A stretch of DNA of 64,000 nt. Origin: Pseudomonadota bacterium (lineage in GTDB: Bacteria > Pseudomonadota > Gammaproteobacteria > Burkholderiales > REEB80). The stretch spans positions 1-64,000 of the forward strand of contig JAGWIG010000009.1 of NCBI GenBank assembly GCA_028873515.1, written 5' to 3'. Below are positions 1 to 64,000 of the stretch, piece by piece; within the stretch, counting starts at the first letter, position 1, and the number at the start of each line of letters is the position of its first letter. The position numbers and the translations under genes are program-made. The notes beneath the pieces were generated by a model. It worked only from the letters and a program-made list of their open reading frames with translations. It was not told the DNA's origin and searched no databases.

Positions 1-71
1 GACCGCCAACCCGATAACGCTTCTTCAAACCTCATCTTCCGTGTCTCCTGGTGCCACTCTGCCGGTCTCAT
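1..71 (-). CDS. Transposase, N-terminal fragment (runs off the window)
   Basis: Reading the minus strand from the ATG at 71 gives 23 codons beginning MRPAEWHQETRKMRFEEA, with a purine-rich GGGGGTG Shine-Dalgarno just upstream. This start, with the RKMRFEEA segment leading into what is normally a helix-turn-helix, matches the N-terminus of ISNCY-type transposases as I remember them. Only the first 23 residues are visible, so whether the gene is intact cannot be judged. Confidence 0.6.
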   Translation of the reverse strand, partial: MRPAEWHQETRKMRFEEALSGWR

Positions 72-134
72 TTTTCACCCCCTTCGGGGATTGGATAAAA
101 CCGGACAGATTACGTGCTACAACACCGGACAGTT
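1..134 (-). mobile_element. End of an insertion sequence (ISNCY-like), cut by the window edge
   Basis: The segment holds the 5' part of a minus-strand transposase gene and, outside it, two copies of the nonamer ACCGGACAG (100-108 and 124-132), which look like repeated transposase-binding sites at an IS terminus. Beyond about 134 the sequence becomes AT-rich and unlike the IS. The exact outer boundary and any target-site duplication cannot be fixed from one end. The ISNCY assignment rests on my memory of transposases with this N-terminus; the presence of an IS end is surer than its family. Confidence 0.65.
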
Positions 135-236
135 TATTTGCTCTCTACAAATATTGGTTTTGCACTAGTATAAGTTAAGATCGCGAGCTAAAATAGCTCA
201 CAATAACTGATTCACATTCTGTTAGTGTTTCTATTG

Positions 237-812
237 ATGAAAGTATCTCCTCTTTACGTTGGCGTTTTTTTCCTGATAGCCGTGATCGTTGCTGGCCAAA
301 TAGAGCATTCGTCTGATAAACTTGGACATGCCCCAATTACCAACGCACAAGCAGCTCTGGCACCAGCCACAGGATTTCAGCATCCTGGCTCAGATGTTGT
401 TTTAGAGGCAGCAGATCGTTATATAGAAAATAATTATGGATCGCAAAAATTATTTGCCCAGGCCTTGATGGATTATGCTAAAACAAGCGAAAAATTCATG
501 TTTGTTAAAACGCCCCAGGCTGCCTATGCAGGAGACATTGACGAAGGGCATGCTTTAGATTGTGTTTTCTATGTTGCCAGAACAATAGTTCACGCTAATA
601 CCAATTTACCTCTTAATGCTGTGGATCGTATTCATGCACTCTTGACCGATACGGACGATCGTGCACAGGCCTGGTCTCAGGCCATGCAACTACTGGGGAC
701 TAATTTCTACCCTGGTGTACCAAGCAACCAAGAGTCGACTACCTGTAGTTCAGACATAGATTTACCTACCCCAGGGATAGTTACGGCACAGGAAACGAAT
801 AACCCCCTTTAG
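237..812 (+). CDS. Hypothetical exported or membrane-anchored protein
   Basis: Function not recognised. The ATG at 237 gives 191 residues; a GTG at 225 in the same frame would add four, and neither has a clear Shine-Dalgarno. The N-terminus (MKVSPLYVGVFFLIAVIVAG) is one hydrophobic segment preceded by a lysine, so the protein is probably exported or anchored in the inner membrane. The rest is soluble, alanine-rich and helical-looking, with only two cysteines (in DCVFY and TTCSS), which could form a disulfide in the periplasm. It stands alone between an IS end and transaldolase. A terminator hairpin overlaps its stop codon. An orphan or lineage-specific gene is the best description. Confidence 0.6.
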   Translation: MKVSPLYVGVFFLIAVIVAGQIEHSSDKLGHAPITNAQAALAPATGFQHPGSDVVLEAADRYIENNYGSQKLFAQALMDYAKTSEKFMFVKTPQAAYAGDIDEGHALDCVFYVARTIVHANTNLPLNAVDRIHALLTDTDDRAQAWSQAMQLLGTNFYPGVPSNQESTTCSSDIDLPTPGIVTAQETNNPL

Positions 813-820
813 GGTTTTTT
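800..820 (+). terminator. Intrinsic terminator overlapping the stop codon
   Basis: AACCC (801-805) pairs with GGGTT (812-816) across a short loop that contains the TAG stop, and a T run follows. The stem is short but the T tract is clean, so this is a plausible terminator separating the orphan gene from transaldolase. Confidence 0.5.
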
Positions 821-858
821 GCGATGTTGAAGTTTAAGAATCCACACAAGGAGGGGAT

Positions 859-1935
859 ATGAGTTCTATGAATGATGCCAATCGTTATGGTCAGGGAATT
901 TGGCTCGATAACCTGTCGCGCACTCTGCTCAAAGAAGGTGAACTTGCTGCTTTGATTTCTCGAGGGTTAGCTGGAGTAACATCTAATCCAAGCATTTTTT
1001 TGAATTCTATTACCCATTCCCCATATTATAGAGAAGACCTTAAACATCTTAAAACCACCGCTGCTCGGACCGAGGATCGCTTTGAAATTTTGGCTATTCC
1101 TGATATTCAATCGGCGTGTGATTTATTTTCCCCTGTGTATTTGGCCAGCCACGGCGAAGATGGTTATGTGAGCCTCGAAGTTTCTCCTGATTTGGCCTAT
1201 GATGAGACGGGTACTATTGCTGCAGGCAAGCGGCTATACCACTCTGTTTCGCGTGACAATCTGCTGGTTAAAGTTCCTGCTACTCCTGAGGGTATCAAGG
1301 CATTTGAAGAACTTATTTTTGAAGGTATCAGTGTCAATGTGACTCTCATGTTTTCACTTTCACATGTTTCAACTGTTGCTGCTGCCTATTTACGTGGGTT
1401 ACAGCGTAGGTTGGCTTCTGGCGGTGATATTTCCCATATCAAGTCAGTTTCAAGCCTGTTTTTAAGCCGTGTGGATACACATGTGGATAAAAAGCTGGAA
1501 TCCATTGGGACCGCCGAGGCACTCGCTCTTCGTGGCAAAGCAGCGATTTCGTTAGCAAAACTTGCTTACCAACGTTATTTGGAAATATTTAATGGTCCTG
1601 ATTTTTCAGACTTGCGTACAGCTGGAGCAAGGCCGCAGTACCTTCTCTGGGCCAGCACAGGCACAAAGAATCCGACGTACGACCCTCTTCATTATGTTGA
1701 ACCACTAATTGGTCCTCAGACCGTCAATACGATGCCAGATGAAACCCTTGCCACTTTTGAAAGAGATGGCAAAGTAAGCCTGACCCTGACACGGGACGTG
1801 GAGATGGCCCGTGCCACTTATTCATCTATTGAGCAGAATGATATTAATATGAATGCAGTGGGGGAAGTTCTTCAGGAAGAGGGTGTTCAGAAATTTAAGG
1901 ATTCATTTACGCAGTTATTGCAGTTTCTCGCTTGA
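859..1935 (+). CDS. tal: Transaldolase
   Basis: Transfers a dihydroxyacetone unit between sugar phosphates in the non-oxidative pentose phosphate pathway (sedoheptulose-7-P plus glyceraldehyde-3-P to erythrose-4-P plus fructose-6-P); cytoplasmic. The 358 residues show the N-terminal WLDN and GVTSNPSIF motifs (about 16-47), the EVSPDLAYD strand (107-115) and the Schiff-base lysine in LVKVPAT (Lys138). The length fits the longer transaldolase class of cyanobacteria and betaproteobacteria rather than the roughly 317-residue E. coli type. A strong AAGGAGGGG (848-856) precedes the ATG. It appears monocistronic: a terminator lies upstream and the rpsB promoter lies directly after its stop. Confidence 0.95.
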   Translation: MSSMNDANRYGQGIWLDNLSRTLLKEGELAALISRGLAGVTSNPSIFLNSITHSPYYREDLKHLKTTAARTEDRFEILAIPDIQSACDLFSPVYLASHGEDGYVSLEVSPDLAYDETGTIAAGKRLYHSVSRDNLLVKVPATPEGIKAFEELIFEGISVNVTLMFSLSHVSTVAAAYLRGLQRRLASGGDISHIKSVSSLFLSRVDTHVDKKLESIGTAEALALRGKAAISLAKLAYQRYLEIFNGPDFSDLRTAGARPQYLLWASTGTKNPTYDPLHYVEPLIGPQTVNTMPDETLATFERDGKVSLTLTRDVEMARATYSSIEQNDINMNAVGEVLQEEGVQKFKDSFTQLLQFLA

Positions 1936-1940
1936 TTGTT

Positions 1941-1968
1941 TTGAGACGTATGCTGGATATGTTATAAT
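1941..1968 (+). promoter_or_regulatory. Sigma-70-type promoter of the rpsB operon
   Basis: TTGAGA (1941-1946) and a consensus TATAAT (1963-1968) are separated by 16 bp, six bases after the transaldolase stop. Transcription should begin near 1975, leaving an rpsB leader of about 130 nt. No competing promoter of similar quality is visible nearer to rpsB. Confidence 0.7.
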
Positions 1969-1974
1969 CCGCAC

Positions 1975-2107
1975 GCGTCAAGATGATAATGTAAGAGATG
2001 TATTATATTATCCAAGGACGCATATTTCGCACATCTGCCCCATATGAGGGTGCCCCAAGGGGTGAATTTAGGCAGGTGGAGGCTTAACCCTTAACTGGAG
2101 ATAAATA
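1975..2107 (+). promoter_or_regulatory. Structured 5' leader of rpsB, possible S2 autoregulatory element
   Basis: The 130-nt untranslated leader contains a potential outer stem CTGCC (2035-2039) with GGCAG (2071-2075), enclosing CCCATATGAGGG and CCCCAAGGGG, both self-complementary. Ribosomal protein S2 is known to repress rpsB-tsf through the rpsB leader in E. coli. That this leader does the same here is inference; no match to the known gammaproteobacterial motif could be tested. Confidence 0.4.
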
Positions 2108-2851
2108 ATGGCCGTTACCATGCGCCAGATGCTTGAAGCTGGCGTCCATTTCGGGCATCAGACCCGTTACTGGAATCCCAAGATGGCGCCGTATATATTC
2201 GGCGATCGTAATAAAATTCATATCATCAATCTGGAAAAATCCCTACCTTTATTTGTTGAAGCCATGTCCTATATTCGTCGGCTTATTGCAAACAAGGGAA
2301 CGGTTCTTTTTGTAAGCACCAAGCGACAGGCACGGGAAATTATCCGTGAAGAAGCGATTCGGGCTGGTGCTCCTTTTGTAGATCACCGCTGGCTAGGCGG
2401 AATGCTTACTAATTTTAAGACTGTTAAACAGTCTATCAAACGTTTGCATGAAATGCAGGCAGCCTTGACTGATGGCGGCATTGAGCGCATGAGCAAGAAA
2501 GAAGCTCTTATGTTCCAAAGAGAACTTGTGAAACTTGAACGCTCTCTTGGCGGAATCAAGGATATGAATGGCTTGCCTGATGCAATTTTTGTGATTGACG
2601 TTGGTTACGAGTCCGGCGCTGTAACTGAGGCAAAGAAATTGGGTATTCCTGTTATTGGAGTAGTCGATACCAATCATTCACCAACAGAGGTGGATTATGT
2701 TATTCCTGGTAACGATGATTCTTCCCGGGCTATCAGGCTTTATGCTCGTGGTGCTGCTGATGCGATTCTGGAAGGGCGGAGCCAGTCCATGCAGGAGATT
2801 ACTGGTGAAGAATTCGTAGAAGTTAATGAGAGTGAATCTGCTCCTAATTAA
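2108..2851 (+). CDS. rpsB: 30S ribosomal protein S2
   Basis: S2 is a late-assembling protein of the small ribosomal subunit, placed at the back of the 30S between head and body, and needed for S1 binding. The 247 residues begin with the family signature [22 protein letters not shown] and carry the internal [23 protein letters not shown] and [14 protein letters not shown] motifs in order. The length is normal. CTGGAG (2095-2100) is the Shine-Dalgarno. It is first in the rpsB-tsf-pyrH-frr run with its own promoter and leader, and is followed by a strong hairpin terminator that would set its expression above tsf. Confidence 0.98.
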
Positions 2852-2866
2852 TCGAACTGCTTTATT

Positions 2867-2891
2867 GGGGCGGTTGTCGCCCCCTTTTTTT
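2867..2891 (+). terminator. Intrinsic terminator/attenuator between rpsB and tsf
   Basis: GGGGCG (2867-2872) pairs perfectly with CGCCCC (2878-2883) over a 5-nt loop, followed by seven T residues. The same position in E. coli carries an attenuating terminator, so partial read-through into tsf is likely (inference). Confidence 0.85.
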
Positions 2892-2939
2892 ATCTTGATT
2901 TTTCCGACTCTCTAGTCGGCGGTATGTAAGGAGTCAGAA

Positions 2940-3818
2940 ATGGTCGACATCACCGCATCGATGGTTAAACAATTGCGTGAACGTACAGATCTTGGCATGA
3001 TGGAGTGCAAAAAAGCTCTTATCGAAACTGATGGTGACATGGATGCAGCTGAAAGCTTGCTTCGCATCAAATCAGGTGCTAAAGCAGGTAAGGCGGCATC
3101 GCGGGTTGCGGCTGAAGGTGTAATAACCTGTTATATTGATTCAGTATCTTCTGTTGGTGCATTGATTGAAGTAAACTGTGAAACAGACTTTGTTGCTAAA
3201 AATGATGATTTTCTCGTTTTTGCGAAAAATCTGGCAGAACTTGTAGCTAAAAATAATCCTGCTGATGTAGAGGCCCTTTTGAATGCATCCATCAATGGTG
3301 TAAATGTGGAAGAACACCGTAAAACTTTGGTCATGAAGTTGGGGGAAAATATCAATATACGCCGATTTATTCGCTTCCAAGGTGGGCATAAGCTTGCTAG
3401 CTATCTTCACGGGAGCAGGATTGGGGTCATGGTGGAATTTGATGGTGATGAACAATTAGGTAAGGATATTGCGATGCATGTTGCAGCATCTAAACCAGTT
3501 TGTGTATCGCCTAATGAGGTTCCAAGTAATTTGATTGCGCGTGAACGTGAAATTTATACGGCGCAGGCTGCAGAATCTGGAAAATCACCGGAGATAGCTG
3601 CGCGCATGGTTGATGGGCGTATTTCAAAATACCTTGCTGAAGTGACGCTTCTTGGACAGCCTTTTGTCAAGAATCCAGATATGACTGTAGAAAAATTACT
3701 CGCATCAAAAACAGCAAAAGTTTACCGTTTTGCGATGTATACGGTTGGTGAAGGGATTGAAAAAAAAGCGAGTGATTTTGCTGCCGAGGTTGCAGCGCAG
3801 GCGGGACAGGCAGGATAG
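2940..3818 (+). CDS. tsf: Elongation factor Ts
   Basis: Guanine-nucleotide exchange factor that releases GDP from EF-Tu. The 292 residues show the N-terminal UBA-like helix bundle with [16 protein letters not shown] (12-27), then the TDFVAKN motif (82-88) that contacts the EF-Tu G domain, then two core subdomains and a C-terminal helix. Length is usual for betaproteobacteria. AAGGAGTC precedes the ATG at 2940. It follows rpsB after an attenuator and precedes pyrH by 63 bp. Confidence 0.98.
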
Positions 3819-3881
3819 CGTAAGAAACCTGTTTTATAATTTTGAGCTTTATGTTGTGCTCCTAACTACTGGCGCAATAAG

Positions 3882-4622
3882 ATGAATGTAACGCCTATCT
3901 ATAAGCGTATTCTCTTGAAATTGAGCGGCGAAGCCTTGATGGGTGACGACGCTTATGGGATTAATCGAGATGTCATTGAAAGGATTGTTCTGGAGATCCG
4001 TGAAGTGGTTCGTCTTGGTGTCCAGATTGCAATAGTGATAGGAGGTGGTAATATTTTCAGAGGTGTTGCCCCAGCTGCAGCAGGTATGGATCGTGCAACT
4101 GCAGATTACATGGGTATGCTGGCCACCGTCATGAATGCACTTGCTTTGCAGGATGCGCTACGTAGGGTTGAAATCGTATCGAGGGTTCAATCCGCCCTGA
4201 CTATTCAACAGGTTGCGGAGCCCTACGTGCGAGGCAAGGCAATGAGATACCTCGAAGAAGGCCGTGTGGTTATATTTGGCGCCGGTACAGGTAATCCCTT
4301 TTTTACCACCGATACAGCTGCTGCGTTACGTGGCATGGAAATGAATGTGAATATTGTTCTTAAAGCAACTAAAGTTGATGGGGTATATACGTCAGATCCA
4401 TTGCGGGATAACAAGGCTGTTCGTTATGATTGCCTAACCTTCGACGAAGCCATTTCTCGAAACCTGAAAGTGATGGACGCAACCGCGCTCACTTTATGCC
4501 GGGATTACAATATGCCACTTTGTGTTTTTTCTATCTTTAAGCCAGGTGCATTGAAGAGGGTGGTAATGGGTGAGGCTGAAGGAACTTTGGTCCGTAGTGT
4601 ATTGCCTGGTGATGCGATTTGA
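3882..4622 (+). CDS. pyrH: Uridylate kinase (UMP kinase)
   Basis: Phosphorylates UMP to UDP with ATP; a cytoplasmic hexamer of the amino-acid-kinase fold, usually activated by GTP and inhibited by UTP. In 246 residues one sees the phosphate loop [11 protein letters not shown] (about 11-21), [11 protein letters not shown] (about 50-60), the nucleotide-binding stretch [16 protein letters not shown] and the ATKVDGVY motif. Family length is about 240. It lies between tsf and frr as in most proteobacteria. The Shine-Dalgarno is weak. Confidence 0.97.
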
Positions 4623-4632
4623 GGGTTTATTG

Positions 4633-5190
4633 ATGATTGCAGAAGTCAAGAAGTCAGCTGAACAAAAAATGCAGAAGTCTATCGAGTCATTGCGTGCAGA
4701 ATTATCGAAAGTACGAACAGGTAGAGCGCATACAGGTTTGTTGGATCATGTGACTATTGATTATTATGGCAATCATGTTCCTCTGGGACAAGTTGCCAAT
4801 TTGTCTTTAAGTGATTCGCGGACAATTACAGTTCAACCTTGGGAAAAAAAATTAGTTGGCGCAGTAGAAAAAGCGATTCGTGATGCAGATTTGGGACTGA
4901 ACCCCTCAACCTTTGGCGAAACCATACGTGTACCAATGCCATCTTTGACAGAAGAGAGACGACGCGAACTAATTAAAGTGGTTAGGAATGAAGCTGAAAA
5001 TGCCAGAATAGCTGTGCGTAATATTCGCCGAGATGCCAATGCCCATCTAAAAGAAATGATGAAATCTAAACAAATTAATGAAGATGATGAGCGGCGAGGG
5101 CAGGACGAGATTCAGAAACTGACGGATCATTTCATTCAGGAAATCGATAAAACACTGCAGGCCAAGGAAATGGACCTGCTCGCTGTCTGA
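4633..5190 (+). CDS. frr: Ribosome recycling factor
   Basis: Acts with EF-G to split the post-termination ribosome. The ATG at 4633, preceded by GAGGG, gives exactly 185 residues, the normal length; an upstream in-frame start at 4570 would overlap pyrH by 53 nt and is rejected. Visible features are the long-helix domain I with [15 protein letters not shown], the short domain II around [19 protein letters not shown], and the C-terminal helices [20 protein letters not shown] and [15 protein letters not shown]. The start lies 10 nt after the pyrH stop, so the two are probably translated from one mRNA. Confidence 0.97.
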
Positions 5191-5206
5191 CTGACGGGGC
5201 ATTAAT

Positions 5207-5962
5207 TTGACTTTATTTGGAAGCTCTACTCAGCACGTGCCTCTGGCCCGATGCGTTCCGCAACATATTGCAATTATTATGGACGGTAATGGTCGATGGG
5301 CAAAAAAACGTTTTTTGCCAAGAGTAGCGGGCCATCGCCAGGGTGTAGTTGCTGTTCGTGAAACTATTCGCGCATGCGCTGAATTTGGTGTTGATTATTT
5401 AACGCTTTTCGCTTTTAGCAGTGAAAATTGGCGTCGCCCAAAAGAAGAAGTCAATCTCCTGATGGATTTGTTTGTTCGTTCCCTAGAAGCTGAAATTGAG
5501 GCGATGCATGAAAATAACATACGCCTTAAGATTATTGGTGATATTGAGATATTTGCCCCAAGACTACAGGAACTTATTCAAGAAGGCATGCGTTGTACAC
5601 AAAGTAATCTTGGCCTAACCTTGACTATTGCCGCGAACTATGGTGGGCGCTGGGATATCATGCAAGCCATGAAAAAGTTTGCCAAGGGGCGCACTGAACC
5701 ATACGCAGAGTTGACAGAATCTGATCTTTCACCTTACCTTTCAATGCATTATGCACCAGAGCCTGATTTGTTCATAAGAACCGGTGGTGAAATGCGCATC
5801 TCAAATTTTCTCTTATGGCAGCTGGCTTATACAGAACTATATTTTACACCTATCCTGTGGCCTGATTTCGATAGAGTGGCATTGAATGATGCCATTGTTT
5901 CCTACCAGAGCAGGGAAAGACGTTTTGGCCGTACCAGTGAGCAGTTAAAAGAAAATGTCTGA
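5207..5962 (+). CDS. uppS: Undecaprenyl diphosphate synthase (cis-prenyltransferase)
   Basis: Condenses farnesyl-PP with eight isopentenyl-PP to make the C55 lipid carrier for peptidoglycan and O-antigen. The 251 residues contain the catalytic IIMDGNGRWAK (Asp of MDGNG), GHRQG, LTLFAFSSENWRRP, NYGGRWDI and FIRTGGEMRISNFLLWQ, in family order. The start is a TTG at 5207 with a weak GGGG upstream; the next ATG is inside the catalytic loop, so the TTG or something close to it must be used. It overlaps cdsA by 8 nt. Confidence 0.96.
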   Translation: MTLFGSSTQHVPLARCVPQHIAIIMDGNGRWAKKRFLPRVAGHRQGVVAVRETIRACAEFGVDYLTLFAFSSENWRRPKEEVNLLMDLFVRSLEAEIEAMHENNIRLKIIGDIEIFAPRLQELIQEGMRCTQSNLGLTLTIAANYGGRWDIMQAMKKFAKGRTEPYAELTESDLSPYLSMHYAPEPDLFIRTGGEMRISNFLLWQLAYTELYFTPILWPDFDRVALNDAIVSYQSRERRFGRTSEQLKENV

Positions 5963-6725
5963 GCGCATCCGGACTGCGCTCTTAGCCGGGCTCCTTTTTG
6001 CTGTCATTCTTTTTTTCGCGCCTCGTATATTATGGGTTACAGTTGTCTTGGCCGGGTTTGCAGGTTGTGTTTCAGAATGGATTAAATTGTGTGGATATGC
6101 AGGGTGGAGGCTGCTTTCAATTACATTGACAGCTACCATTTTTGCACTGATTCTATTCTTTTTTATAGGCAATGTTGAGTTTGTCAAATGGCGCTGGTTG
6201 ATTTATTCTGACCTTGTTTTCTGGATAGTCCTGGCACCTTTCTGGCTAGTTAAACCTATCATGTTTCGTGGCTGGTTTCTTGCTTTACTCGGTATTTTTT
6301 TGTTTATTCCTTTCGCATTAAGCCTTATTCTTTTGAGAGATATATCACCGGTAAGGCTTTTACGTTACATGGCAGTATTGTGGGTTTCTGATAGTTTCGC
6401 TTACTTTTCTGGACGTGCTGTAGGATATCACAAGCTTGCACCTGCAATTAGTCCGGGCAAGACATGGGAAGGGGTCGCTGGAGGCATGTTCGCTGTAGGA
6501 CTTTACGCAATCATTGTAAATTGGCCGTTATCCGGTTTTTTTCAGACCTGTGGTATGCTTGCAATGGCTGTCATTGGAATTATTGGTGATCTTTTTGAAT
6601 CAAAAATAAAAAGATACGCAAATGTTAAAGATAGCGGTAATCTTCTACCGGGTCATGGGGGACTTCTTGACCGCTTGGATTCCCAGATTGCGGCACTGCC
6701 GCTAGCACTTCTTTTAATCAGGTAA
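5955..6725 (+). CDS. cdsA: Phosphatidate cytidylyltransferase (CDP-diglyceride synthase)
   Basis: Makes CDP-diacylglycerol from CTP and phosphatidic acid, the branch-point precursor of membrane phospholipids, including the product of pgsA at 43.5 kb. The 256-residue polytopic protein has several hydrophobic helices and the C-terminal CDS signature, SKIKRYANVKDSGNLLPGHG followed by GLLDRLDS. Its ATG overlaps the end of uppS and it ends 6 nt before dxr, so translation is probably coupled. Confidence 0.96.
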   Translation: MSERIRTALLAGLLFAVILFFAPRILWVTVVLAGFAGCVSEWIKLCGYAGWRLLSITLTATIFALILFFFIGNVEFVKWRWLIYSDLVFWIVLAPFWLVKPIMFRGWFLALLGIFLFIPFALSLILLRDISPVRLLRYMAVLWVSDSFAYFSGRAVGYHKLAPAISPGKTWEGVAGGMFAVGLYAIIVNWPLSGFFQTCGMLAMAVIGIIGDLFESKIKRYANVKDSGNLLPGHGGLLDRLDSQIAALPLALLLIR

Positions 6726-6731
6726 TGATAA

Positions 6732-7913
6732 ATGCGTTATATCACTATTCTTGGTGCAACTGGTTCAATTGGTGCCAGTACTCTTGAAGTTATTAAGCTT
6801 CATCCTGATCGATATAAGGTGTTTGCTGTTACGGCCTATAACCAGATGGATCGCCTTGAACAGTGCTGTCTTGCCTATAACCCCACAATTGCAGTTGTAT
6901 CCACACCCCAGCAGGCCAGAGCGCTCTCAAACATCTTGAAATCGGCCGGGCTTGATACAGAAGTTCTCTACGGAGAAGAAGGGTTGATTGCCGCAGCTTC
7001 GGATAGCCAGGCAGATACTGTGATGGCGGCTATTGTTGGTGCAGCAGGACTGAAGCCAACTCTTGCTGCAGCCAAGGCTGGTAAAAGAGTGTTGCTTGCC
7101 AATAAGGAAGCACTTGTAATGTCTGGTAAGATTTTTATGGATGCTGTGAACTCCAATCAAGCAAAGCTTTTACCGATTGATTCTGAACACAACGCTGTTT
7201 TTCAGTCTTTGCCTGCCCATTTCGATCGAGCTTCGCCTCTAGGTGTTCGTCGAATCCTACTGACAGCTTCAGGAGGACCATTTTTAAATCATAGCGAGGA
7301 TATGCTTGCTGAAGTAACTCCTGATGCCGCAGTTCGACATCCAAATTGGGTCATGGGCAGAAAAATTTCGGTCGATTCCGCAAGTCTTATGAATAAGGGT
7401 CTGGAAGTAATTGAAGCCCATTGGCTTTTTGGAGTTCCGGCTAATAAGATAGAAGTGATTGTCCATCCACAAAGTATTATCCACTCTCTAGTGGAATACA
7501 TTGATGGTTCTGTGATAGCTGAGCTTGGAAATCCAGATATGCGAGTCCCTATTGCACATGCATTGGGCTATCCTGAAAGACTTACTTCAGGTGCAGATTT
7601 TCTTGATTTAATTCGCCATGGCAAACTTACTTTTACCTCACCTGATCCGAATCGCTTTCCATGTCTTAATCTTGCTTATGCTGCTCTTAATGCTGGCGGC
7701 TCTGCCCCAACAGCCCTAAATGCAGCGAATGAAATTGCTGTTGCTGCATTTCTTGAAAACCGACTATCTTTCACATCTATCCCTTTACTCATTGAAGATG
7801 TCCTGGATATGGTATCCTGCCCAGAAGTAAGTACGATTGAAGAAATTATCGAAGTGGATGCGGCAGCCCGCCACGCAGCAATGATGTTTATTGATCGCGC
7901 AACCGTACATTGA
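6732..7913 (+). CDS. dxr: 1-deoxy-D-xylulose 5-phosphate reductoisomerase
   Basis: First committed step of the MEP isoprenoid pathway: NADPH-dependent conversion of DXP to 2-C-methyl-D-erythritol 4-phosphate, supplying precursors to uppS. The 393 residues start with the NADPH-binding GATGSIGASTLEVI (8-21) and carry ANKEALVMSG, the metal and substrate site LPIDSEHNAVFQ, the SASLMNKGLEVIEAHWLF loop and the C-terminal NAANEIAV helix. Length is normal. Its stop overlaps the Shine-Dalgarno of rseP. Confidence 0.97.
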   Translation: MRYITILGATGSIGASTLEVIKLHPDRYKVFAVTAYNQMDRLEQCCLAYNPTIAVVSTPQQARALSNILKSAGLDTEVLYGEEGLIAAASDSQADTVMAAIVGAAGLKPTLAAAKAGKRVLLANKEALVMSGKIFMDAVNSNQAKLLPIDSEHNAVFQSLPAHFDRASPLGVRRILLTASGGPFLNHSEDMLAEVTPDAAVRHPNWVMGRKISVDSASLMNKGLEVIEAHWLFGVPANKIEVIVHPQSIIHSLVEYIDGSVIAELGNPDMRVPIAHALGYPERLTSGADFLDLIRHGKLTFTSPDPNRFPCLNLAYAALNAGGSAPTALNAANEIAVAAFLENRLSFTSIPLLIEDVLDMVSCPEVSTIEEIIEVDAAARHAAMMFIDRATVH

Positions 7914-7923
7914 GGAGATAAGC

Positions 7924-9285
7924 TTGGGAATTGTAGTCACCATCGCAGCCTTTCTGGTAGCGATTGGCGTTCTGGTCGTTTTTCATGAATTTGGTCATTA
8001 TTTGGTGGCAAGACTATGTAATGTCAAGGTTCTAAGATTTTCAATTGGTTTTGGTAAGCCACTTTGGATTAGGAAATTTGGCAAGGATTCCACCGAGTTG
8101 GCCGTGTGCCTGCTTCCCCTTGGCGGGTTCGTACGCATGCTTGATGAGCGCGAAGGTGAAGTATTTCCAGAGGAATTGCATCGGGCTTTTAATCGCCAGC
8201 ACGTTATACGTCGAATATTGATAGTTATTGCCGGTCCTGTAGCTAATTTATTTTTGGCATCATTTATATACACGGTTTTATTCATTCATGGCATTCCTGG
8301 GATACGACCCGTTCTTGGATTCGTGCCCCCCCATAGCATCGCTGCCGAGGCTCATTTGGCTCCTGGTGATGTGGTTGATACGATAGGAGGCCATCGAATA
8401 TCAACCTGGCAATCAATGAGCGTACATTTAAGTGAGGCAGCTGCGAACGGTAAGACAGTGATTGTTACCGCAGCTAGACATGGAGTTAAACAAAATTTCA
8501 GACTTAATTTTTCTGGAATTGGTTCTTCCTCAATTAATTCAGGACTGATTGAACGATTAGGTTTTTTACCGCCTGAACCTTTTGTATCAGGAGTACTAGG
8601 TGAAATTGAGCCAGGGAGCCCGGCTAATCAATCAGGCCTTGTTCCAGGCGATAAGATTATGATGATTGAAGGTCAAGCGTATACAGGTTGGGAGGATTTG
8701 GTACAGGCCGTACGTTCCCACCCTGGAAAGCCTTTAAAATTAGTGGTAAATCATGGAAACAAGATTGAATATTTGACCATAAAACCCAAGTCAGTCAAAA
8801 CTGGGGGACGTAATATAGGCTGGATTGGTGCAGGACCCCTCATCGATCCCGCTCAAATCAAAGCACTTCGCACAACTGAACATTATGGTTTTATTGATGC
8901 CAGCATACATGGAGTGACTCGTACCCTATCCATGTCCTGGTTTACCCTAGAAATGATAGCTAAACTCGTTATGGGGAATGCCGCATTAAGTAATTTATCC
9001 GGACCCTTGACTATAGCCGATTATGCAGGCCAGTCAGCGAGAATGGGAATAATCCCTTATCTGACTTTCCTGGCACTTGTGAGCATCAGCCTGGGCATCT
9101 TAAATTTATTACCTATTCCCTTATTGGATGGAGGGCATCTGTTGTATTATATGGCTGAGATTGTGAAGGGTGGGCCAGTTTCCGATAAAGCACAGGCAAT
9201 TGGCCAGCGCATTGGTGGTGTTTTGCTGGTTGTTTTGATGGTGTTTGCTTTTTATAACGACATTAACCGGATTTTCATTGGTTAG
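7924..9285 (+). CDS. rseP: RIP zinc metalloprotease RseP (site-2 protease)
   Basis: Inner-membrane intramembrane protease that makes the second cut in the anti-sigma factor RseA, releasing sigma-E encoded at 29.8 kb. The TTG at 7924 with GAGGAG at 7912-7917 gives 453 residues; the longer in-frame start at 7891 lies inside dxr. The zinc motif HEFGH is at residues 21-25 in the first membrane helix and the second metal motif NLLPIPLLDGGHL lies near the C-terminus. Two periplasmic PDZ domains lie between them (GDVVDTIGGH and GDKIMMIEGQ loops). The dxr-rseP-bamA order is typical. Confidence 0.95.
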   Translation: MGIVVTIAAFLVAIGVLVVFHEFGHYLVARLCNVKVLRFSIGFGKPLWIRKFGKDSTELAVCLLPLGGFVRMLDEREGEVFPEELHRAFNRQHVIRRILIVIAGPVANLFLASFIYTVLFIHGIPGIRPVLGFVPPHSIAAEAHLAPGDVVDTIGGHRISTWQSMSVHLSEAAANGKTVIVTAARHGVKQNFRLNFSGIGSSSINSGLIERLGFLPPEPFVSGVLGEIEPGSPANQSGLVPGDKIMMIEGQAYTGWEDLVQAVRSHPGKPLKLVVNHGNKIEYLTIKPKSVKTGGRNIGWIGAGPLIDPAQIKALRTTEHYGFIDASIHGVTRTLSMSWFTLEMIAKLVMGNAALSNLSGPLTIADYAGQSARMGIIPYLTFLALVSISLGILNLLPIPLLDGGHLLYYMAEIVKGGPVSDKAQAIGQRIGGVLLVVLMVFAFYNDINRIFIG

Positions 9286-9286
9286 A

Positions 9287-9319
9287 CCGTTTTACTGGAA
9301 ACGGATGATAATTTTTTTT
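9287..9319 (+). terminator. Possible weak terminator after rseP
   Basis: CCGTTT (9287-9292) pairs with AAACGG (9299-9304), but the eight-T run begins only after a 7-nt gap, so termination may be inefficient. The remaining bases to bamA (9320-9549) hold no gene I can support and no clear sigma-E-type promoter. Confidence 0.35.
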
Positions 9320-9549
9320 GCACTTGTTTATCAAATAGCCATAGAGCAACTGTTTTTATTTTTCCTTTTAAATTTTTTTAAGTGGAAAAAATGTACTTGT
9401 GTGAATGTGACGATTGCATGGCTAATTACTCTAGGGGTGCGACATCGGGTAAACCTTTGTTGTATCATGCCGAAGACCTGCATTTATTAAGGAAAGAGCC
9501 GTTTGCTTTGGGTTAGGTAGGTGTCTGGCCAAAGCGTACGCTGCATAAC

Positions 9550-11835
9550 ATGAAATTTAAACCTCTTGCCCTTTTGCTGCTGGGCACTCATGCCCTTTGC
9601 GCTTACGCATTTTCAGATTTTACTGTTAAGGATATCCGGGTTGAAGGTATCCAGCGTATTGAACCTGGAACGATCTTTAATTACCTTCCTGTCAAGGTTG
9701 GTCAAACCATGACAGGAAGCAAGGCTTCTGAAGCTATTCATAGCCTTTACGCAACCGGGTTCTTTACCAATGTGGATTTGGCAGATGATCATGGTGTGCT
9801 CGTCGTTAAGGTTCATGAACGTCCGGCTATAGCCAATATTAGCTTTAGTGGTAACCATACATTTAATAAAAAGGTATTGGATGGACTTCTAAAGGATGAT
9901 GGCCTTGTCAGGGCGCGTATATTTGATCGCAGACAGCTTCAACGTGTAATTACGGATATCAAGGAAGGTTATTTTTCAAAAGGCAAGTATGGAGTTCAGG
10001 TAACTTCTACGGTAACTTATCTTCCTCGTAACAGAGTAAGTATTAATTTACATATACTTGAAGGAAAAGTTGCCAAGATTCAACATATTAATATCGTAGG
10101 AAATCATGATTTCTCGACATCTGACCTCCGTGGTGTGATGACCCTGAGGACGCCGGGATATACCACTTGGTTCACGGATGATGATCAATACTCGCGGGAA
10201 AAATTCGGCGCTGATCTGGAAGCATTAAGGTCCTTTTATATGGATCAAGGTTATCTTGATTTTCAGATTGTATCAACTCAGGTTGTTATGTCTCCCCAGA
10301 AAAATGGTGTTGATCTTACAATCAACCTGCATGAAGGTCGCCGCTACAAAGTTACGGCTTTTAATTTCAGCGGCAATCTTTTGTTACCAATAAAAAAATT
10401 ACAGGCAGCGCTTGAACTTAAACCTGGTGAAGTGTTTTCTCGCAAAAAACTCACAGATTCCGTTAATAAACTCACTAATTTATATGGGGATGAAGGGTAC
10501 GCATACGCGAATATTCAGGCGGTACCAGAACTGGACAAAAAGAATGGGACTGCCAGTTTTACTATTCTCATAGATCCAGGAGATCGCATCTATGTACGTC
10601 GTATTGACATACATGGTAATGTACGAACCAAGGATGAAGTTATTCGCCGCGAGTTACGACAGCTCGAATCTTCTTGGTATTCCCAACAACGGATTAAACG
10701 ATCCAAACAGCGGCTTGATAGATTAGGATTTTTTTCAAATGTAGATATTAATGCCAAGCCTGTTCCTGGATCACCAGATGAGGTGGACATTGACGTTGGT
10801 GTAACTGAACGTTCAACGGGAACCATCATGGCTGGAATAGGTTATTCCAATCAATTGGGAGTTCTTTTAAATGGCTCCATTAGCCAGAACAATCTGTTTG
10901 GTACCGGTAATGCCTTGTCGGTACAGGCAACGACGAGCCAGATTGTGCGAGATTATGAACTTTCCTATAACAACCCATATTTTACAGATAATGGTATTAG
11001 TCGCGGTTTTGATATTTATAAACGAAAATATGACACGATAGGGCAAAGCTTCGGGGATTATAATTCTGATACTACTGGGGGTGATGTTACCTTTGGTGTT
11101 CCTCTGACTGAGACCAGCAATGCAACCCTTGGGTTGGGTGCGGAAAGTACCAATATCGGAATTGATGTCAATTCTATTCAACCATATATTGATTTTGTTC
11201 ATCAGTTTGGTGGGGTGAATAGTGTTACGGTTACTGATGTAACTGCCACTTTGGGATGGACGCGTGATACACGTGATTCTGTTTTATTTCCTACAAAAGG
11301 TCACCTTGAGAGCCTGACTGGCCAGGTAGGTTTACCTGGAGCTGACTTAACCTATTACATGCTTAACTACAAAGATCAATATCTGCAACCCCTGTCAACC
11401 AATGTTTCCTTAATGTTAAACGGTCAACTTGGATATATTAATGGATATCTTAATAAGCCTATCCCTTTTTTCAAGAATTTTTATGTTGGCGGGCCCGGTT
11501 CAGTACGTGGATTTGCCTATGGAGGCATAGGACCCCAGGAAAATGGATTTGGCCTGGGAGGGAATAAACAAGTTCTTGCAAGTGCTGATTTATTATTACC
11601 TTTCCCTGGGTTTGAACATAGCCAGGCACTTAGAATTTCAGCTTTTGTTGATTCTGGAGATGCTTATGGCCAGAATGAAAAAGTTAATTTGGCTAAGTTG
11701 CGTGTTTCGACAGGCATAGCACTTGACTGGCGTTCTCCTGTAGGACCTATTACATTCAGTTATGCATATCCGATTCGAAAATTTCCCGGAGATCAGATAC
11801 AGGAGTTTCAATTCAATATTGGATCAAGCTTCTAG
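9550..11835 (+). CDS. bamA: Outer membrane protein assembly factor BamA
   Basis: Central component of the BAM machine, which inserts beta-barrel proteins into the outer membrane. The 761 residues begin with a signal peptide likely cleaved after AYA (about residue 20), followed by five POTRA domains (about 22-420; opening strands FTVKDIRVEGIQRIEPG, IANISFSGN, IQHINIVGN, KVTAFNFSGN and VRRIDIHGN are visible). A 16-strand barrel carries the conserved lid-lock motif GSVRGFAYGG. The protein ends in phenylalanine, as outer-membrane barrels do. It precedes skp by 17 nt. Shine-Dalgarno is poor. Confidence 0.97.
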   Translation: MKFKPLALLLLGTHALCAYAFSDFTVKDIRVEGIQRIEPGTIFNYLPVKVGQTMTGSKASEAIHSLYATGFFTNVDLADDHGVLVVKVHERPAIANISFSGNHTFNKKVLDGLLKDDGLVRARIFDRRQLQRVITDIKEGYFSKGKYGVQVTSTVTYLPRNRVSINLHILEGKVAKIQHINIVGNHDFSTSDLRGVMTLRTPGYTTWFTDDDQYSREKFGADLEALRSFYMDQGYLDFQIVSTQVVMSPQKNGVDLTINLHEGRRYKVTAFNFSGNLLLPIKKLQAALELKPGEVFSRKKLTDSVNKLTNLYGDEGYAYANIQAVPELDKKNGTASFTILIDPGDRIYVRRIDIHGNVRTKDEVIRRELRQLESSWYSQQRIKRSKQRLDRLGFFSNVDINAKPVPGSPDEVDIDVGVTERSTGTIMAGIGYSNQLGVLLNGSISQNNLFGTGNALSVQATTSQIVRDYELSYNNPYFTDNGISRGFDIYKRKYDTIGQSFGDYNSDTTGGDVTFGVPLTETSNATLGLGAESTNIGIDVNSIQPYIDFVHQFGGVNSVTVTDVTATLGWTRDTRDSVLFPTKGHLESLTGQVGLPGADLTYYMLNYKDQYLQPLSTNVSLMLNGQLGYINGYLNKPIPFFKNFYVGGPGSVRGFAYGGIGPQENGFGLGGNKQVLASADLLLPFPGFEHSQALRISAFVDSGDAYGQNEKVNLAKLRVSTGIALDWRSPVGPITFSYAYPIRKFPGDQIQEFQFNIGSSF

Positions 11836-11852
11836 CTGGGCTAGGGGATAAA

Positions 11853-12392
11853 ATGGCAAACAATTTACTATACAAAAGACTGCTATCAAGTAAAACTAGA
11901 TGGGTTTTTTTTCTGGCCTTTATGCTATCGCCACTAATGGCTTTAGCTGGCTCGCTTAATATTACGATTGGTGTCGTAAATACTGATCGAGTGTTCCGAG
12001 AATCCGCACCTGCGATTAGGGCTGAAAAAAAGCTTGAAAAGGAATTTGCTCCCCGCGATCAATCCCTACAAAAACTTGCACAGCAGGCTAAAGATTTACA
12101 GTCTGATTTGGAACTTCATGGATCATCCATGTCTGTTGTAGATCGAAATGCACGTGAACGCCAGCTTGCAGCTTTGAGCGAACAGTTTGAACGGGCCCAA
12201 CGGCAGTTCAGAGAAGATCTAAATATGAGGCGTAATGAAGAAATAGCCAGTTTACAGGATCGAGTTAAACAAGCAATTCTACAGGTTGCACAGCAAAATA
12301 AACTGGATCTTGTTCTTTATGAAGGTGTTTTTTATGCTAACCCCAAGATCGATATTACCAATAAGGTAATCGCAGCCCTTGCGAGCAAATAA
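11853..12392 (+). CDS. skp: Periplasmic chaperone Skp/OmpH family
   Basis: Trimeric jellyfish-shaped chaperone that carries unfolded outer-membrane proteins to BamA. The 179 residues have an N-terminal positively charged and hydrophobic signal ending near MALAGS, then the small beta core with IGVVNTDRVF and a long charged helical hairpin (about residues 55-145). The core closes with LDLVLYEGVFYANPKIDIT. It sits between bamA and lpxD as in most proteobacteria and its stop overlaps the lpxD start by one base. Confidence 0.93.
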   Translation: MANNLLYKRLLSSKTRWVFFLAFMLSPLMALAGSLNITIGVVNTDRVFRESAPAIRAEKKLEKEFAPRDQSLQKLAQQAKDLQSDLELHGSSMSVVDRNARERQLAALSEQFERAQRQFREDLNMRRNEEIASLQDRVKQAILQVAQQNKLDLVLYEGVFYANPKIDITNKVIAALASK

Positions 12393-13456
12393 TGATCCAT
12401 CCATTAAATGCTCATTCACATCAGTCTGTAACCCTTGGTGAAATTGCCCGGTTACTGGATGCTGAGCTTATTGGGAATGCTATGCTTTTGGTCTCTAGGA
12501 TAGCGTCTATTCAAGAAGCCAGGGAAGGTGACCTGACTTTTTTGTCCAATCCCCATTACCGTAATCAACTTTTAACCTGTGGTGCCAGTGCTGTTATAGT
12601 AGGTAAAGATGACAGGGACTGTACAAATCTTGTTCGTCTCGTAGTTCCAGATCCATATTCTGCATTTCGTCAGGTTGCACTGTTTTTTTCTCCATTACTG
12701 CCCGTCAAGGCAGGTATCAGCCCACAGGCTTTTGTGCATCAGACTGCTCATATTGAGCCCGATGTCCAGATTGATGCGTTCGCTTATATAGGTAAAGATG
12801 CAGTCATTGCCTCTGGCACTCGCATTGAGGCTTTTGCAGCAATTGGCGATGATGCAAAAGTCGGTAAAGACAGCCGAATCGGCCCACATACCCTAATTGG
12901 GCATAGTTGTATCCTGGGCGACAGGGCAATGATCTTTGGTGGGGCAATTATTGGCGGAGATGGTTTTGGTCTTGCGCCAGAAAATGGTGAATGGAAAAAG
13001 ATACCCCAAACTGGACGTGTCGTCATTGGATGTGACGTTGAAATTGGTGCAAATACAACTATTGATCGAGGCACTCTTGGTGACACAGTTATCGGAGATG
13101 GGGTTAAGCTCGATAATCTTATTCAGGTGGGTCATAACGTTATAATTGGTAATCATACAGCTATTGCAGGATGTGTAGGTATTGCAGGTAGCACTAAAAT
13201 TGGTAGCCATTGTACAATTGGGGGTGCTGCCATGATTCATGGTCATATTGAGATCTGTGATAAGGTTCAGATATCGGCTGCAACAGCAATTACCAAATCA
13301 ATTGCAAAACCTGGTATCTATACTTCGCTTATGCCCTTTTCAGAACACGAAGCTTGGCGCCGTAACGCCGTAAAATTGCGCCACCTTGATCTGATGAGTG
13401 AAAAAATAAAAGAGCTAGAACAAAAATTGCTGGCGCTGGAAAGGAAAAACCAATGA
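12392..13456 (+). CDS. lpxD: UDP-3-O-(3-hydroxyacyl)glucosamine N-acyltransferase
   Basis: Third step of lipid A synthesis: adds the N-linked hydroxyacyl chain from acyl-ACP. The 354 residues comprise an N-terminal uridine-binding domain (about 1-105, with [13 protein letters not shown]), a left-handed beta-helix of hexapeptide repeats (about 108-320), and a C-terminal helical tail ([18 protein letters not shown]). The catalytic histidine is His248 in [13 protein letters not shown] coupling to skp and an ATGA overlap with fabZ place it within one operon. Confidence 0.96.
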
Positions 13457-13893
13457 GTATGGACATCCATGAAATTCGAAAATATTTACCGCATCGTTAC
13501 CCGTTTCTTTTGGTAGATCGGGTAATTGGGCTGGAGCCAGGAAAATCCATTCTGGCACAAAAGAATGTAACTATAAACGAGCCTTTTTTTAATGGCCATT
13601 TTCCCAATCATCCAGTTATGCCCGGAGTGTTGATTATTGAAGCTCTGGCGCAGGCAGCAGCAATTTTATCTTTTAGGACAATGAATATCTATCCTGATCC
13701 AGATTCAGTTTACTATTTTGTGGGGATTGATAATGCCCGTTTTAAAAAACCTGTAACCGCAGGAGATGTGTTGAAGCTTTCCGTTATTATTAATCGCCAA
13801 GTTCGTGGCGTCTGGAAGTATACAGCGCAGGCACTTGTAGAAAATCAAGTTGTAGCTGAAGCGGAACTCATGTGCACAATCCGGGCAATTTAG
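13453..13893 (+). CDS. fabZ: 3-hydroxyacyl-[ACP] dehydratase FabZ
   Basis: Dehydrates beta-hydroxyacyl-ACP in fatty acid elongation and competes with LpxA/LpxD for the same hydroxyacyl-ACP, which explains its place between their genes. The 146-residue hot-dog fold shows [11 protein letters not shown], the catalytic histidine and downstream glutamate in [21 protein letters not shown] (His49, Glu63), and FKKPVTAGD. Length is usual. It overlaps lpxD by 4 nt and ends one base before the lpxA GTG. Confidence 0.97.
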
Positions 13894-13894
13894 C

Positions 13895-14668
13895 GTGAAG
13901 ATTCACAATACTGCTATAGTCAATGAAGGGGCACGCATTGCTCCTGATGTTGAAATTGGGGCATATTCCATTATTGGCCCTCATGTCGAAGTAGGCTCGG
14001 GAACAGTTATTGGCCCACATACCGTCATAGTTGGACATACCCGAATCGGGTCTCATAATCGGATTTTTCAGTTCGCGTCAATCGGTGAAATTCCTCAAGA
14101 TAAAAAATATGGTCATGAAGATACAATACTCGAGATTGGAGATCGTAACCTCATCCGTGAGTTCTGTACTTTGAATACTGGCACTGTACAGGGAGGAGGG
14201 ATAACCCGGGTTGGCTCTGATAACTGGATTATGGCTTATGTTCATATCGCACATGATTGCCAGGTAGGTAATCATGTCACTTTTTCAAATAATGCATCCT
14301 TAGCTGGTCATGCTGAAATTGGAGACTGGGCAGTTTTGGGTGGTTTCACTCTTGTGCATCAATTTTGTCGCATTGGCGCGCATGTCATGATTGGGATGGG
14401 ATCAGGGATTACACAGGATGTCCCACCCTTTATTACTGCTGCAGGCCATCCTGCAAAACCATTTGGCATCAATATTGAAGGTCTGAAGCGTCGACAATAT
14501 TCTTCCGAACAATTGTCTCGCCTTAAACAGGCATACAAGATTCTTTACAAATCCGGCATGAGCTTAAAAGAAGCTCAAGTTGAGCTTGAGAATCGCGGTA
14601 ATGCGGATACAGATGTACGGTTATTTGCCGAATTTGTCGGTCATAGCCAACGTGGAATTATCCGATAG
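13895..14668 (+). CDS. lpxA: UDP-N-acetylglucosamine O-acyltransferase LpxA
   Basis: First step of lipid A synthesis, a reversible acyl transfer to UDP-GlcNAc. The 257 residues form a hexapeptide left-handed beta-helix (about 1-190) with IHNTAIVNEGARI, the catalytic HIAHDC (His120 by analogy to E. coli His125), NNASLAGHAEIGD and GAHVMIGMGSG, and then a C-terminal helical domain with NIEGLKRR. The GTG start at 13895 aligns with the family N-terminus. Confidence 0.97.
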   Translation: MKIHNTAIVNEGARIAPDVEIGAYSIIGPHVEVGSGTVIGPHTVIVGHTRIGSHNRIFQFASIGEIPQDKKYGHEDTILEIGDRNLIREFCTLNTGTVQGGGITRVGSDNWIMAYVHIAHDCQVGNHVTFSNNASLAGHAEIGDWAVLGGFTLVHQFCRIGAHVMIGMGSGITQDVPPFITAAGHPAKPFGINIEGLKRRQYSSEQLSRLKQAYKILYKSGMSLKEAQVELENRGNADTDVRLFAEFVGHSQRGIIR

Positions 14669-14671
14669 ATT

Positions 14672-15838
14672 ATGCGGAATATTAAAATAGGCATAGTTGC
14701 TGGTGAAGCTTCAGGCGATCTACTGGGATCGAATCTGATTGCAGCGGTAAAGACACGGATCCCAGGAGTCCGCTTTATTGGGATCTGCGGTCCGAAAATG
14801 CAGGCGCAAGGCGGGGAATCGCTTTATCCAATGGATACCTTATCGGTACGTGGGTATGTTGAAGTTTTACGTAATCTTAAACAGATTTTTAAAATACGTA
14901 AGAGTCTTAAACAATACTTTCTTAATAATCCACCAGATCTTTTTATTGGTATCGATGCCCCAGATTTTAACCTTGGCCTTGAAACACGACTTAAAGCCCG
15001 AGGTATTCCAGTTTTACATTACGTAAGTCCGAGCATATGGGCATGGAGAAAAGAACGGCTTCATGACATGAAAGCAGCAGCCGATCATGTTTTAACACTT
15101 TTTCCATTTGAAAAAACTCTTTATGACAAAGCTGGCATTACTTCAACCTATGTAGGGCATCCCCTCGCCGACATCCTCCCACTACAAGGGGACATCTTGC
15201 AAGCAAGAAAAACACTCCGGCTTGATGTTGCTTCGCCGGTAATTGCAGTTTTGCCCGGCAGCCGTCTTGCGGAAATTGATCATCTTGCTTTGGTATTTAT
15301 TAAGGCAATGAGTGAAATTGAGGCTCGATTACCGGATGTGCAGTTTCTACTCCCTTTTATTAATCAGGAAACACGCCGTCGGTTTGAACAGGCACTCAGT
15401 AATGTCGACAACTCTCCTCAAAAAATGTACCTCATGTTTGGTCATGCACATGAAGCAATGACAGCAGCAAATGTTGTTTTGCTGGCATCCGGTACTGCAA
15501 GCCTTGAAGCAGCCCTTATTGGAAGACCTATGGTAATAGCATATAAGATGCCTAGGCTATCATGGTTAATGTTGCGCCATAAAGCCTACCTTCCTTGGGT
15601 CGGGTTACCAAATATCCTTGCAAAGGAAACACTGGTTCCAGAATTTTTGCAAAAGGCAGCAACACCCCAAGCCATAGCTGACGCTGTTTTGGACTATTTT
15701 AATGATAAAAAGACTGTGAATGAGCTTAAATTCAAGTTTTCATTGATTCATAATGAGTTACGCCAGGGCGCAGCGAACCGTGCCGCTGGCGTAGTAGAGC
15801 ATATGCTGGCCGAGGCTACATCGCAATGTAGCGTTTAA
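14672..15838 (+). CDS. lpxB: Lipid-A-disaccharide synthase
   Basis: Glycosyltransferase (GT19) joining UDP-2,3-diacylglucosamine and lipid X to give the tetraacyl disaccharide at the inner membrane. The 388 residues contain IVAGEASGDLLGSNLI (9-24), FIGIDAPDFNLGLE, the VSPSIWAWRKER motif, VGHPLAD and the C-terminal LLASGTASLEAALIGRPMVIAYK donor-binding region. It ends the lpxD-fabZ-lpxA-lpxB block; rnhB and dnaE, which often follow, are absent here. Its last 23 nt overlap the convergent CBS gene. Confidence 0.97.
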   Translation: MRNIKIGIVAGEASGDLLGSNLIAAVKTRIPGVRFIGICGPKMQAQGGESLYPMDTLSVRGYVEVLRNLKQIFKIRKSLKQYFLNNPPDLFIGIDAPDFNLGLETRLKARGIPVLHYVSPSIWAWRKERLHDMKAAADHVLTLFPFEKTLYDKAGITSTYVGHPLADILPLQGDILQARKTLRLDVASPVIAVLPGSRLAEIDHLALVFIKAMSEIEARLPDVQFLLPFINQETRRRFEQALSNVDNSPQKMYLMFGHAHEAMTAANVVLLASGTASLEAALIGRPMVIAYKMPRLSWLMLRHKAYLPWVGLPNILAKETLVPEFLQKAATPQAIADAVLDYFNDKKTVNELKFKFSLIHNELRQGAANRAAGVVEHMLAEATSQCSV

Positions 15839-16241
15839 GCATTGTATTCTCATATTCCGCCTCATTCAGGCAAGCTCGTGCCACGTCATGTAAGGAGATG
15901 ACACCAATTAAATGTTCGCCTTCCAGAACAGGTAGATGTGAAACATGATTATCAGTCATGACCGCACGTACATATTCAACACTACTATCTGGTGCGCCAA
16001 TAACTGGATTTTTTTGCATGATTTCAGAGACATGCATATCACCGAATTCACGACCATAGTGGCTAAAACCTCGCAGTATTTCACGTAAAGTCAATAAACC
16101 GACCATACGTGCTTCCTGCAAAACGACAAGTGAGCCTATATCAAGTTTTACCATTTTATCAATGGCAACACTTACAGGCTCATCTGGATAAATACCATGT
16201 ATGTCAGGGGATTTTGTAAGCAGGATATCGCGGATAAGCAT
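15816..16241 (-). CDS. CBS-domain protein
   Basis: A stand-alone pair of CBS domains in 141 residues (about 15-65 and 78-130); such proteins bind adenosyl ligands and act as energy or redox sensors, but the partner here is unknown. Visible features are the PDEPVSVAIDKMVKLDIGSLVV start of the first domain and VRAVMTDNHVSHLPVLEG of the second, each ending in a GLLTLREI or GVISLHDV strand-helix. The 3' end overlaps the convergent lpxB by 23 nt. GAGGCG precedes the ATG at 16241. Confidence 0.85.
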   Translation of the reverse strand: MLIRDILLTKSPDIHGIYPDEPVSVAIDKMVKLDIGSLVVLQEARMVGLLTLREILRGFSHYGREFGDMHVSEIMQKNPVIGAPDSSVEYVRAVMTDNHVSHLPVLEGEHLIGVISLHDVARACLNEAEYENTMLKRYIAM

Positions 16242-16402
16242 AATCGCCTCCTGTACGGGTAAGGTTGTACCATGTACTACGTTTTATAGTAACAGATTCT
16301 TCAAAGTTTCCATAGAATGAGCAAGTTGCTTACCATATTTATACAGATAATTTATAGTGTTTTCTACCGGCCTACATTTTTTGGAATATCACTGGAAATA
16401 TC

Positions 16403-17272
16403 ATGAAACCACTTTTATTGCGATCGTCCTTATATATGCCAGCAGTAAATGTTCGTGCACTTGAAAAAGCCCATAGTCTAGATATAGATGCCATCATTGC
16501 AGATCTCGAAGACGGAGTAGCGTTGATAAAAAAAAATGAGGCCCGTAAGATTGTAGCCGATGCATTTTCAGAAAATTATGGCTTTCGTTTGAAAGTTCTG
16601 CGTATTAATGGGCCTACTACACCTTATGTAGATGAAGACATACACCTGGCTGCCAAGATAAATCCTGATGCACTATTGTTAACCAAAATCAACACGCCAG
16701 ATGAACTAAATAAAACACTGAAAAAATTAGACGCAATAAGCCACGTTTCATTTCCAGTATGGTTAATGATTGAAACACCGTCAGCCGTAATAAACATTGA
16801 TAAACTTGCACAAAACAGGCGCGTAAAATGCCTTGTTATGGGCACTAATGATTTAGGTTATGCATTGCATTCCCGACATATTCCTGGTCGAATCCCTTTT
16901 TTGTATTCATTTTCAAAGGTAATTTTAGCTGGACGAGCAAATGGTCTCGCGGTACTGGACGGGGTTTATTCCAATCTGCAAGATTTAGATGGGTTTAAGA
17001 ATTACTGTAACCAAGGAAGAAATCTAGGTTTTGATGGCGTGACACTGATACATCCTTCTCAAGTGGCGATTGCTAACGAAGAATATAGTGTTTCTATCCA
17101 TGAAATCGAATGGGCGCATAAGGTTTGCAAGGCATGGGATGAGGCCCAACGAAAGGGTCAAGGTGTGGCAACCGTAGAAGGTTGGTTTATTGAAAATTTG
17201 CATGTAGATGAGGCCAAAAGATTATTGGGGCTTGAGACATCCATTCGCAAACGTACATCTGGAAAAATTTAG
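16403..17272 (+). CDS. HpcH/HpaI aldolase / citrate lyase beta (CitE-like) protein
   Basis: A TIM-barrel lyase of the CitE / malyl-CoA lyase type, which cleaves or joins CoA thioesters using Mg2+. In 289 residues one sees RSSLYMPAVN (N-terminal strand), DAIIADLEDGVA with the conserved DLEDGV, LRINGP, a barrel strand ending in MIETPSAV (metal-binding Glu), LVMGTNDLG and GVTLIHPSQV near the C-terminus. No citrate lyase alpha, gamma or ligase genes are nearby, so the substrate is uncertain; stand-alone CitE-like enzymes often act on malyl- or citramalyl-CoA. It is flanked by intergenic gaps and is probably monocistronic. Confidence 0.85.
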   Translation: MKPLLLRSSLYMPAVNVRALEKAHSLDIDAIIADLEDGVALIKKNEARKIVADAFSENYGFRLKVLRINGPTTPYVDEDIHLAAKINPDALLLTKINTPDELNKTLKKLDAISHVSFPVWLMIETPSAVINIDKLAQNRRVKCLVMGTNDLGYALHSRHIPGRIPFLYSFSKVILAGRANGLAVLDGVYSNLQDLDGFKNYCNQGRNLGFDGVTLIHPSQVAIANEEYSVSIHEIEWAHKVCKAWDEAQRKGQGVATVEGWFIENLHVDEAKRLLGLETSIRKRTSGKI

Positions 17273-17346
17273 TTTTCAGCTGCAAGTTAAAATATGCCAT
17301 TTTAGCGTATTGATTAATTGTTGAAGAATTTATGGGAATTCATTTC

Positions 17347-17370
17347 CGGGGCTTTGATCCCCTGTTTTTT
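17347..17370 (+). terminator. Possible terminator after the CitE-like gene
   Basis: GGGG (17348-17351) faces CCCC (17359-17362) across a 7-nt loop and TGTTTTTT follows. The 4-bp stem is weak; no other signal is seen in this 209-bp gap. Confidence 0.35.
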
Positions 17371-17481
17371 ATAACAATATTTTTTAAATTGAATAATACT
17401 TTGATAAGTAAGCATTTTTGTGAGAATAAATGATTTCATCAGTAAAAGATTGTTTATCAACATCTATAGAAATTCGCATAA

Positions 17482-18261
17482 ATGAGCGTATTTAAGCAAA
17501 TTGCCTCATCTGAAAACGTACTCTATAAAAGACTTCATAAACTTGCAGGATCACATCGGTTTCGCAAACAGTCCAACCATGTTCTTCTTGACGGAATCCA
17601 TTTGTTAGTTGCGGCCCGGGAGGCCGGGCTTAAACCTGATTTGTTAGTAATTACGGCTCGATCGCGTAATCATCCTGAGGTGGCTGCTCAATTAGCACAC
17701 TATCAAGGGGATATTATTGAATTATCAGATCATTTATTTTTAACCCTGTCCTCCACTCACCCGGAAGTTGGGCTTATCAGCCGTATTGAGCGCCCTGTGA
17801 TAAGGTCAATAACAGAGTCATTCGTGCTTCTTCTCGAAGAAATCCAGGATCCGGGAAACCTTGGGAACATATTAAGAACTGCAGCCGCAGCGGGTGTCGA
17901 TACTGTTTACCTATCCAGCGGTTGTGCCGATGCTTATTCATCCCGCGCACTTCGGGCAGGGCAGGGTGCTCATTTTTTTCTTTCCATTCAAGAACAGCAA
18001 AATCTGTTAAAGGTAGGAAATGCCTTTAACGGTAAACTTTATGCAACCTCTCCAATTAACGGTACCTCTTTGTTCGACACGAATTTTATTGCGCCTGTGG
18101 CATTTGTTTTTGGTAACGAAGGCTCTGGTATCAGCCCTTCACTTATGGCATTGGCAGCTAAGCAAATTAAAATTCCTATGGCAGGAAAAATGGAGTCACT
18201 GAATGTAGCTGCTTCGGTAGCTATTTGCCTTTTTGAGTGTGTACGGCAATTGAAAAACTAA
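17482..18261 (+). CDS. RNA 2'-O-methyltransferase, SpoU/TrmH family
   Basis: A SPOUT-class (trefoil knot) enzyme that methylates ribose 2'-OH in tRNA or rRNA using S-adenosylmethionine. The 259 residues have an N-terminal substrate-binding region (about 1-95, with the KQSNHVLLDGIHLLVAA segment) and a C-terminal SpoU domain with EEIQDPGNLGNILRTAAAAG (motif 1), FVFGNEGSGIS (motif 2) and IPMAGKMESLNVAASVAICLFE (motif 3), all intact. It resembles RlmB-like 23S rRNA enzymes, but the target cannot be told from sequence alone. It overlaps the convergent yaaA by 4 nt. Confidence 0.9.
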   Translation: MSVFKQIASSENVLYKRLHKLAGSHRFRKQSNHVLLDGIHLLVAAREAGLKPDLLVITARSRNHPEVAAQLAHYQGDIIELSDHLFLTLSSTHPEVGLISRIERPVIRSITESFVLLLEEIQDPGNLGNILRTAAAAGVDTVYLSSGCADAYSSRALRAGQGAHFFLSIQEQQNLLKVGNAFNGKLYATSPINGTSLFDTNFIAPVAFVFGNEGSGISPSLMALAAKQIKIPMAGKMESLNVAASVAICLFECVRQLKN

Positions 18262-19025
18262 GGGCGCACATAAACAGGATTTGACGTATTTGAGGTGTGC
18301 GACTCGAGATGGTAGCCTTCAGCACTAAAAGCAGCAAGATCTTCAATACCTGTCGGTTTATTTTGAAGGATCCATCGTGTCATGAGTCCTCGAGCATATT
18401 TTGCATAAAATGAAATCATCCGGTAACGCCCATCCATACCATCAAGAAACTTGGGTGTCACAACACGTGCGTTAATTTTTGAGAAGTCAATTGAAACATA
18501 ATATTCTTGCGACGCAAGATTGATAAGGATGTCATCTCCCTGATGAGCAAGATCCTGTTGGACTATCTTGCTGATTGTTTTTTTCCAGTAAGCATATAAA
18601 TCCTTACCTTGAGGATTAGGGAGTTTTATTCCCATTTCCAGCCGGTATGGCTGAATAAGATCAAGTGGCCTTAATACTCCGTAAAGTCCTGAAAGAATAC
18701 GCAAATGAATTTGAGCGAACTGAATTTCACTCGTGTCAAGATGTTCAGCATTTAGACCATCATAAACATCTCCTTTAAATGCAAATAAAGCCGGCTTCGA
18801 ATTGTTTACTGTAAATGGCCTTGACCAATTCTTGAATCGGTCATGATTGAGGTTTGAAAGTTTATCGCTTATATTCATAATATTAGCTATTGCTGCTGGT
18901 GAAAACTTTCTGAGTTGATTAATCAGTATTTCCGATTCATCTAGCTGACGAGGCAAACTGGTTTCTGGGTAGGAATGAGCATGGACAAAATCCTGGGTTT
19001 TTGAGGGGGATAACAGAATTAGCAT
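18258..19025 (-). CDS. yaaA: YaaA family protein (peroxide stress response, UPF0246)
   Basis: YaaA limits intracellular free iron under peroxide stress in E. coli and has a DNA-binding fold; its biochemical activity is incompletely known. The ATG at 19025 has AGAGG upstream and gives 255 residues beginning MLILLSPSKTQDF, the exact family start; an upstream in-frame start adds 35 residues not found in the family. Other conserved stretches are RLPSQ-like LDESEILINQLRKFSP, FKGDVYDGLNA, LSGLYGVLRPLDLIQPYRLEMG and INLASQEYY. Confidence 0.92.
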   Translation of the reverse strand: MLILLSPSKTQDFVHAHSYPETSLPRQLDESEILINQLRKFSPAAIANIMNISDKLSNLNHDRFKNWSRPFTVNNSKPALFAFKGDVYDGLNAEHLDTSEIQFAQIHLRILSGLYGVLRPLDLIQPYRLEMGIKLPNPQGKDLYAYWKKTISKIVQQDLAHQGDDILINLASQEYYVSIDFSKINARVVTPKFLDGMDGRYRMISFYAKYARGLMTRWILQNKPTGIEDLAAFSAEGYHLESHTSNTSNPVYVRP

Positions 19026-19315
19026 ATCGTGCCTCTTGTTTTTAATTAAGCAGTTTTTTCGTATTATTTTTATAAACCATAAATTATGATAGATTATCCC
19101 CAGCAACAATATAAATTCAACTGGCTTCATCCAAAGATCAATTATCCTTCATGTTTTTTAAATCATGCTTGATTTATGAATGATTGAGATAGCTTAAAAA
19201 TCAAATACATGAACTTGTTTCTACATTAAAGCAATAAAAGCATCTTGTTTTTCTTCAGCATTTTGCGCAATATTTTAGTAAATTCCAGTATTCGCTGAAT
19301 CGGATAACTGAACTC

Positions 19316-19792
19316 ATGAGCCATCAGCCTCTATTAATCAGACAGCTCGGGACAGATGATTTTAGTGTGCTTTTACATCGTAATGTATCCATGACACCAA
19401 TTCAGAGAAGCATATTTTTGATGGTAACCCTGTTTTGGTCGTTTGCTGTTGGATTATTTTATTTGCTTCATGGTTACTGGCTGGTATTGCCTTACAGTAT
19501 TATTGAAATGACCGCCTTGGTTGTGGCCTTCAGACTAGTTGCCCGCCATGATGATGATATCGAATCCATACAGCTTTGTGGGGACATTCTAACAGTTGTT
19601 CAAACTATTGCCGGTCATTCAGTGCGTCGCGAATATAACCGATACTGGGTACAGGTTTTGGTCATTCATCATTTTGATGATCCTTCAATCTTATTGCGTT
19701 CGCATGGTAAAGAATGGCCTATCGCCACATTTTTACCAGCCTCCGAAAGACTTGCACTGGCAGAAAATCTTCGGTTACATCTAGCTGCTTGA
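19316..19792 (+). CDS. DUF2244 membrane protein
   Basis: A 158-residue protein of the DUF2244 family, function unknown; in many proteobacteria it is encoded next to cytochrome oxidase genes, but none are near here. Two adjacent transmembrane helices (about residues 32-53 and 55-74) are followed by a soluble domain with FRLVARHDDDIESIQLCGDIL and the conserved YNRYWVQVLV. The ATG at 19316 lacks a strong Shine-Dalgarno. The 185 bp upstream is AT-rich with nothing distinct. Confidence 0.75.
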   Translation: MSHQPLLIRQLGTDDFSVLLHRNVSMTPIQRSIFLMVTLFWSFAVGLFYLLHGYWLVLPYSIIEMTALVVAFRLVARHDDDIESIQLCGDILTVVQTIAGHSVRREYNRYWVQVLVIHHFDDPSILLRSHGKEWPIATFLPASERLALAENLRLHLAA

Positions 19793-19879
19793 TTGATAAG
19801 TTTTTTATTTCACGGGATTGTTTTTTCCATTTTTTATAAAAATTTCTAAATGGATTGATAACTCGTGCTAAATAGCGCT

Positions 19880-20206
19880 TCAGTTACGACTGTTGCCTTC
19901 AGTCTGTTTTTTCTGCTGATGAGTCGAGTTGTCACTGTGCCCAAGAGAACGTTCTGGGTTAACATGGTCTCGTATGGCTTGCTTGATTTCACGTGCTTCA
20001 GGGAATTTCCCAGTTTCTTTTCTGTCCCATATTTTTTTATTATTTATCCAAATTTCAAATAAGCCACCTGATGCCGGAATAAGTGAAACTTCATTTAGTT
20101 CATCAGAGAAGGTTGAAAGTATTTCCTGTGCCATCCATGTAGCACGCAACATCCAATTGCATTGAGTGCAATAGTAGATTTTAAGATGATTAATGGGTTG
20201 AGACAT
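19880..20206 (-). CDS. SelT/SelW/SelH (Rdx) family thioredoxin-like protein
   Basis: Rdx-family proteins are small thioredoxin-fold redox proteins; vertebrate members carry selenocysteine, this one has cysteine. The motif is YCTQCNW (CxxC) near residues 13-19, followed by the family pattern WMLRATWMAQEIL and the SGGLFEIWINNKKIWDRK segment. It is 108 residues long including an unusual hydrophilic tail rich in Gln, Ser and Asn. The ATG at 20206 was preferred to a TTG three bases upstream; AGGA lies in register for either. Its 5' end overlaps a 43-residue lipoprotein gene by 17 nt. Confidence 0.85.
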   Translation of the reverse strand: MSQPINHLKIYYCTQCNWMLRATWMAQEILSTFSDELNEVSLIPASGGLFEIWINNKKIWDRKETGKFPEAREIKQAIRDHVNPERSLGHSDNSTHQQKKQTEGNSRN

Positions 20207-20321
20207 CAACGTGTTTTCCTAATTCATAGCCCGCAACTCCTCCCGCAGCAACGGCGAGACACCCACTAAGCAAAGTTGGAAGAATAACAAGTATCGTAAT
20301 ATATTTGATCAACCGGCTCAT
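20190..20321 (-). CDS. Small lipoprotein, 43 residues
   Basis: A short open frame starting at the ATG at 20321, preceded by a near-perfect AAAGGAGA Shine-Dalgarno. The peptide begins MSRLIKYITILVILPTLLSG and continues CLAVAAGGVAGYELGKHVDV, ending STH. Positively charged residues, a hydrophobic core and a lipobox LLSGC (Cys21) mark it as a lipoprotein with about 23 mature residues. It overlaps the Rdx-family gene by 17 nt and is probably translated from the same mRNA. Function unknown; it resembles the entericidin-like small lipoproteins in size and layout only. Confidence 0.75.
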   Translation of the reverse strand: MSRLIKYITILVILPTLLSGCLAVAAGGVAGYELGKHVDVSTH

Positions 20322-20442
20322 GAAGTCTCCTTTGATTCCCAAGTATGTGTAGTCTAATCAAGTCTTCTGTAACCGGCAATAAAACCTGATGGGTATCGCT
20401 ACCTTAGCGCGTTTCATTGTGGGGGAGGGGACTTTCAGGTAA

Positions 20443-22943
<2,501 letters not shown>

Positions 22944-22963
22944 TTTTAAATCAGGCCCATTAA

Positions 22964-24280
<1,317 letters not shown>

Positions 24281-24312
24281 TATTTATTAAGTATCATAGG
24301 GAGTGGGGCCCT

Positions 24313-24657
24313 TTGCGCTGGTTGACTCTGACATTGCTAGTTTTGCTTGCTGCCATACAATACCCATTGTGGCTTGGCAAAGGGGGTTGGATACATGTCT
24401 ACAGCTTAAAGCGGCAGATAGCAGATCAGAAAACTTTAAATGCAGCGCTTGATCGGCGAAATGAAGCTCTTGCGGCTGAAGTCGTTGATCTTAAAACAGG
24501 TTATTCGGCAATTGAAGAACGTGCGCGTTATGAGTTAGGGATGGTTAAAAGGAATGAAAAATTTGTACAGATAATTGGTGATCCGATAAGCGCACCGCCT
24601 GCAAATGTTGCTGAAATAGCAGCTAATTCTTTGAAAACAAACAAGCAAACTCAGTAA
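24313..24657 (+). CDS. ftsB: Cell division protein FtsB
   Basis: Bitopic inner-membrane protein that forms a complex with FtsL and FtsQ in the divisome. The 114 residues start at a TTG (24313) and show one transmembrane helix (WLTLTLLVLLAAIQYPLWLG, about 3-22), a leucine-zipper-like coiled coil (about 30-70) and the conserved RARYELGMVKRNEKFVQII region. The eno-ftsB adjacency is standard. Its 3' end overlaps the convergent DUF4936 gene by 35 nt, so the two mRNAs are complementary at their ends. Confidence 0.93.
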   Translation: MRWLTLTLLVLLAAIQYPLWLGKGGWIHVYSLKRQIADQKTLNAALDRRNEALAAEVVDLKTGYSAIEERARYELGMVKRNEKFVQIIGDPISAPPANVAEIAANSLKTNKQTQ

Positions 24658-24940
24658 ATTTTTCTGTTACCCTTTCAAGACCCATGGTGTCATAGGCATT
24701 GCGCCAGTCTTTAGAGACGGTTTCCATTTCAATTTCAAATGTTTCAGGATCTGAAATTCCTTCGTATATTTCAAGCCAGGTATTTGCTAAATCATTCTTT
24801 TTGAGCAATCGGCCACTAACCCCTGTTCTGTGCAGGATATTTTGCATCAGACTCAAGGTAAGATTAAAAACTTCGTCTTCATCACGCGCACCAAGAGAAT
24901 AATAGATAAAGTAGTGGTAGATACCCTCTTTATTTGCCAT
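24623..24940 (-). CDS. DUF4936 family protein
   Basis: A 105-residue protein of the DUF4936 family, known mainly from betaproteobacteria and of unknown function. It begins MANKEGIYHYFIYYSLGARDED, a beta strand typical of small ferredoxin-like folds, contains TGVSGRLLKKNDLANTWLEIYEGI and ends near FTEFACLFSKN. TTGGAGG is positioned before the ATG at 24940. It lies downstream of ygfZ and nadB on the same strand, an arrangement common in the group. It overlaps ftsB by 35 nt tail to tail. Confidence 0.8.
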   Translation of the reverse strand: MANKEGIYHYFIYYSLGARDEDEVFNLTLSLMQNILHRTGVSGRLLKKNDLANTWLEIYEGISDPETFEIEMETVSKDWRNAYDTMGLERVTEKFTEFACLFSKN

Positions 24941-25020
24941 AGATCCTCCAATAATTTTTTTGTGTGTTAGCCATTAAACAGGCTAAAGATTGATTTGGTA
25001 AACAGAGACACAAGAATCAA

Positions 25021-25968
25021 TCAGTCTTGTAATGTAAATTCGTCTATTATTTTCAGGGTGTTGATATACTTATCATTAATTTTCAAGCCACTAATTCTAG
25101 TATCTACTGGTAATACGGCAAGTGCAGTGTAACCTAATGCTTCAGGCTCTGCATTGACGACATGTCCAATCTGGGAGTCATGTTTCATGACTGGATCTCC
25201 AGGTTTTGCAATGCCTTCCACAGCGCTTATACGATACATGATTCTACCTGGCGTCCCCCTGTATTGCATACGCGCAACAATTTCCTGCCCGGGGTAGCAC
25301 CCTTTTTTGAAACTTATACCTCCTGATTTTTCCAGGTTGACCATTTGCGGAACAAATAAACCCTGTGTTTCTGGAAGAATAACAGGCCAACCTCTTTCAA
25401 TATCCATTTTTCTCCAGATATTCGATCCAACTTTAAGCATGTTATCCATAACTGGTTGGATATCCTTGGTTGTGACCTGATTTCCAATGATTTCAACCCT
25501 TTCATGGGTAAGCCGTAATATGCTTATATTTTTGAAGCTACACAAGGTATGATTTACACTGGGAAAACAGAAGTCTTTGGCTAGAAGTGGCTCAGCTTTT
25601 ATAAGTCCGTAGCACGAAATTTCGTCAGAGGCATTTCGAATGCCAACTTTGTCCCGTAAGACGAACTTTTTAAAATGAGCCATAACTGGTTCAAGAAGAG
25701 ACTTGGGCAATTGCATCATGAATTCATCACCCATACGCCAAAGCATGAATGTACATAAAAGCCGACCTTTTGCAGTTAGATAACCGCCCGGTGTGGCGTG
25801 ATCCTTTGATAATCCCGCCACATCGCAGGTTAATTGACTATGTAGAAACTTCTGTGCATCTTGATCAGAAAAAACCAATACTCCCAGGTGATCAAGAACA
25901 GTTATCATGCTAACGCTTGAATTATGCTGATTAAGAGATTGAGACTGATGTTCCTGCTTTAGGGGCAT
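25021..25968 (-). CDS. ygfZ: Folate-binding protein YgfZ (Fe-S cluster maturation)
   Basis: A tetrahydrofolate-dependent protein related to GcvT that helps assemble or repair certain Fe-S clusters. The 315 residues carry the diagnostic KGCYPGQEIVARMQYRG motif with its essential cysteine in the C-terminal half, and the N-terminal LGVLVFSDQDAQKFLHSQLT and TAKGRLLCTFMLWR stretches. The ATG at 25968 follows GAAGGA and is preferred to one 18 nt upstream. The gene starts 11 nt after the nadB stop, so the pair is likely one transcript. Confidence 0.93.
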   Translation of the reverse strand: MPLKQEHQSQSLNQHNSSVSMITVLDHLGVLVFSDQDAQKFLHSQLTCDVAGLSKDHATPGGYLTAKGRLLCTFMLWRMGDEFMMQLPKSLLEPVMAHFKKFVLRDKVGIRNASDEISCYGLIKAEPLLAKDFCFPSVNHTLCSFKNISILRLTHERVEIIGNQVTTKDIQPVMDNMLKVGSNIWRKMDIERGWPVILPETQGLFVPQMVNLEKSGGISFKKGCYPGQEIVARMQYRGTPGRIMYRISAVEGIAKPGDPVMKHDSQIGHVVNAEPEALGYTALAVLPVDTRISGLKINDKYINTLKIIDEFTLQD

Positions 25969-25978
25969 GAATTTTCCT

Positions 25979-27583
25979 TCAAACAAAACTTATGCTTTTG
26001 GATATTTCAGGTAGAGAATGAAGAATGGTAGGAAGGGCTATTTCAAGTTGATGAGGGTAATCCCGACTATAATGCAGTCCTCGGCTTTCCTTTCTTGCAA
26101 GTGCTGAGCGAACAATCAAATCTGCTGTGACTACCAAATTACGTAATTCCAGTAAATCATGACTAACTCTATAGTTGCTGTAGAATTCATCAATTTCTTC
26201 ACGTAAAAGCTCAATCCGGTGCATTGCCCGGGTAAGACGTTTTGTAGTGCGAACAATTCCGACGTAATCCCACATGAAACGTCGAAGTTCTTCCCAATTA
26301 TGGGCAATTACAATTTCCTCGTCTGCATCAGTGACGCGGCTTTCATCCCATGGAGGAAGAACAGGTCGGGCCGGTTTAGATGATCCAAGAATATCTTGTA
26401 CTGCCGAGAAAGAAAAAACTATGCATTCAAGCAAGGAATTTGATGCTAGGCGGTTCGCACCATGCAAGCCTGTGCAGGCGACTTCACCTACGGCATAGAG
26501 GTTTGGAATGCTGGTGCAGGCCTTTTCATCGGTTAAAAGCCCTCCGCATAGATAATGAGCAGCAGGTACTACTGGGATTGGAACATTAGTAATATCGATG
26601 CCAAAGGTAAGGCAGCGTGCATAAATAGTTGGAAAGTGAGCTTTAATAAATTCCTCACCTTTATGTGTAATGTCTAGATAGACACAATCAAGCCCTCGCT
26701 TCTTCATTTCAAAGTCAATAGCCCTGGCAACAATATCGCGAGGCGCAAGCTCTCCACGCTCATCATGCCAAGGCATGAAGCGCTCACCATCTGGCAACCT
26801 GAGAATACCTCCTTCTCCACGCACAGATTCTGAAATCAAAAAGGATTTGGCATGAGGATGATAAAGGCAAGTTGGATGAAACTGGATAAATTCCATGTTT
26901 GCAACATCACAGCCAGCTCGCCAACCCATGGCAATTCCATCACCAGTTGATACGTCAGGATTGGTTGTGTAAAGATAAACTTTTCCAGCACCTCCTGTAG
27001 CAAGGATGGTGTAATCCGATTGAAAAGTGATGACCTTACCTGATCTGCTGTTAAAAATATAAGCTCCAAAGCAACGATTTTCTGGCAGGCCAAGCTTGTT
27101 TCCTGTAATAAGATCAATAGCGATATGATGCTCAAAAATACTGATATTAGGGTGAGCAATAACCTTTTTAGCCAATGCATGCTGTACCGCTCCCCCCGTC
27201 GCATCAGCTGAATGAACAATTCTCCTTTGGCTATGCCCTCCTTCCCTCGTGAGATGTAGATGCTTGGAAACATCAGTTTCTCTATCAAACTCAACACCAT
27301 TATTTATTAGCCAGTTTATGGCTTTTGGTGCAGCAGTTGCTACAAGACGGGAAATTTGAGGGTCACTCAGTCCGGCACCTGCAATGAGCGTATCATTTAT
27401 ATGTGATTCAATGCTGTCGTTTTCTCCAACTGCAGCTGCGATGCCACCCTGGGCCCAATTACTTGACCCATCCAGTAGCAGTCTTTTGGTTATCAACGCG
27501 ACTTTTTTATGATCGGCAAGATTAAGGGCACTTGTCAGACCTGCAAGCCCGCTACCAATTATGACAACATCAAAACGAAGCAC
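25979..27583 (-). CDS. nadB: L-aspartate oxidase
   Basis: FAD-dependent oxidation of L-aspartate to iminoaspartate, the first step of de novo NAD synthesis. The 534 residues begin with the FAD-binding VVIIGSGLAGLTSALNLA (5-22), followed by NWAQGGIAAAVG, the active-site REGGHSQRRIVHSADATGG, ATGGAGKVYLYTTNP and HGANRLASNSLLECIVF. The C-terminal helical domain is intact. The start is GTG at 27583 with AGGA in register. nadA and nadC are not in the window. Confidence 0.96.
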   Translation of the reverse strand: MLRFDVVIIGSGLAGLTSALNLADHKKVALITKRLLLDGSSNWAQGGIAAAVGENDSIESHINDTLIAGAGLSDPQISRLVATAAPKAINWLINNGVEFDRETDVSKHLHLTREGGHSQRRIVHSADATGGAVQHALAKKVIAHPNISIFEHHIAIDLITGNKLGLPENRCFGAYIFNSRSGKVITFQSDYTILATGGAGKVYLYTTNPDVSTGDGIAMGWRAGCDVANMEFIQFHPTCLYHPHAKSFLISESVRGEGGILRLPDGERFMPWHDERGELAPRDIVARAIDFEMKKRGLDCVYLDITHKGEEFIKAHFPTIYARCLTFGIDITNVPIPVVPAAHYLCGGLLTDEKACTSIPNLYAVGEVACTGLHGANRLASNSLLECIVFSFSAVQDILGSSKPARPVLPPWDESRVTDADEEIVIAHNWEELRRFMWDYVGIVRTTKRLTRAMHRIELLREEIDEFYSNYRVSHDLLELRNLVVTADLIVRSALARKESRGLHYSRDYPHQLEIALPTILHSLPEISKSISFV

Positions 27584-28341
27584 TGTTTCATCCTGATAAA
27601 AATAACGTTGTAGTTTAACATGTCTTCGAGTATGCCTGCATCCGGCTAACTAGCTATAAGCATAAAGTAATAGGTATACTTATCCCGTGATTGATGGCTG
27701 TTTTATCCCTGTTTAAATTAAAATGGAAACGAGCTCTCCCTTTTTTACAATTTCATCTGATATGATTATGTTAAAAATACTTTATTGCAAGGTATCGGGA
27801 TTTAAAACCTCTTTGCATCCATGGGTGCTCAATTTTATCAGCTAACTTACCTCTGAGTTTTACACTTTCCAATATTCAGGCGACCATGTTTTTATTGAAT
27901 GCATGATGAAGGTATTTGGTGGATGCCAATAATAGAAATATTGCACCTAGTCGGGCCGAATCGATTATCTTGTCTGTTATCAGGAGCAGATCTGTGAAAT
28001 ATTGCTTTTTCTGGGGAACATCTGGTTGATCTGCTTCCTCGAGGAACCAGCTATCAGGATATATATGCAAGTATGCGCCTGCGCTCCCGCGGGCTTTAAG
28101 TTTATGCTACCGGCTTAATGAACGCCATTATCAAATTATATAGGAGGCAGTCATGAGTTCATGCATGAGAGACTGAAGGAAAGAACAGGATTGAACATGG
28201 ATCTGTCTAACTGCTTGCAACCTGTCATGATGAAGCCAAAACTTGCAATATTTCTATCTATATGCAGGAATGCTAGAAAAAAACTCGAAAACAGGTTCGT
28301 TACCTTAAAATAATAAATATGTTCACTCCGGGATTCGATAA
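27584..28341. other. Intergenic region without a supportable gene
   Basis: A 758-bp stretch between the divergent nadB and methyltransferase genes, unusually long for this compact segment. It contains a good ribosome site (AGGAGG, 28142-28147) in front of an ATG at 28153, but the frame ends after seven codons (MSSCMRD). A 38-codon frame at 28197 and a 64-codon minus-strand frame have no ribosome sites or family features. It could be the remains of a decayed or displaced gene, or hold a small RNA; I see no decisive structure. Confidence 0.5.
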
Positions 28342-29583
28342 ATGTCTGCAACAGCACATCGCGGTTCACGTATGTTAACAGTCGATAAATTATTTTTTCG
28401 TATGGAAAGAGAAGGAGCCCTCAAATCAGAAGCAACTGGAAATGGGCGAAGCTTACCCGTATTCTCGCACTCATTTTGGACGCCAAAACAACGACAGGCC
28501 TCCAGCCTGCAGGAAATTTCATATCGAGCCTGCTTCAAACCCCAGTTGCCGGCATTTTTTATCGATGCATTAAGTGAAGCTGGAGACAGGGTTTATGACC
28601 CCTTTTCAGGTCGTGGTACAACTCCTATTGAAGCAGCATTAAAAAATCGACGTATTGCTGCCAACGACATTAATCCGTTATCCCCGATTCTTTATTCGCC
28701 TCGACTAAATCCGCCTTCATTTGATGAAATAAAAAAAAGGCTTGATGGTTTGACCTGGACTCATGAATTGAAACCTGATTTTGATCTTTCAATGTTTTAT
28801 CATGAACAGACATTGCTTGAATTGCTTAATTTGCGCGCCTATCTTTCAGAAAGGCGTCTTGCAGGAGTTGAAGACAGTCTGGATACCTGGATACGCATGG
28901 TAGCAACCAACCGCTTGTCTGGTCATTCCCCCGGATTTTTTTCAGTGTATACGCTACCGCCTAATCAAGCTGTTCTTCCTGAAAGGCAACGCAAAATCAA
29001 TCTTGCCCGCAACCAGATGCCCACATATCGCCCAGTTGCCGAATTGATATTGAAAAAATCACGACAGCTTTTGCGTGATGTAGACAATAATATCAGGCAG
29101 GTTCTTAATATCAGAAACAAAGATGCTATTATTCTTTCTAATGATGCTCGAAACACTCCTGAAATTGCTAATGAATCGATCAAACTGACCATTACTTCCC
29201 CACCATTTCTGGATATAGTTCATTATGGAAATGATAACTGGTTACGTCTATGGTTTAATGAATTGGATGAAGAAGCAATTTTATCCAGAATGACTCTGTC
29301 CCGTTCACTTGACAACTGGTCATCGATAATGGCAGAAGTTTTTCACGAATTATTTCGAATCACATGCTTTGGTGGTTTTGTTGCTTTTGAAGTTGGTGAA
29401 GTGCGGTGTGGAAGTGTTCGTTTGGAAGACAACCTTTTGCCCAGCGCACACAAAGCTGGATTTATACCGCGCGCACTATTAATCAATGTTCAACATTTTA
29501 CCAAGACTGCCAATATCTGGGGCATAGGCAACAATCAGGATGGTACTCTCACAAACCGTATTATTCTTCTAGAAAAAAACTAG
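28342..29583 (+). CDS. Orphan DNA methyltransferase (N4/N6 type)
   Basis: A 413-residue S-adenosylmethionine-dependent DNA methyltransferase. Motif I (SAM binding) is DPFSGRGTT at 86-94, followed by AANDINPLS; the catalytic motif IV is TSPPFLD at 285-291. TSPP-type motifs are more usual in N4-cytosine enzymes than in N6-adenine enzymes, which have DPPY or NPPY. A helical insert of about 190 residues separates the motifs. The end GTLTNRIILLEKN is typical of a subgroup of such enzymes. No restriction nuclease or specificity gene is nearby. The start is uncertain: the ATG at 28342 lacks a good ribosome site and one at 28372 is also possible. Probably acquired. Confidence 0.8.
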   Translation: MSATAHRGSRMLTVDKLFFRMEREGALKSEATGNGRSLPVFSHSFWTPKQRQASSLQEISYRACFKPQLPAFFIDALSEAGDRVYDPFSGRGTTPIEAALKNRRIAANDINPLSPILYSPRLNPPSFDEIKKRLDGLTWTHELKPDFDLSMFYHEQTLLELLNLRAYLSERRLAGVEDSLDTWIRMVATNRLSGHSPGFFSVYTLPPNQAVLPERQRKINLARNQMPTYRPVAELILKKSRQLLRDVDNNIRQVLNIRNKDAIILSNDARNTPEIANESIKLTITSPPFLDIVHYGNDNWLRLWFNELDEEAILSRMTLSRSLDNWSSIMAEVFHELFRITCFGGFVAFEVGEVRCGSVRLEDNLLPSAHKAGFIPRALLINVQHFTKTANIWGIGNNQDGTLTNRIILLEKN

Positions 29584-29720
29584 AGAATTTATTTTATAGC
29601 TTGAAATAAAAAAACCAATAAAATAAATACGTATTTTTGTAATAAGGATTGTGATAATCAATTCAGCATGAACATGGCAGATGCCGCGATCAGAACATCA
29701 AGCGATATTTGCTCCGGAAT

Positions 29721-29748
29721 GAACTATTTCACGCATTGGCTGTCGAAA
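29721..29748 (+). promoter_or_regulatory. Candidate sigma-E autoregulatory promoter of rpoE
   Basis: GAACTA (29721-29726) and TCGAAA (29743-29748) are separated by 16 bp, the spacing and bases of sigma-E promoters (GAACTT, then TCTAA or TCAAA). It lies about 75 nt before the rpoE start. sigma-E genes commonly transcribe themselves. A second, sigma-70-like candidate (TATACT at 29787-29792) lies downstream. Confidence 0.55.
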
Positions 29749-29824
29749 GGCTAATTGACCCTGCATTGCCCCTAATCGATATAGGGTATACTGGACATTA
29801 ATTCGATCAGGAGAGGATGGGTCA

Positions 29825-30424
29825 ATGGGGCAGCGTGAAGTCGATCAGAAACTGGTCGAACGCGTCCAGCGAGGAGATAAAAGAGCTTTTGGCCTACTTG
29901 TCGAAAAATATCAGCACAAGTTAGGTAGGCTCCTATCTCGTTTTGTACCGGATTCCTCGGACATAGAGGATGTCACGCAAGAAACTTTTATTCGGGCATA
30001 TAGGGCTCTACCAGCATTTCGTAATGAAAGTGCTTTCTACACATGGCTTTATCGGATTGGCATTAATACAGCTAAAAACTACCTCGTCGCTCGAAATCGT
30101 CGCCCACCGACCGTGACAGAGTTTGATGCTGAAGAAGCCGAAGGATTTGAAGGTGGAGAATTGCTTAGAAACTATTCGACACCTGAGACGGAGTTGATGA
30201 GTAAACAGATAGTTCAGACTGTCAATGCTGCGATGGACAAGTTACCAGAAGATTTGCGGACAGCTATTACGCTTCGTGAAATCGAAGGAATGACTTATGA
30301 AGATATTGCTAACATGATGGGTTGTCCTGTTGGAACAGTTCGCTCAAGGATTTACCGGGCACGTGAAGTAATTGCTGATGAATTGAAACCGGTACTTAAT
30401 ACTCACGACAAGAAGAGATGGTAG
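29825..30424 (+). CDS. rpoE: RNA polymerase sigma-E factor (AlgU-like)
   Basis: ECF sigma factor for envelope stress, held by RseA/RseB and released by regulated proteolysis involving RseP (7.9 kb). The 199 residues show region 2 (AFGLLVEKYQHKLGRLLSRF, DIEDVTQETFIRAYRALPAFR, FYTWLYRIGINTAKNYL; about 22-95) and region 4 (LPEDLRTAITLREIEGMTYEDIANMMGCPVGTVRSRIYRARE; about 138-185). GGAGAGG lies just upstream of the ATG at 29825. It leads the rpoE-rseA-rseB-mucD group. Confidence 0.97.
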   Translation: MGQREVDQKLVERVQRGDKRAFGLLVEKYQHKLGRLLSRFVPDSSDIEDVTQETFIRAYRALPAFRNESAFYTWLYRIGINTAKNYLVARNRRPPTVTEFDAEEAEGFEGGELLRNYSTPETELMSKQIVQTVNAAMDKLPEDLRTAITLREIEGMTYEDIANMMGCPVGTVRSRIYRAREVIADELKPVLNTHDKKRW

Positions 30425-30513
30425 CCTAAAATGGATTTTTTATGTTTTGTTTGTAAGTGCAATATGATTTTGACGTAAATGCTGGATATAAGCGGCAATT
30501 CGGAGTTTATGAA

Positions 30514-31002
30514 ATGAAAGAGCAGATCTCCATGCTGGTGGACGGTGAAATTTCATCAAGAGATGCAATGCAACTTATCAGTCAGTTATGCATAGATGAA
30601 GAATTAGGCAGGAAATGGGAACTATATCACCTTATTGGTGATAGTCTTCGTCAACACCTGTCCTATCCCTGCAATTTAAGCAAGAAAATTGAAAAGCAGT
30701 TAATGCTGGAACCTGCTATCGTTGCACCGCGGAAATTGCGTTTGCGTCAGCCGCTTCTTTATCTTTCCGCAGCCGCTTCAGTTGCAATCTTTGTCGCAGG
30801 AACCTGGGTAGTTCTTGGAGGCTCTCCATCACCTGGACAAACCAGGCTATCATCAGAAGCTTTGCCATCTGCAGCAGCCAACCCGAAAGCTGATATTAGT
30901 CCCTATCTTTTAGCTCATGAGGAATTTACACCTGCCTCGGAAATACAGGGTGCTGAGACATATATACGCTCTGTTTCCTTTCAGGCGGGTGCGTCACAAT
31001 GA
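30514..31002 (+). CDS. rseA: Anti-sigma-E factor RseA (MucA-like)
   Basis: Single-pass inner-membrane protein whose cytoplasmic N-terminus binds sigma-E. The ATG at 30514 with GGAG eight bases upstream gives 162 residues beginning MKEQISMLVDGEISSRDAMQ, the expected start of the sigma-binding domain; a longer frame from 30457 is not family-like. A transmembrane helix lies at about 86-107 (LYLSAAASVAIFVAGTWVVL), followed by a short periplasmic tail. Its stop overlaps the rseB start by 4 nt. Confidence 0.88.
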   Translation: MKEQISMLVDGEISSRDAMQLISQLCIDEELGRKWELYHLIGDSLRQHLSYPCNLSKKIEKQLMLEPAIVAPRKLRLRQPLLYLSAAASVAIFVAGTWVVLGGSPSPGQTRLSSEALPSAAANPKADISPYLLAHEEFTPASEIQGAETYIRSVSFQAGASQ

Positions 31003-31985
31003 AACTGGTTTTTGGTTCTGTCCTTTTTTTGTTTCTTGCACCTGCATTTGCTTTTGGTGCAAACACTGTGGTCCAACCTAAAGATGGGCTAGGCTGGTTG
31101 GAAAAGAGTGCACTTGCTGCGCATAACCTTAATTATCAGGGCATATTTGTCTATCAGCACGGGCATTATACTGAAACTTCACGCATTCTTCACAGAATTG
31201 GACAATCAGGGGAATTAGAACGTCTTGAATCCCTTGACCGCACTCCACGGGTTATTATCCGCACCAGCCAAAATATCCGTTATTATAATCTTGATCAACG
31301 AATTGAGATGGTGGAGCCTTTACCATCAGATAATGCATTTCCAGCTATTTTTCCAGAGCAAATGTCTCGTCTGTCCAATTATTACAATATCGCACTTGGC
31401 CCGCTGTCACGATATAGTGGTTTACCATGTCAGATGGTGAAGTTAACCCCAATTGATAATTTACGTTATGCAAGACATATGTGCATAGGGCTTGGCAGTG
31501 GCCTGCTGCTGCATGATAGCGTATTGAACAGTAAACATAAACCGGTTGAGAACCTGACTTTTACTGAGCTTGCCATAGGTGGTAATATCAAGAAGTCAGA
31601 CATTTTCGAAGGACTGGGCGGTACCTGGCAAATCAAAAAATCATCCCTTAATGAAAACATGAAAGGTAGCGTGGATTTCAAGCTGGAACCACTTCCCGCC
31701 GGTTTTCATAAAGTAGCTGAGATGATGCGGGATATGCCGGGTCGTTCGCAACCTGTCGAACACCTGATTTATACAGATGGTTTGACTGCTGTTTCTCTTT
31801 TCATAGAACCTTCTGGTGCAAACCCTGTTTTCAGGATTGGTTTGTCATGTGCAGGTGTAATTCATGTTTATACCCGTATCGAAAATGGCTATACCATTAC
31901 TGCGCTTGGGGAAGTACCTGCTGTTACGGTGAAAAAATTTGCCAGGGCAGTGACCTTGAACTCACCTGAAGGAAATTTACACTAG
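30999..31985 (+). CDS. rseB: Sigma-E regulatory protein RseB (MucB)
   Basis: Periplasmic protein that binds the RseA tail and blocks its first cleavage until displaced by lipopolysaccharide or unfolded porins. The 328 residues start with a signal peptide (FLFLAPAFAFGA), then the lipid-binding N-terminal domain with ALAAHNLNYQGIFVYQHG, SRILHRIG and LERLESLDRTPRVIIR, and a C-terminal domain with HLIYTDGLTAVSLFIE and ALGEVPAVTVKKFA. Length matches the family. Confidence 0.92.
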   Translation: MKLVFGSVLFLFLAPAFAFGANTVVQPKDGLGWLEKSALAAHNLNYQGIFVYQHGHYTETSRILHRIGQSGELERLESLDRTPRVIIRTSQNIRYYNLDQRIEMVEPLPSDNAFPAIFPEQMSRLSNYYNIALGPLSRYSGLPCQMVKLTPIDNLRYARHMCIGLGSGLLLHDSVLNSKHKPVENLTFTELAIGGNIKKSDIFEGLGGTWQIKKSSLNENMKGSVDFKLEPLPAGFHKVAEMMRDMPGRSQPVEHLIYTDGLTAVSLFIEPSGANPVFRIGLSCAGVIHVYTRIENGYTITALGEVPAVTVKKFARAVTLNSPEGNLH

Positions 31986-31996
31986 ATTGATTAAAG

Positions 31997-32032
31997 CAGT
32001 TCATTAATTTAACAAGTTAATTGACTGTTTTT
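31997..32032 (+). terminator. Possible terminator between rseB and mucD
   Basis: CAGTTCATTAA (31997-32007) and TTAATTGACTG (32017-32027) form an 11-bp stem with two mismatches and a 9-nt loop, followed by TTTTTA. It would separate mucD from the sigma-E operon. Confidence 0.45.
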
Positions 32033-32151
32033 AGAGTAGTTAAATATCTTAATCCTCAAGGATAATAAGTTCATCTTATAATTAAGTTGAACTGGGTAAA
32101 GATGGTCAGCAGTTTTTGTAAAATTTATACTTTAGGAAGGGCCTTACAACG

Positions 32152-33546
32152 ATGAGAAATGCCATGAGTCAATATGGTCGTATTTTGGCGTTCTTGATCC
32201 TGGTTTTACCAGTGACGGTTTTTGCGAATACCTTGCCGGATTTTACTTCGATTGTGCAGAAATATGGTAATGCTGTCGTCAATATCAGCACAACCCAGAC
32301 TATTCGTGAACAGGGTATTCCTGAATTTAACTTCCCGGAAGGAGATCCTTTTGCCCAGCTGTTTAAACAACTGATACCCCCAGAGATGAATCAGCCCCAC
32401 AATGTTACTGAACGCTCGCTTGGTTCAGGGTTCATTATCAGCCCAGATGGCTACATTCTTACCAATGCTCATGTTGTTGATGGGGCAGATTCGATCGTTG
32501 TTAAACTGACTGACAGACGACAGTTCAAGGGTAAGCTTATCGGTGAAGATAAGCGTACCGATGTGGCTCTCGTTAAGATTAATGCTAAAAATTTGCCTAC
32601 GGTTAAAATCGGTAATCCTGCCACATTGAAGCCTGGCCAGTGGGTGGTTGCGATTGGCGCTCCGTTCGGGTTTGATAACAGTGTTACTGCAGGCGTAGTC
32701 AGTGCACTCGGACGTTCTTTGCCAGATGACAATTACGTTCCGTTTATTCAAACTGACGTGCCTATAAACCCGGGTAATTCAGGAGGGCCATTATTTAATT
32801 TAGATGGTGAAGTAGTGGGTATCAATTCTCAGATATATTCCAAAACAGGGGGGTACATGGGTTTAAGTTTTGCCATCCCGATTGATGTAGCCCTTAATGT
32901 TAGCCAGCAGTTGCGTCAATATGGAAAAGCAAGCCATGGCAAGCTAGGCGTAGGTATCCAGGAAGTTACACCGGAACTTGCTCAATCCTTTGGATTGGCA
33001 CAATCTCGTGGGGCGCTGGTGTCCAGTGTTGATCCTCATGGCCCGGCTGCCAAAGCAGGCATTAAGGTAAGTGATATCATTCTTTCCTACAATGGTCATA
33101 ATATTCGTGATGCAACTGATTTGCCTCGGCTCGTTGGCGATACCAGACCTGGCACCAAAGTCAGCGTGGGTTTATGGCGGCATGGCCATCAGTTGAACGT
33201 TGAGGTAACTGTTGGAGCGCTCAGTTCTGGCAATGCGCCGTCTCCAGCCGTTCAAAAAGCTGCTAAGGTTGATCGTCTCGGATTAGCAGTGCGCATCCTG
33301 ACAAAAGATGAACGGCAAAAATTAAATATTAAGCATGGGGTAGTAGTAGTTCGTGTCAAAGGTATTGCAGCCAATGTAGGGATTGAAGCAGGTGATGTAA
33401 TTCTTGCAATCAACAATACGAGTATAAGTAATGTTGAAATGTTCAATCAATTGGTTGCCAAGGCGGCTCCAGGAAAGAATATAGCCTTATTGATCATGCG
33501 CGGAAATACCTCCATTTATGTACCTTTGGAAGTGCCAGGTCATTGA
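32152..33546 (+). CDS. mucD: Periplasmic serine endoprotease DegP/MucD
   Basis: HtrA-family protease and chaperone that degrades misfolded envelope proteins. The 464 residues have a signal peptide ending about TVFA-NT, a trypsin-like domain with the triad His107 (LTNAHVVDG), Asp137 (RTDVALVKI) and Ser210 (INPGNSGGPLFN), and two PDZ domains (about 270-350 and 375-455). AGGAAGG precedes the ATG. It follows rpoE-rseA-rseB, as in Pseudomonas and betaproteobacteria, and overlaps the glutaredoxin-like gene by 4 nt. Confidence 0.96.
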   Translation: MRNAMSQYGRILAFLILVLPVTVFANTLPDFTSIVQKYGNAVVNISTTQTIREQGIPEFNFPEGDPFAQLFKQLIPPEMNQPHNVTERSLGSGFIISPDGYILTNAHVVDGADSIVVKLTDRRQFKGKLIGEDKRTDVALVKINAKNLPTVKIGNPATLKPGQWVVAIGAPFGFDNSVTAGVVSALGRSLPDDNYVPFIQTDVPINPGNSGGPLFNLDGEVVGINSQIYSKTGGYMGLSFAIPIDVALNVSQQLRQYGKASHGKLGVGIQEVTPELAQSFGLAQSRGALVSSVDPHGPAAKAGIKVSDIILSYNGHNIRDATDLPRLVGDTRPGTKVSVGLWRHGHQLNVEVTVGALSSGNAPSPAVQKAAKVDRLGLAVRILTKDERQKLNIKHGVVVVRVKGIAANVGIEAGDVILAINNTSISNVEMFNQLVAKAAPGKNIALLIMRGNTSIYVPLEVPGH

Positions 33547-33788
33547 GCCGAAACCTGAGAATTTTAAGTCGAAAAGGTTGCCATCTGTGCGATAAGGTAA
33601 TTGAACCACTAGCACAGATGGCAGCGGCTTTAGCTACCTTTACTGTTGAAATTATAGATGTGGACACCAATGAAGGCCTCGCGCAGGAATATGGCCTGCT
33701 TATCCCGGTCGTCCTTGATGGGGATAATGAATTGTTCCGGTATGGCATGGATACTATAAAGCTGGAACAATGGCTTGAGAACTGTTAA
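33543..33788 (+). CDS. Glutaredoxin-like protein (DUF836)
   Basis: An 81-residue thioredoxin-fold protein with the redox motif KGCHLC (CxxC) near residues 11-16 and a family-typical cis-proline region LLIPVVLDG, then the FRYGMD turn. DUF836 proteins are regularly found between mucD and lepA in betaproteobacteria; the substrate is unknown. The start is a TTG overlapping the mucD stop; no ATG exists before the CxxC motif. Confidence 0.82.
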   Translation: MSRNLRILSRKGCHLCDKVIEPLAQMAAALATFTVEIIDVDTNEGLAQEYGLLIPVVLDGDNELFRYGMDTIKLEQWLENC

Positions 33789-33886
33789 TTTAATTTGTCA
33801 ATATCTCCTGTTCCTATGACTGAAGAAGCCAGAACCGGTAAAAATAAGATACAATTACCTACTTTTTCCGGACATTCCAGATTTTC

Positions 33887-35677
33887 ATGAACCGAATCCG
33901 TAATTTTTCCATTATCGCCCATATTGATCATGGCAAATCTACTCTTGCAGATCGATTCATTCAATATTGCGGTGGGCTTAGTGCTCGTGAAATGGAGGCA
34001 CAGGTACTGGATTCAATGGAACTTGAGCGCGAACGTGGAATTACCATAAAAGCGCAGACTGCTGCACTTCAATATCGAGCTCGAGACGGTGAGACTTATC
34101 ATCTTAACCTAATTGATACTCCAGGGCATGTTGATTTTTCTTACGAAGTTTCGCGTTCTCTTGCAGCTTGTGAGGGGGCATTACTTGTTGTGGATGTTTC
34201 CCAGGGTGTAGAGGCACAAACAGTCGCGAATTGCTATACCGCAATCGAACAGGGCATTGAAGTCATACCGGTACTAAACAAAATTGATTTACCTGCTGCA
34301 GATCCGGAAAGAGTTATTGAAGAAATCGAGGATGTAATAGGTATAGATGCACAAAATGCAGTTCGTTGTTCAGCAAAAACTGGCGAAGGTGTTGAAGACG
34401 TGTTAGAAGCCGTTATTGCAATGATTCCGCCTCCTGCTGGGAAAACCAATGGGCCACTTAAGGCATTAATCATTGACTCCTGGTTTGATAATTATGTTGG
34501 AGTGGTCATGCTTGTGCGTGTATTTGATGGAACAATTAAGACGCGTGATAAAATCAAGCTTATGGCAACAAGTGCTAGCTACATTTGTGAGCAGGTTGGT
34601 ATATTTACACCAAAGGCTGTCACGCGTTCTCAACTTTCTGCGGGCGAAGTCGGTTTTGTCATCGCTGGCATAAAAGAACTTAAAGCTGCGAAGGTGGGCG
34701 ATACTGTAACCCTTGTCGACAAACCCGCAACTGAGCCTTTGGCAGGGTTCAAAGAAATCAAGCCCCAGGTTTTTGCCGGATTATATCCGGTAGAATCAAA
34801 CCAGTATGATGCCTTGCGTGATGCACTCGAGAAATTGAAGCTAAATGATGCGTCGCTGATGTACGAACCCGAAACTTCACAAGCTTTAGGTTTCGGGTTT
34901 CGTTGTGGTTTTCTTGGCCTGTTGCATATGGATATCGTGCAGGAACGGTTGGAACGTGAGTACGATATGGATCTGGTAACGACAGCGCCAACCGTTGTAT
35001 ATCAAGTTGAACTTCATGACGGCACCATCATGGAAATCGAAAACCCTTCCAGGTTGCCTGATCTTTCTAAAATCAATGAAATCCGTGAGCCAGTAATCTT
35101 GGCCCGAATCCTGATGCCGCAGGAATATCTTGGTCCCGTAATGACACTTTGTGAGTCCAAGCGTGGAACTCAAAAGAACCTGCAATATTTGGGTCGTCAG
35201 GTCATGCTAACCTATGAACTTCCGCTTAATGAAGTCGTTATGGATTTTTTTGATCGCTTAAAATCGGTATCCCGAGGTTATGCATCGATGGATTATGAAC
35301 TGGCTGCATTTAAACCTGGTGATCTGGTTAAACTGGATATTCTTATTAATGGGGAAAAGGTAGATGCCTTGTCAGTGATAGTACATCGCGCCAATGCCCC
35401 ATTCCGTGGACGGGAAATTGCAGCTAAGATGCGCGTGCTGATCCCTCGACAAATGTTTGACATTGCCGTTCAAGCTGCGATTGGTTCCCATATTATTGCA
35501 CGTGAAAATATCAAAGCGTTGCGTAAAAATGTGCTTGCCAAATGTTATGGTGGAGATATTACGCGTAAACGTAAACTTCTTGAAAAACAGAAAGCCGGCA
35601 AAAAACGGATGAAACAGGTCGGTAATGTGGAAATTCCTCAGGAAGCCTTTCTCGCGGTTTTGCAGGTTGATAAATAA
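33887..35677 (+). CDS. lepA: Elongation factor 4 (LepA)
   Basis: Ribosomal GTPase that can back-translocate or help initiation under stress. The 596 residues carry G1 AHIDHGKST (10-18), G3 DTPGH, G4 NKID and G5 SAKTGEG in the N-terminal GTPase domain, then domains II, III and V and the LepA-specific C-terminal domain ending in [19 protein letters not shown]. Length is normal. It precedes lepB by 14 nt, the classical lep operon. Confidence 0.97.
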
Positions 35678-35691
35678 CTCTTGGAGTAGAC

Positions 35692-36495
35692 ATGGATTTT
35701 GCCCTGTTCATGATCATTGCACTTATTGTTACTGGCGCAATCTGGCTTTTTGATTCCTTGATATTCAAGAGAAAACGTGCTCCCAGTGAACATGAGCCCA
35801 TTATTGTCGAGTATTCTCGAAGTTTTTTCCCCGTTATCCTTGTGGTTTTTCTTCTGCGCTCATTTTTGGTTGAGCCGTTTAAGATACCATCTGGATCAAT
35901 GATGCCCACTTTGATACCTGGAGATTTCATCCTGGTTAACAAGTTTGATTATGGTATCCGTGTTCCTGTACTTAACTGGAAAATTTTCAATGTTCACAAA
36001 CCGCAACGTGGTGATGTTGTCGTTTTTCGCTACCCTGATGATATCAATGTTGATTTTATTAAACGTCTTATTGGACTGCCTGGGGATGTAGTAAGCTATC
36101 ATCATAAGAATCTTTCCATCAATGGCGTACCTGTCACACTTGAAAAAGCTGGTGGATACAGCTATTCCACTCCAGGGTATAACTATGTCTCAACTGTGCG
36201 ATATCATGAAAAGCTTGGCAATGTAACACATGACATCATTCTGAATCCGGATGAGCCAACAGTTAGGCCCGGGGATGTGGTCAATTTTCCTGACAAAAAT
36301 CATTGTACCTACTCCAATGGAGGGTTTACGTGCAAGGTGCCTGCTCACGAGTACCTGATGCTCGGAGATAACCGCGATGACAGCCGGGATTCCCGTTATT
36401 GGGGGTTTGTGCCTGACAGCGACTTAATCGGTAAGGCCTTTTTGATTTGGTTTAATTTCAAGGAGCCCAGAAGAATTGGGACGATTATTCACTAA
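35692..36495 (+). CDS. lepB: Signal peptidase I
   Basis: Removes signal peptides from exported proteins at the periplasmic face of the inner membrane. The 267 residues have two N-terminal transmembrane helices (about 5-24 and 43-62), the catalytic Ser69 in IPSGSMMPTL and the general-base Lys124 in DFIKRLIGLPGD, then the C-terminal GDNRDDSRDSRYWGFVP box. All key residues are intact. It lies in the lepA-lepB-DUF4845-rnc-era operon. Confidence 0.96.
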   Translation: MDFALFMIIALIVTGAIWLFDSLIFKRKRAPSEHEPIIVEYSRSFFPVILVVFLLRSFLVEPFKIPSGSMMPTLIPGDFILVNKFDYGIRVPVLNWKIFNVHKPQRGDVVVFRYPDDINVDFIKRLIGLPGDVVSYHHKNLSINGVPVTLEKAGGYSYSTPGYNYVSTVRYHEKLGNVTHDIILNPDEPTVRPGDVVNFPDKNHCTYSNGGFTCKVPAHEYLMLGDNRDDSRDSRYWGFVPDSDLIGKAFLIWFNFKEPRRIGTIIH

Positions 36496-36504
36496 GGGGG
36501 ATCA

Positions 36505-36864
36505 ATGCGGACACAGAATGGTGGGATACTGACTGTTATTTTGTGGCTATTTGTACTTGTTATTGGTGGGATTATTGCGATTCGGGTTATTCCTGCCTAC
36601 ATTGAGTTCTATGCAGTCAATACATCAGTCAAAAGTATTGTTAACGATCCATTGGAAGCTACTCAATCTCACGATACCATACTTCTTGATCTTAAAAAAC
36701 GATTGAATATTAACAATGTAAAACATGTCCATGATAAAGATATCCATATCACTGAAACCAATGGACATCTGTCCATAACTGTCCACTATCATGTCAAGGC
36801 ACCTTTGTTCAGTCGCTTTAGTCTTGTTATGGATTTTACGGCACATGCCCCTGAAGGAGCCTAA
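36505..36864 (+). CDS. DUF4845 membrane protein
   Basis: A 119-residue protein of the DUF4845 family, almost always encoded between lepB and rnc in beta- and gammaproteobacteria. One N-terminal transmembrane helix (GGILTVILWLFVLVIGGIIAIRV) is followed by IPAYIEFYAVNTSVKSI and a periplasmic domain ending VHYHVKAPLFSRFSLVMDF. Role unknown. GGGGGAT precedes the ATG; it overlaps rnc by one base. Confidence 0.85.
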   Translation: MRTQNGGILTVILWLFVLVIGGIIAIRVIPAYIEFYAVNTSVKSIVNDPLEATQSHDTILLDLKKRLNINNVKHVHDKDIHITETNGHLSITVHYHVKAPLFSRFSLVMDFTAHAPEGA

Positions 36865-37538
36865 TGCAAATCGAGGAACGTTTAATCCGTCATCTTGGAC
36901 ATCAATTTAGCGATCCAGTATTGTTTAGTCTGGCGCTGACTCATCGTTCCCTTGGCATGCCTAACAATGAACGTATGGAATTTCTTGGGGATAGCGTGCT
37001 TAACATGGTTATGGCTGAACATATTTATGTGCGCTATCCCAAGCTTTCAGAAGGAGATCTCAGTCGTCTACGTGCTCACCTTGTCTGCGCAGAAACTCTT
37101 TATAGTATTGCACAGGACCTCGATCTTGGTAATTATCTAAAATTAGGTGAGGGTGAGCTCAAAAGTGGTGGGTTCCGCCGACAGTCTATATTATCCGATA
37201 CCCTTGAAGCCCTTATCGGCGCGATTTTTCTTGATGCGGGTTTTGATGCGGCACGACAGGCAATATTAAAACTTTATGCTTCACGTATCGATGCTGTAGA
37301 TCCTGTCAGCTTAAGTAAAGATGCAAAAACCACTTTACAGGAATATTTGCAGAACAAGCACATCGGGTTACCTGTCTATTCCGTTATCGAGGTAAGTGGG
37401 CAGGCTCACGATCAGCATTTTGAGGTCGAATGCTATGTGGCTGCCTTTAATTTACGTACCAAAGGAGAAGGGTCTAGCAGAAGGACCGCGGAACAAGCTG
37501 CAGCCCAATCCGCTTATGACAGAGTGCAACAGCCTTGA
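36864..37538 (+). CDS. rnc: Ribonuclease III
   Basis: Cleaves double-stranded RNA, including the rRNA precursor stem. The 224 residues show the endonuclease domain signature NERMEFLGDSVL (35-46) and the second metal-ligand helix DTLEALIGAIFLDAGF, then a C-terminal double-stranded RNA-binding domain (about 152-222; TTLQEYLQNKHIGLPVY and GEGSSRRTAEQAAAQSAYD). Its stop overlaps the TTG start of era. Confidence 0.96.
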   Translation: MQIEERLIRHLGHQFSDPVLFSLALTHRSLGMPNNERMEFLGDSVLNMVMAEHIYVRYPKLSEGDLSRLRAHLVCAETLYSIAQDLDLGNYLKLGEGELKSGGFRRQSILSDTLEALIGAIFLDAGFDAARQAILKLYASRIDAVDPVSLSKDAKTTLQEYLQNKHIGLPVYSVIEVSGQAHDQHFEVECYVAAFNLRTKGEGSSRRTAEQAAAQSAYDRVQQP

Positions 37539-38434
37539 ATATAGAGAATTCAGAATGGCGAACTGGGTACATTAGTATAGTAGGTCGGCCCAATGTTGGC
37601 AAATCCACGCTGATGAACCATCTGATTGGCACAAAACTATCAATCACTTCAAGACGAGTACAAACAACCAGACATCGCATCCATGGCATCTTGACGCGGA
37701 GGATGACACAGTTTGTATTTGTGGATACACCCGGTTTCCAACGGGTTCATCTTAATGCCTTGAACCGCAGTTTAAATCGCTCGGTAATCCAGACTTTACA
37801 GGATATTGATCTGGTGCTTTGGGTAATAGAGGCACTCAAATACACCCATGCCGACGATGAGATATTAAAACTTCTTCCAAAGAATGTGCCTGTCCTTCTC
37901 ATAATCAACAAAATTGATAAAATATCGAATAAATCTCGTCTGTTGCCTTTTATTTATGATTTAAGCCATAAATTTGAATTTGCTGGAATTATACCAGTTA
38001 GCGCAGCTTCAGATATACAACTTGATACTGTTTTAAATGATATAGAAACATATCTACCCTTACGTGAACCAGTTTTCGAAAGCGATTGTATAACCGATCG
38101 GAGTGAACGTTTTCTGGCGGCAGAGATTATTCGCGAAAAAATTTTTCGTAGTTTAGGCGATGAGGTGCCTTATAGCACTTTTGTTGAAATCGTGTCCTTT
38201 GAAGAAATTGGTAACTTGCGCCATATCCACGCCACTATTACGGTAGAACGATCAGGACAGAAAGCAATGTTGATCGGGGAAAAGGGAACAAGGTTGAAGC
38301 AAATTGGTACGGAAGCCCGGCTGGATATGGAAAAACTTTTTGGGGGTAAGGTACATCTGAACCTTTGGGTAAAAATTAAAGGCGGCTGGGCTGATAGTGA
38401 TCGGGCACTAAAAAGCCTGGGTTTTGAATCCTAG
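37535..38434 (+). CDS. era: GTPase Era
   Basis: Essential GTPase that binds 16S rRNA near its 3' end and controls 30S maturation. The 299 residues have G1 GRPNVGKSTL, the switch region TRHRIHGI, G3 DTPGF and G4 NKID, then a C-terminal KH domain with the characteristic MLIGEKGTRLKQIG loop. It begins at a TTG overlapping rnc by 4 nt and ends 8 nt before recO. The order rnc-era-recO is the usual one. Confidence 0.96.
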   Translation: MNIENSEWRTGYISIVGRPNVGKSTLMNHLIGTKLSITSRRVQTTRHRIHGILTRRMTQFVFVDTPGFQRVHLNALNRSLNRSVIQTLQDIDLVLWVIEALKYTHADDEILKLLPKNVPVLLIINKIDKISNKSRLLPFIYDLSHKFEFAGIIPVSAASDIQLDTVLNDIETYLPLREPVFESDCITDRSERFLAAEIIREKIFRSLGDEVPYSTFVEIVSFEEIGNLRHIHATITVERSGQKAMLIGEKGTRLKQIGTEARLDMEKLFGGKVHLNLWVKIKGGWADSDRALKSLGFES

Positions 38435-38442
38435 GAGGCGTT

Positions 38443-39168
38443 TTGGAGCAGATAAGGGTTGATAATGAGCCTTCCTTTGTGCTGCACACCTATGCATATC
38501 GGGAAACAAGCTATATTGTTGAAATTTTTGGACGAAATATCGGCCGTGTTGGGATGGTCGCAAGAGGAGCCAGAAGACCTAAGTCAGATTTACGTGGCTT
38601 GTTAATGCCATTTCAACCTCTACTTCTAAGTGCTCGTGGAAAAGGAGAATTATTAACCCTTACCCGGGCTGAGTGGATAGGCGGGCAAAAATTACTGACA
38701 GGACAAGCATTATTTTGCGGCTTTTATCTAAATGAAATCTTGCTCAAGTTAATGATGCGGCATGATGCTCATGAAACACTATTTGATGAGTATGAATCCA
38801 CCCTCAAATCACTCGGAGAAAACAGCCAGAATCAGTCAGCAGTGCTAAGAAGATTTGAAACCCGCCTTCTCAGTGCATTGGGGTATGGACTTCTTCTAGA
38901 TGCAGAAGCATTTACAAACCATTCTATTGATCCTGCTGCTTTATATGACTATTTCATCGAACAAGGTCCGATACGTAGTTCACAAACACTTAGCACCAGC
39001 CTGCTGGTTATCGGACAGACTTTGATTGACATGCATCATGAACAATATGAAAGTGCCCGCTCTCTTAAAGAAGCCAGACAGCTATTACGCCAAGTCATAG
39101 CACATTATCTGGATGGACAGTCTTTACGGACAGTGCAATTAATGAAGGATCTGAAAGAATGGAAATAA
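38443..39168 (+). CDS. recO: DNA repair protein RecO
   Basis: Mediator that, with RecR, loads RecA on SSB-coated gaps. The 241 residues have the N-terminal OB fold (FVLHTYAYRETSYIVEIFGRNIGRVGMVARGARRPKSDLRG; about 10-55) and the helical domain (GFYLNEILLKLMMRHDAHETLFDEYESTL; FETRLLSALGYGLLLD). The start is a TTG with AGGAGG at the right distance. Cysteines for a zinc site, present in some homologues, are lacking. Confidence 0.93.
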   Translation: MEQIRVDNEPSFVLHTYAYRETSYIVEIFGRNIGRVGMVARGARRPKSDLRGLLMPFQPLLLSARGKGELLTLTRAEWIGGQKLLTGQALFCGFYLNEILLKLMMRHDAHETLFDEYESTLKSLGENSQNQSAVLRRFETRLLSALGYGLLLDAEAFTNHSIDPAALYDYFIEQGPIRSSQTLSTSLLVIGQTLIDMHHEQYESARSLKEARQLLRQVIAHYLDGQSLRTVQLMKDLKEWK

Positions 39169-39219
39169 GACTAAAATGGTCAATGTCTCTATTTAGCAAA
39201 ATACTTTATTGGACTTAAA

Positions 39220-39945
39220 ATGTTAAAACTCGGTGTCAACATTGATCATGTGGCAACTTTACGTGAAGTGCGCAAAACCATATACCCAAGTCCACTTGCC
39301 GCAGCGCTTATAGCTGAACAGCATGGGGCAGATTTTATTACATTACATCTCAGAGAGGATAGGCGCCATATTCAGGACCGAGATGTTTTATTGATACGTG
39401 AATCCATTTCAACACACATGAATCTTGAGCTTGCCTTGACAGAGGAAATGATTGAGCACGCCTTGACCATATTACCCCAGGATGTTTGTTTAGTTCCTGA
39501 AAAACGTGAGGAGCGTACAACTGAAGGTGGACTTGATGTAGTACAGTGTATCAATTCTGTGAAAGCAGCCGTAAACCGTTTCTCTGGTGCTGGCGTACGA
39601 GTTTCACTTTTTATTGAGCCTGATCTAGAACAGATCCGCGCTTCTCATGAAGCTGGTGCTCATACAGTTGAAATTCACACAGGTCAGTATGCAGATGCAG
39701 TAGATGATGTTTTTCGTGAAGCAGAACTGGAACGTATACGCAAGGCAGCTCTACTTGCTAGAGATTTAGGCTTAAAGGTTAATGCTGGCCATGGCCTGAA
39801 TTATCATAATGTCTCTGACATTGCATCCTTAGGGTTTTTTTCTGAACTAAATATTGGACATGCCATTATTGCCCAAGCAGTTTTTTGTGGCCTTGGTCAG
39901 GCTGTTCATGACATGAAGCAACTCATATTGGAAATCCATTCATGA
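39220..39945 (+). CDS. pdxJ: Pyridoxine 5'-phosphate synthase
   Basis: Closes the vitamin B6 ring from aminoacetone phosphate and DXP, the same metabolite that Dxr uses. The 241-residue TIM barrel begins KLGVNIDHVATLREVR and contains ADFITLHLREDRRHIQDRD, LVPEKREERTTEGGLDV, SLFIEPDLEQI, the VEIHTGQYA strand and KVNAGHGLNYHNV. It precedes acpS with a 4-nt overlap, as in E. coli. Confidence 0.97.
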   Translation: MLKLGVNIDHVATLREVRKTIYPSPLAAALIAEQHGADFITLHLREDRRHIQDRDVLLIRESISTHMNLELALTEEMIEHALTILPQDVCLVPEKREERTTEGGLDVVQCINSVKAAVNRFSGAGVRVSLFIEPDLEQIRASHEAGAHTVEIHTGQYADAVDDVFREAELERIRKAALLARDLGLKVNAGHGLNYHNVSDIASLGFFSELNIGHAIIAQAVFCGLGQAVHDMKQLILEIHS

Positions 39946-40322
39946 TTTATGGTATTGGCACAGACCTGGTAGCTATTTCCCGAATGGACGACCTCGTAAA
40001 CCGTTATGGCCGCCGTTTTGCATCGCGGATACTCACAAGGCTTGAGCTGATTGAATACGATGAAACAAAAAGACCATCAGTTTTCCTTGCCAAACATTTT
40101 GCAGCAAAAGAAGCCTTTGCCAAGGCAATAGGTTCAGGATTACGTTCACCAGTTAACCTGAAAAGCATAGGAATCGAACATGATATACTTGGCGCGCCAA
40201 ACTTTATTCTTGATGATACCCTCAACAAGCATTTGGCAAAATTAGGCATTAAGCGTTCGTTATTATCCATTACTGATGAAATAAGCCATGCGATGGCATT
40301 TGTTGTGCTTGAAAAACTATGA
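39942..40322 (+). CDS. acpS: Holo-[acyl-carrier-protein] synthase
   Basis: Transfers 4'-phosphopantetheine from CoA to acyl carrier protein. The 126 residues start with the metal-binding IYGIGTDLVAISRM (2-15) and contain the second motif LAKHFAAKEAFAKAIG, then VLEKL at the end. Length is standard. It overlaps both pdxJ and nagZ by 4 nt, indicating coupled translation. Confidence 0.96.
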   Translation: MIYGIGTDLVAISRMDDLVNRYGRRFASRILTRLELIEYDETKRPSVFLAKHFAAKEAFAKAIGSGLRSPVNLKSIGIEHDILGAPNFILDDTLNKHLAKLGIKRSLLSITDEISHAMAFVVLEKL

Positions 40323-41386
40323 AATGCCCACCTGGCACGATAATGCTAGATATTGTTTCAACAAAGCTGAACCAGAAAGAACGTCAACGATTGATGCACC
40401 CATTGACCGGTGGGCTTATTTTCTTCACACGCAATTTTGATACTCCGGAGCAGCTTCGTAACTTGATTACGGAAATCAGGAGCTTAAGACCTGAATTACT
40501 GATTGCTGTTGATCATGAAGGAGGAAGAGTACAGCGTTTCAGGCAGGGTTTCACCTTAATACCTTCTATGGGGCAGATAGGGGAGCAACCTCTCCCCTAT
40601 GCAAAAAAACTCGCATTTTCTGCTGGATATGTATTGAGCTATGAATTAAGCCAGTATGATATTGATTTTAGTTTTACACCTGTTTTGGATATAGATTTTG
40701 GGCGTAGTAAGGTGATCGGAAATCGCGCCTTTTCATCAGCCCCAGAAACTGTTGGGGAACTTGCCGGTTATCTGATTGATGGTATGCACGCAAATGGCAT
40801 GAAATGCTGTGCCAAACATTTTCCAGGGCATGGCTACGCGAAGGCTGATTCACATTTAACACTTCCCGTAGACCAGCGTTCCTGGCCTGAAATCGAAAAT
40901 CAGGATTTGCTTCCCTATAAAATGCTTGCCCATTCTCACCTCGACTCCATTATGCCAGCTCATGTCCTTTATCCATCTGTTGATAAAATTATGCCTGCCG
41001 GTTTCTCAAATATCTGGCTCAAGAGAATTTTACGTGGTGAAATGGGATTTGAAGGGGTGATTTTTAGCGATGATCTGGGTATGGCTGGTGCAGCCATAGC
41101 TGGAAATATAGTTGAACGTGCTAAAACTGCAGTTCAAGCGGGTTGTGACATGATTTTAATATGCAATCAACCTGACCTGGCCGAGCAAGTGCTTGCTAGT
41201 TTTACTGTCGATGGTGATAGCCACACAGCCAGCGCTAAACGCCTTGCTGGTATGCGCAGAGCGAGACTAGAGGGTATTAAAACAAAAAATATTGCATCCC
41301 AATATGCTGAAGCCAAGCTTGAGCTATCCCGGCTTAATCAATGTGCTGATAAACCTTCTTATAATGACATTGTGGGAAATCTCTAA
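40319..41386 (+). CDS. nagZ: Beta-N-acetylhexosaminidase NagZ
   Basis: Cytoplasmic glycoside hydrolase family 3 enzyme that removes GlcNAc from muropeptides during cell-wall recycling. The 355 residues show GGLIFFTRNFDTPEQL, LIAVDHEGGRVQRFR, the catalytic loop KHFPGHGYAKADSHLTLP and the nucleophile strand GVIFSDDLGMAGA. It closes the lepA-to-nagZ run; a 282-bp gap follows. Confidence 0.95.
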   Translation: MKCPPGTIMLDIVSTKLNQKERQRLMHPLTGGLIFFTRNFDTPEQLRNLITEIRSLRPELLIAVDHEGGRVQRFRQGFTLIPSMGQIGEQPLPYAKKLAFSAGYVLSYELSQYDIDFSFTPVLDIDFGRSKVIGNRAFSSAPETVGELAGYLIDGMHANGMKCCAKHFPGHGYAKADSHLTLPVDQRSWPEIENQDLLPYKMLAHSHLDSIMPAHVLYPSVDKIMPAGFSNIWLKRILRGEMGFEGVIFSDDLGMAGAAIAGNIVERAKTAVQAGCDMILICNQPDLAEQVLASFTVDGDSHTASAKRLAGMRRARLEGIKTKNIASQYAEAKLELSRLNQCADKPSYNDIVGNL

Positions 41387-41591
41387 CTTTTAATAACTTT
41401 ATGAAATTTGACTACTCCGATTTGTTTTTGTCCAAAGTGCCATTATTTTCTGGCTTTATGATTATCTGATCGACTGATTATGATAAAAGGAAGTTAACGG
41501 CTTTTGTATTTTTAGATTTGATCTATTTGATTAAGTTAATATTATCCATTAAAACGTAGCTTGCTAAAGCCCCGGTATTTTTAATACAAAT

Positions 41592-41613
41592 ACAGCAAAA
41601 ATCCTTTTGCTGT
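41592..41613. repeat. Perfect 9-bp inverted repeat next to the uvrC -10 element
   Basis: ACAGCAAAA (41592-41600) and TTTTGCTGT (41605-41613) are exact complements with a 4-nt centre. Four bases downstream lies TATAAT (41617-41622), so the repeat covers the expected -35 region of a promoter for uvrC. It may be an operator, or an RNA hairpin ending the nagZ message. The rest of the 282-bp gap (41387-41668) is AT-rich without a gene. Confidence 0.55.
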
Positions 41614-41668
41614 GGTTATAATCAATACCTTGATATTAGTTACCAATCAGGTTTTTTATATTCCTACC

Positions 41669-43468
41669 ATGTTTGATCATAAATCATTTCTTTTAGAACT
41701 AACCTCTTTACCAGGGGTATATCGAATGATAAATAAACAAGGGGAGGTAATATATGTCGGCAAAGCCAAGAATCTGAAAAAACGTGTTGCCTCCTATTTC
41801 CGAAAATCTGGATTGACTGCACGTACTCAACTAATGGTTTCCAGAATAAACAATATTGAAATAACTGTGACCCGTTCTGAATCTGAAGCTCTTTTACTAG
41901 AAAATAATCTGATCAAGTCTTTTAGTCCCCGTTTTAATATATTATTTCGTGACGATAAATCCTACCCATACGTTATTTTAACTGGGCATGATTTTCCAAA
42001 ACTTGGTATTTTTCGCGGTACTCCGGAAAAACCCAATCATTGTTTTGGCCCATTTCCAAATGCCGGGGCAGTCAGAGAAAGTGTGCACCTGTTACAGAAA
42101 GTTTTTCGGTTACGAACATGCGAGGATTCTGTATTTAGTAATCGCTCTCGCCCATGTATGCTTTATCAGATAAAACGGTGCTCTGCACCTTGCACTAATT
42201 TAATTAGCAAATTTTCTTATGGCGAAGATGTAAAGCACGCAGAGTTATTTTTACATGGAAAACAAAACGAGGTTATAGATAATCTCGGTATCAAAATGTA
42301 CAAAGCTGCAGTTGAACAGCATTTTGAAACAGCCGCCCAGATTAGGGATCAGATTTTTTCTTTACGCAAAATACAGGAGAAACAGTTTGTAGCTTCTGGA
42401 AATAACCGGGATATTGATGTTATTGGCTCCGTCATGCATAAAGGGCAGGCATGTGTCAACCTTGTCATGATACGCAATGGCCAACATCTCGGAGATAAAA
42501 GTTTTTTTCCTGGGCATGTAGGTGAGGCTATCGAATCATCAATTGCTGAATCCTTTATTAGCCAATATTATCTTTCCAAACCAGCCCCACCCCTTATTCT
42601 TGTTAATGAAGACTTCGATGTTACTTTACTAGAAGAAATTCTTGGCAATCACAGTGGATACCGTGTTCGTATTGTATCAAAACTCCAGGGTGAGAAACGT
42701 ATCTGGATAGAAATGGCACAAAAAAATGCTGAACTTGCCATTACTCATCGCAATACACAAATTTCAACCCAGGGTGACCGACTTTTAGCCCTCCAGAAAG
42801 CCCTGGGACTACCAGCGAAAACAAACCGGATAGAATGCTTCGATATCAGCCATATGATGGGTGAAGCAACAGTTGCCTCCTGTGTTGTTTATGATAATCT
42901 TACGCTGCAACCATCTCAGTATCGACGGTACAATATAACTGGGATTACCCCAGGTGATGATTTCGCAGCTATGAAAGACGCGCTTACACGACGGTACCGT
43001 AAAATTGTATCGGGTATGGAGCAGGCCCCTGATTTAATACTGGTTGACGGGGGTAGGGGACAGGTTAACACGGCTGTCAATGTCCTAAACGATACGGGTT
43101 TAAGCCATATTGCTGTGTTAGGAGTATCAAAAGGGCCTGATAGAAAAGTAGGTCTTGAACAATTGATTTTTCCAGATCGCCAAAACCCGTTACAATTACC
43201 AAAAGATCACCCGGGGTTGTTACTAATTCAGACAATTCGTGATGAAGCCCATCGTTTTGCCATTACGGGACATCGTGCGAAACGGGGTAAATCGCGTACA
43301 CAATCTTCTCTTGAGGATATCGCGGGTGTAGGAGCAAAACGTCGTCAGAAGCTTTTATCAGCGTTTGGCGGCATCAGGGGGGTTAAAGCAGCGAGTGTTG
43401 ATGATCTTATGCACGTAAATGGCATAAGTAGAGCACTTGCTGAAACCATATACAGGGAACTGCATTAG
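41669..43468 (+). CDS. uvrC: Excinuclease ABC subunit C
   Basis: Makes both incisions in nucleotide excision repair with UvrB. From the ATG at 41669 there are 599 residues: the N-terminal GIY-YIG nuclease (LPGVYRMINKQGEVIYVGKAKNLKKRV), the FGPFPNAGAVRE and CSAPC region, a UvrB-binding UVR segment (about 200-235), the RNase H-like C-terminal nuclease (IECFDISHMMGEATVASCVV, LILVDGGRGQVN) and a helix-hairpin-helix pair at the end (LEDIAGVGAKRRQKLLSAFGG). A GTG at 41612 is in frame but falls in the promoter region. No clear Shine-Dalgarno. Confidence 0.95.
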   Translation: MFDHKSFLLELTSLPGVYRMINKQGEVIYVGKAKNLKKRVASYFRKSGLTARTQLMVSRINNIEITVTRSESEALLLENNLIKSFSPRFNILFRDDKSYPYVILTGHDFPKLGIFRGTPEKPNHCFGPFPNAGAVRESVHLLQKVFRLRTCEDSVFSNRSRPCMLYQIKRCSAPCTNLISKFSYGEDVKHAELFLHGKQNEVIDNLGIKMYKAAVEQHFETAAQIRDQIFSLRKIQEKQFVASGNNRDIDVIGSVMHKGQACVNLVMIRNGQHLGDKSFFPGHVGEAIESSIAESFISQYYLSKPAPPLILVNEDFDVTLLEEILGNHSGYRVRIVSKLQGEKRIWIEMAQKNAELAITHRNTQISTQGDRLLALQKALGLPAKTNRIECFDISHMMGEATVASCVVYDNLTLQPSQYRRYNITGITPGDDFAAMKDALTRRYRKIVSGMEQAPDLILVDGGRGQVNTAVNVLNDTGLSHIAVLGVSKGPDRKVGLEQLIFPDRQNPLQLPKDHPGLLLIQTIRDEAHRFAITGHRAKRGKSRTQSSLEDIAGVGAKRRQKLLSAFGGIRGVKAASVDDLMHVNGISRALAETIYRELH

Positions 43469-43475
43469 GCCCTAC

Positions 43476-44057
43476 ATGCCTTTAAATATACCTAACCTTC
43501 TGACCTACCTACGAATTTTGTTGGTACCGGTCTTTACCGCCGTATTTTATCTTCCAGGAACATGGCTAGCCCCCCACTGGGTAAATACACTTGGATCCAT
43601 TACTTTTATTTTAGCGGCATTAACGGATTGGCTGGATGGTTATCTTGCACGAAAATTAAATCAGATGTCTGCATTTGGTGCATTTCTAGATCCTGTTGCT
43701 GACAAGCTTATGGTTGCAGCCGCTCTGATAATTTTAGTTGAAATTAATAGGGTTGGGGCATTTATTGCCCTAATTATTATTGGCCGTGAAATCGCAATAT
43801 CTGCTCTGCGAGAGTGGATGGCCCAGATTGGTAAGCGAAAAAGTGTGGCTGTAAGCTTTATAGGTAAAATTAAAACCGCATCTCAAATGGTTGCCATTTC
43901 CCTTCTTCTTTATCATGATCCTATTATTGGGGGTATTAAGGCTCAATTATTAGGGACTTTACTTATTTATGTTGCTGCCATATTGACCTTATGGTCAATG
44001 ATTTATTATTTACGCATTGCCATGCCAGAGCTAGTTAGCCGCCAATCGGCCGGATAG
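43476..44057 (+). CDS. pgsA: CDP-diacylglycerol-glycerol-3-phosphate 3-phosphatidyltransferase
   Basis: Makes phosphatidylglycerol phosphate from CDP-diacylglycerol (product of CdsA). The 193 residues start MPLNIPNLLTYLRILLVPVF, with several transmembrane helices and the CDP-alcohol phosphotransferase motif DGYLARKLNQMSAFGAFLDP followed by VADK, with all aspartates present. The ATG at 43476 is 7 nt past the uvrC stop; an upstream in-frame start would lie inside uvrC. uvrC-pgsA followed by tRNA genes is typical of the lineage. Confidence 0.95.
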   Translation: MPLNIPNLLTYLRILLVPVFTAVFYLPGTWLAPHWVNTLGSITFILAALTDWLDGYLARKLNQMSAFGAFLDPVADKLMVAAALIILVEINRVGAFIALIIIGREIAISALREWMAQIGKRKSVAVSFIGKIKTASQMVAISLLLYHDPIIGGIKAQLLGTLLIYVAAILTLWSMIYYLRIAMPELVSRQSAG

Positions 44058-44061
44058 TCGC

Positions 44062-44089
44062 TTGACAGGCTGTTTCCGTCGGATATAAT
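44062..44089 (+). promoter_or_regulatory. Consensus sigma-70 promoter of the tRNA genes
   Basis: TTGACA (44062-44067) and TATAAT (44084-44089) both match consensus exactly, separated by 16 bp. The expected start near 44096 is 9 nt before the tRNA-Gly 5' end. A GC-rich discriminator (GGCCGG) follows the -10, as in stringently controlled stable-RNA promoters. Confidence 0.85.
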
Positions 44090-44104
44090 GGCCGGATTGA
44101 CAGC

Positions 44105-44179
44105 GCGGGAATAGCTCAGTGGTAGAGCACAACCTTGCCAAGGTTGGGGTCGCGAGTTCGAACCTCGTTTCCCGCTCCA
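44105..44179 (+). tRNA. tRNA-Gly (GCC)
   Basis: 75 nt with encoded CCA. Acceptor arms GCGGGAA and TTCCCGC pair perfectly; the anticodon stem-loop is CAACC-TTGCCAA-GGTTG with anticodon GCC; the T loop is GTTCGAACC. D-arm GCTC/GAGC is intact. Confidence 0.97.
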
Positions 44180-44186
44180 ACTCGTT

Positions 44187-44215
44187 GGGGGAAGCTAAAA
44201 GGCTTTCCCTTTTTT
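44187..44215 (+). terminator. Hairpin with T run between the two tRNA genes
   Basis: GGGAAGC (44189-44195) pairs with GCTTTCCC (44202-44209) with one bulged base, followed by six T. It looks like a terminator, yet tRNA-Cys follows within 25 nt, so tRNA-Cys may need read-through or its own promoter. Confidence 0.55.
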
Positions 44216-44235
44216 CATTGGGTTCATATGTTAAT

Positions 44236-44309
44236 GGCGGGGTGGCAGAGTGGTTATGCAGCGGCCTGCAAAGCCGTGGACGCCGGTTCGATTCCGACCC
44301 CCGCCTCCA
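44236..44309 (+). tRNA. tRNA-Cys (GCA), ICE attachment site
   Basis: 74 nt with encoded CCA. Acceptor arms GGCGGGG and CCCCGCC pair; the anticodon stem-loop CGGCC-TGCAAA-GCCG carries GCA; the T loop is GGTTCGATTCC. An integrase gene begins 148 bp beyond its 3' end, so the 3' half of this tRNA is the likely attachment core; integration has kept the tRNA whole. Confidence 0.97.
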
Positions 44310-44369
44310 TTAAAATCAACGACTTATAATTCAATAAATCTTGAAAATACCCTAGTAATGGAGTATAAG

Positions 44370-44387
44370 GGAGCCTAAAGGAGCCTA
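44370..44387. repeat. Direct repeat GGAGCCTA, 10-bp period, near attachment site
   Basis: Two exact copies of GGAGCCTA at 44370-44377 and 44380-44387 lie between tRNA-Cys and the integrase gene, spaced one helical turn. Such arm-type or excisionase sites are common next to integrase genes; this use is inference. The rest of 44310-44456 is AT-rich and holds no gene. Confidence 0.45.
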
Positions 44388-44456
44388 TCGCCACCCAAGA
44401 AAAGGTGGCAAACTACCATGAATTCGGCTGTGTGGCCGTATACGCGAGTTTGTTGA

Positions 44457-45590
44457 ATGGCAACCAAAAGATTCCGGAATAATTCTTGGCGATATACCGT
44501 TAAAAACGGTAAGGTTTTGCCACGCCCGTTATACCTGACATTTAAGGATGAAAGTGAAGGGGATGAATATGTCGCGCGTCTCGAAAACATGCTTGAACGA
44601 GGAATTGTTCCAGATAATTTAAAGGAAAACCTAACCCGTCTGGTTTATGTTGCCGATGTTATTCGTGAATACGTTAAATTCAATACCATTTCTGATTCCG
44701 ATAATCAGTTATTAGGTGTCGCAATTGAGCGTATAGGTGATGTTAAACTTTCAGCTATAACTTATTCATGGGTAGAGAATTATATTTCATCCATGAAAAA
44801 ACCTCAGATTTACAATAGGAATTCTAACAACAAAATTGCCCGCCCTCTTGCCCCGGATACAATCAGGCATCATGTTGGTGCCCTTGCAAGGTGTCTGGAT
44901 TGGGTAGTCCGAAAATATCCAGCCACACTTCCATTCAACCCTATTCGACTGCTTCCTAAAAGATATGCCAGTTACAAGCCAAGTAAATCCTCCAATGATT
45001 ATCGAATGGATATCGAACGAGACCGGCGACTGACGCTTGAAGAAGAAATCCGTATACGCTGTATTCTTGCTGGTAACAAGCCAGAAAACCGTCAAAGATC
45101 TTTAGAGCTGAAAAATAAGGAAATGCTGATATTGCTTTTTGATCTTGCCCTGGAGTCAGGAATGAGGTTAAGAGAAATGTTTACACTTTCCATGAAGCAG
45201 ATTGATATCATCAAAAGAACCATATTTCTGGATAAAACAAAAAACGGGGACAAGAGACAGGTGCCTTTGTCAACCACAGCAATTGAAATGTTAAAAGGGC
45301 ACGTTACAATGCATGCCCAGCAGTTATTATTTCCATGGTGGGATGGTAAGGATCTTTCGCTCAGAAAAACGACTTCAAGATTATCGCGGCAATTTGCAAG
45401 AATTTTTAATGCAGCAGCTTGTCAAGATTTGCATTTCCACGACTTGCGCCATGAATTCACATGCCGTTTGTATGAACGAACAACTTTGAGTGACTTGCAG
45501 ATTGCCCTGATTACCGGACATAAAGATTTACGGATGTTGAAACGCTACGCAAATTTGAGGGGAAGCGATCTGGCTGCCAGGATGTGGTAA
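44457..45590 (+). CDS. int: Tyrosine-type site-specific integrase
   Basis: Recombinase that inserts and excises the element at tRNA-Cys. In 377 residues, an N-terminal arm-binding and core-binding region (about 1-180) precedes the catalytic domain with the first catalytic Arg in LALESGMRLREMFTLS, a lysine in DKTKNGDKRQVPLS, the HDLRHEF box (His-x-x-Arg), and the C-terminal ITGHKDLRMLKRYANL with the catalytic His and nucleophile Tyr. All catalytic residues are present. The start at 44457 (ATGGCAACC) has only a weak ribosome site. Its stop abuts the stop of the convergent excisionase-like gene with no gap. Confidence 0.93.
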   Translation: MATKRFRNNSWRYTVKNGKVLPRPLYLTFKDESEGDEYVARLENMLERGIVPDNLKENLTRLVYVADVIREYVKFNTISDSDNQLLGVAIERIGDVKLSAITYSWVENYISSMKKPQIYNRNSNNKIARPLAPDTIRHHVGALARCLDWVVRKYPATLPFNPIRLLPKRYASYKPSKSSNDYRMDIERDRRLTLEEEIRIRCILAGNKPENRQRSLELKNKEMLILLFDLALESGMRLREMFTLSMKQIDIIKRTIFLDKTKNGDKRQVPLSTTAIEMLKGHVTMHAQQLLFPWWDGKDLSLRKTTSRLSRQFARIFNAAACQDLHFHDLRHEFTCRLYERTTLSDLQIALITGHKDLRMLKRYANLRGSDLAARMW

Positions 45591-45863
45591 TCAGGTTTTG
45601 TCCAAATCAGGCTTCCAGCCCCTTGGTTTTCTATCTTTTCTCAACAGACTTTCCACTCCTGTAATCTCATCTTGATGATTACGCCTTTCTTTAGTCTGCT
45701 CACGGGATTTCATTCGTAAATAAGTTTCAAGGTCTCGTTCCATGAAAACCCAGGCTCGCCCAATCTTGGCCGCGTATAGTTCTCCAGACTGGGCTAATTC
45801 AGTTAATGTTTTTGGATGGATTTTTAATATCTCAGCCGCCTCGACAAGATCATATGTTTTCAT
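45591..45863 (-). CDS. Excisionase-like helix-turn-helix protein
   Basis: A 90-residue protein with a MerR/excisionase-type winged helix in its first 50 residues: YDLVEAAEILKIHPKTLTEL (helix-turn-helix), then ELYAAKIGRAWVFMERDLETYL (wing and next helix), the layout of HTH_17 excisionases. A charged basic tail follows. The ATG at 45863 is preferred to a TTG six bases upstream. It is the last gene of the regulatory operon and faces the integrase tail to tail. Role as recombination directionality factor is inferred from domain and place. Confidence 0.75.
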   Translation of the reverse strand: MKTYDLVEAAEILKIHPKTLTELAQSGELYAAKIGRAWVFMERDLETYLRMKSREQTKERRNHQDEITGVESLLRKDRKPRGWKPDLDKT

Positions 45864-45875
45864 AATCAAGAAAAT

Positions 45876-46343
45876 TCACTGATCACAAATCGGGCATATG
45901 GTTATGTCCCGTGGATAGAGTTGGCTGACAATAACTTTCATGGAACAACATCGACATGGAACAAGTTTAAGCTTTTTGGTCCGCATATGGATCGTCAGGT
46001 TCCATGCCCTGTCAAAGGGGATCTGCGCATTAGAGCCGTATATCAAAATATAACTTATATAAGCTCTCAACACCCTTTCCGCTTCCATGTCATCAGGATG
46101 CGTTGTACACACCTTATCAAAAAGATTAGCAAAGGCACTTGATTGCATGACCATGGGGCCAAGAAAGAATTTTGCATCCCATGGCGATTGGCCGCTTGTG
46201 GATGAGCGATTTGAAATAAATTTATGCATTTTCCTGGCTCGGGCAATCGATAAGCCCAAGGCTTGGGCAATGGTAGGCGATCTTGCTCCGGCATAAATCA
46301 TGCGTTCTGCAATCTTGTATTTTTGGTGATTAAGCTGTTCCAT
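45876..46343 (-). CDS. FlhC-like transcriptional activator (SetC/AcaC type)
   Basis: FlhC forms a complex with FlhD that activates class II flagellar promoters; relatives SetC and AcaC activate conjugation of SXT-type ICEs and IncC plasmids. The ATG at 46343, with AAGGA upstream, gives 155 residues. The N-terminus has AERMIYAGARSPTIAQALGL, like the FlhC helix-turn-helix region. The C-terminus has a zinc site made of CRCC and CPIC: two CxxC pairs 20 residues apart (130/133 and 150/153), the spacing of E. coli FlhC (137/140, 157/160). FDRAWNLTIHMRTKKLKLVPC parallels [21 protein letters not shown]. There are no flagellar genes here, so a transfer regulator is the likely role. Confidence 0.8.
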   Translation of the reverse strand: MEQLNHQKYKIAERMIYAGARSPTIAQALGLSIARARKMHKFISNRSSTSGQSPWDAKFFLGPMVMQSSAFANLFDKVCTTHPDDMEAERVLRAYISYILIYGSNAQIPFDRAWNLTIHMRTKKLKLVPCRCCSMKVIVSQLYPRDITICPICDQ

Positions 46344-46347
46344 CGTG

Positions 46348-46698
46348 TTAGTCCTTGGCAATGATCAAGGCACGGACAATTTCATCAATTTTCGCGTTGA
46401 TATCACCATTTTCCTGGTTTGCAACAATTTTTCTCAACAAATCCAAATCATGCAGCCTGGGTGTAAACAACATGATTCCGCGTTGGGCCAGCTTGCATTT
46501 GGTTGAATAGTCGAGGGAGCTATAAACTTCAATCAGCCCTGTCCCGTTGGCTCTGCCAATCAGTGTATTGGCATCATCCACATGCGTCATGGATAAACTG
46601 CTCAATGTTTGCAATCCAACCATGTTGAATTGCGAAACCTGCCGAGATATTGTTTCAATTTGCTGTTTTACTTCACCACTTAATAATGCAGTAACCAT
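46348..46698 (-). CDS. FlhD-like partner of the activator (SetD/AcaD type)
   Basis: A 116-residue helical protein, the same size as FlhD. Direct similarity is faint: LQTLSSLSMTHVDDANTLIG parallels the FlhD LAALTLPQMVKLA stretch and RGIMLFTPRLHDLD parallels TGIMLSTRLLND in sequence and position. The main support is that the next gene, four bases on, encodes an FlhC homologue. A ribosome site AGGGAG lies before the ATG at 46698. As FlhD alone does not bind DNA tightly, it would act through the FlhC-like protein. Confidence 0.6.
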   Translation of the reverse strand: MVTALLSGEVKQQIETISRQVSQFNMVGLQTLSSLSMTHVDDANTLIGRANGTGLIEVYSSLDYSTKCKLAQRGIMLFTPRLHDLDLLRKIVANQENGDINAKIDEIVRALIIAKD

Positions 46699-46699
46699 T

Positions 46700-46990
46700 T
46701 CAAATATCTCCCTCGTTACTCAGGTTAATATTGCTAATAGCTTGCAATTTGTCCCGGAAACTCAAAATTGCCTGTTCAATAATCATTCGATTTTTCCAGC
46801 CATTCATGGCTTCTATATCCTTGAGTGCTCGGCTGGCCGCTTCAGACAAAATAACGTGCACATTCTTTCGGCCCTGATTCTGGTATTCATTTAAACGTTG
46901 CCTTTCTTTGGCAGAATCGTATTGCCGAGATTTGGTGGTGCGGCCAGATTCCATTCCACCCAAGGATTCAGGTGGGATGGATGATGTCAT
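46700..46990 (-). CDS. Small DNA-binding protein, ribbon-helix-helix-like
   Basis: A 96-residue basic protein. Residues 40-90 (RKNVHVILSEAASRALKDIE, then MNGWKNRMIIEQAILSF) give a beta strand followed by two helices, the layout of Arc/CopG ribbon-helix-helix proteins; the N-terminal 40 residues are polar. Such proteins act as repressors or relaxosome accessory factors on mobile elements. The ATG overlaps the upstream DUF3102 gene by 4 nt and its stop lies one base before the FlhD-like gene, so it may regulate this operon. The family call is from pattern only. Confidence 0.55.
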   Translation of the reverse strand: MTSSIPPESLGGMESGRTTKSRQYDSAKERQRLNEYQNQGRKNVHVILSEAASRALKDIEAMNGWKNRMIIEQAILSFRDKLQAISNINLSNEGDI

Positions 46991-47970
46991 TTAATTTTCT
47001 CGATTGAATCGATTACAGCCTTTATCTGGATCGAGTGACTGTTTATTACCTGGAGAATGCTTTTGAATTCACCAATCATTTCTTTGGATAAATCGCCACT
47101 CGCAGATATCAGGTTGGCTTCCTGTGACCAGGCCAGCACTTCGCTGAGTTTGTTTCGATAATTGATAAGCTTGTCAGTCAACGCACGTTGGCGTTGGCGA
47201 TCAAGTTTTTGTTTGGAAATATCGTTTTGAAGTTCATCGCGTTGTTTTGCAAGCTTTGCAATTTCGCTGGAGCAGGTAATTTTTTCTCGTTCAAGGCGTT
47301 TGGCCTCTTCTCTCAGGACTTTAACCTTGTCCTCATCTTCTTTACCGGCATTTTTTAGTCTTTCCAACTCCTTGGATACTTCCTGCAGTCGCGTATGGAT
47401 TTCAATCCCTTTTGCAGAAAGCCCATCTATATTCTGGTGTGCAGTGTCGCGTTCCTTTTCAAGTACTTTAATTTGTTCCGTCATTTTCCGAAGCTGGATT
47501 TTTACATCGACATCCATTTCCTTTATGGCTTCTTCTTTTGCAGCTTCAATTTGTCTGCGTATTTCATCTGCATTAATGCTTTCACCGCTTTCTAATCTTT
47601 CGATGGTGGAATCTAGAACTTCCGCTGGGGCTGTTTCTACCAATTCGTAGAGTATCTTTGCTGGTAAAGCCATATTCTGCATCGGTACATTATGAAATTT
47701 TTCGGCTACTGCAATATAGCGCTGCATGGAACGACGCGAATATCCAAACTCTGCTTCTGCCCATGTCATGAATTTCTTTTCTGGTAACCGCCGTCTTGCC
47801 TCAATCAGTAAATTGCCAATTTCAATAATGGATTCAGCCACTGATTTATTTAGCGAACGAAGACGATAAGTGATGCTGATGATGTGTTCCCTGTCTTGCA
47901 CAGGAATGGAATTGAAATCGAATACCACAAGAGCTGAGTTATTTTCAGTGCTGACGACTGCTTCTTTCAT
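46987..47970 (-). CDS. DUF3102 coiled-coil protein
   Basis: A 327-residue protein, first gene of the regulatory operon. The ATG at 47970 follows a perfect AAGGAGG; a start 87 nt upstream lies in the operator region and is rejected. Residues about 25-95 form a DUF3102 domain (SIIEIGNLLIEARRRLPEKK and FMTWAEAEFGYSRRSMQRYI), which includes a putative helix-turn-helix and is common on plasmids and phage. Residues about 130-270 are a long heptad-patterned coiled coil. The overall design recalls plasmid proteins combining DNA binding with filament or dimer formation (partition or KfrA-like). Function unknown; a role in stability or regulation is inference. Confidence 0.7.
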   Translation of the reverse strand: MKEAVVSTENNSALVVFDFNSIPVQDREHIISITYRLRSLNKSVAESIIEIGNLLIEARRRLPEKKFMTWAEAEFGYSRRSMQRYIAVAEKFHNVPMQNMALPAKILYELVETAPAEVLDSTIERLESGESINADEIRRQIEAAKEEAIKEMDVDVKIQLRKMTEQIKVLEKERDTAHQNIDGLSAKGIEIHTRLQEVSKELERLKNAGKEDEDKVKVLREEAKRLEREKITCSSEIAKLAKQRDELQNDISKQKLDRQRQRALTDKLINYRNKLSEVLAWSQEANLISASGDLSKEMIGEFKSILQVINSHSIQIKAVIDSIEKIK

Positions 47971-47994
47971 ACAACCTCCTTTTGAATATGCCTT

Positions 47995-48101
47995 AGTGCA
48001 TTTTGCAAAAAAATAAGTGCATGAAGCGGATGAATGATGCAAAAAAAAGCGCATCAATCAAAAACTCAAGCTTCATCATAGCCATTATTTTTTTTTGTCA
48101 A
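47995..48101 (-). promoter_or_regulatory. Promoter and repeated operator of the regulatory operon
   Basis: On the minus strand, TTGACA (48101-48096) and TATGAT (48080-48075) with a 15-bp spacer form a likely promoter. Between it and the DUF3102 start lie three AGYGCAT motifs on the plus strand at 47995, 48016 and 48048, spaced 21 and 32 bp, or two and three helical turns. Two of these are next to A7/A8 tracts preceded by TGC. The arrangement suggests cooperative binding by an autoregulator. Confidence 0.6.
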
Positions 48102-48190
48102 GGGAGGTAAAAATTCTGGTTGTCGAGCTAAAAACCGATTGGCTGGAAAAAAGAATTTCGGGAAAGTAATGCTGGATTGTACTGATAACA

Positions 48191-48334
48191 AGCCTAAAAC
48201 GTGTACACGTCACCATATAATAAAATCAACAGGTTATCAAAAATTCGTAAAATGGGCACCGTGCCCATTTTTCTATGATAATTGTAACTTATTGATATTA
48301 TTTGTTTATGAAAAATCAGGTATGTACACGTATC
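48191..48334 (+). promoter_or_regulatory. Repeated intergenic module, copy 1
   Basis: A 144-bp block similar to 58872-59005. It starts with 22 bp identical in both copies, including the perfect palindrome ACGTGTACACGT (48199-48210). A 23-bp palindrome centred on 48260 (AAAATGGGCAC, C, GTGCCCATTTT) follows at exactly the same distance in both copies. TGTACACGTAT recurs at 48323-48333. It lies in the non-coding stretch 47971-48416 ahead of the TraI_2-like gene. It may be a control site for the transfer operon, a bidirectional terminator, or contain the transfer origin. The 82 bp that remain before the gene hold no clear consensus promoter. Confidence 0.7.
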
Positions 48335-48416
48335 AAGTAATGCTGAATTAAAACGTATTAAATATACAGCGTTTTTCAAAATCATTAATTGTTTTAATGT
48401 AACCAGAATATTCGAC

Positions 48417-49547
48417 ATGAATATCCTATCCTTTTTTAATAAAAAACAGGGGTCAATAATTGTCCATGAAGGGAATAAGCCTGGTGTGTCACCTGTTTTG
48501 ACTGGGCTGCCTGGTTCGATGCCTCATGATATCCGGTGCGCCCTCGATGAAAAAATAAAAGTTTTGCTGGACACATTAATTGTCGATCGGCCGCTGATTA
48601 TTGATCCTGTAAACCTGCTTCTGAAGTGGGTTTCCTATGCCCCACGGTATCAGGACGATGCCAAATACGGCCTTGCCCTGCAATCTGTTGATACAGCCAT
48701 AGTCGCTTCTAAAATTGCTGATGGAACATTATTCACTGGGCTTGAGTCCTCTGAAAAGAGAAGAGTGTTAGAACCCCGTTATCGGTATGCGGCATTTATT
48801 GCGGGACTTTTTTCAAACCTGCCCTCCCTGGCCAGTGCCCAGGTCATGAGCGAAGACAAGATATGGTCGCCCATGAATGAGCCTTTGCATGACTTTGTAT
48901 TACGTAATGGAGATTTTCATCTTGTCTGGTCTGGGGTAACGCGAGAATCGGCGCTATGGATTGTATCGAGACACATTCCCGAACCGGTAATCAGTTATTT
49001 AAATGAGGCCAATCCATCGATCCTGTTTGAAATGCTGGCTGCCATTGCCCCCGAAAAACCATTATCCCGCCTTCAACAGGTTGTTTCTACTTCTATGGAA
49101 CGTGTCATCAGCCAGTATAAATCCCAATCAACCATACCTGTGGACAAACCTGTTGCTCAACAAATTAATCTGGAAAATGTCTCGGCAAAAACAAAAGAAA
49201 CTCCAACTGTAAAAGCTGAGCTCATTACTACTCCACACCCAGATAAAAAGGAACAATCCCAATCCGGATTGAAAGCCGAAGATTTATATAAATCAATGGG
49301 GGAAGCCACGGCTGCACTATTTCAATCCATTGCCGAGGATACTGAAAGAAAACCGGAAGTGGCTGAACAAATCAAGCCTTCAGAATCTGGCATTGCAATA
49401 CCTCTGGCCTTGATTGCAGGGTATGGGGTAGTCAAGGCAGTGGTGCTGGATGGATTAAAACGATCGGGAATCATGATAGAGCAAACCAGAACACACATCA
49501 TCATCAGTCATGAAGCATCATCAGTGATTTTCAGGAAATCCAAATAA
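48417..49547 (+). CDS. TraI_2 domain protein, putative MOBH relaxase (atypical)
   Basis: MOBH relaxases nick the transfer origin and pilot the strand. In these 376 residues the segment SSEKRRVLEPRYRYAAFIAGLF (about 111-132) matches the TraI_2 stretch found in SXT- and PFGI-type relaxases, with the preceding LLLKWVSYAPRYQDD and DGTLFTGLE also family-like. A C-terminal domain (about 280-376; AEDLYKSMGEATAALF ... VLDGLKRSGIMIEQ) resembles the winged TraI_2_C region. The histidine/aspartate metal motif normally found around residues 75-100 is not visible, and the protein is shorter than typical relaxases. It could be a non-catalytic relative. It overlaps traD by one base. Confidence 0.65.
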   Translation: MNILSFFNKKQGSIIVHEGNKPGVSPVLTGLPGSMPHDIRCALDEKIKVLLDTLIVDRPLIIDPVNLLLKWVSYAPRYQDDAKYGLALQSVDTAIVASKIADGTLFTGLESSEKRRVLEPRYRYAAFIAGLFSNLPSLASAQVMSEDKIWSPMNEPLHDFVLRNGDFHLVWSGVTRESALWIVSRHIPEPVISYLNEANPSILFEMLAAIAPEKPLSRLQQVVSTSMERVISQYKSQSTIPVDKPVAQQINLENVSAKTKETPTVKAELITTPHPDKKEQSQSGLKAEDLYKSMGEATAALFQSIAEDTERKPEVAEQIKPSESGIAIPLALIAGYGVVKAVVLDGLKRSGIMIEQTRTHIIISHEASSVIFRKSK

Positions 49548-51382
49548 TGGCCCTTTCCAAATATGCCAACATCTGGCGCATACCGTACGAAGGCTATGCC
49601 GCCCTGGCCTGGCTAGCCGCCAGTGGGCTGACTCTTGTTTTTTATGGAATAGATGATTATACGGCCATGATTATTGCGTTGATTGCTGCAATTGCTGGCA
49701 TCAGGCGTTTTTTTCAGGCCAAGCGGTTAATTGAACAAAGAGTCTCTCTCTCTGGAAATGCTGGCATTATAACCATGACTCGTCAGGAACTTTTAAATAT
49801 ATCTTCTTTGGATCCGGATGGAATGTTTTTGGGATTGGGATGGAAGTGGCAACCAAGACATGCACGTTTATGCAGGGAACTGTTCGCAAAAAATGATGAT
49901 GAAATGCCAACTGTTCCCAAATGGATGCTAAAAATATTCGGTCATACCAGAGCTCCTGAAGAGACAATCGGGAACCCCAGAATTCATGGACTGGAAACAC
50001 GTGATACCAATATTTATGCCATGCTGGAGGCACTAGCTGGCCATACCTTGATTGTTGGCACAACAGGTAGTGGGAAAACCCGTCTTTATGAAGTCCTGGT
50101 TACTCAAGCCATTGCCGCTAACGCAGTGGTTATTTTCATCGATCCAAAAGGCGATCGGGATCTCGAACTACGGATGCGTGATGAATGCAAAAAATCTGGC
50201 CGTGATTTTCTGTTTTTCCATCCTGCATTTCCAAGCAAAAGCATCCGTTTCAATCCTTTGAAAAACTGGCACAGTCCAAGTGAAATTGCTTCCCGCATTG
50301 CCCAGCTTCTTGGTAATGGTGATAACGATAACTTTGTGCAGTTTGCTCACCTGACTATTGATCGGGTTATTAATGGTCTACTTGCCATAGGTGAACGGCC
50401 CAGCCTGAGAAAAATCATGGAGTATGTCCAAATCGGGGTTGATCCGTTGCTGGATAAACTGCTTGATCAATATTTGTTTGAAATATTTGGGTCAGGATGG
50501 GAAGGAAAGCTAACCGGATATCTGCAGGACAAGAAAGCAGGTAATGTCAGTCGTACTGACGCCAAGATTGCACTTTATACCGCTGAAGTAAGAGGGGCAA
50601 ATCCCAATGATGTCATGGATGGGCTGGTTAGTATCTATCACCACAGCAAAGAGCATTACAACAAGATGATCCTGGCTCTACTCCCTTTGCTGCAGCAACT
50701 TACCAGTGGAGAAATTGGGGAAATGCTCTCACCCGAGCATGAAAACATGGATGATCCACGACCCATCTTTGATTCAGAAAAAATCATCAAAGGGGGAAAG
50801 GTTTTTTACATGGCAACCAATTCATTGTCAAACAAACAGGTTGCAACCGCCATTACTTCCATTGCCCTTGCTGACTTTGCTGCTGTCGCTGGATCCATTT
50901 ACAACTTTGAGGATGCCAAACAAGACATCTATTTGATGGTGGATGAAGCAGGTGAGGGGATTAATGATCAGTTTACACAAATCCTGAATAAAGGTCGTGG
51001 GGCAGGGTACAAGACTTTTTTTGCTACTCAGACACTATCTGATCTGGAAGTGCGCCTGGGTAGCAAACAAAAGGCCAATCAAACTATCGGCAATGCCAAT
51101 AACATGATTTCTTTGCGCCTGCAGGACACCGACACGGCAAAATATATTGCGGATAAATTTGGAGAAACGACCGTTCGCAGTATTAGTGTATCGCAATCGA
51201 ATCGTGCCGAATCCGAAGCCAACATGATGGAATTTGGTGGCACGGTAACGAGAGCCATGAAAGAGGAACAGACTGAACTTATGCCCATGAATGTTTTAAA
51301 GCGGTTGCCAAACCTGCAGTTTGTTGCCCTGGTCGCTGGTGGAAATCTATACAAGGGCCGTATCCCAATTATAACCAACTAA
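49547..51382 (+). CDS. traD: Type IV coupling protein TraD
   Basis: Hexameric inner-membrane ATPase that delivers the relaxosome to the secretion channel. The 611 residues have two N-terminal transmembrane helices (about 17-33 and 38-52), Walker A GTTGSGKT (171-178) after LAGHTLIV, the IDPKGDRDLELRM motif, Walker B in IYLMVDEAGEG, and the FFATQTLSDLE sensor segment followed by QTIGNANNMISLRLQD. It resembles TraD of SXT/PFGI-type elements rather than the F plasmid. TaAtG coupling links it to the preceding relaxase-like gene. Confidence 0.92.
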   Translation: MALSKYANIWRIPYEGYAALAWLAASGLTLVFYGIDDYTAMIIALIAAIAGIRRFFQAKRLIEQRVSLSGNAGIITMTRQELLNISSLDPDGMFLGLGWKWQPRHARLCRELFAKNDDEMPTVPKWMLKIFGHTRAPEETIGNPRIHGLETRDTNIYAMLEALAGHTLIVGTTGSGKTRLYEVLVTQAIAANAVVIFIDPKGDRDLELRMRDECKKSGRDFLFFHPAFPSKSIRFNPLKNWHSPSEIASRIAQLLGNGDNDNFVQFAHLTIDRVINGLLAIGERPSLRKIMEYVQIGVDPLLDKLLDQYLFEIFGSGWEGKLTGYLQDKKAGNVSRTDAKIALYTAEVRGANPNDVMDGLVSIYHHSKEHYNKMILALLPLLQQLTSGEIGEMLSPEHENMDDPRPIFDSEKIIKGGKVFYMATNSLSNKQVATAITSIALADFAAVAGSIYNFEDAKQDIYLMVDEAGEGINDQFTQILNKGRGAGYKTFFATQTLSDLEVRLGSKQKANQTIGNANNMISLRLQDTDTAKYIADKFGETTVRSISVSQSNRAESEANMMEFGGTVTRAMKEEQTELMPMNVLKRLPNLQFVALVAGGNLYKGRIPIITN

Positions 51383-51397
51383 TGCTACAGGAAATAC

Positions 51398-51910
51398 ATG
51401 ATGGAAATTGATGCTTACCACGAATTAAATAAGGCCATTAAAGCTTCCGGAAGAAAAAAGGAGGCATCGGTGTGGTTCTCTTCATGGCCGAATATCCGGG
51501 AATTGGCTATGCGTTTAACGGAATACATCCCAATGTGCGTGCCTGACGTTGAAACAGGCAGGCCTCTGCTTGTCCGTTGTATTGAGGAAGCGTTTGATGC
51601 AATCAACATGGATTGGTTAAACCCGGAAAATGAAAAAAAATTCATATCAGGTTTAATGAAACCCACGCCGTCCATACTTAACCTGCGCATCGGGATAACC
51701 CATAATGGTTGTTTTACTCCATGGAATCCGGCTATTGAATCACTGATGAAATTCATCAACAGCCAACCCGGAGATCTCACCATTATTGAAGAACCATTTT
51801 TCGATATGCCACCTTATGAAGTAAGGATGATTCTGGCATCCAGAATCATGGACATGATTGATATCAACAGAATTGGAATTAAAAATGTCATTTGCGAACA
51901 GGATATTTGA
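51398..51910 (+). CDS. Hypothetical ICE protein
   Basis: Not recognised. 170 residues, no signal peptide or membrane helix, acidic-neutral, with several tryptophans (VWFSSWPNIRELAMRL, MDWLNPENEKKF) and a helical C-terminus. CAGGAAAT gives a ribosome site for the ATG at 51398. It lies 15 nt after traD and its last 26 nt overlap the next gene, so it is part of the transfer operon. It may be a cytoplasmic partner of the coupling protein, an inference from place only. Confidence 0.7.
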   Translation: MMEIDAYHELNKAIKASGRKKEASVWFSSWPNIRELAMRLTEYIPMCVPDVETGRPLLVRCIEEAFDAINMDWLNPENEKKFISGLMKPTPSILNLRIGITHNGCFTPWNPAIESLMKFINSQPGDLTIIEEPFFDMPPYEVRMILASRIMDMIDINRIGIKNVICEQDI

Positions 51911-52142
51911 AAGGCAGAAGCTGGTAAGCAAACAGGATCTGGATGATGTCATTCAATGCATTAGAGAAAAGAAAGAAGCCAGGGTGCCTGAATGGGCCAG
52001 GTCTGATAAGTTTTCAGCCGTTAAATTTGCGCTGTTATACGCCTCCTTGAAGCGGCCAGTCATATCTATCGGATGTCTGGCTGCAACGGGTTATATTTTC
52101 TGCGCGACTATCATACAGGCACTGTCCTATTTCATGAGGTGA
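51885..52142 (+). CDS. Small membrane protein of the transfer operon
   Basis: 85 residues from the ATG at 51885 (MSFANRIFERQKLVSK); a longer frame from 51858 lies wholly within the previous gene. The N-terminal 50 residues are charged and helical (DLDDVIQCIREKKEARVPEW), the C-terminal third is one transmembrane helix (PVISIGCLAATGYIFCATII). No family recognised. It ends 7 nt before the DUF4400 gene. Confidence 0.6.
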   Translation: MSFANRIFERQKLVSKQDLDDVIQCIREKKEARVPEWARSDKFSAVKFALLYASLKRPVISIGCLAATGYIFCATIIQALSYFMR

Positions 52143-52149
52143 TTTTTTT

Positions 52150-52803
52150 ATGGCCAGTCCCACCCGTTCAAAGTTTACCAGCCATTTACTACTGTGGATT
52201 ATATTGTCATTTGCAGTTGAGGCCATGGTCATGCCAGCATTGATTAGCCCCGTCAAAGAAATGGCACTTATAAACACTGAAATGAAAATAAACAAGGCGT
52301 TTATGGGGAGAGGGCAGGGCACGATTACAAATCGGGCAACATGGGCTTTCAAAGGTTTGTTCGTCAACAACGGTATCATGGCGAAATCGGCGCATTTCTT
52401 CCAACCGTCTGAAAGTTCTGACGTGCTTGGATTGGGTCGAATCTATAAAGGGATCTCAGCCAAATGGATTGATAATTTCTGGATGTCTGTTTATCTTTTT
52501 TTGTATCGCTTTTTTCTCATGATTTACTGGATTATTCCAGCATCACTGTTTATAGGTGCTGCTGCCGTAGATGGGTTTACCATCTGGCAAATCAAGAAAA
52601 CTGAATTCGGTGTCTCCAATCCGATTGCATTCAAGATTGCATCGATGTCTATAGCCCACATTACAGGGTTCATGGTCTTTTTGGGATTTGTCCCTTTGCC
52701 CATGCCTCCATTTATCTGGCCTTTCTTTACAGCAATGATTGCTTCAAGCGTATGGATAACTGCAGCCAACTTCCAGAGCGGGTTGAGTAGCCCTGGTATC
52801 TAA
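52150..52803 (+). CDS. DUF4400 integrating-conjugative-element membrane protein
   Basis: DUF4400 proteins accompany TraD in SXT- and PFGI-type ICEs; role unknown. The 217 residues show four hydrophobic segments: LLLWIILSFAVEAMVMPAL (about 12-30), LYRFFLMIYWIIPASLFIGAAAVDG (about 122-146), IASMSIAHITGFMVFLGFVP (about 168-187) and WPFFTAMIASSVWITAA. The WQIKKTEFGVSNPIAF loop between helices is family-like. The gene follows traD after two small genes; a 188-bp gap without a gene or clear promoter separates it from virB11. Confidence 0.75.
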   Translation: MASPTRSKFTSHLLLWIILSFAVEAMVMPALISPVKEMALINTEMKINKAFMGRGQGTITNRATWAFKGLFVNNGIMAKSAHFFQPSESSDVLGLGRIYKGISAKWIDNFWMSVYLFLYRFFLMIYWIIPASLFIGAAAVDGFTIWQIKKTEFGVSNPIAFKIASMSIAHITGFMVFLGFVPLPMPPFIWPFFTAMIASSVWITAANFQSGLSSPGI

Positions 52804-52991
52804 GACTTATTCGTTCTGTTCGCCCCTTTTCCATGTATTGGAGATATTCGGGAACGATTCCATTTTGCGTACCATGGTTTACGCAAGCCAATCCAATTTG
52901 CTGAAACGATAGCCTATCAAGCCTGAAAACTGGCTGTATTACGTCATCATTCAAACTTAATCCATAAAGTCGTCTTCCCATAATTTTGGGC

Positions 52992-53993
52992 ATGAACGGC
53001 CTTGATATACCTGATGATTCGACCCACGCCGTATTTCTGGATCTGGTCAAAAATATTGTTCCCTATATGGCAGACAAATCTGTCAGTGAAATCATGGTGA
53101 ACAGGCCTAATGATGTATGGATTAAACAAAACGGAAGCCTGGTTAAAGTGGATTGCGACCTTGATGGAATCAGCATTAGAAGCGCCATGCAGGCTTTGGC
53201 TCGAATTGAGCAGAAGGAAATTCAGGAAAATACCGAAGCGGCCATCCTGGATTGCCATATCGGTCCATTCCGGATTGCCTGTGTAATGAGTCCTACCGCC
53301 GTAGATGGGCACGCAATGTGTATCAGGAAGCACTCAAGTTCAAATATGACGCTTGATGATTACAGGGAAAACGGTTTTTTTAATCCACCAGAGACGAATG
53401 ATAGCGTAAGCAATGGCAGCCTTGAGCTGTGGGATATTTTAAGGAATGCGGTAAAAAACAAAAAAAACATACTGGTAGCTGGAGGTACTGATACAGGTAA
53501 AACCACCATGCTTAACGCCTTAATTGCCGAAATACCGGGTTCTGACCGGGTGATTTCGATAGAGGACACGATTGAATTGAATGTACGGGTTCAAAACAAG
53601 GTTCGCCTTCTCTCCAATGCACAGGCCGGCATCCATATGCGGGATTTGTTAAGGCTTTCTTTGAGAATGAGACCGGATCGGATTGTAGTCGGAGAAGTTC
53701 GAGGTGAAGAAGCCTACGATTTGCTTCAGGTTTTTAACAGTGGACATGATGGCGGGTTTGCCACCATTCATGCGTCAAATGGAAAAAAAGCATTGATGCG
53801 TCTCGAATCGCTTGTCATGCAATCCGAAGCCGCAAAAATGGGTTATGAAGCGATCAAGCTGATGGTGGCTTCCACCATCAATTACGTTGTTTTTCTGAAA
53901 TCTTCGGGTGGGAAACGCTACCTGTCGGAACTATTGGAAATCACTGATTTTGATGATGGAAAATACGTTATGAATAATCTGGTTAGGAGATAA
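52992..53993 (+). CDS. virB11: VirB11/TrbB-type secretion ATPase
   Basis: Hexameric traffic ATPase at the cytoplasmic base of the type IV secretion system. The 333 residues show the N-terminal domain with SVSEIMVNRPNDVWI, then Walker A GGTDTGKT (164-171; an Asp replaces the more usual Gly of GGTGSGKT), the Asp-box ISIEDTIEL, Walker B RIVVGEVRGEEAYDLLQ and the His box FATIHAS. The ATG at 52992 follows a TTG two codons earlier; no clear ribosome site is seen for either. It begins the virB11-B2-B3-B4-B5-B6 run. Confidence 0.93.
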   Translation: MNGLDIPDDSTHAVFLDLVKNIVPYMADKSVSEIMVNRPNDVWIKQNGSLVKVDCDLDGISIRSAMQALARIEQKEIQENTEAAILDCHIGPFRIACVMSPTAVDGHAMCIRKHSSSNMTLDDYRENGFFNPPETNDSVSNGSLELWDILRNAVKNKKNILVAGGTDTGKTTMLNALIAEIPGSDRVISIEDTIELNVRVQNKVRLLSNAQAGIHMRDLLRLSLRMRPDRIVVGEVRGEEAYDLLQVFNSGHDGGFATIHASNGKKALMRLESLVMQSEAAKMGYEAIKLMVASTINYVVFLKSSGGKRYLSELLEITDFDDGKYVMNNLVRR

Positions 53994-53996
53994 AAA

Positions 53997-54281
53997 ATGA
54001 ACTTTAAACGTACCCTGTTCAGCTTGTCGCTACTGTTGTTTTCAAGCTCCGTATTTGCCGTAGGGATGCCATGGGACGGACTGTTATGTGCAATTGTAAC
54101 GGATTTACGAAGCACGGTTGCTGCCGCTGTGGCTGTTGTCGCAATAGTCATTGCTGGATTATCTTTCGCGCATTCTGATGCAGACTGGTTCAAGCTTTTA
54201 ATGGCCGTCATCATGGGAATTGGTATTGCTGCGGGGTCAGTGGTTCTTGTATCCATGATGGGTCTGACCTTTACCTGCTGA
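53997..54281 (+). CDS. virB2: VirB2/TrbC pilin
   Basis: Major conjugative pilin precursor. The 94 residues have a long signal peptide (LFSLSLLLFSSSVFA) likely cut after FA at about residue 21, then two hydrophobic helices (STVAAAVAVVAIVIAGLSFA and LMAVIMGIGIAAGSVVLVSM) joined by a short polar loop HSDADWFK, the normal VirB2 layout. It starts 4 nt after virB11. Confidence 0.88.
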   Translation: MNFKRTLFSLSLLLFSSSVFAVGMPWDGLLCAIVTDLRSTVAAAVAVVAIVIAGLSFAHSDADWFKLLMAVIMGIGIAAGSVVLVSMMGLTFTC

Positions 54282-54291
54282 TGGAATCATT

Positions 54292-54597
54292 ATGCGAAAA
54301 AACCCGTTTTACCGCTCCTTGAATTTGGTTGAAACCGCGGGTGGTGCAGAAAAATCATTGGCTGTCCTGAATTTCACCCTGGGGTTGGCTTTTGTGTATG
54401 CCACCAAAATACTTTGGCTTCCCATCCCTTTTGCGTTCATGCATATATTTTTACGGTGGTTAACCAAAAAAGATCCATTTATCCGGAAAAGCTATATCAA
54501 GTACAACCGCATGTCAGACAGGCTGGATCCGTGGCCTAGCCAGAACATGAAAAAAGCTTGGCGGCCAGAAGGATTTTGCAGGGGAATTATGTGGTAA
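54292..54597 (+). CDS. virB3: VirB3/TrbD inner-membrane protein
   Basis: Short protein of the inner-membrane platform, associated with VirB4. The 101 residues carry FYRSLNLVETAGGAEKSLAV near the N-terminus and two adjacent hydrophobic segments (LNFTLGLAFVYATKILWL, PIPFAFMHIFLRWL), then the family-typical KKDPFIRKSYIKYNR. It overlaps the virB4 start by 7 nt (GTGGTAA). Confidence 0.85.
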   Translation: MRKNPFYRSLNLVETAGGAEKSLAVLNFTLGLAFVYATKILWLPIPFAFMHIFLRWLTKKDPFIRKSYIKYNRMSDRLDPWPSQNMKKAWRPEGFCRGIMW

Positions 54598-57071
54598 ACG
54601 CAATCAGGATCAAGAAATCACTGGATAAGGATACGCACCCATCATTGAGTGTGGTTCCCTATCTCTGCATGGTTCGCCCGGGAATTATCCTGAACAAGGA
54701 TGGTTCCCTCATGGCATGCTTCCAGTTTGACGGACAAGATATTGACAGTATCGGGGAAAACGATCTCGACAGTATATGTGACACGGTTGAGCACTCGCTG
54801 AAACTGCTCAATGAAAGATTTACCTTGTGGTGGACGGTTCGAAGAAGAAAAAGCGCTTCCTATCCTGCTGCTGATTTTGGTGATAATGATATAGCAAAGC
54901 TGATTGATGACACTCACCAGAAAAACTTTAAACAAGGTTCTCTCTACGAAAACACGCATTACCTGACAATACTGTTTACCCAGTTTTCGGGGATGGATGG
55001 ATTTTTTGAACGCCTGTCCATGCATATGCGAAAAGAAAAGACGAGTGTTATAGGCGCTTTCGCCTCGTCCATACAGGAATCCATTTTCTTGCGTAACCGG
55101 TTCCAGTTTGAAGCCAATCAACTGGATGAGGCCATTACCCAGTTCGAAAATATCATTACCGAATTTTATGCAACCTTGTCTACAGCAAAGTTCAAAAGGC
55201 TTGAACTCCAGGACATGCTGGGATTTCTGAATGCCTGTGTCAATCCGGCTGTGCAGAAACCCCGCCCCGTTGCCATCCCCAGGACTTCCATGCTTGACGC
55301 CTACCTTCATGACACGACAATCACGATAGGCAGGGAAGCGATGGTTTTTCAGTCTGACAAGGATTATTTTGTTTCTGCTCTTTCCATCAAGGATTATCCA
55401 GATATGTCCCGGGCCGGGATACTGGATTCATTGCTTGCAATCGACGGAGAAATAACCGTTTCTATTGTTTATAAAATTCTTGAACAGGATAAAGCAAGGC
55501 ATTTTATTGAAAAAAAGAGAAAACACTTTCTTTTTACTCAAAAATCCCTGATTCAATATGTCAAGGATTCCTTGTTTAAAACCAATTCTGCGCCTGATCC
55601 AGGTAAAGCTTCCATGGCCAAGGAAGCCTCGATAGCATTGGGCAACATCACGGAAGTCAATGCGCATTACGGTTATTTCAATTTTACTTTGTTGTGTGGG
55701 GGTGATTCCATTGATGAAGTTGAAAATACAATACGCCTTGCTACTGCAGCCATCAATCATCTTGGCTTTATTTCTGTCCGCGAGCGCATAGGCTTGCAGT
55801 CAGCCTATCAGGCTACCATTCCAGGCCAATGGGGCGGTGTGTTCAGGTGGCATCTTGTTTCATCAGCCAATATGGCGGATATGGCGCCAATCAGAACCCT
55901 GGATCCCGGGGAAAAAATCAACCGGTATCTTACGGAACAGCTTGGTTCGGAACAGCATGCCACTTCCATTTTCCATACGCTGTTCAATACACCCTATAGC
56001 TTTAATTTTCATAATGGGGATATTGGGCATTTTCTGGTAATTGGGCCAACCGGTTCCGGCAAAAGTATATTTATCAATTTTCTTATTGCCCAATACCAGA
56101 AATACAACCCCATTACTATTGTCTTTGACAAGGATCGAACCTGTCGTATACCGATCCTGCTGCAGAATGGAAATTACGTCGATATTGATGGTGGAGATAT
56201 TAAACTTAACCCTGTTCGGCTGATTGAGGATAAAAAGCATTGGGCATTTTTAGCCAGGTGGATTGAAATGTTGCTGACCTATCGGGGGTACAGCCTAAGT
56301 TCCGGGGATGATAAGCAGATTCAGCATGCCATAGAAGGGGTCAGCCGAATGAATCCTGATCTGTGGCGTCTTAGCAGTATCCGTACCCAGCTTTCAGGCG
56401 CATTGGGTAATGAACTCGATGCATGGGTAGGCAAGGGGCAGTTTTCCCATATATTTGACAATAAGGAGGATGGTTTCAGTCTGGGCTTATTCAATGGAAT
56501 GGAAATGGGCGGCTTGATGCTGCGGTTTCCAAAAGCTGCCGGAGCTTTTATGGAGTATGCCTTTTACAGGATTGATCAGGTTGTTGGAAAAGGCCGTCCG
56601 GCTTTCATCTATGTGGAAGAAGCCTGGTTTATGCTTGGCGACCCCGTTTTTGCAAGGCGGCTGGATGACTGGTTAAGGACCTTGCGCAAGAAAAATGCCG
56701 TGATTGGCATGGCTACCCAGTCCCTTGCTGAAATTGAAAATTCGGATATCTTTTCATCGGTCATTGATAGCATTCCAAACAAGATCTATCTGCCCAATCG
56801 TGAAGCCTTTGCGCATCGCGTCGCATATAAGGAAAAATTTTCCTTAACGGATGATCAAATCAAGAGAATCGTCAGCGCCGAGCCAAAGCGTCATTATTAT
56901 CTGGTCAATTCATCACTTCGGCGCATGCTGGATGTCCCTATGAGCAAGGAGATCCTTGCCTGTTTGCGCTCGGATGTCAAAGCCCAGAATGTTTTTGATC
57001 AATATTACCAGAACAAGGATTCTAATCCGAACTGGAAGTTTGATTACCTAAAGGAGATTGCCCGTGAATAA
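54591..57071 (+). CDS. virB4: VirB4/TrbE secretion ATPase
   Basis: Largest ATPase of the secretion system, powering pilus assembly and substrate transfer. A GTG at 54591 with AGGGG six bases upstream gives 826 residues; an upstream frame opening at 54558 has no ribosome site and lies inside virB3. The N-terminal half (about 20-420) is the CagE/TrbE/VirB region, and the C-terminal half has Walker A GPTGSGKS (485-492), Walker B FIYVEEAWFMLGD and the MATQSLAEIE segment with its conserved Gln. It overlaps virB5 by 8 nt. Confidence 0.93.
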   Translation: MVNAIRIKKSLDKDTHPSLSVVPYLCMVRPGIILNKDGSLMACFQFDGQDIDSIGENDLDSICDTVEHSLKLLNERFTLWWTVRRRKSASYPAADFGDNDIAKLIDDTHQKNFKQGSLYENTHYLTILFTQFSGMDGFFERLSMHMRKEKTSVIGAFASSIQESIFLRNRFQFEANQLDEAITQFENIITEFYATLSTAKFKRLELQDMLGFLNACVNPAVQKPRPVAIPRTSMLDAYLHDTTITIGREAMVFQSDKDYFVSALSIKDYPDMSRAGILDSLLAIDGEITVSIVYKILEQDKARHFIEKKRKHFLFTQKSLIQYVKDSLFKTNSAPDPGKASMAKEASIALGNITEVNAHYGYFNFTLLCGGDSIDEVENTIRLATAAINHLGFISVRERIGLQSAYQATIPGQWGGVFRWHLVSSANMADMAPIRTLDPGEKINRYLTEQLGSEQHATSIFHTLFNTPYSFNFHNGDIGHFLVIGPTGSGKSIFINFLIAQYQKYNPITIVFDKDRTCRIPILLQNGNYVDIDGGDIKLNPVRLIEDKKHWAFLARWIEMLLTYRGYSLSSGDDKQIQHAIEGVSRMNPDLWRLSSIRTQLSGALGNELDAWVGKGQFSHIFDNKEDGFSLGLFNGMEMGGLMLRFPKAAGAFMEYAFYRIDQVVGKGRPAFIYVEEAWFMLGDPVFARRLDDWLRTLRKKNAVIGMATQSLAEIENSDIFSSVIDSIPNKIYLPNREAFAHRVAYKEKFSLTDDQIKRIVSAEPKRHYYLVNSSLRRMLDVPMSKEILACLRSDVKAQNVFDQYYQNKDSNPNWKFDYLKEIARE

Positions 57072-57849
57072 ACTGGTTAAACATGGCGTTGGAATCATCC
57101 TGTCTATCTATGCAGGTCTGGCTATTGCTGGTGGGGGTCCTTCAGCGGCAGGTAGCAGCCTGGTTTTTGATCCGACCAATTACATCAAAAATACCCTTAC
57201 CGCACAAACCGCAGTCCAGGAAGAACAGCAACTGGTGCAGCAATATATAACGCAGCTTCAGCAACTGGCATTACAGAAAGCCAATTCGATCGGGTTATCG
57301 CAACAGCAGCTAAATGTTTCCCAAACAGCGTTGCAAAACCAGATCGTTCAATACAGTGACTATAACAATTCGCTCAAAAACCTGTATGGAAGCCTGGGCG
57401 GAGCAAACCAGTACATGAATAATGTCCAGTCCATGGTCAGCGCATCCAACCTGTCCGAACAGGATTGGTATGATCGGGAACAGTCTCTGGCTTCTCAAGG
57501 CAATGCCCAGGCTACAGTCCTGTTTAACCAGGGCCAGTCAGTGATTGGCCAGGTTAATGATGATATGGCGGTTCGTGCCCAGTTGCAGTCCAGCCTGCAA
57601 GGCTCGCCTGGACTCAATAAGACCATGAGTACCACCACGCAATACCTGGATCTGGTGTCAGAGCAGAATGCCCAGGCTTTGCAGATCATGGCAGCAAGAG
57701 AACAAAACGATGCGGTGAAACAGTCTATCCAGGATTCAAGAGAGAAAGCGGAATCCAGTGCCTATAACCAGCAGATTCAAAAAATGAATCAGGAAAACCA
57801 GCAGTACAACAATGCCATTCAGAGCAATACCAAGCCATATACTTTTTAA
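57064..57849 (+). CDS. virB5: VirB5/TrbJ minor pilin
   Basis: Pilus-tip protein of the type IV secretion system. The GTG at 57064 with AAGGAG seven bases upstream gives 261 residues: a signal peptide (VGIILSIYAGLAIA, cut near AGG), then FDPTNYIKNTLTAQTAVQEE and a long, strongly helical Gln/Asn-rich body (about 30-255), the TrbJ pattern. Gln makes up an unusually large share, especially at the C-terminus (SAYNQQIQKMNQENQQYNNA). Confidence 0.85.
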   Translation: MNKLVKHGVGIILSIYAGLAIAGGGPSAAGSSLVFDPTNYIKNTLTAQTAVQEEQQLVQQYITQLQQLALQKANSIGLSQQQLNVSQTALQNQIVQYSDYNNSLKNLYGSLGGANQYMNNVQSMVSASNLSEQDWYDREQSLASQGNAQATVLFNQGQSVIGQVNDDMAVRAQLQSSLQGSPGLNKTMSTTTQYLDLVSEQNAQALQIMAAREQNDAVKQSIQDSREKAESSAYNQQIQKMNQENQQYNNAIQSNTKPYTF

Positions 57850-57858
57850 GGGTTAACC

Positions 57859-58878
57859 ATGCGGTATTTTCTTCCTGTTTTAATCCTGATCATCCTGGGC
57901 ATGATGCCCATCAGCCAGGCCATGGCAAACGGATACCCGGATCCATCCCAGATTGCTGGCAATCCAGCCCCAGCCGCGTCCTCATCTTCTACAACCACAC
58001 AGGGTCAGAATCCGCAGCTTGAGGCCAATACGGTGATCAAAGAACTGGACAAGCTGGAAACCAATAGTGTGTTTACGCAAGCTTACGCGCTTGCGGCGAA
58101 AATGATGCCTACCGCGACTAAAATGCTGGGATTGCTTTCCGTGCTGATTATAACTCTGGCCGGAATAAGATTTGCCTTTACGGACAATCCAAACATCATC
58201 TTTGGAGAATTGATCAGTAACATCCTTCAAATCGGTCTGTTCTCATTTCTACTTTTTAACTACCCCTTATTCATAGAGAACCTGAACTGGCTGTTTGAAA
58301 CGTTACGAACCGTAGTCAATGCAAATTTTGAGGTGGCATGGCAAGCCATTGTTGGTACTTCAGTAACCGCGTTTAATGAAGCGATGAGCTTACATTTTCC
58401 ATCCATCTGGATGCATCCGTCGCTGTGGTTTAACATGGCCATGACAGCCAGTATTTCCTTGCTGTCTTCCCTGGCCATGCTATTTACGGGGCTGCTCTTT
58501 GTGCTCTACTGGTTTTTAAGTGATGCGCTTGCGGCTATCGCCATTGCCCTGGGACCTATATTTGTCTCAGTGGGCGTATGGGATGTCACCAAAGGCTTTT
58601 TTGAATCCTGGCTGGGTTTTTTTGTAAGCGCATTGGGGTACAAGCTCATTGCTGGCGTCATGATTAGCCTGATGAGCCAGACCATCCTTAGTTCATTTAC
58701 AGCAGATGCAGGCCACGCATCACCTGGAACAGCAGTGGGATCCCTGATCATGTCTGTGGCGTTTTCATATGTATTCATGCAGACGCCGAAAATCGCCTCA
58801 GCTTTATTTGGCGGGATAGCAGTCGGGGAATTCAAGATACCCAAAATGCCGGGTCCTAAAACACCTCCACCAGCCTAA
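57859..58878 (+). CDS. virB6: VirB6/TrbL polytopic membrane protein
   Basis: Inner-membrane channel component. The 339 residues have a signal-like N-terminus (LILIILGMMPISQAMA), a Ser/Thr linker, then at least five hydrophobic helices (for example LLSVLIITLAGIRFAF, LLSSLAMLFTGLLFVLYWFL, AAIAIALGPIFVSVG, LGFFVSALGYKLIAGVMISL). The GPIFVSVGVWDVTKGFFESWLGF stretch is the family's most conserved loop. Its stop codon lies inside the second copy of the intergenic module. Confidence 0.87.
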   Translation: MRYFLPVLILIILGMMPISQAMANGYPDPSQIAGNPAPAASSSSTTTQGQNPQLEANTVIKELDKLETNSVFTQAYALAAKMMPTATKMLGLLSVLIITLAGIRFAFTDNPNIIFGELISNILQIGLFSFLLFNYPLFIENLNWLFETLRTVVNANFEVAWQAIVGTSVTAFNEAMSLHFPSIWMHPSLWFNMAMTASISLLSSLAMLFTGLLFVLYWFLSDALAAIAIALGPIFVSVGVWDVTKGFFESWLGFFVSALGYKLIAGVMISLMSQTILSSFTADAGHASPGTAVGSLIMSVAFSYVFMQTPKIASALFGGIAVGEFKIPKMPGPKTPPPA

Positions 58879-59005
58879 AACGTGTACACGTCATGGCTTA
58901 ATAAAATCAGCATGTTATAAAAATAACCGGAAATGGGCACGGTGCCCATTTTCTATAAATCACGTAACTCATTGAAAACAATAATGCCAGTTTTGTACAC
59001 GTATT
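58872..59005 (+). promoter_or_regulatory. Repeated intergenic module, copy 2
   Basis: Begins in the last codons of virB6 with the 22 bp shared with copy 1, including ACGTGTACACGT (58880-58891). The central palindrome AAATGGGCAC, G, GTGCCCATTT (58931-58951) sits in the same register as in copy 1; its centre base differs (G instead of C) yet both arms are kept. The distal TGTACACGTAT is at 58994-59004, 53 bp from the centre against 63 in copy 1. It precedes the virB8-virB10 block. Confidence 0.7.
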
Positions 59006-59040
59006 GATATTAGCTGCCTCTTTCATCTTAGATTATTCCG

Positions 59041-59072
59041 GACTTGTACCAACAATTTATTTGGTTCAAGTC
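59041..59072. repeat. Imperfect 12-bp inverted repeat before virB8
   Basis: GACTTGTACCAA (59041-59052) and TTGGTTCAAGTC (59061-59072) pair in 11 of 12 positions with an 8-nt centre. No T run follows, so an operator or RNA structure is likelier than a terminator. No VirB7-like lipoprotein gene is present between virB6 and virB8. Confidence 0.5.
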
Positions 59073-59166
59073 TGAAAACTAGTTAAAAAATTTGACTATT
59101 CAAAAAATTTAGTGGCATGGATACCCCCAAAATAACTGGGACACATCAATCTGGAGTAGGTTTGCC

Positions 59167-59868
59167 GTGAAGTTTCCAGGAATAAAGCACAAAGATAATT
59201 TATCTCCGATCCCACATGAGAATATTGGAGAAGGTAAAAAAGAATGGTTTGAAGCTTTTGGTGCGCCTACTGTCAATGCAAACAGATGGTTCTTGATTTC
59301 CATGGCTCTTGCAGTCTGTCTTGTCGCCTTGTCTATTGCCTTTGCCCACCTGTTCCCCCTTAAAACCGTGGTTCCCTATATTGTGAGTGTGGATCAAAGT
59401 GGGTATGTTTCAGCCGATTCGGCTACAGCACAACATTACGTGCCAGGAGAAGCTGAAAAACGTTACTTCCTTGCAAAATGGGTCAGGGATTTATATACGA
59501 TAGACAATACCCTGACCGTGCAGTACCTCAAGGATGACTATTCTGTAACGATGGATAAGGCCATCCCTGAATTCAAGGATTTCATGCACCAGGACAATCC
59601 TCTCCAGCAATTATCGGATAATCCGCAAACCATCCGAACCGTCACCATTAATTCTGTTTCTTTTGTCTCAAGCAGTACGGCCTTAATCAGGTTTGTCACT
59701 GAAAAACGGAACGCCGACGGTTCACTGTCCAATCGCACAATGCGACTTGCAGCCATAGATTTCAAGATTATTCCCCCTACCACGGCACAGGAAATCCTTA
59801 CCAATCCGATTGGTCTTTTTATCGATAACTTCGACATTACCGACGATACCAATTCAACAGGAGATTAG
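59167..59868 (+). CDS. virB8: VirB8/TrbF inner-membrane assembly protein
   Basis: Bitopic inner-membrane scaffold of the secretion channel. The 233 residues have a cytoplasmic N-terminus (about 1-37, with EWFEAFGAPTVNANRW), a transmembrane helix (FLISMALAVCLVALSIAFAHL, about 38-58) and a periplasmic NTF2-like domain with PYIVSVDQSGYV, FLAKWVRDLYTID and VRFVTEK-like IRFVTEKRNADG. The GTG at 59167 has GGAG upstream. It starts the second secretion block after module copy 2. Confidence 0.87.
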   Translation: MKFPGIKHKDNLSPIPHENIGEGKKEWFEAFGAPTVNANRWFLISMALAVCLVALSIAFAHLFPLKTVVPYIVSVDQSGYVSADSATAQHYVPGEAEKRYFLAKWVRDLYTIDNTLTVQYLKDDYSVTMDKAIPEFKDFMHQDNPLQQLSDNPQTIRTVTINSVSFVSSSTALIRFVTEKRNADGSLSNRTMRLAAIDFKIIPPTTAQEILTNPIGLFIDNFDITDDTNSTGD

Positions 59869-59873
59869 TCAGC

Positions 59874-60662
59874 ATGAAATACGTACAATCCATCATACTT
59901 GTGTTGACCATGCTGCTTGGCATGTCTGGAATAGCCTTTGCCGATGCACAGGCTTACCCTATGCCGACTGACAACCATCTGGTCGAATTCCAGTATGATC
60001 CTGATCAAACCTATACCATCCTGGCCATACCCGATGCGGTAACCGATATCCAGATCGGAAAAGATGAAACCTTGATTGGCCCTCCGGCCATCGGGGATTC
60101 CATTGAATGGAAAGTTGCCGTCCTTGGGCGTCATATATTTATCAAGCCGGTTCGAAACAACCTGTTTACCAGCATGACCATTGTCACCAATAAACGGGCA
60201 TACCAGCTTACCCTGCGATCCAGTCCGACAGGAGGTAAATGGTACCAGCATGTAAGCTGGCAGTATCCCGATATCATCATCTCAAATCTCAAGATTGCTC
60301 AGGCAAATATTGAAAAATCCAAACAGGAAAAGCAACGTCTTTCCAGTATCAATGTATCCGCAGTACCTGACTATACCAATCTGAATTTTGATTACAGCGT
60401 GAGTGGTGATGATGACCTGAAACCCACCACGGTTTTCGATGACGGTAAATTCACCTATATCCGCCTTAAGCAGAGCATGCAGGAAATGCCAGCCCTGTTT
60501 ATAGATGAGAACGGTAAAAGCGAACTGGTGAACTATAACGTGCATGGTGAATATCTTGTCGTCCAACGAACGGCTGCTAGATTTGTTCTGAAATTAGGCA
60601 AGCAGGAAGTGCATTTAACGAACAACAAATTAAACAAAAGATTCTTTCATTCGTTCTGGTAA
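59874..60662 (+). CDS. virB9: VirB9/TrbG outer-membrane channel protein
   Basis: Forms the outer-membrane core ring with VirB10. The 262 residues have a signal peptide cut near AFADA (about 24), an N-terminal domain (about 30-125) and a C-terminal beta domain (about 168-250) with NFDYSVSGDDDLKPTTVFDDG, FTYIRLKQSMQEMPALFI, LVNYNVHGEYLVVQRTAARF and VLKLGKQEVHL. This C-terminal pattern recurs in the TcpQ-like gene at 62.7 kb. Confidence 0.92.
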   Translation: MKYVQSIILVLTMLLGMSGIAFADAQAYPMPTDNHLVEFQYDPDQTYTILAIPDAVTDIQIGKDETLIGPPAIGDSIEWKVAVLGRHIFIKPVRNNLFTSMTIVTNKRAYQLTLRSSPTGGKWYQHVSWQYPDIIISNLKIAQANIEKSKQEKQRLSSINVSAVPDYTNLNFDYSVSGDDDLKPTTVFDDGKFTYIRLKQSMQEMPALFIDENGKSELVNYNVHGEYLVVQRTAARFVLKLGKQEVHLTNNKLNKRFFHSFW

Positions 60663-60678
60663 GCACGGGATAAAAACA

Positions 60679-61974
60679 ATGAAAATGAATATCAATCAAT
60701 CGCCTGGGCCAGACGAACAAAGCCTGAAAGGCAAGCCAAGGCGTAATATCCATCGAATATTGGCGGTGCTGATCTCCACAGTTCTGGTTACAGCCATCTT
60801 TTATGGCGCATATAAACACCGGCATGAAGTTAAAGCAGAAAAACTGAAATCGGATCAACTAACCAACACCCAGATTCAAACGCCTACACAATCTGAAATT
60901 GAGCGCCTTATCAAGACCGATGTTGCCAATGCAGAAAAGGACAAGCAAAAAGTCAAGCCTATTGAACCTAAGCAGGGTCCAAATGGCATTCCACCAGAAT
61001 TAAAGAAAATTATCGAAAAGGGCAGAATAGAAAACAATGAACCGATAACAGGAAACGACAGCCCGAATCCTTCTGCTTCCAGCAAAATTCCGGCAGCGGT
61101 AGCACAGCGTCAGGAAGCGGCTGCAGCATCTTCCATTTTAATTCAGTATCAGCCACAGAATGACTACGAGAACTCTACAAGTCCAGGCGCTGCTTCGAAT
61201 GCACCCCCTCAGCCTGTTGTCCCGGCCAGTCCTGCCAGTGATCAGAACATCACGCCTAAAGACCTGGCCCAGGCCTTGAATTCGGGTCGGCCACAAGGAC
61301 CGGAAACAGTCAATGACCATAACAACCAGTGGCTAACATCGCAGTCAGATTCTTCCCAGACCGGGGTGATTAAGATTGTAAAGAACCAGTCACAGTATGT
61401 CATTAATCAGGGAACCATTATTCCTGCCGTGCTGGTAACCAGACTGGATAGTGACTTACCGGGTATGGTTGTTGCACGGGTCACCACGGATGTTTATGAC
61501 ACCATTAATGAGCATTATCTTCTGATCCCAAAAGGGTCCAGATTGATAGGACAATATGACAGCAATATCAGCACAGGACAGGAACGACTTCTTATTGCCT
61601 TCAACCGGATTATTCTTCCAAACGGAAATTCTGCCTATCTCGGCGGCATGCAGGGCGCAAGTGATACCGGGGAATCCGGATTCAGCGATCAGGTTAACAA
61701 CCATTTCTGGAAAATCTTTGGCTCATCTTTTCTGATTGCGGGACTGACGCAATGGGCTCAGGGAAACAATGCCACAACCCTGAACATGTACGGGGTGCCT
61801 CTTGGAGCCATGATGGGGAATGCAGCAGGTCAGGCCATGCTCAGCACGTCCAATGCCATTCTTGCCAAAAACCAGAATATCCAGCCAACACTGATTATAC
61901 GGCAAGGCTATCGCTTTAATGTCATGGTAGCCAGGGATATGCAGATGATGCCATATCAAGGGGCAGGCAATTGA
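60679..61974 (+). CDS. virB10: VirB10/TrbI channel protein
   Basis: Spans both membranes and gates the channel. The 431 residues have a cytoplasmic N-terminus, a transmembrane helix (ILAVLISTVLVTAIFYGAY, about 28-46), a long Pro/Gln/Ser-rich periplasmic linker (about 60-225), and the TrbI beta-barrel domain (about 230-425) with LIPKGSRLIGQYDSNISTGQERLLIAFNRI-type strands and the antenna region SFLIAGLTQWAQ. It overlaps the next gene's TTG start by 4 nt. Confidence 0.92.
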   Translation: MKMNINQSPGPDEQSLKGKPRRNIHRILAVLISTVLVTAIFYGAYKHRHEVKAEKLKSDQLTNTQIQTPTQSEIERLIKTDVANAEKDKQKVKPIEPKQGPNGIPPELKKIIEKGRIENNEPITGNDSPNPSASSKIPAAVAQRQEAAAASSILIQYQPQNDYENSTSPGAASNAPPQPVVPASPASDQNITPKDLAQALNSGRPQGPETVNDHNNQWLTSQSDSSQTGVIKIVKNQSQYVINQGTIIPAVLVTRLDSDLPGMVVARVTTDVYDTINEHYLLIPKGSRLIGQYDSNISTGQERLLIAFNRIILPNGNSAYLGGMQGASDTGESGFSDQVNNHFWKIFGSSFLIAGLTQWAQGNNATTLNMYGVPLGAMMGNAAGQAMLSTSNAILAKNQNIQPTLIIRQGYRFNVMVARDMQMMPYQGAGN

Positions 61975-62621
61975 GATCTGCCCTTTTCGCAGCCCTTTTT
62001 TACATGCTGGCCCTACCTATGATGGCCTATGCAGGGCAGCAGGGCTGTAACCAGCCGGTAAGAAGCAATTCTGTCCAGAAAATACTCGATGGCAAAGCCA
62101 TTCCTGCATCCATCCAGTATTACTGGTACATGGATGAGGCGAGAGCAGAACATATTGGTTTTTGGGCTTGCCAGCCGATTACAGATATCTTTTCCCAGGT
62201 GGCTACACTGTCAGGCGTTCCTAAAATTGTCCTGACGGCCATTTCCATGAATGAATCTTCCAGAAATGGAATTCCATGGCCATGGACATTAAATATCAAG
62301 GGCAGGGCGTTTTATTTTCAGACACGTGAAGATGCCTATGCAGCAATCAAAGCCCTTCTGGCCCATCACATCGATATGTTTGATGTCGGCATCATGCAGG
62401 TGAACTGGAAATATAACGGATGGCGATTCAAGAATGCATGGGAAGCCTTGCAACCTTCCATAAATATCGCCATTGCCGCCAACATCCTGAATGAAAACCA
62501 CCAGAAAACAGGAGACTGGGCCAAAGCGGTGGCGTTATATCACAGCGCAAATCCAGGCATGGACCATCAGTACCTTCAGGATTTCGTTACGCATATGCGT
62601 CTCGTTGTGGCTGAAAGGTAA
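61971..62621 (+). CDS. VirB1-like lytic transglycosylase
   Basis: Opens peptidoglycan for assembly of the secretion apparatus. The 216 residues begin at a TTG overlapping virB10 and have a signal peptide (ALFYMLALPMMAYAGQQ). The transglycosylase fold shows the catalytic-glutamate helix in VVTAIS-like LTAISMNESSRNGIPWPWTLN, then FDVGIMQVNWKYNG and WAKAVALYHS with the usual GxMQ and A.YH elements. This layout is that of the SLT-type proteins in PFGI and R64 transfer regions. Confidence 0.88.
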   Translation: MRSALFAALFYMLALPMMAYAGQQGCNQPVRSNSVQKILDGKAIPASIQYYWYMDEARAEHIGFWACQPITDIFSQVATLSGVPKIVLTAISMNESSRNGIPWPWTLNIKGRAFYFQTREDAYAAIKALLAHHIDMFDVGIMQVNWKYNGWRFKNAWEALQPSINIAIAANILNENHQKTGDWAKAVALYHSANPGMDHQYLQDFVTHMRLVVAER

Positions 62622-62691
62622 TCAATATATTGAACTATTCAGAAATGTTTAATGTGGGCCTTAACCCATAATGTTCTTGAAAGGGAACTTC

Positions 62692-63945
62692 ATGATTACA
62701 GGATTCAATAAGACCATTCTTGCGCTGGCCGTCAGCCTGGTATGCACTTCTGCCTACGCTGGAGATTATGGCGGTTTTGATTTCAATTACGATGTTGAGG
62801 GTGCATCCCGTCCGCAAATTGTTTTTGATGATGGAAGCCATGTCTTTTTTCAGGTTGGCAAAGCCCATCCAGATATTTCATGTCTGGATGGAGGCATTAC
62901 TCCTTTACATACCGAAGTGGTTGGTCCTTATATACAAGTCAACAAGCTGTGTGAAGGATATCTGGTTTCAGGTGACGGGCTGATGTCTACCGTTCAATAT
63001 ACAGGAGTACATGTTCGCTGGAAAAACCCGCCACAAACACCTGCTGCACCCGTTTCCACGCGGTTGTTGAAGCCCGCTACCCCCCAGCCGCTCAACCAGT
63101 TTGTTCCACTTCGTCATATCAGCGATTCTGGAATGGCGCCACCTTTACCAGTTAGCCACTTTGAATTCACTCATGCCATGCTGTTAATGGCCCTGAATGC
63201 GATCATTCCATCTTCAATGGATGCTGAAATAGATAAAAACATCAATGTGGTGGATACCAAAATTACGTTGCGACGCACTGGAAAATGGACGGATGTGCTT
63301 GAATATCTCATGCTCAAGACGGGTATGTATGCACGGATTGACTGGACTACCCGGAAAGTCTATATCGCCCGATCCTATCGAACAACCCTAGAGGCAGACA
63401 CTCCAGCGACTCCATTTTTCAAAACAAAAAATCCACAGGTTCTATCGGCTTCGATTCATGTTACGCCCAAGACTCGTAAGCTGATCGTCATGTCCAGACC
63501 TTCCATGCCGCTTTCGGTATCCCGGAAACCTGTCGTTCACGCTGATCATCAATTAAGGGTGAATCACCAGCCTTTTAGCCGGGTTGTGCAGAAGGCACAG
63601 CAACCCATACAGCCTGTTGTTGCCGTCCAGGCCCGGCTACCTGTCCTGATTCATCCGGTTGTAAAACCAAAGCCTCCTGTCATTTCTGCAAAACCTGAAA
63701 TGATAGAAATGAAAGATGGAGACATGCTGTCAGACATTATTCGTAAGTATGTCAGCAGCTATGGGTATTCGAATGTGTTGTGGCAGGCAAGCTATGACAT
63801 CCGGATTGTTCATGATCTAAACATCCAGAAACCTGCATCCATGGACAGCGGTCTGGAGCTTTTCCTTAAACCCGCTGGGCTCAAAGCCACAGTGTATGGA
63901 GATGGCAAAACGATTGTCATCAACGATATCGGGAGCGAATCGTGA
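62692..63945 (+). CDS. TcpQ/PilL-like pilus protein with a VirB9-like N-terminal domain
   Basis: The ATG at 62692 with AAAGGGA upstream gives 417 residues. A signal peptide (LALAVSLVCTSAYAGD) is followed at 29-105 by FDFNYDVEGASRPQIVFDDG, then SHVFFQV and a GPYIQVN and GDGLMSTVQ pattern that closely follows the VirB9 C-terminal domain. A Pro-rich linker, a STN/TcpQ-like segment (about 155-228; FEFTHAMLLMALNAII ... WTDVLEYLMLKTGMYARIDW), a second Pro-rich stretch and a TcpQ-type domain (about 340-412; KDGDMLSDIIRKYVSSYGY) come next. TcpQ and PilL proteins help place a type IVb pilus secretin. Confidence 0.75.
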   Translation: MITGFNKTILALAVSLVCTSAYAGDYGGFDFNYDVEGASRPQIVFDDGSHVFFQVGKAHPDISCLDGGITPLHTEVVGPYIQVNKLCEGYLVSGDGLMSTVQYTGVHVRWKNPPQTPAAPVSTRLLKPATPQPLNQFVPLRHISDSGMAPPLPVSHFEFTHAMLLMALNAIIPSSMDAEIDKNINVVDTKITLRRTGKWTDVLEYLMLKTGMYARIDWTTRKVYIARSYRTTLEADTPATPFFKTKNPQVLSASIHVTPKTRKLIVMSRPSMPLSVSRKPVVHADHQLRVNHQPFSRVVQKAQQPIQPVVAVQARLPVLIHPVVKPKPPVISAKPEMIEMKDGDMLSDIIRKYVSSYGYSNVLWQASYDIRIVHDLNIQKPASMDSGLELFLKPAGLKATVYGDGKTIVINDIGSES

Positions 63946-64000
63946 AAACAAAACCCATTTTTCTCGCCTGTGTACTGGTCTTTGCGCTGGAAGGCTGCGC
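63942..64000 (+). CDS. PilN-like lipoprotein secretin, N-terminal fragment
   Basis: A GTG at 63942 overlapping the previous stop opens a frame that runs off the window. Its 19 complete codons read MKTKPIFLACVLVFALEGC, a lipoprotein signal with lipobox ALEGC. In PilL-PilN gene pairs of conjugative type IVb pili the second gene is the lipoprotein secretin, which is why I propose PilN; the sequence visible shows only a lipoprotein. Confidence 0.55.
   Translation, partial: MKTKPIFLACVLVFALEGC

Follow-up and report, generated by a model that had tools for sequence, protein, structure and literature searches.

The question raised by this locus is how a DNA methyltransferase gene came to lie alone between nadB and rpoE, and what has kept it there. 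In the window, by which we mean the whole 64,000-nucleotide stretch of DNA that was analysed, the gene forms an intact open reading frame with an ATG start and 413 uninterrupted codons (Table 1). A first-pass annotation had taken it for a transferred gene or the remnant of a restriction system; its derivation from a restriction-modification (R-M) family and its insertion between the two neighbours stood up to further analysis, whereas recency and a visible remnant did not. Our main reading, to which we assign a probability of roughly 0.7, is that of a solitary, probably cytosine-N4 (m4C) methyltransferase that derives, through domestication, from a Type II R-M system and is kept for a methylation-only role.

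Table 1. Features of the nadB–rpoE region in the window
Feature	Position	Strand	Remarks
nadB (L-aspartate oxidase), left neighbour	25979–27583	-	name read from translation
Non-coding gap nadB–methyltransferase, 758 bp	27584–28341		no nuclease remnant, no RNA family, unrepeated
DNA amino-methyltransferase gene (solitary)	28342–29583	+	413 aa, PADLOC family PDLC03325
Motif I (AdoMet binding), DPFSGRGTT, residues 86–94	28597–28623	+	core residues invariant in alignments
Helical insert between motifs II and III, residues ~122–262, putative target-recognition domain	28705–29127	+	model and profile alignment
Best-conserved part of the insert, GHSPGFFSVYTLPPNQAV, residues 194–211	28921–28974	+	alignments; residues 202–208 with pLDDT <50
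Motif IV (catalytic), TSPPF, residues 285–289	29194–29208	+	invariant in 12 and 16 aligned members
Gap methyltransferase–rpoE, 241 bp	29584–29824		endonuclease position of R-M relatives, empty here
rpoE (sigma factor), right neighbour	29825–30424	+	name read from translation

An old insertion between nadB and rpoE

A total of 60 genomes were searched for nadB and rpoE, counting relatives with both DNA matches on one contig. The starts of the two genes lie about 142–324 bp apart in 17/17 such relatives of the same order, so that the window gene splits a conserved pair, as had been proposed. The corresponding distance is 2241 bp in the window and about 1770 bp in the congener G001, with the methyltransferase gene in between. 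The genus and its GTDB family were represented by one further genome, G001, which carries the gene at the same site; its protein shares 64% identity with that of the window and groups with it in one clade (support 99/100), and the G+C content across the window gene (about 0.38–0.43) is that of its surroundings. The shared locus, the clade and the background G+C content place the acquisition before the split of the two species; it is thus old and would date to an ancestor of the genus (two genomes). Vertical conservation at the locus, which the first-pass annotation itself had named as the observation that would speak against a transfer, was found in 2/2 genomes, and a recent transfer is not supported.

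Between the window gene and its G001 counterpart, silent change exceeds amino-acid change (413 codons; pN 0.244, pS 0.793), with synonymous sites so saturated that the strength of selection is not quantifiable. Similar pN/pS values were obtained for neighbouring genes in the same comparison (nadB 0.123/0.780, rseB 0.210/0.720, a ygfZ-like gene 0.340/0.735), so that the gene behaves as one of the faster-evolving but otherwise ordinary genes of this region, under constraint.

The region upstream of the gene had been described as unusually long and barren. Its length and the lack of any large open reading frame were reproduced: the longest frames lying in the gap or overlapping it from the right span 64 and 72 amino acids on the minus strand. 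As a sign of transfer, however, the gap is uninformative, since it measures only 293 bp in G001 and no conserved sequence was found between the two left gaps. No second copy of the gap was detected in the window genome, no match to phage DNA was obtained for it, and no Rfam match was found within 27000–30500. The suggested translated search of the gap for a decayed nuclease returned nothing; with four endonucleases as queries, tblastn gave no nuclease trace in either gap of the window or in the G001 flanks (best E 0.51). The last ~110 bp of the right gap are 73% identical to the sister genome G001.

Two repeats were seen in this region. An imperfect direct repeat of 45 nt (73%, with CTAGAAAAAAACT in both copies) flanks the gene, its copies lying at 28273–28317 and 29569–29613 with a start-to-start distance of 1296 bp; the right one forms the 3' end of the gene, and in this A-rich DNA the repeat could be due to chance. 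Within the left gap, a perfect 14-nt inverted repeat (27932–27945 and 28244–28257) has arms 298 nt apart.

Predicted enzyme class, motif order and helical insert

The PADLOC Type II methyltransferase model PDLC03325 matches residues 37–413 of the 413-residue window protein with 451 bits (E 7e-136). This near full-length profile match, combined with motifs I and IV, points to a Type II DNA amino-methyltransferase; Pfam N6_N4_Mtase covers mainly the motif X/I end (residues 45–111). The separation of the two motifs by about 190 residues, from motif I to the start of TSPPFLD at residue 285, agrees with the spacing given earlier.

The AlphaFold2 model of the protein, built from a 16-row alignment, reached a pLDDT of 82.7 and a pTM of 0.85. 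As anticipated from the sequence, the long stretch between the motifs is mostly helical in the model, with five predicted helices (residues 155–173, 179–190, 213–222, 232–243 and 249–260); the poorly predicted loop 202–208 lies inside the highly conserved GHSxGFFS...PPNQAV segment. In beta-class enzymes the recognition part lies between motifs VIII and X, and in the alpha class motif I is followed by the recognition part and then by motif IV; the blocks of the family are classed and numbered here by the usual conventions. When a profile of 16 family members was aligned with the beta-class m4C enzymes M.PvuII (1boo), 8s9n and TTHA0409 (2zie), both catalytic halves aligned, but as two blocks in reversed order: the motif X-I-II block of the family corresponds to the C-terminal part of these enzymes, and the block from motif III-IV onward to their N-terminal part. 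The insert is the stretch that separates the swapped blocks, so that, unlike in the beta class, the putative recognition part falls between motifs II and III. The protein offers no other large region that could read the target, and the insert is therefore probably the target-recognition domain, which would give the enzyme the gross alpha-class order. By description, this is also the order of the alpha-class m4C enzyme M.CbeI (GGCC).

The product is most likely a cytosine-N4 enzyme, judging from its sequence. TSPPF fits the (T/S)SPP(F/Y) form of motif IV found in m4C methyltransferases, and PMC3425538 gives a serine at this place as typical of m4C enzymes. An adenine-N6 (m6A) activity would be compatible with the fold, which both kinds of amino-methyltransferase share, and with Pfam N6_N4_Mtase, which spans both; given the m4C-typical serine and the finding that, among profile relatives with a named activity, the best are m4C enzymes, we consider it improbable, even though the same source describes M.CbeI, which resembles DmtB of Anabaena, as an m4C enzyme with DPPY in place of SPPF. 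Far less credible still is an RNA methyltransferase of the Trm11/TrmN kind. The tRNA m2G methyltransferases of this group rank first in Foldseek and VIA-align searches with the window model, and Pfam UPF0020 lies just over its cut-off (24.5 vs 22.3 bits); these ranks probably reflect a shared Rossmann core in unpermuted order. Membership in the Trm11/TrmN group entails close sequence relation and an N-terminal THUMP domain; the likeness found here consists of fold-level matches and the weak UPF0020 match, with no THUMP among the Pfam matches listed for the window protein. Against an RNA methyltransferase, DNA methyltransferases lead the sequence-profile matches, the PADLOC model spans nearly the whole protein, and four relatives adjoin a DNA endonuclease gene.

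Restriction-modification relatives and the absent endonuclease

Members of the PDLC03325 family were met in three settings: beside a PD-(D/E)XK endonuclease (PDLC03511), on phage-like contigs, and alone. Four intact pairs of methyltransferase and endonuclease were identified, in a Kapabacteria MAG (L016), in G158, in G461 of the window's own order and on one viral contig (L079/L091). The endonuclease gene lies directly downstream in all four, 7 bp behind the methyltransferase frame in the Kapabacteria MAG and overlapping it by four bases in G158. All four endonucleases match PDLC03511 and show PD...ExK, and it is this pattern in the alignments, together with the PADLOC name, on which the PD-(D/E)XK assignment is based; the structure model of the endonuclease (two rows, pLDDT 50.5) was left out of the fold searches.

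The window gene resembles these Type II systems in its nearly full-length methyltransferase match and differs from them in the partner. As had been claimed, no nuclease or specificity gene is present among the open reading frames listed around it. A search of nine genomes, directed at the PDLC03511 endonuclease family, gave matches in two (G060 and G158) and none in the window genome (G000, assembled in 275 contigs and perhaps missing a piece), G001, G046, G168, G285, G221 or G137. Whereas a Type II R-M system has its cognate endonuclease in the genome, the window genome has 0 PDLC03511 matches, and for this endonuclease family the gene has neither an adjacent nor a distant partner. The lack of PDLC03511 matches in the window genome and G001, together with the R-M paired relatives, supports the description of the gene as an orphan derived from an R-M system.

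Two endonuclease remnants were found behind methyltransferase genes. The endonuclease family was met in 1/74 genomes of family f46 (G795), as a broken half: contig C18 (L256) carries an additional, intact copy of the methyltransferase gene, and the endonuclease behind it matches only over its first ~110 residues, with a TAA before the catalytic half. On viral contig L080, a short fragment directly behind the methyltransferase gene matches a two-endonuclease profile (E 4.2e-6), with no PADLOC match. An intact methyltransferase that has lost its endonuclease is therefore seen in the family, although not at the window locus.

Several further observations were made on relatives. The Kapabacteria endonuclease gave no plasmid match, and no NCBIfam name was found for endonucleases of the PDLC03511 type. 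Distant plasmid-borne methyltransferases (~39% identity) have no annotated endonuclease adjoining, and the gene right behind the methyltransferase of Acetobacter pasteurianus matched no endonuclease model. Behind the G158 pair (L068:655-4185, minus strand) lie two further open reading frames resembling N6-adenine methyltransferase genes, separated by a phosphomannomutase-like frame. IS3-type transposase-like frames directly upstream of the G461 pair (L093) suggest mobility.

Family members on viral contigs and a second copy in the window genome

Near full-length family members with 47–54% identity are encoded at 14 loci on viral contigs. PHROG matches were obtained for 5/10 neighbour proteins from six of these contigs, the five coming from four contigs: a portal protein and a beta-clamp-like processivity factor (L078), a tail protein (L077), a DnaB helicase (L073) and a major head/protease protein (L083). 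Of two further viral contigs, one carries an integrase (L082) and the other a resolvase (L081).

The window genome itself holds a second family member on contig C269 (G000:C269:26867-28039; L018:7796-9046, plus strand), which is 56% identical to the first and has no endonuclease. This copy indicates that family members are still being gained by transfer. About 3.4 kb from it lies a Shedu SduA gene (L018:12464-13621, minus strand), and the same contig carries an integrase-type DUF6538 fragment (L018:5714-6103, minus strand).

Conservation in family f46 and other solitary members

Strong matches (E ≤ 1e-40) were found in 14/399 genomes of the order, namely the window genome, G001, G461 and 11 genomes of family f46. 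Within f46, which belongs to the same order, such a match is present in 60/74 genomes (36/41 of the better ones) and absent in 14/74. We examined 35 distinct f46 loci from the 60 genomes, those with DNA at hand. Both motifs are kept in 35/35, and glcF lies directly upstream on the same strand in 23 of the 32 loci with at least 300 bp of upstream sequence. The median dN/dS was 0.245 over the 171 pairs (of 595) with dS 0.1–1.0 and about 0.04–0.2 in closer pairs, compared with 0.194 for glcF in those f46 pairs that share it.

In a tree of 42 rows, including 14 of the 35 f46 sequences drawn partly at random, 13/14 f46 rows form one clade (98/96), and the fourteenth, L092 (G659), falls among members of phage type. 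The R-M members sit in four scattered spots. The clades of nadB|rpoE and of f46, like the C269 copy and the G461 R-M member, branch from an unresolved backbone, which would fit one shared domestication of f46 and the window genus as well as separate ones; conservation in f46 need not imply the same role in the window genus.

Outside these groups, a solitary member in G168 (L066:4468-5730, plus strand) lies between proS and a bcp-like peroxiredoxin gene, and another in G285 (L067:4225-5436, plus strand) between trmD and hemA, with gene names read from the open reading frames.

Solitary methyltransferases of this kind have precedents. Blow et al. (PMC4752239) report 165 candidate solitary Type II methyltransferases along with taxon-conserved families, and Fullmer et al. 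(PMC6471742) describe a conserved orphan family in haloarchaea; like these, and compared with them by description, the window gene is solitary and taxon-conserved. Measured by the lack of a cognate endonuclease and by occurrence at a constant position in more than 50% of the genomes of a taxon, the f46 gene (60/74 genomes, 23/32 loci behind glcF) is by sequence a conserved orphan, and the window gene (2/2 genomes of the genus at nadB|rpoE) is a smaller instance of the same. Lineage-fixed solitary methyltransferases are hence already known, and the window family, set beside them by description, adds a member; we recognised no paper describing it in the open-licence literature. What the family offers is the steps from R-M system to solitary gene side by side: intact pairs, a decay intermediate and a fixed lone methyltransferase. 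With the R-M relatives, the intermediate and the fixed form within one order, the question of what keeps such genes becomes testable.

Proposed origin and retained role

The ancestral form would have been a two-gene Type II R-M system in which the methyltransferase gene was directly followed by that of a PD-(D/E)XK endonuclease, and the methyltransferase gene would have been inserted between nadB and rpoE in the ancestor of the genus. The enzyme may bind AdoMet through motif I, use the helical insert to recognise a short stretch of DNA, flip out the target base and methylate its exocyclic amino group at TSPPF. As no endonuclease of the PDLC03511 family was found, the mark would be unable to serve self/non-self cutting in the window cell. 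Its retained role would most likely be epigenetic, as a mark that affects host promoters or replication, and protection from endonucleases of the same specificity may be a secondary one. For an m4C mark, an example of possible effects is M.Ssp6803II (GGm4CC) of Synechocystis, whose deletion, according to PMC6560206, altered growth, pigmentation and UV tolerance; the likeness drawn here is one of activity and not of sequence. We also put forward, tentatively, a wider reading in which the family was domesticated several times at housekeeping sites (nadB|rpoE in the window, behind glcF in f46, proS|bcp and trmD|hemA) and now provides poorly studied relatives with a lineage-core epigenetic mark of the rank of Dam or CcrM, with a tie between methylation and envelope stress conceivable via rpoE.

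The same gene could instead act as a molecular vaccine, being kept only to block R-M systems of the same specificity and their post-segregational killing, or to protect DNA that moves between cells, with no regulatory role. R-M systems of the family do circulate, and G461 carries one within the same order; the methyltransferase occurs beside phage genes on phage-like contigs, and the second copy in the window genome shares its contig with the Shedu defence gene. Retention at one locus in f46 is nevertheless steadier than is usual for defence genes, though compatible with such a use, and we regard a purely protective role as rather unlikely. That the gene arrived recently by transfer or is what remains of an R-M system in decay, a reading close to the first-pass annotation, would suit the mobility of the family, the scatter of R-M members over four spots of the tree and the f46 genome whose endonuclease is broken before the catalytic half. 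This account is largely refuted and very unlikely for the window gene, whose frame is intact with all motifs, whose locus is the same in the congener, whose G+C content is at background and whose flanks hold no remnant. We therefore retain the reading of an anciently acquired, domesticated methyltransferase.

Candidate target sequences

A GGCC target of the SuaI kind was considered and set aside: Sulfolobus acidocaldarius, among the 14 control genomes, matched the methyltransferase at E ≤ 1e-3, but 0/14 of them did so at 1e-40. Pfam RE_NgoPII, a family of GGCC endonucleases, matched 1/4 of the endonucleases (E 0.0099, below its cut-off), and this line was likewise dropped.

Site avoidance was assessed for 608 patterns in samples of 186–400 kb from three genomes with the endonuclease (G461, G158 and G060) and three without it (the window genome, G001 and G046). 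CTAG is commonly rare in genomes. The lowest observed/expected ratios in common among the endonuclease-bearing samples were those of CTAG (0.50/0.19/0.10 vs 0.88/0.83/0.56 without endonuclease), GTAC (0.69/0.18/0.46 vs 0.83/0.83/0.86) and GGCC (0.87/0.18/0.12 vs 0.80/0.86/0.85), all three to be read against the avoidance of many tetramers in the low-G+C genomes of this set.

Follow-up and report, generated by a model that had tools for sequence, protein, structure and literature searches.

A mirror-symmetric module of about 130 bases is present in six copies in the genome from which the window, a stretch of DNA of 64,000 nucleotides, was taken. All six copies are intergenic. With a probability of roughly 0.55, judged from the sequences, the module is a dispersed, IHF-bent, dyad-symmetric operator of a mobile-element regulon, recognized by an element-encoded regulator. 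A dimer of this regulator would bind the odd palindrome at the centre, IHF (or HU) would bend the DNA on each side of the centre, and the outer TGTACA boxes, occupied by that regulator or by a further one, would fold back onto the centre. The closed complex, whichever the sign of its effect, would control outward promoters. These would be the promoters of the regulator/xis genes and of mobH-traD at copy 1 (c1), of virB8-10 at copy 2 (c2), and of the type IV-like CRISPR genes and the RDF/SbcCD-like genes at copy 4 (c4).

The copies in the window

The same plan is found in six of six copies: an outer box ACGTGTACA (or ACATGTACA), an IHF-like box, an odd palindrome of 21-23 bp centred on C or G, a second IHF-like box, and a second outer box. 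c1 (48191-48334, plus strand) lies between the regulator/xis operon on the minus strand and mobH-traD on the plus strand. Its outer-left box is the 12-bp palindrome ACGTGTACACGT (48199-48210). It is followed by the putative IHF site AATCAACAGGTTA (48224-48236, plus strand), which matches the degenerate consensus WATCAANNNNTTR exactly, and by the central palindrome AAATGGGCAC-C-GTGCCCATTT (48250-48270). The right half contains another putative IHF site, TATCAATAAGTTA (48285-48297, minus strand), also exact to the consensus, and the outer-right box, which is ACGTGTACA on the minus strand (48323-48331).

c2 (58872-59005, plus strand) is located between virB6 and virB8, and its outer-left box, again ACGTGTACACGT (58880-58891), begins at the virB6 stop codon. 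The putative IHF sites AATCAGCATGTTA (58905-58917, plus strand) and TTTCAATGAGTTA (58965-58977, minus strand) each have one mismatch to the consensus. They flank the central palindrome AAATGGGCAC-G-GTGCCCATTT (58931-58951), and the outer-right box is ACGTGTACA on the minus strand (58994-59002). In both copies all 12 bp of this palindrome are present in the outer-left box, and only a 9-bp part of it in the outer-right box.

The sequence-only reading had proposed that these two segments are copies of one module, and the alignment agrees. The first 22 bases (48191-48212 and 58872-58893) are identical, and 33 of the following 47 bases match without a gap. When the two intergenic regions are compared, the best match over 69 bases has 55 identities, against 32-37 in shuffled sequences (n = 12). 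Exact occurrences of ACGTGTACACGT in the window are only those at 48199 and 58880. The central palindrome AAATGGGCACNGTGCCCATTT is likewise found in the window only at 48250 and 58931, where 0.01 occurrences are expected at up to three mismatches. Its central base is C in c1 and G in c2, and both arms are kept.

The distal TGTACACGT begins 63 bp to the right of the centre in c1 and 53 bp in c2, just as described in that reading, where the offset was taken to be one helical turn. The whole set of copies bears this out. On the left, the distance from the far end of the outer box to the centre is 61-62 bp in six of six copies. On the right it is bimodal, with 61, 61 and 62 bp in three copies and 71, 71 and 72 bp in the others. 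In each of the 12 halves, the IHF-like box is 36-37 bp away from the centre. Six of the 12 boxes match WATCAANNNNTTR exactly, five have one mismatch and one has two; by chance, ~0.2% of positions in such sequence would match with no more than one mismatch.

Further copies and conservation of the boxes

The source genome is a draft assembly of 3.4 Mb, divided into 275 contigs. Its host may be an acidophilic betaproteobacterium resembling Ferrovum, to judge from similarities in gene order and habitat (compare PMC4886054). Two more perfect central palindromes were found, on contigs C167 (11764) and C181 (19993), and there are no others genome-wide at up to three mismatches. Each is inside a full module, c3 on C167 and c4 on C181. 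A sequence profile (model R1) was built from c1-c4 and used to search the same genome. It matched C145 at 361-496 (c5, E 4e-16) and C118 at 20465-20597 (c6, E 7.5e-12). The copies fall into two subfamilies. Subfamily I (c1-c4) has one common central palindrome. Subfamily II (c5 and c6) has the centre AAAAGTGGCACSGTGCCACTTTT, which is different yet perfectly symmetric, and the outer box ACATGTACA. The copies on C167, C181, C145 and C118 may belong to the same integrative and conjugative element (ICE) as c1 and c2. Plasmid- or ICE-type genes are present on C167 and C181, and the assembly does not join these two contigs to the ICE.

Between copies, the boxes are 82-97% identical and the spacers 29-70%. 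In each of the 15 copy pairs, conservation is higher in the boxes than in the spacers, with p values down to 6e-10 for c2 and c4 (57/60 bases in boxes, 31/67 in spacers). c5 and c6 keep 56 of 60 box bases, though their left flanks are only 74% identical over 315 bp and the gene next to c6 seems to have a broken start. Three position pairs differ between subfamilies I and II in both arms together, and 92% of cells obey the named symmetry, compared with 25-51% when it is slid. The changes in both arms, the boxes conserved over diverged spacers and the number of copies all speak for the selection on symmetry that had been suggested from c1 and c2. Because the sequences are few and represent essentially one subfamily split, a constraint on symmetry is supported but not proven.

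The copies of subfamily I are also alike outside the boxes, which points to copying, not convergence, as their origin. The left spacers of c2 and c3 are identical at 29 of 33 positions. The left flanks of c1 and c4 have 52 bp in common (77%), including a promoter-like TTGTTA.

This relationship in the spacers is what a mobile repeat would show and counts against the operator. The main rival explanation is accordingly a MITE-like repeat comparable to the Correia/NEMIS elements, in which the outer boxes would be terminal inverted repeats for a transposase, IHF would assist, and the copies would be old insertions. It appears unlikely on the whole, but it is the alternative that deserves the most attention. 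Correia/NEMIS elements of Neisseria are 105-155 bp long and intergenic, have terminal inverted repeats and an IHF site, and may contain promoters (PMC2229807). The module fits that description in its length of 100-150 bp, its terminal inverted repeats, its IHF-like sites and the scatter of its copies over intergenic regions. These homologous copies sit at sites unrelated to each other, and what may be a decayed copy, on C253 (profile E 0.002), is near a transposase gene. Other features distinguish the module from these repeats. No direct repeat of at least 5 bp flanks any of the six copies, so there is no target-site duplication of that size. Six is a small number of copies for such a repeat, and a perfect central palindrome between two symmetric IHF-like boxes would not be expected. 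A search for a transposase with matching ends was without success. A MITE is expected to diverge evenly, while in the module the conservation is confined to the boxes.

Gene settings and candidate binding proteins

The placement of c1, c2 and c4 is consistent with a dispersed operator. Both window copies adjoin transfer blocks, as the sequence-only reading had stated. To the left of c1 is the regulator/xis operon (45591-48057, minus strand), which encodes a DUF3102 protein, a 96-aa protein, a 116-aa ORF overlapping the FlhC-like gene (PF05280 at 45876-46361, E 4e-14), and an excisionase-like HTH_17 protein. To the right are the genes for a MobH-type (TraI_2) protein and a TraD-like coupling protein (48417-51382, plus strand). 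c2, in the virB6-virB8 gap, precedes the virB8-virB9-virB10 block (59167-61974, plus strand). Like c1, c4 is between divergent operons. On its plus side are csf-like RAMP genes, a DinG-like helicase gene, cas1 and 18 CRISPR repeats, and on its minus side are genes for an RDF-like protein, an SbcCD-like pair and ssb; the names DinG, SbcCD and ssb were read from translations. c3 directly follows a tyrosine recombinase gene and is located between this gene and a converging purD-like gene, where no promoter is expected. This position counts against the operator, as does the result of a simple scan, which found no sigma-70-like promoter near c2. For the 96-aa and 116-aa proteins, structure models from single sequences gave no information, and Rfam returned no meaningful hit for the loci that were searched.

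At each end of the ICE is one copy of a 43-bp direct repeat, which corresponds to the end of a tRNA-Cys gene; the copies are at 44267-44309 of the window and at C178:16137-16179 (L047). A thymidylate-synthase-like gene is just inside the far end on C178. The contig beyond 64000 (L012:1-14388) shows that the ICE also has a type IV pilus cluster like those of conjugative plasmids. The CRISPR-Cas locus on C181 (L010:10320-17770) is type IV-like and has csf3-like and other RAMP genes, cas1, and 18 repeats at 61-bp spacing. Type I-E-like CRISPR-Cas genes are observed on C118 (L079:4210-10999), ~9 kb from c6. On C167 (L009:7279-10702), the genes for the tyrosine recombinase, a ParB-like protein (phrog_1033), a coiled-coil protein and a bactofilin are side by side. 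Aromatoleum EbN1 plasmid 1 also has a bactofilin gene (34% identity to that of C167) near a recombinase gene; the recombinase and the DNA-binding protein there show no sequence similarity to those of C167.

A broader proposal is that the module represents a new class of regulatory unit. A fully symmetric complex of the order outer-IHF-centre-IHF-outer would jointly switch conjugative transfer, excision, DNA metabolism and a type IV CRISPR-Cas system borne by the element, and a single genome would harbour two sequence specificities, those of subfamilies I and II. This proposal is tentative and rather doubtful. Should the module work as an operator in the way proposed, a single symmetric complex on the DNA would link transfer and excision with a CRISPR system of an anti-plasmid type on one element. 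The natural variants (61/61 versus 61/71 bp, and the two specificities) could then reveal the rules of helical phasing and symmetry for a long bacterial operator.

The converging genes around c3 would suit a bidirectional intrinsic terminator, which the sequence-only reading had offered for the central palindrome. The centre folds as a hairpin (z -2.5 to -3.8), and a terminator-like site with a G+C-rich hairpin and a T run was called at both window copies. This explanation accounts for the hairpin only, leaving the outer and IHF-like boxes, their spacing and their conservation unexplained, and c1 and c4 are between divergent genes. It is therefore very unlikely. The suggestion that c1 includes the transfer origin is also disfavoured, as an oriT is not expected in four copies, the number of copies in the subfamily of c1.

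The recombinase gene next to c3 raises another alternative, an attP-type recombination site for this enzyme. In attP of phage lambda, the order is arm, IHF, core, IHF, arm, and the order in the module resembles it. The core of the module, however, is almost perfectly palindromic and has no directional overlap region, and recombination between c1 and c2 would remove the transfer genes. The element has its ends at tRNA-Cys, beside another integrase. Relatives of the recombinase on five plasmids are not accompanied by such a unit; two of these plasmids have TGACAG palindromes instead. An attP-type function is thus hardly credible.

The sequence-only reading proposed a control site shared by the two transfer blocks and perhaps bound by the FlhDC-like pair. 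A phased, symmetric, shared site is indeed present, in six copies, and the FlhDC-like pair is one candidate to bind it. The FlhC-like gene, with its overlapping upstream ORF, is in the operon adjoining c1. In this explanation, the module would be a class II binding site at tra promoters, as for AcaCD and SetCD of IncC plasmids and SXT/R391 ICEs. These systems also have an element-borne FlhC-like gene and sites at tra operons or divergent promoters. The module arm AAAATGGGC is identical to one of the two halves of GCCCAAAATGGGC, the AcaCD core (PMC5058578), and -10-like sequences, CTATGAT and CTATAAA, are found to the right of the palindrome in c1 and c2. The half-sites are inverted, however: the module has GGGC-N5-GCCC, and the AcaCD core has GCCC-N5-GGGC (PMC5058578). 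In addition, AcaCD and SetCD sites are single boxes by the -35 element, without paired outer and IHF-like boxes (PMC4344509, PMC4207636, PMC5058578), and the position of c3 fits an activator site poorly. There are other MobH elements with an FlhC-like gene directly before mobH, namely the additional MobH/TraD element of the source genome (C55, L066:5066-9605; FlhC-like protein 26% identical to that of the window) and an Azonexus plasmid. In the stretches read around mobH and the FlhC-like gene of these two elements, the module is absent, so the involvement of the FlhDC-like pair is possible but unproven. As a class II site of this pair, the module is an improbable candidate.

The remaining alternative is a centromere-like (parS-type) partition site, with a ParB-type protein at the centre, IHF as in P1 parS, and gene control as a secondary function. 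The module centre is an odd palindrome with CAC-S-GTG, and plasmid pPA15W-NR has TTTCAC-S-GTGAAA six times. Five of these six sites are within ~4 kb of parAB and one is 85 kb into the record (L089:1480-5382, L090:35326), making them a candidate parS set. As for a parS-like site, one perfect palindrome is repeated in four copies, all intergenic, two of them on C167 and C181 and so placed on the ICE only presumptively. A ParB-like gene is ~1.3 kb from c3. P1 parS uses IHF at its centre rather than on both sides. IncC plasmids have 12-14 dispersed parS sites, some of them 10-25 bp from AcaCD sites (PMC10954446).

All these parS sites resemble the module in being palindromic, in occurring in several copies per element and in their CAC..GTG centre. 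Those of IncC plasmids and pPA15W-NR differ from it in lacking symmetric outer boxes at a fixed distance; no comparable flanking boxes accompany the pPA15W-NR sites. There is no ParA partner beside the ParB-like gene of C167. On two other plasmids with relatives of the ParB-like protein, no repeated odd palindromes, nor any unit comparable to the module, were seen in the parts read. The module copies, moreover, are at operon borders. A primary role in partition would thus be quite unlikely.

A protein of this family may nevertheless act as the regulator in the preferred operator. Odd palindromes with a central C or G are typical of KorB sites, and OB of RK2 is one such palindrome. The RK2 KorB/KorA system is similar to the module in several respects: its sites are dispersed on a conjugative element, and a 12-bp operator (OA) is paired over a distance with a separate palindrome, the 16-bp OB, for a ParB-family regulator (PMC11790492). 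The RK2 sequences are unrelated to the module, and none of the pairs forms a dyad-symmetric unit that includes two outer boxes and IHF-like sites. Dispersed sites acting over a distance on conjugative elements have precedents in RK2 KorB/KorA (PMC11790492) and in the IncC parS sites near AcaCD promoters (PMC10954446). The centre may be bound by a KorB/ParB-like protein or by another element-encoded dimer, and a KorB/ParB-like protein is weakly favoured over the FlhDC-like pair.

Searches outside the genome

When 399 genomes from the order and 369 from the class were searched, the module was found only in its own genome. In collections of viral, plasmid and phage sequences, the matches were all short and attributable to chance. 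A scan of 84,980 genomes for the exact pattern, in a set that may omit the nearest relatives and under the stricter filters of the large searches, returned no match. A VirB4-based scan of 84,980 genomes for relatives of the ICE yielded nothing usable and no close relative of the element. A palindrome with one mismatch in genome G247 looks like an ordinary terminator.

The nearest transfer systems are those of the Azonexus plasmid (VirB4 39% identical) and pTK9001 (VirB4 35% identical), and the stretches read of both are free of the module. It is also absent from the Burkholderiales plasmids with relatives of the recombinase. The TGACAG palindromes on two of these plasmids, 50-63 bp apart, were judged unrelated in sequence to the module. 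They are located at L084:1914-2040, upstream of the gene for PRTRC protein D, and at L086:1288-1413, and may constitute another looping operator.
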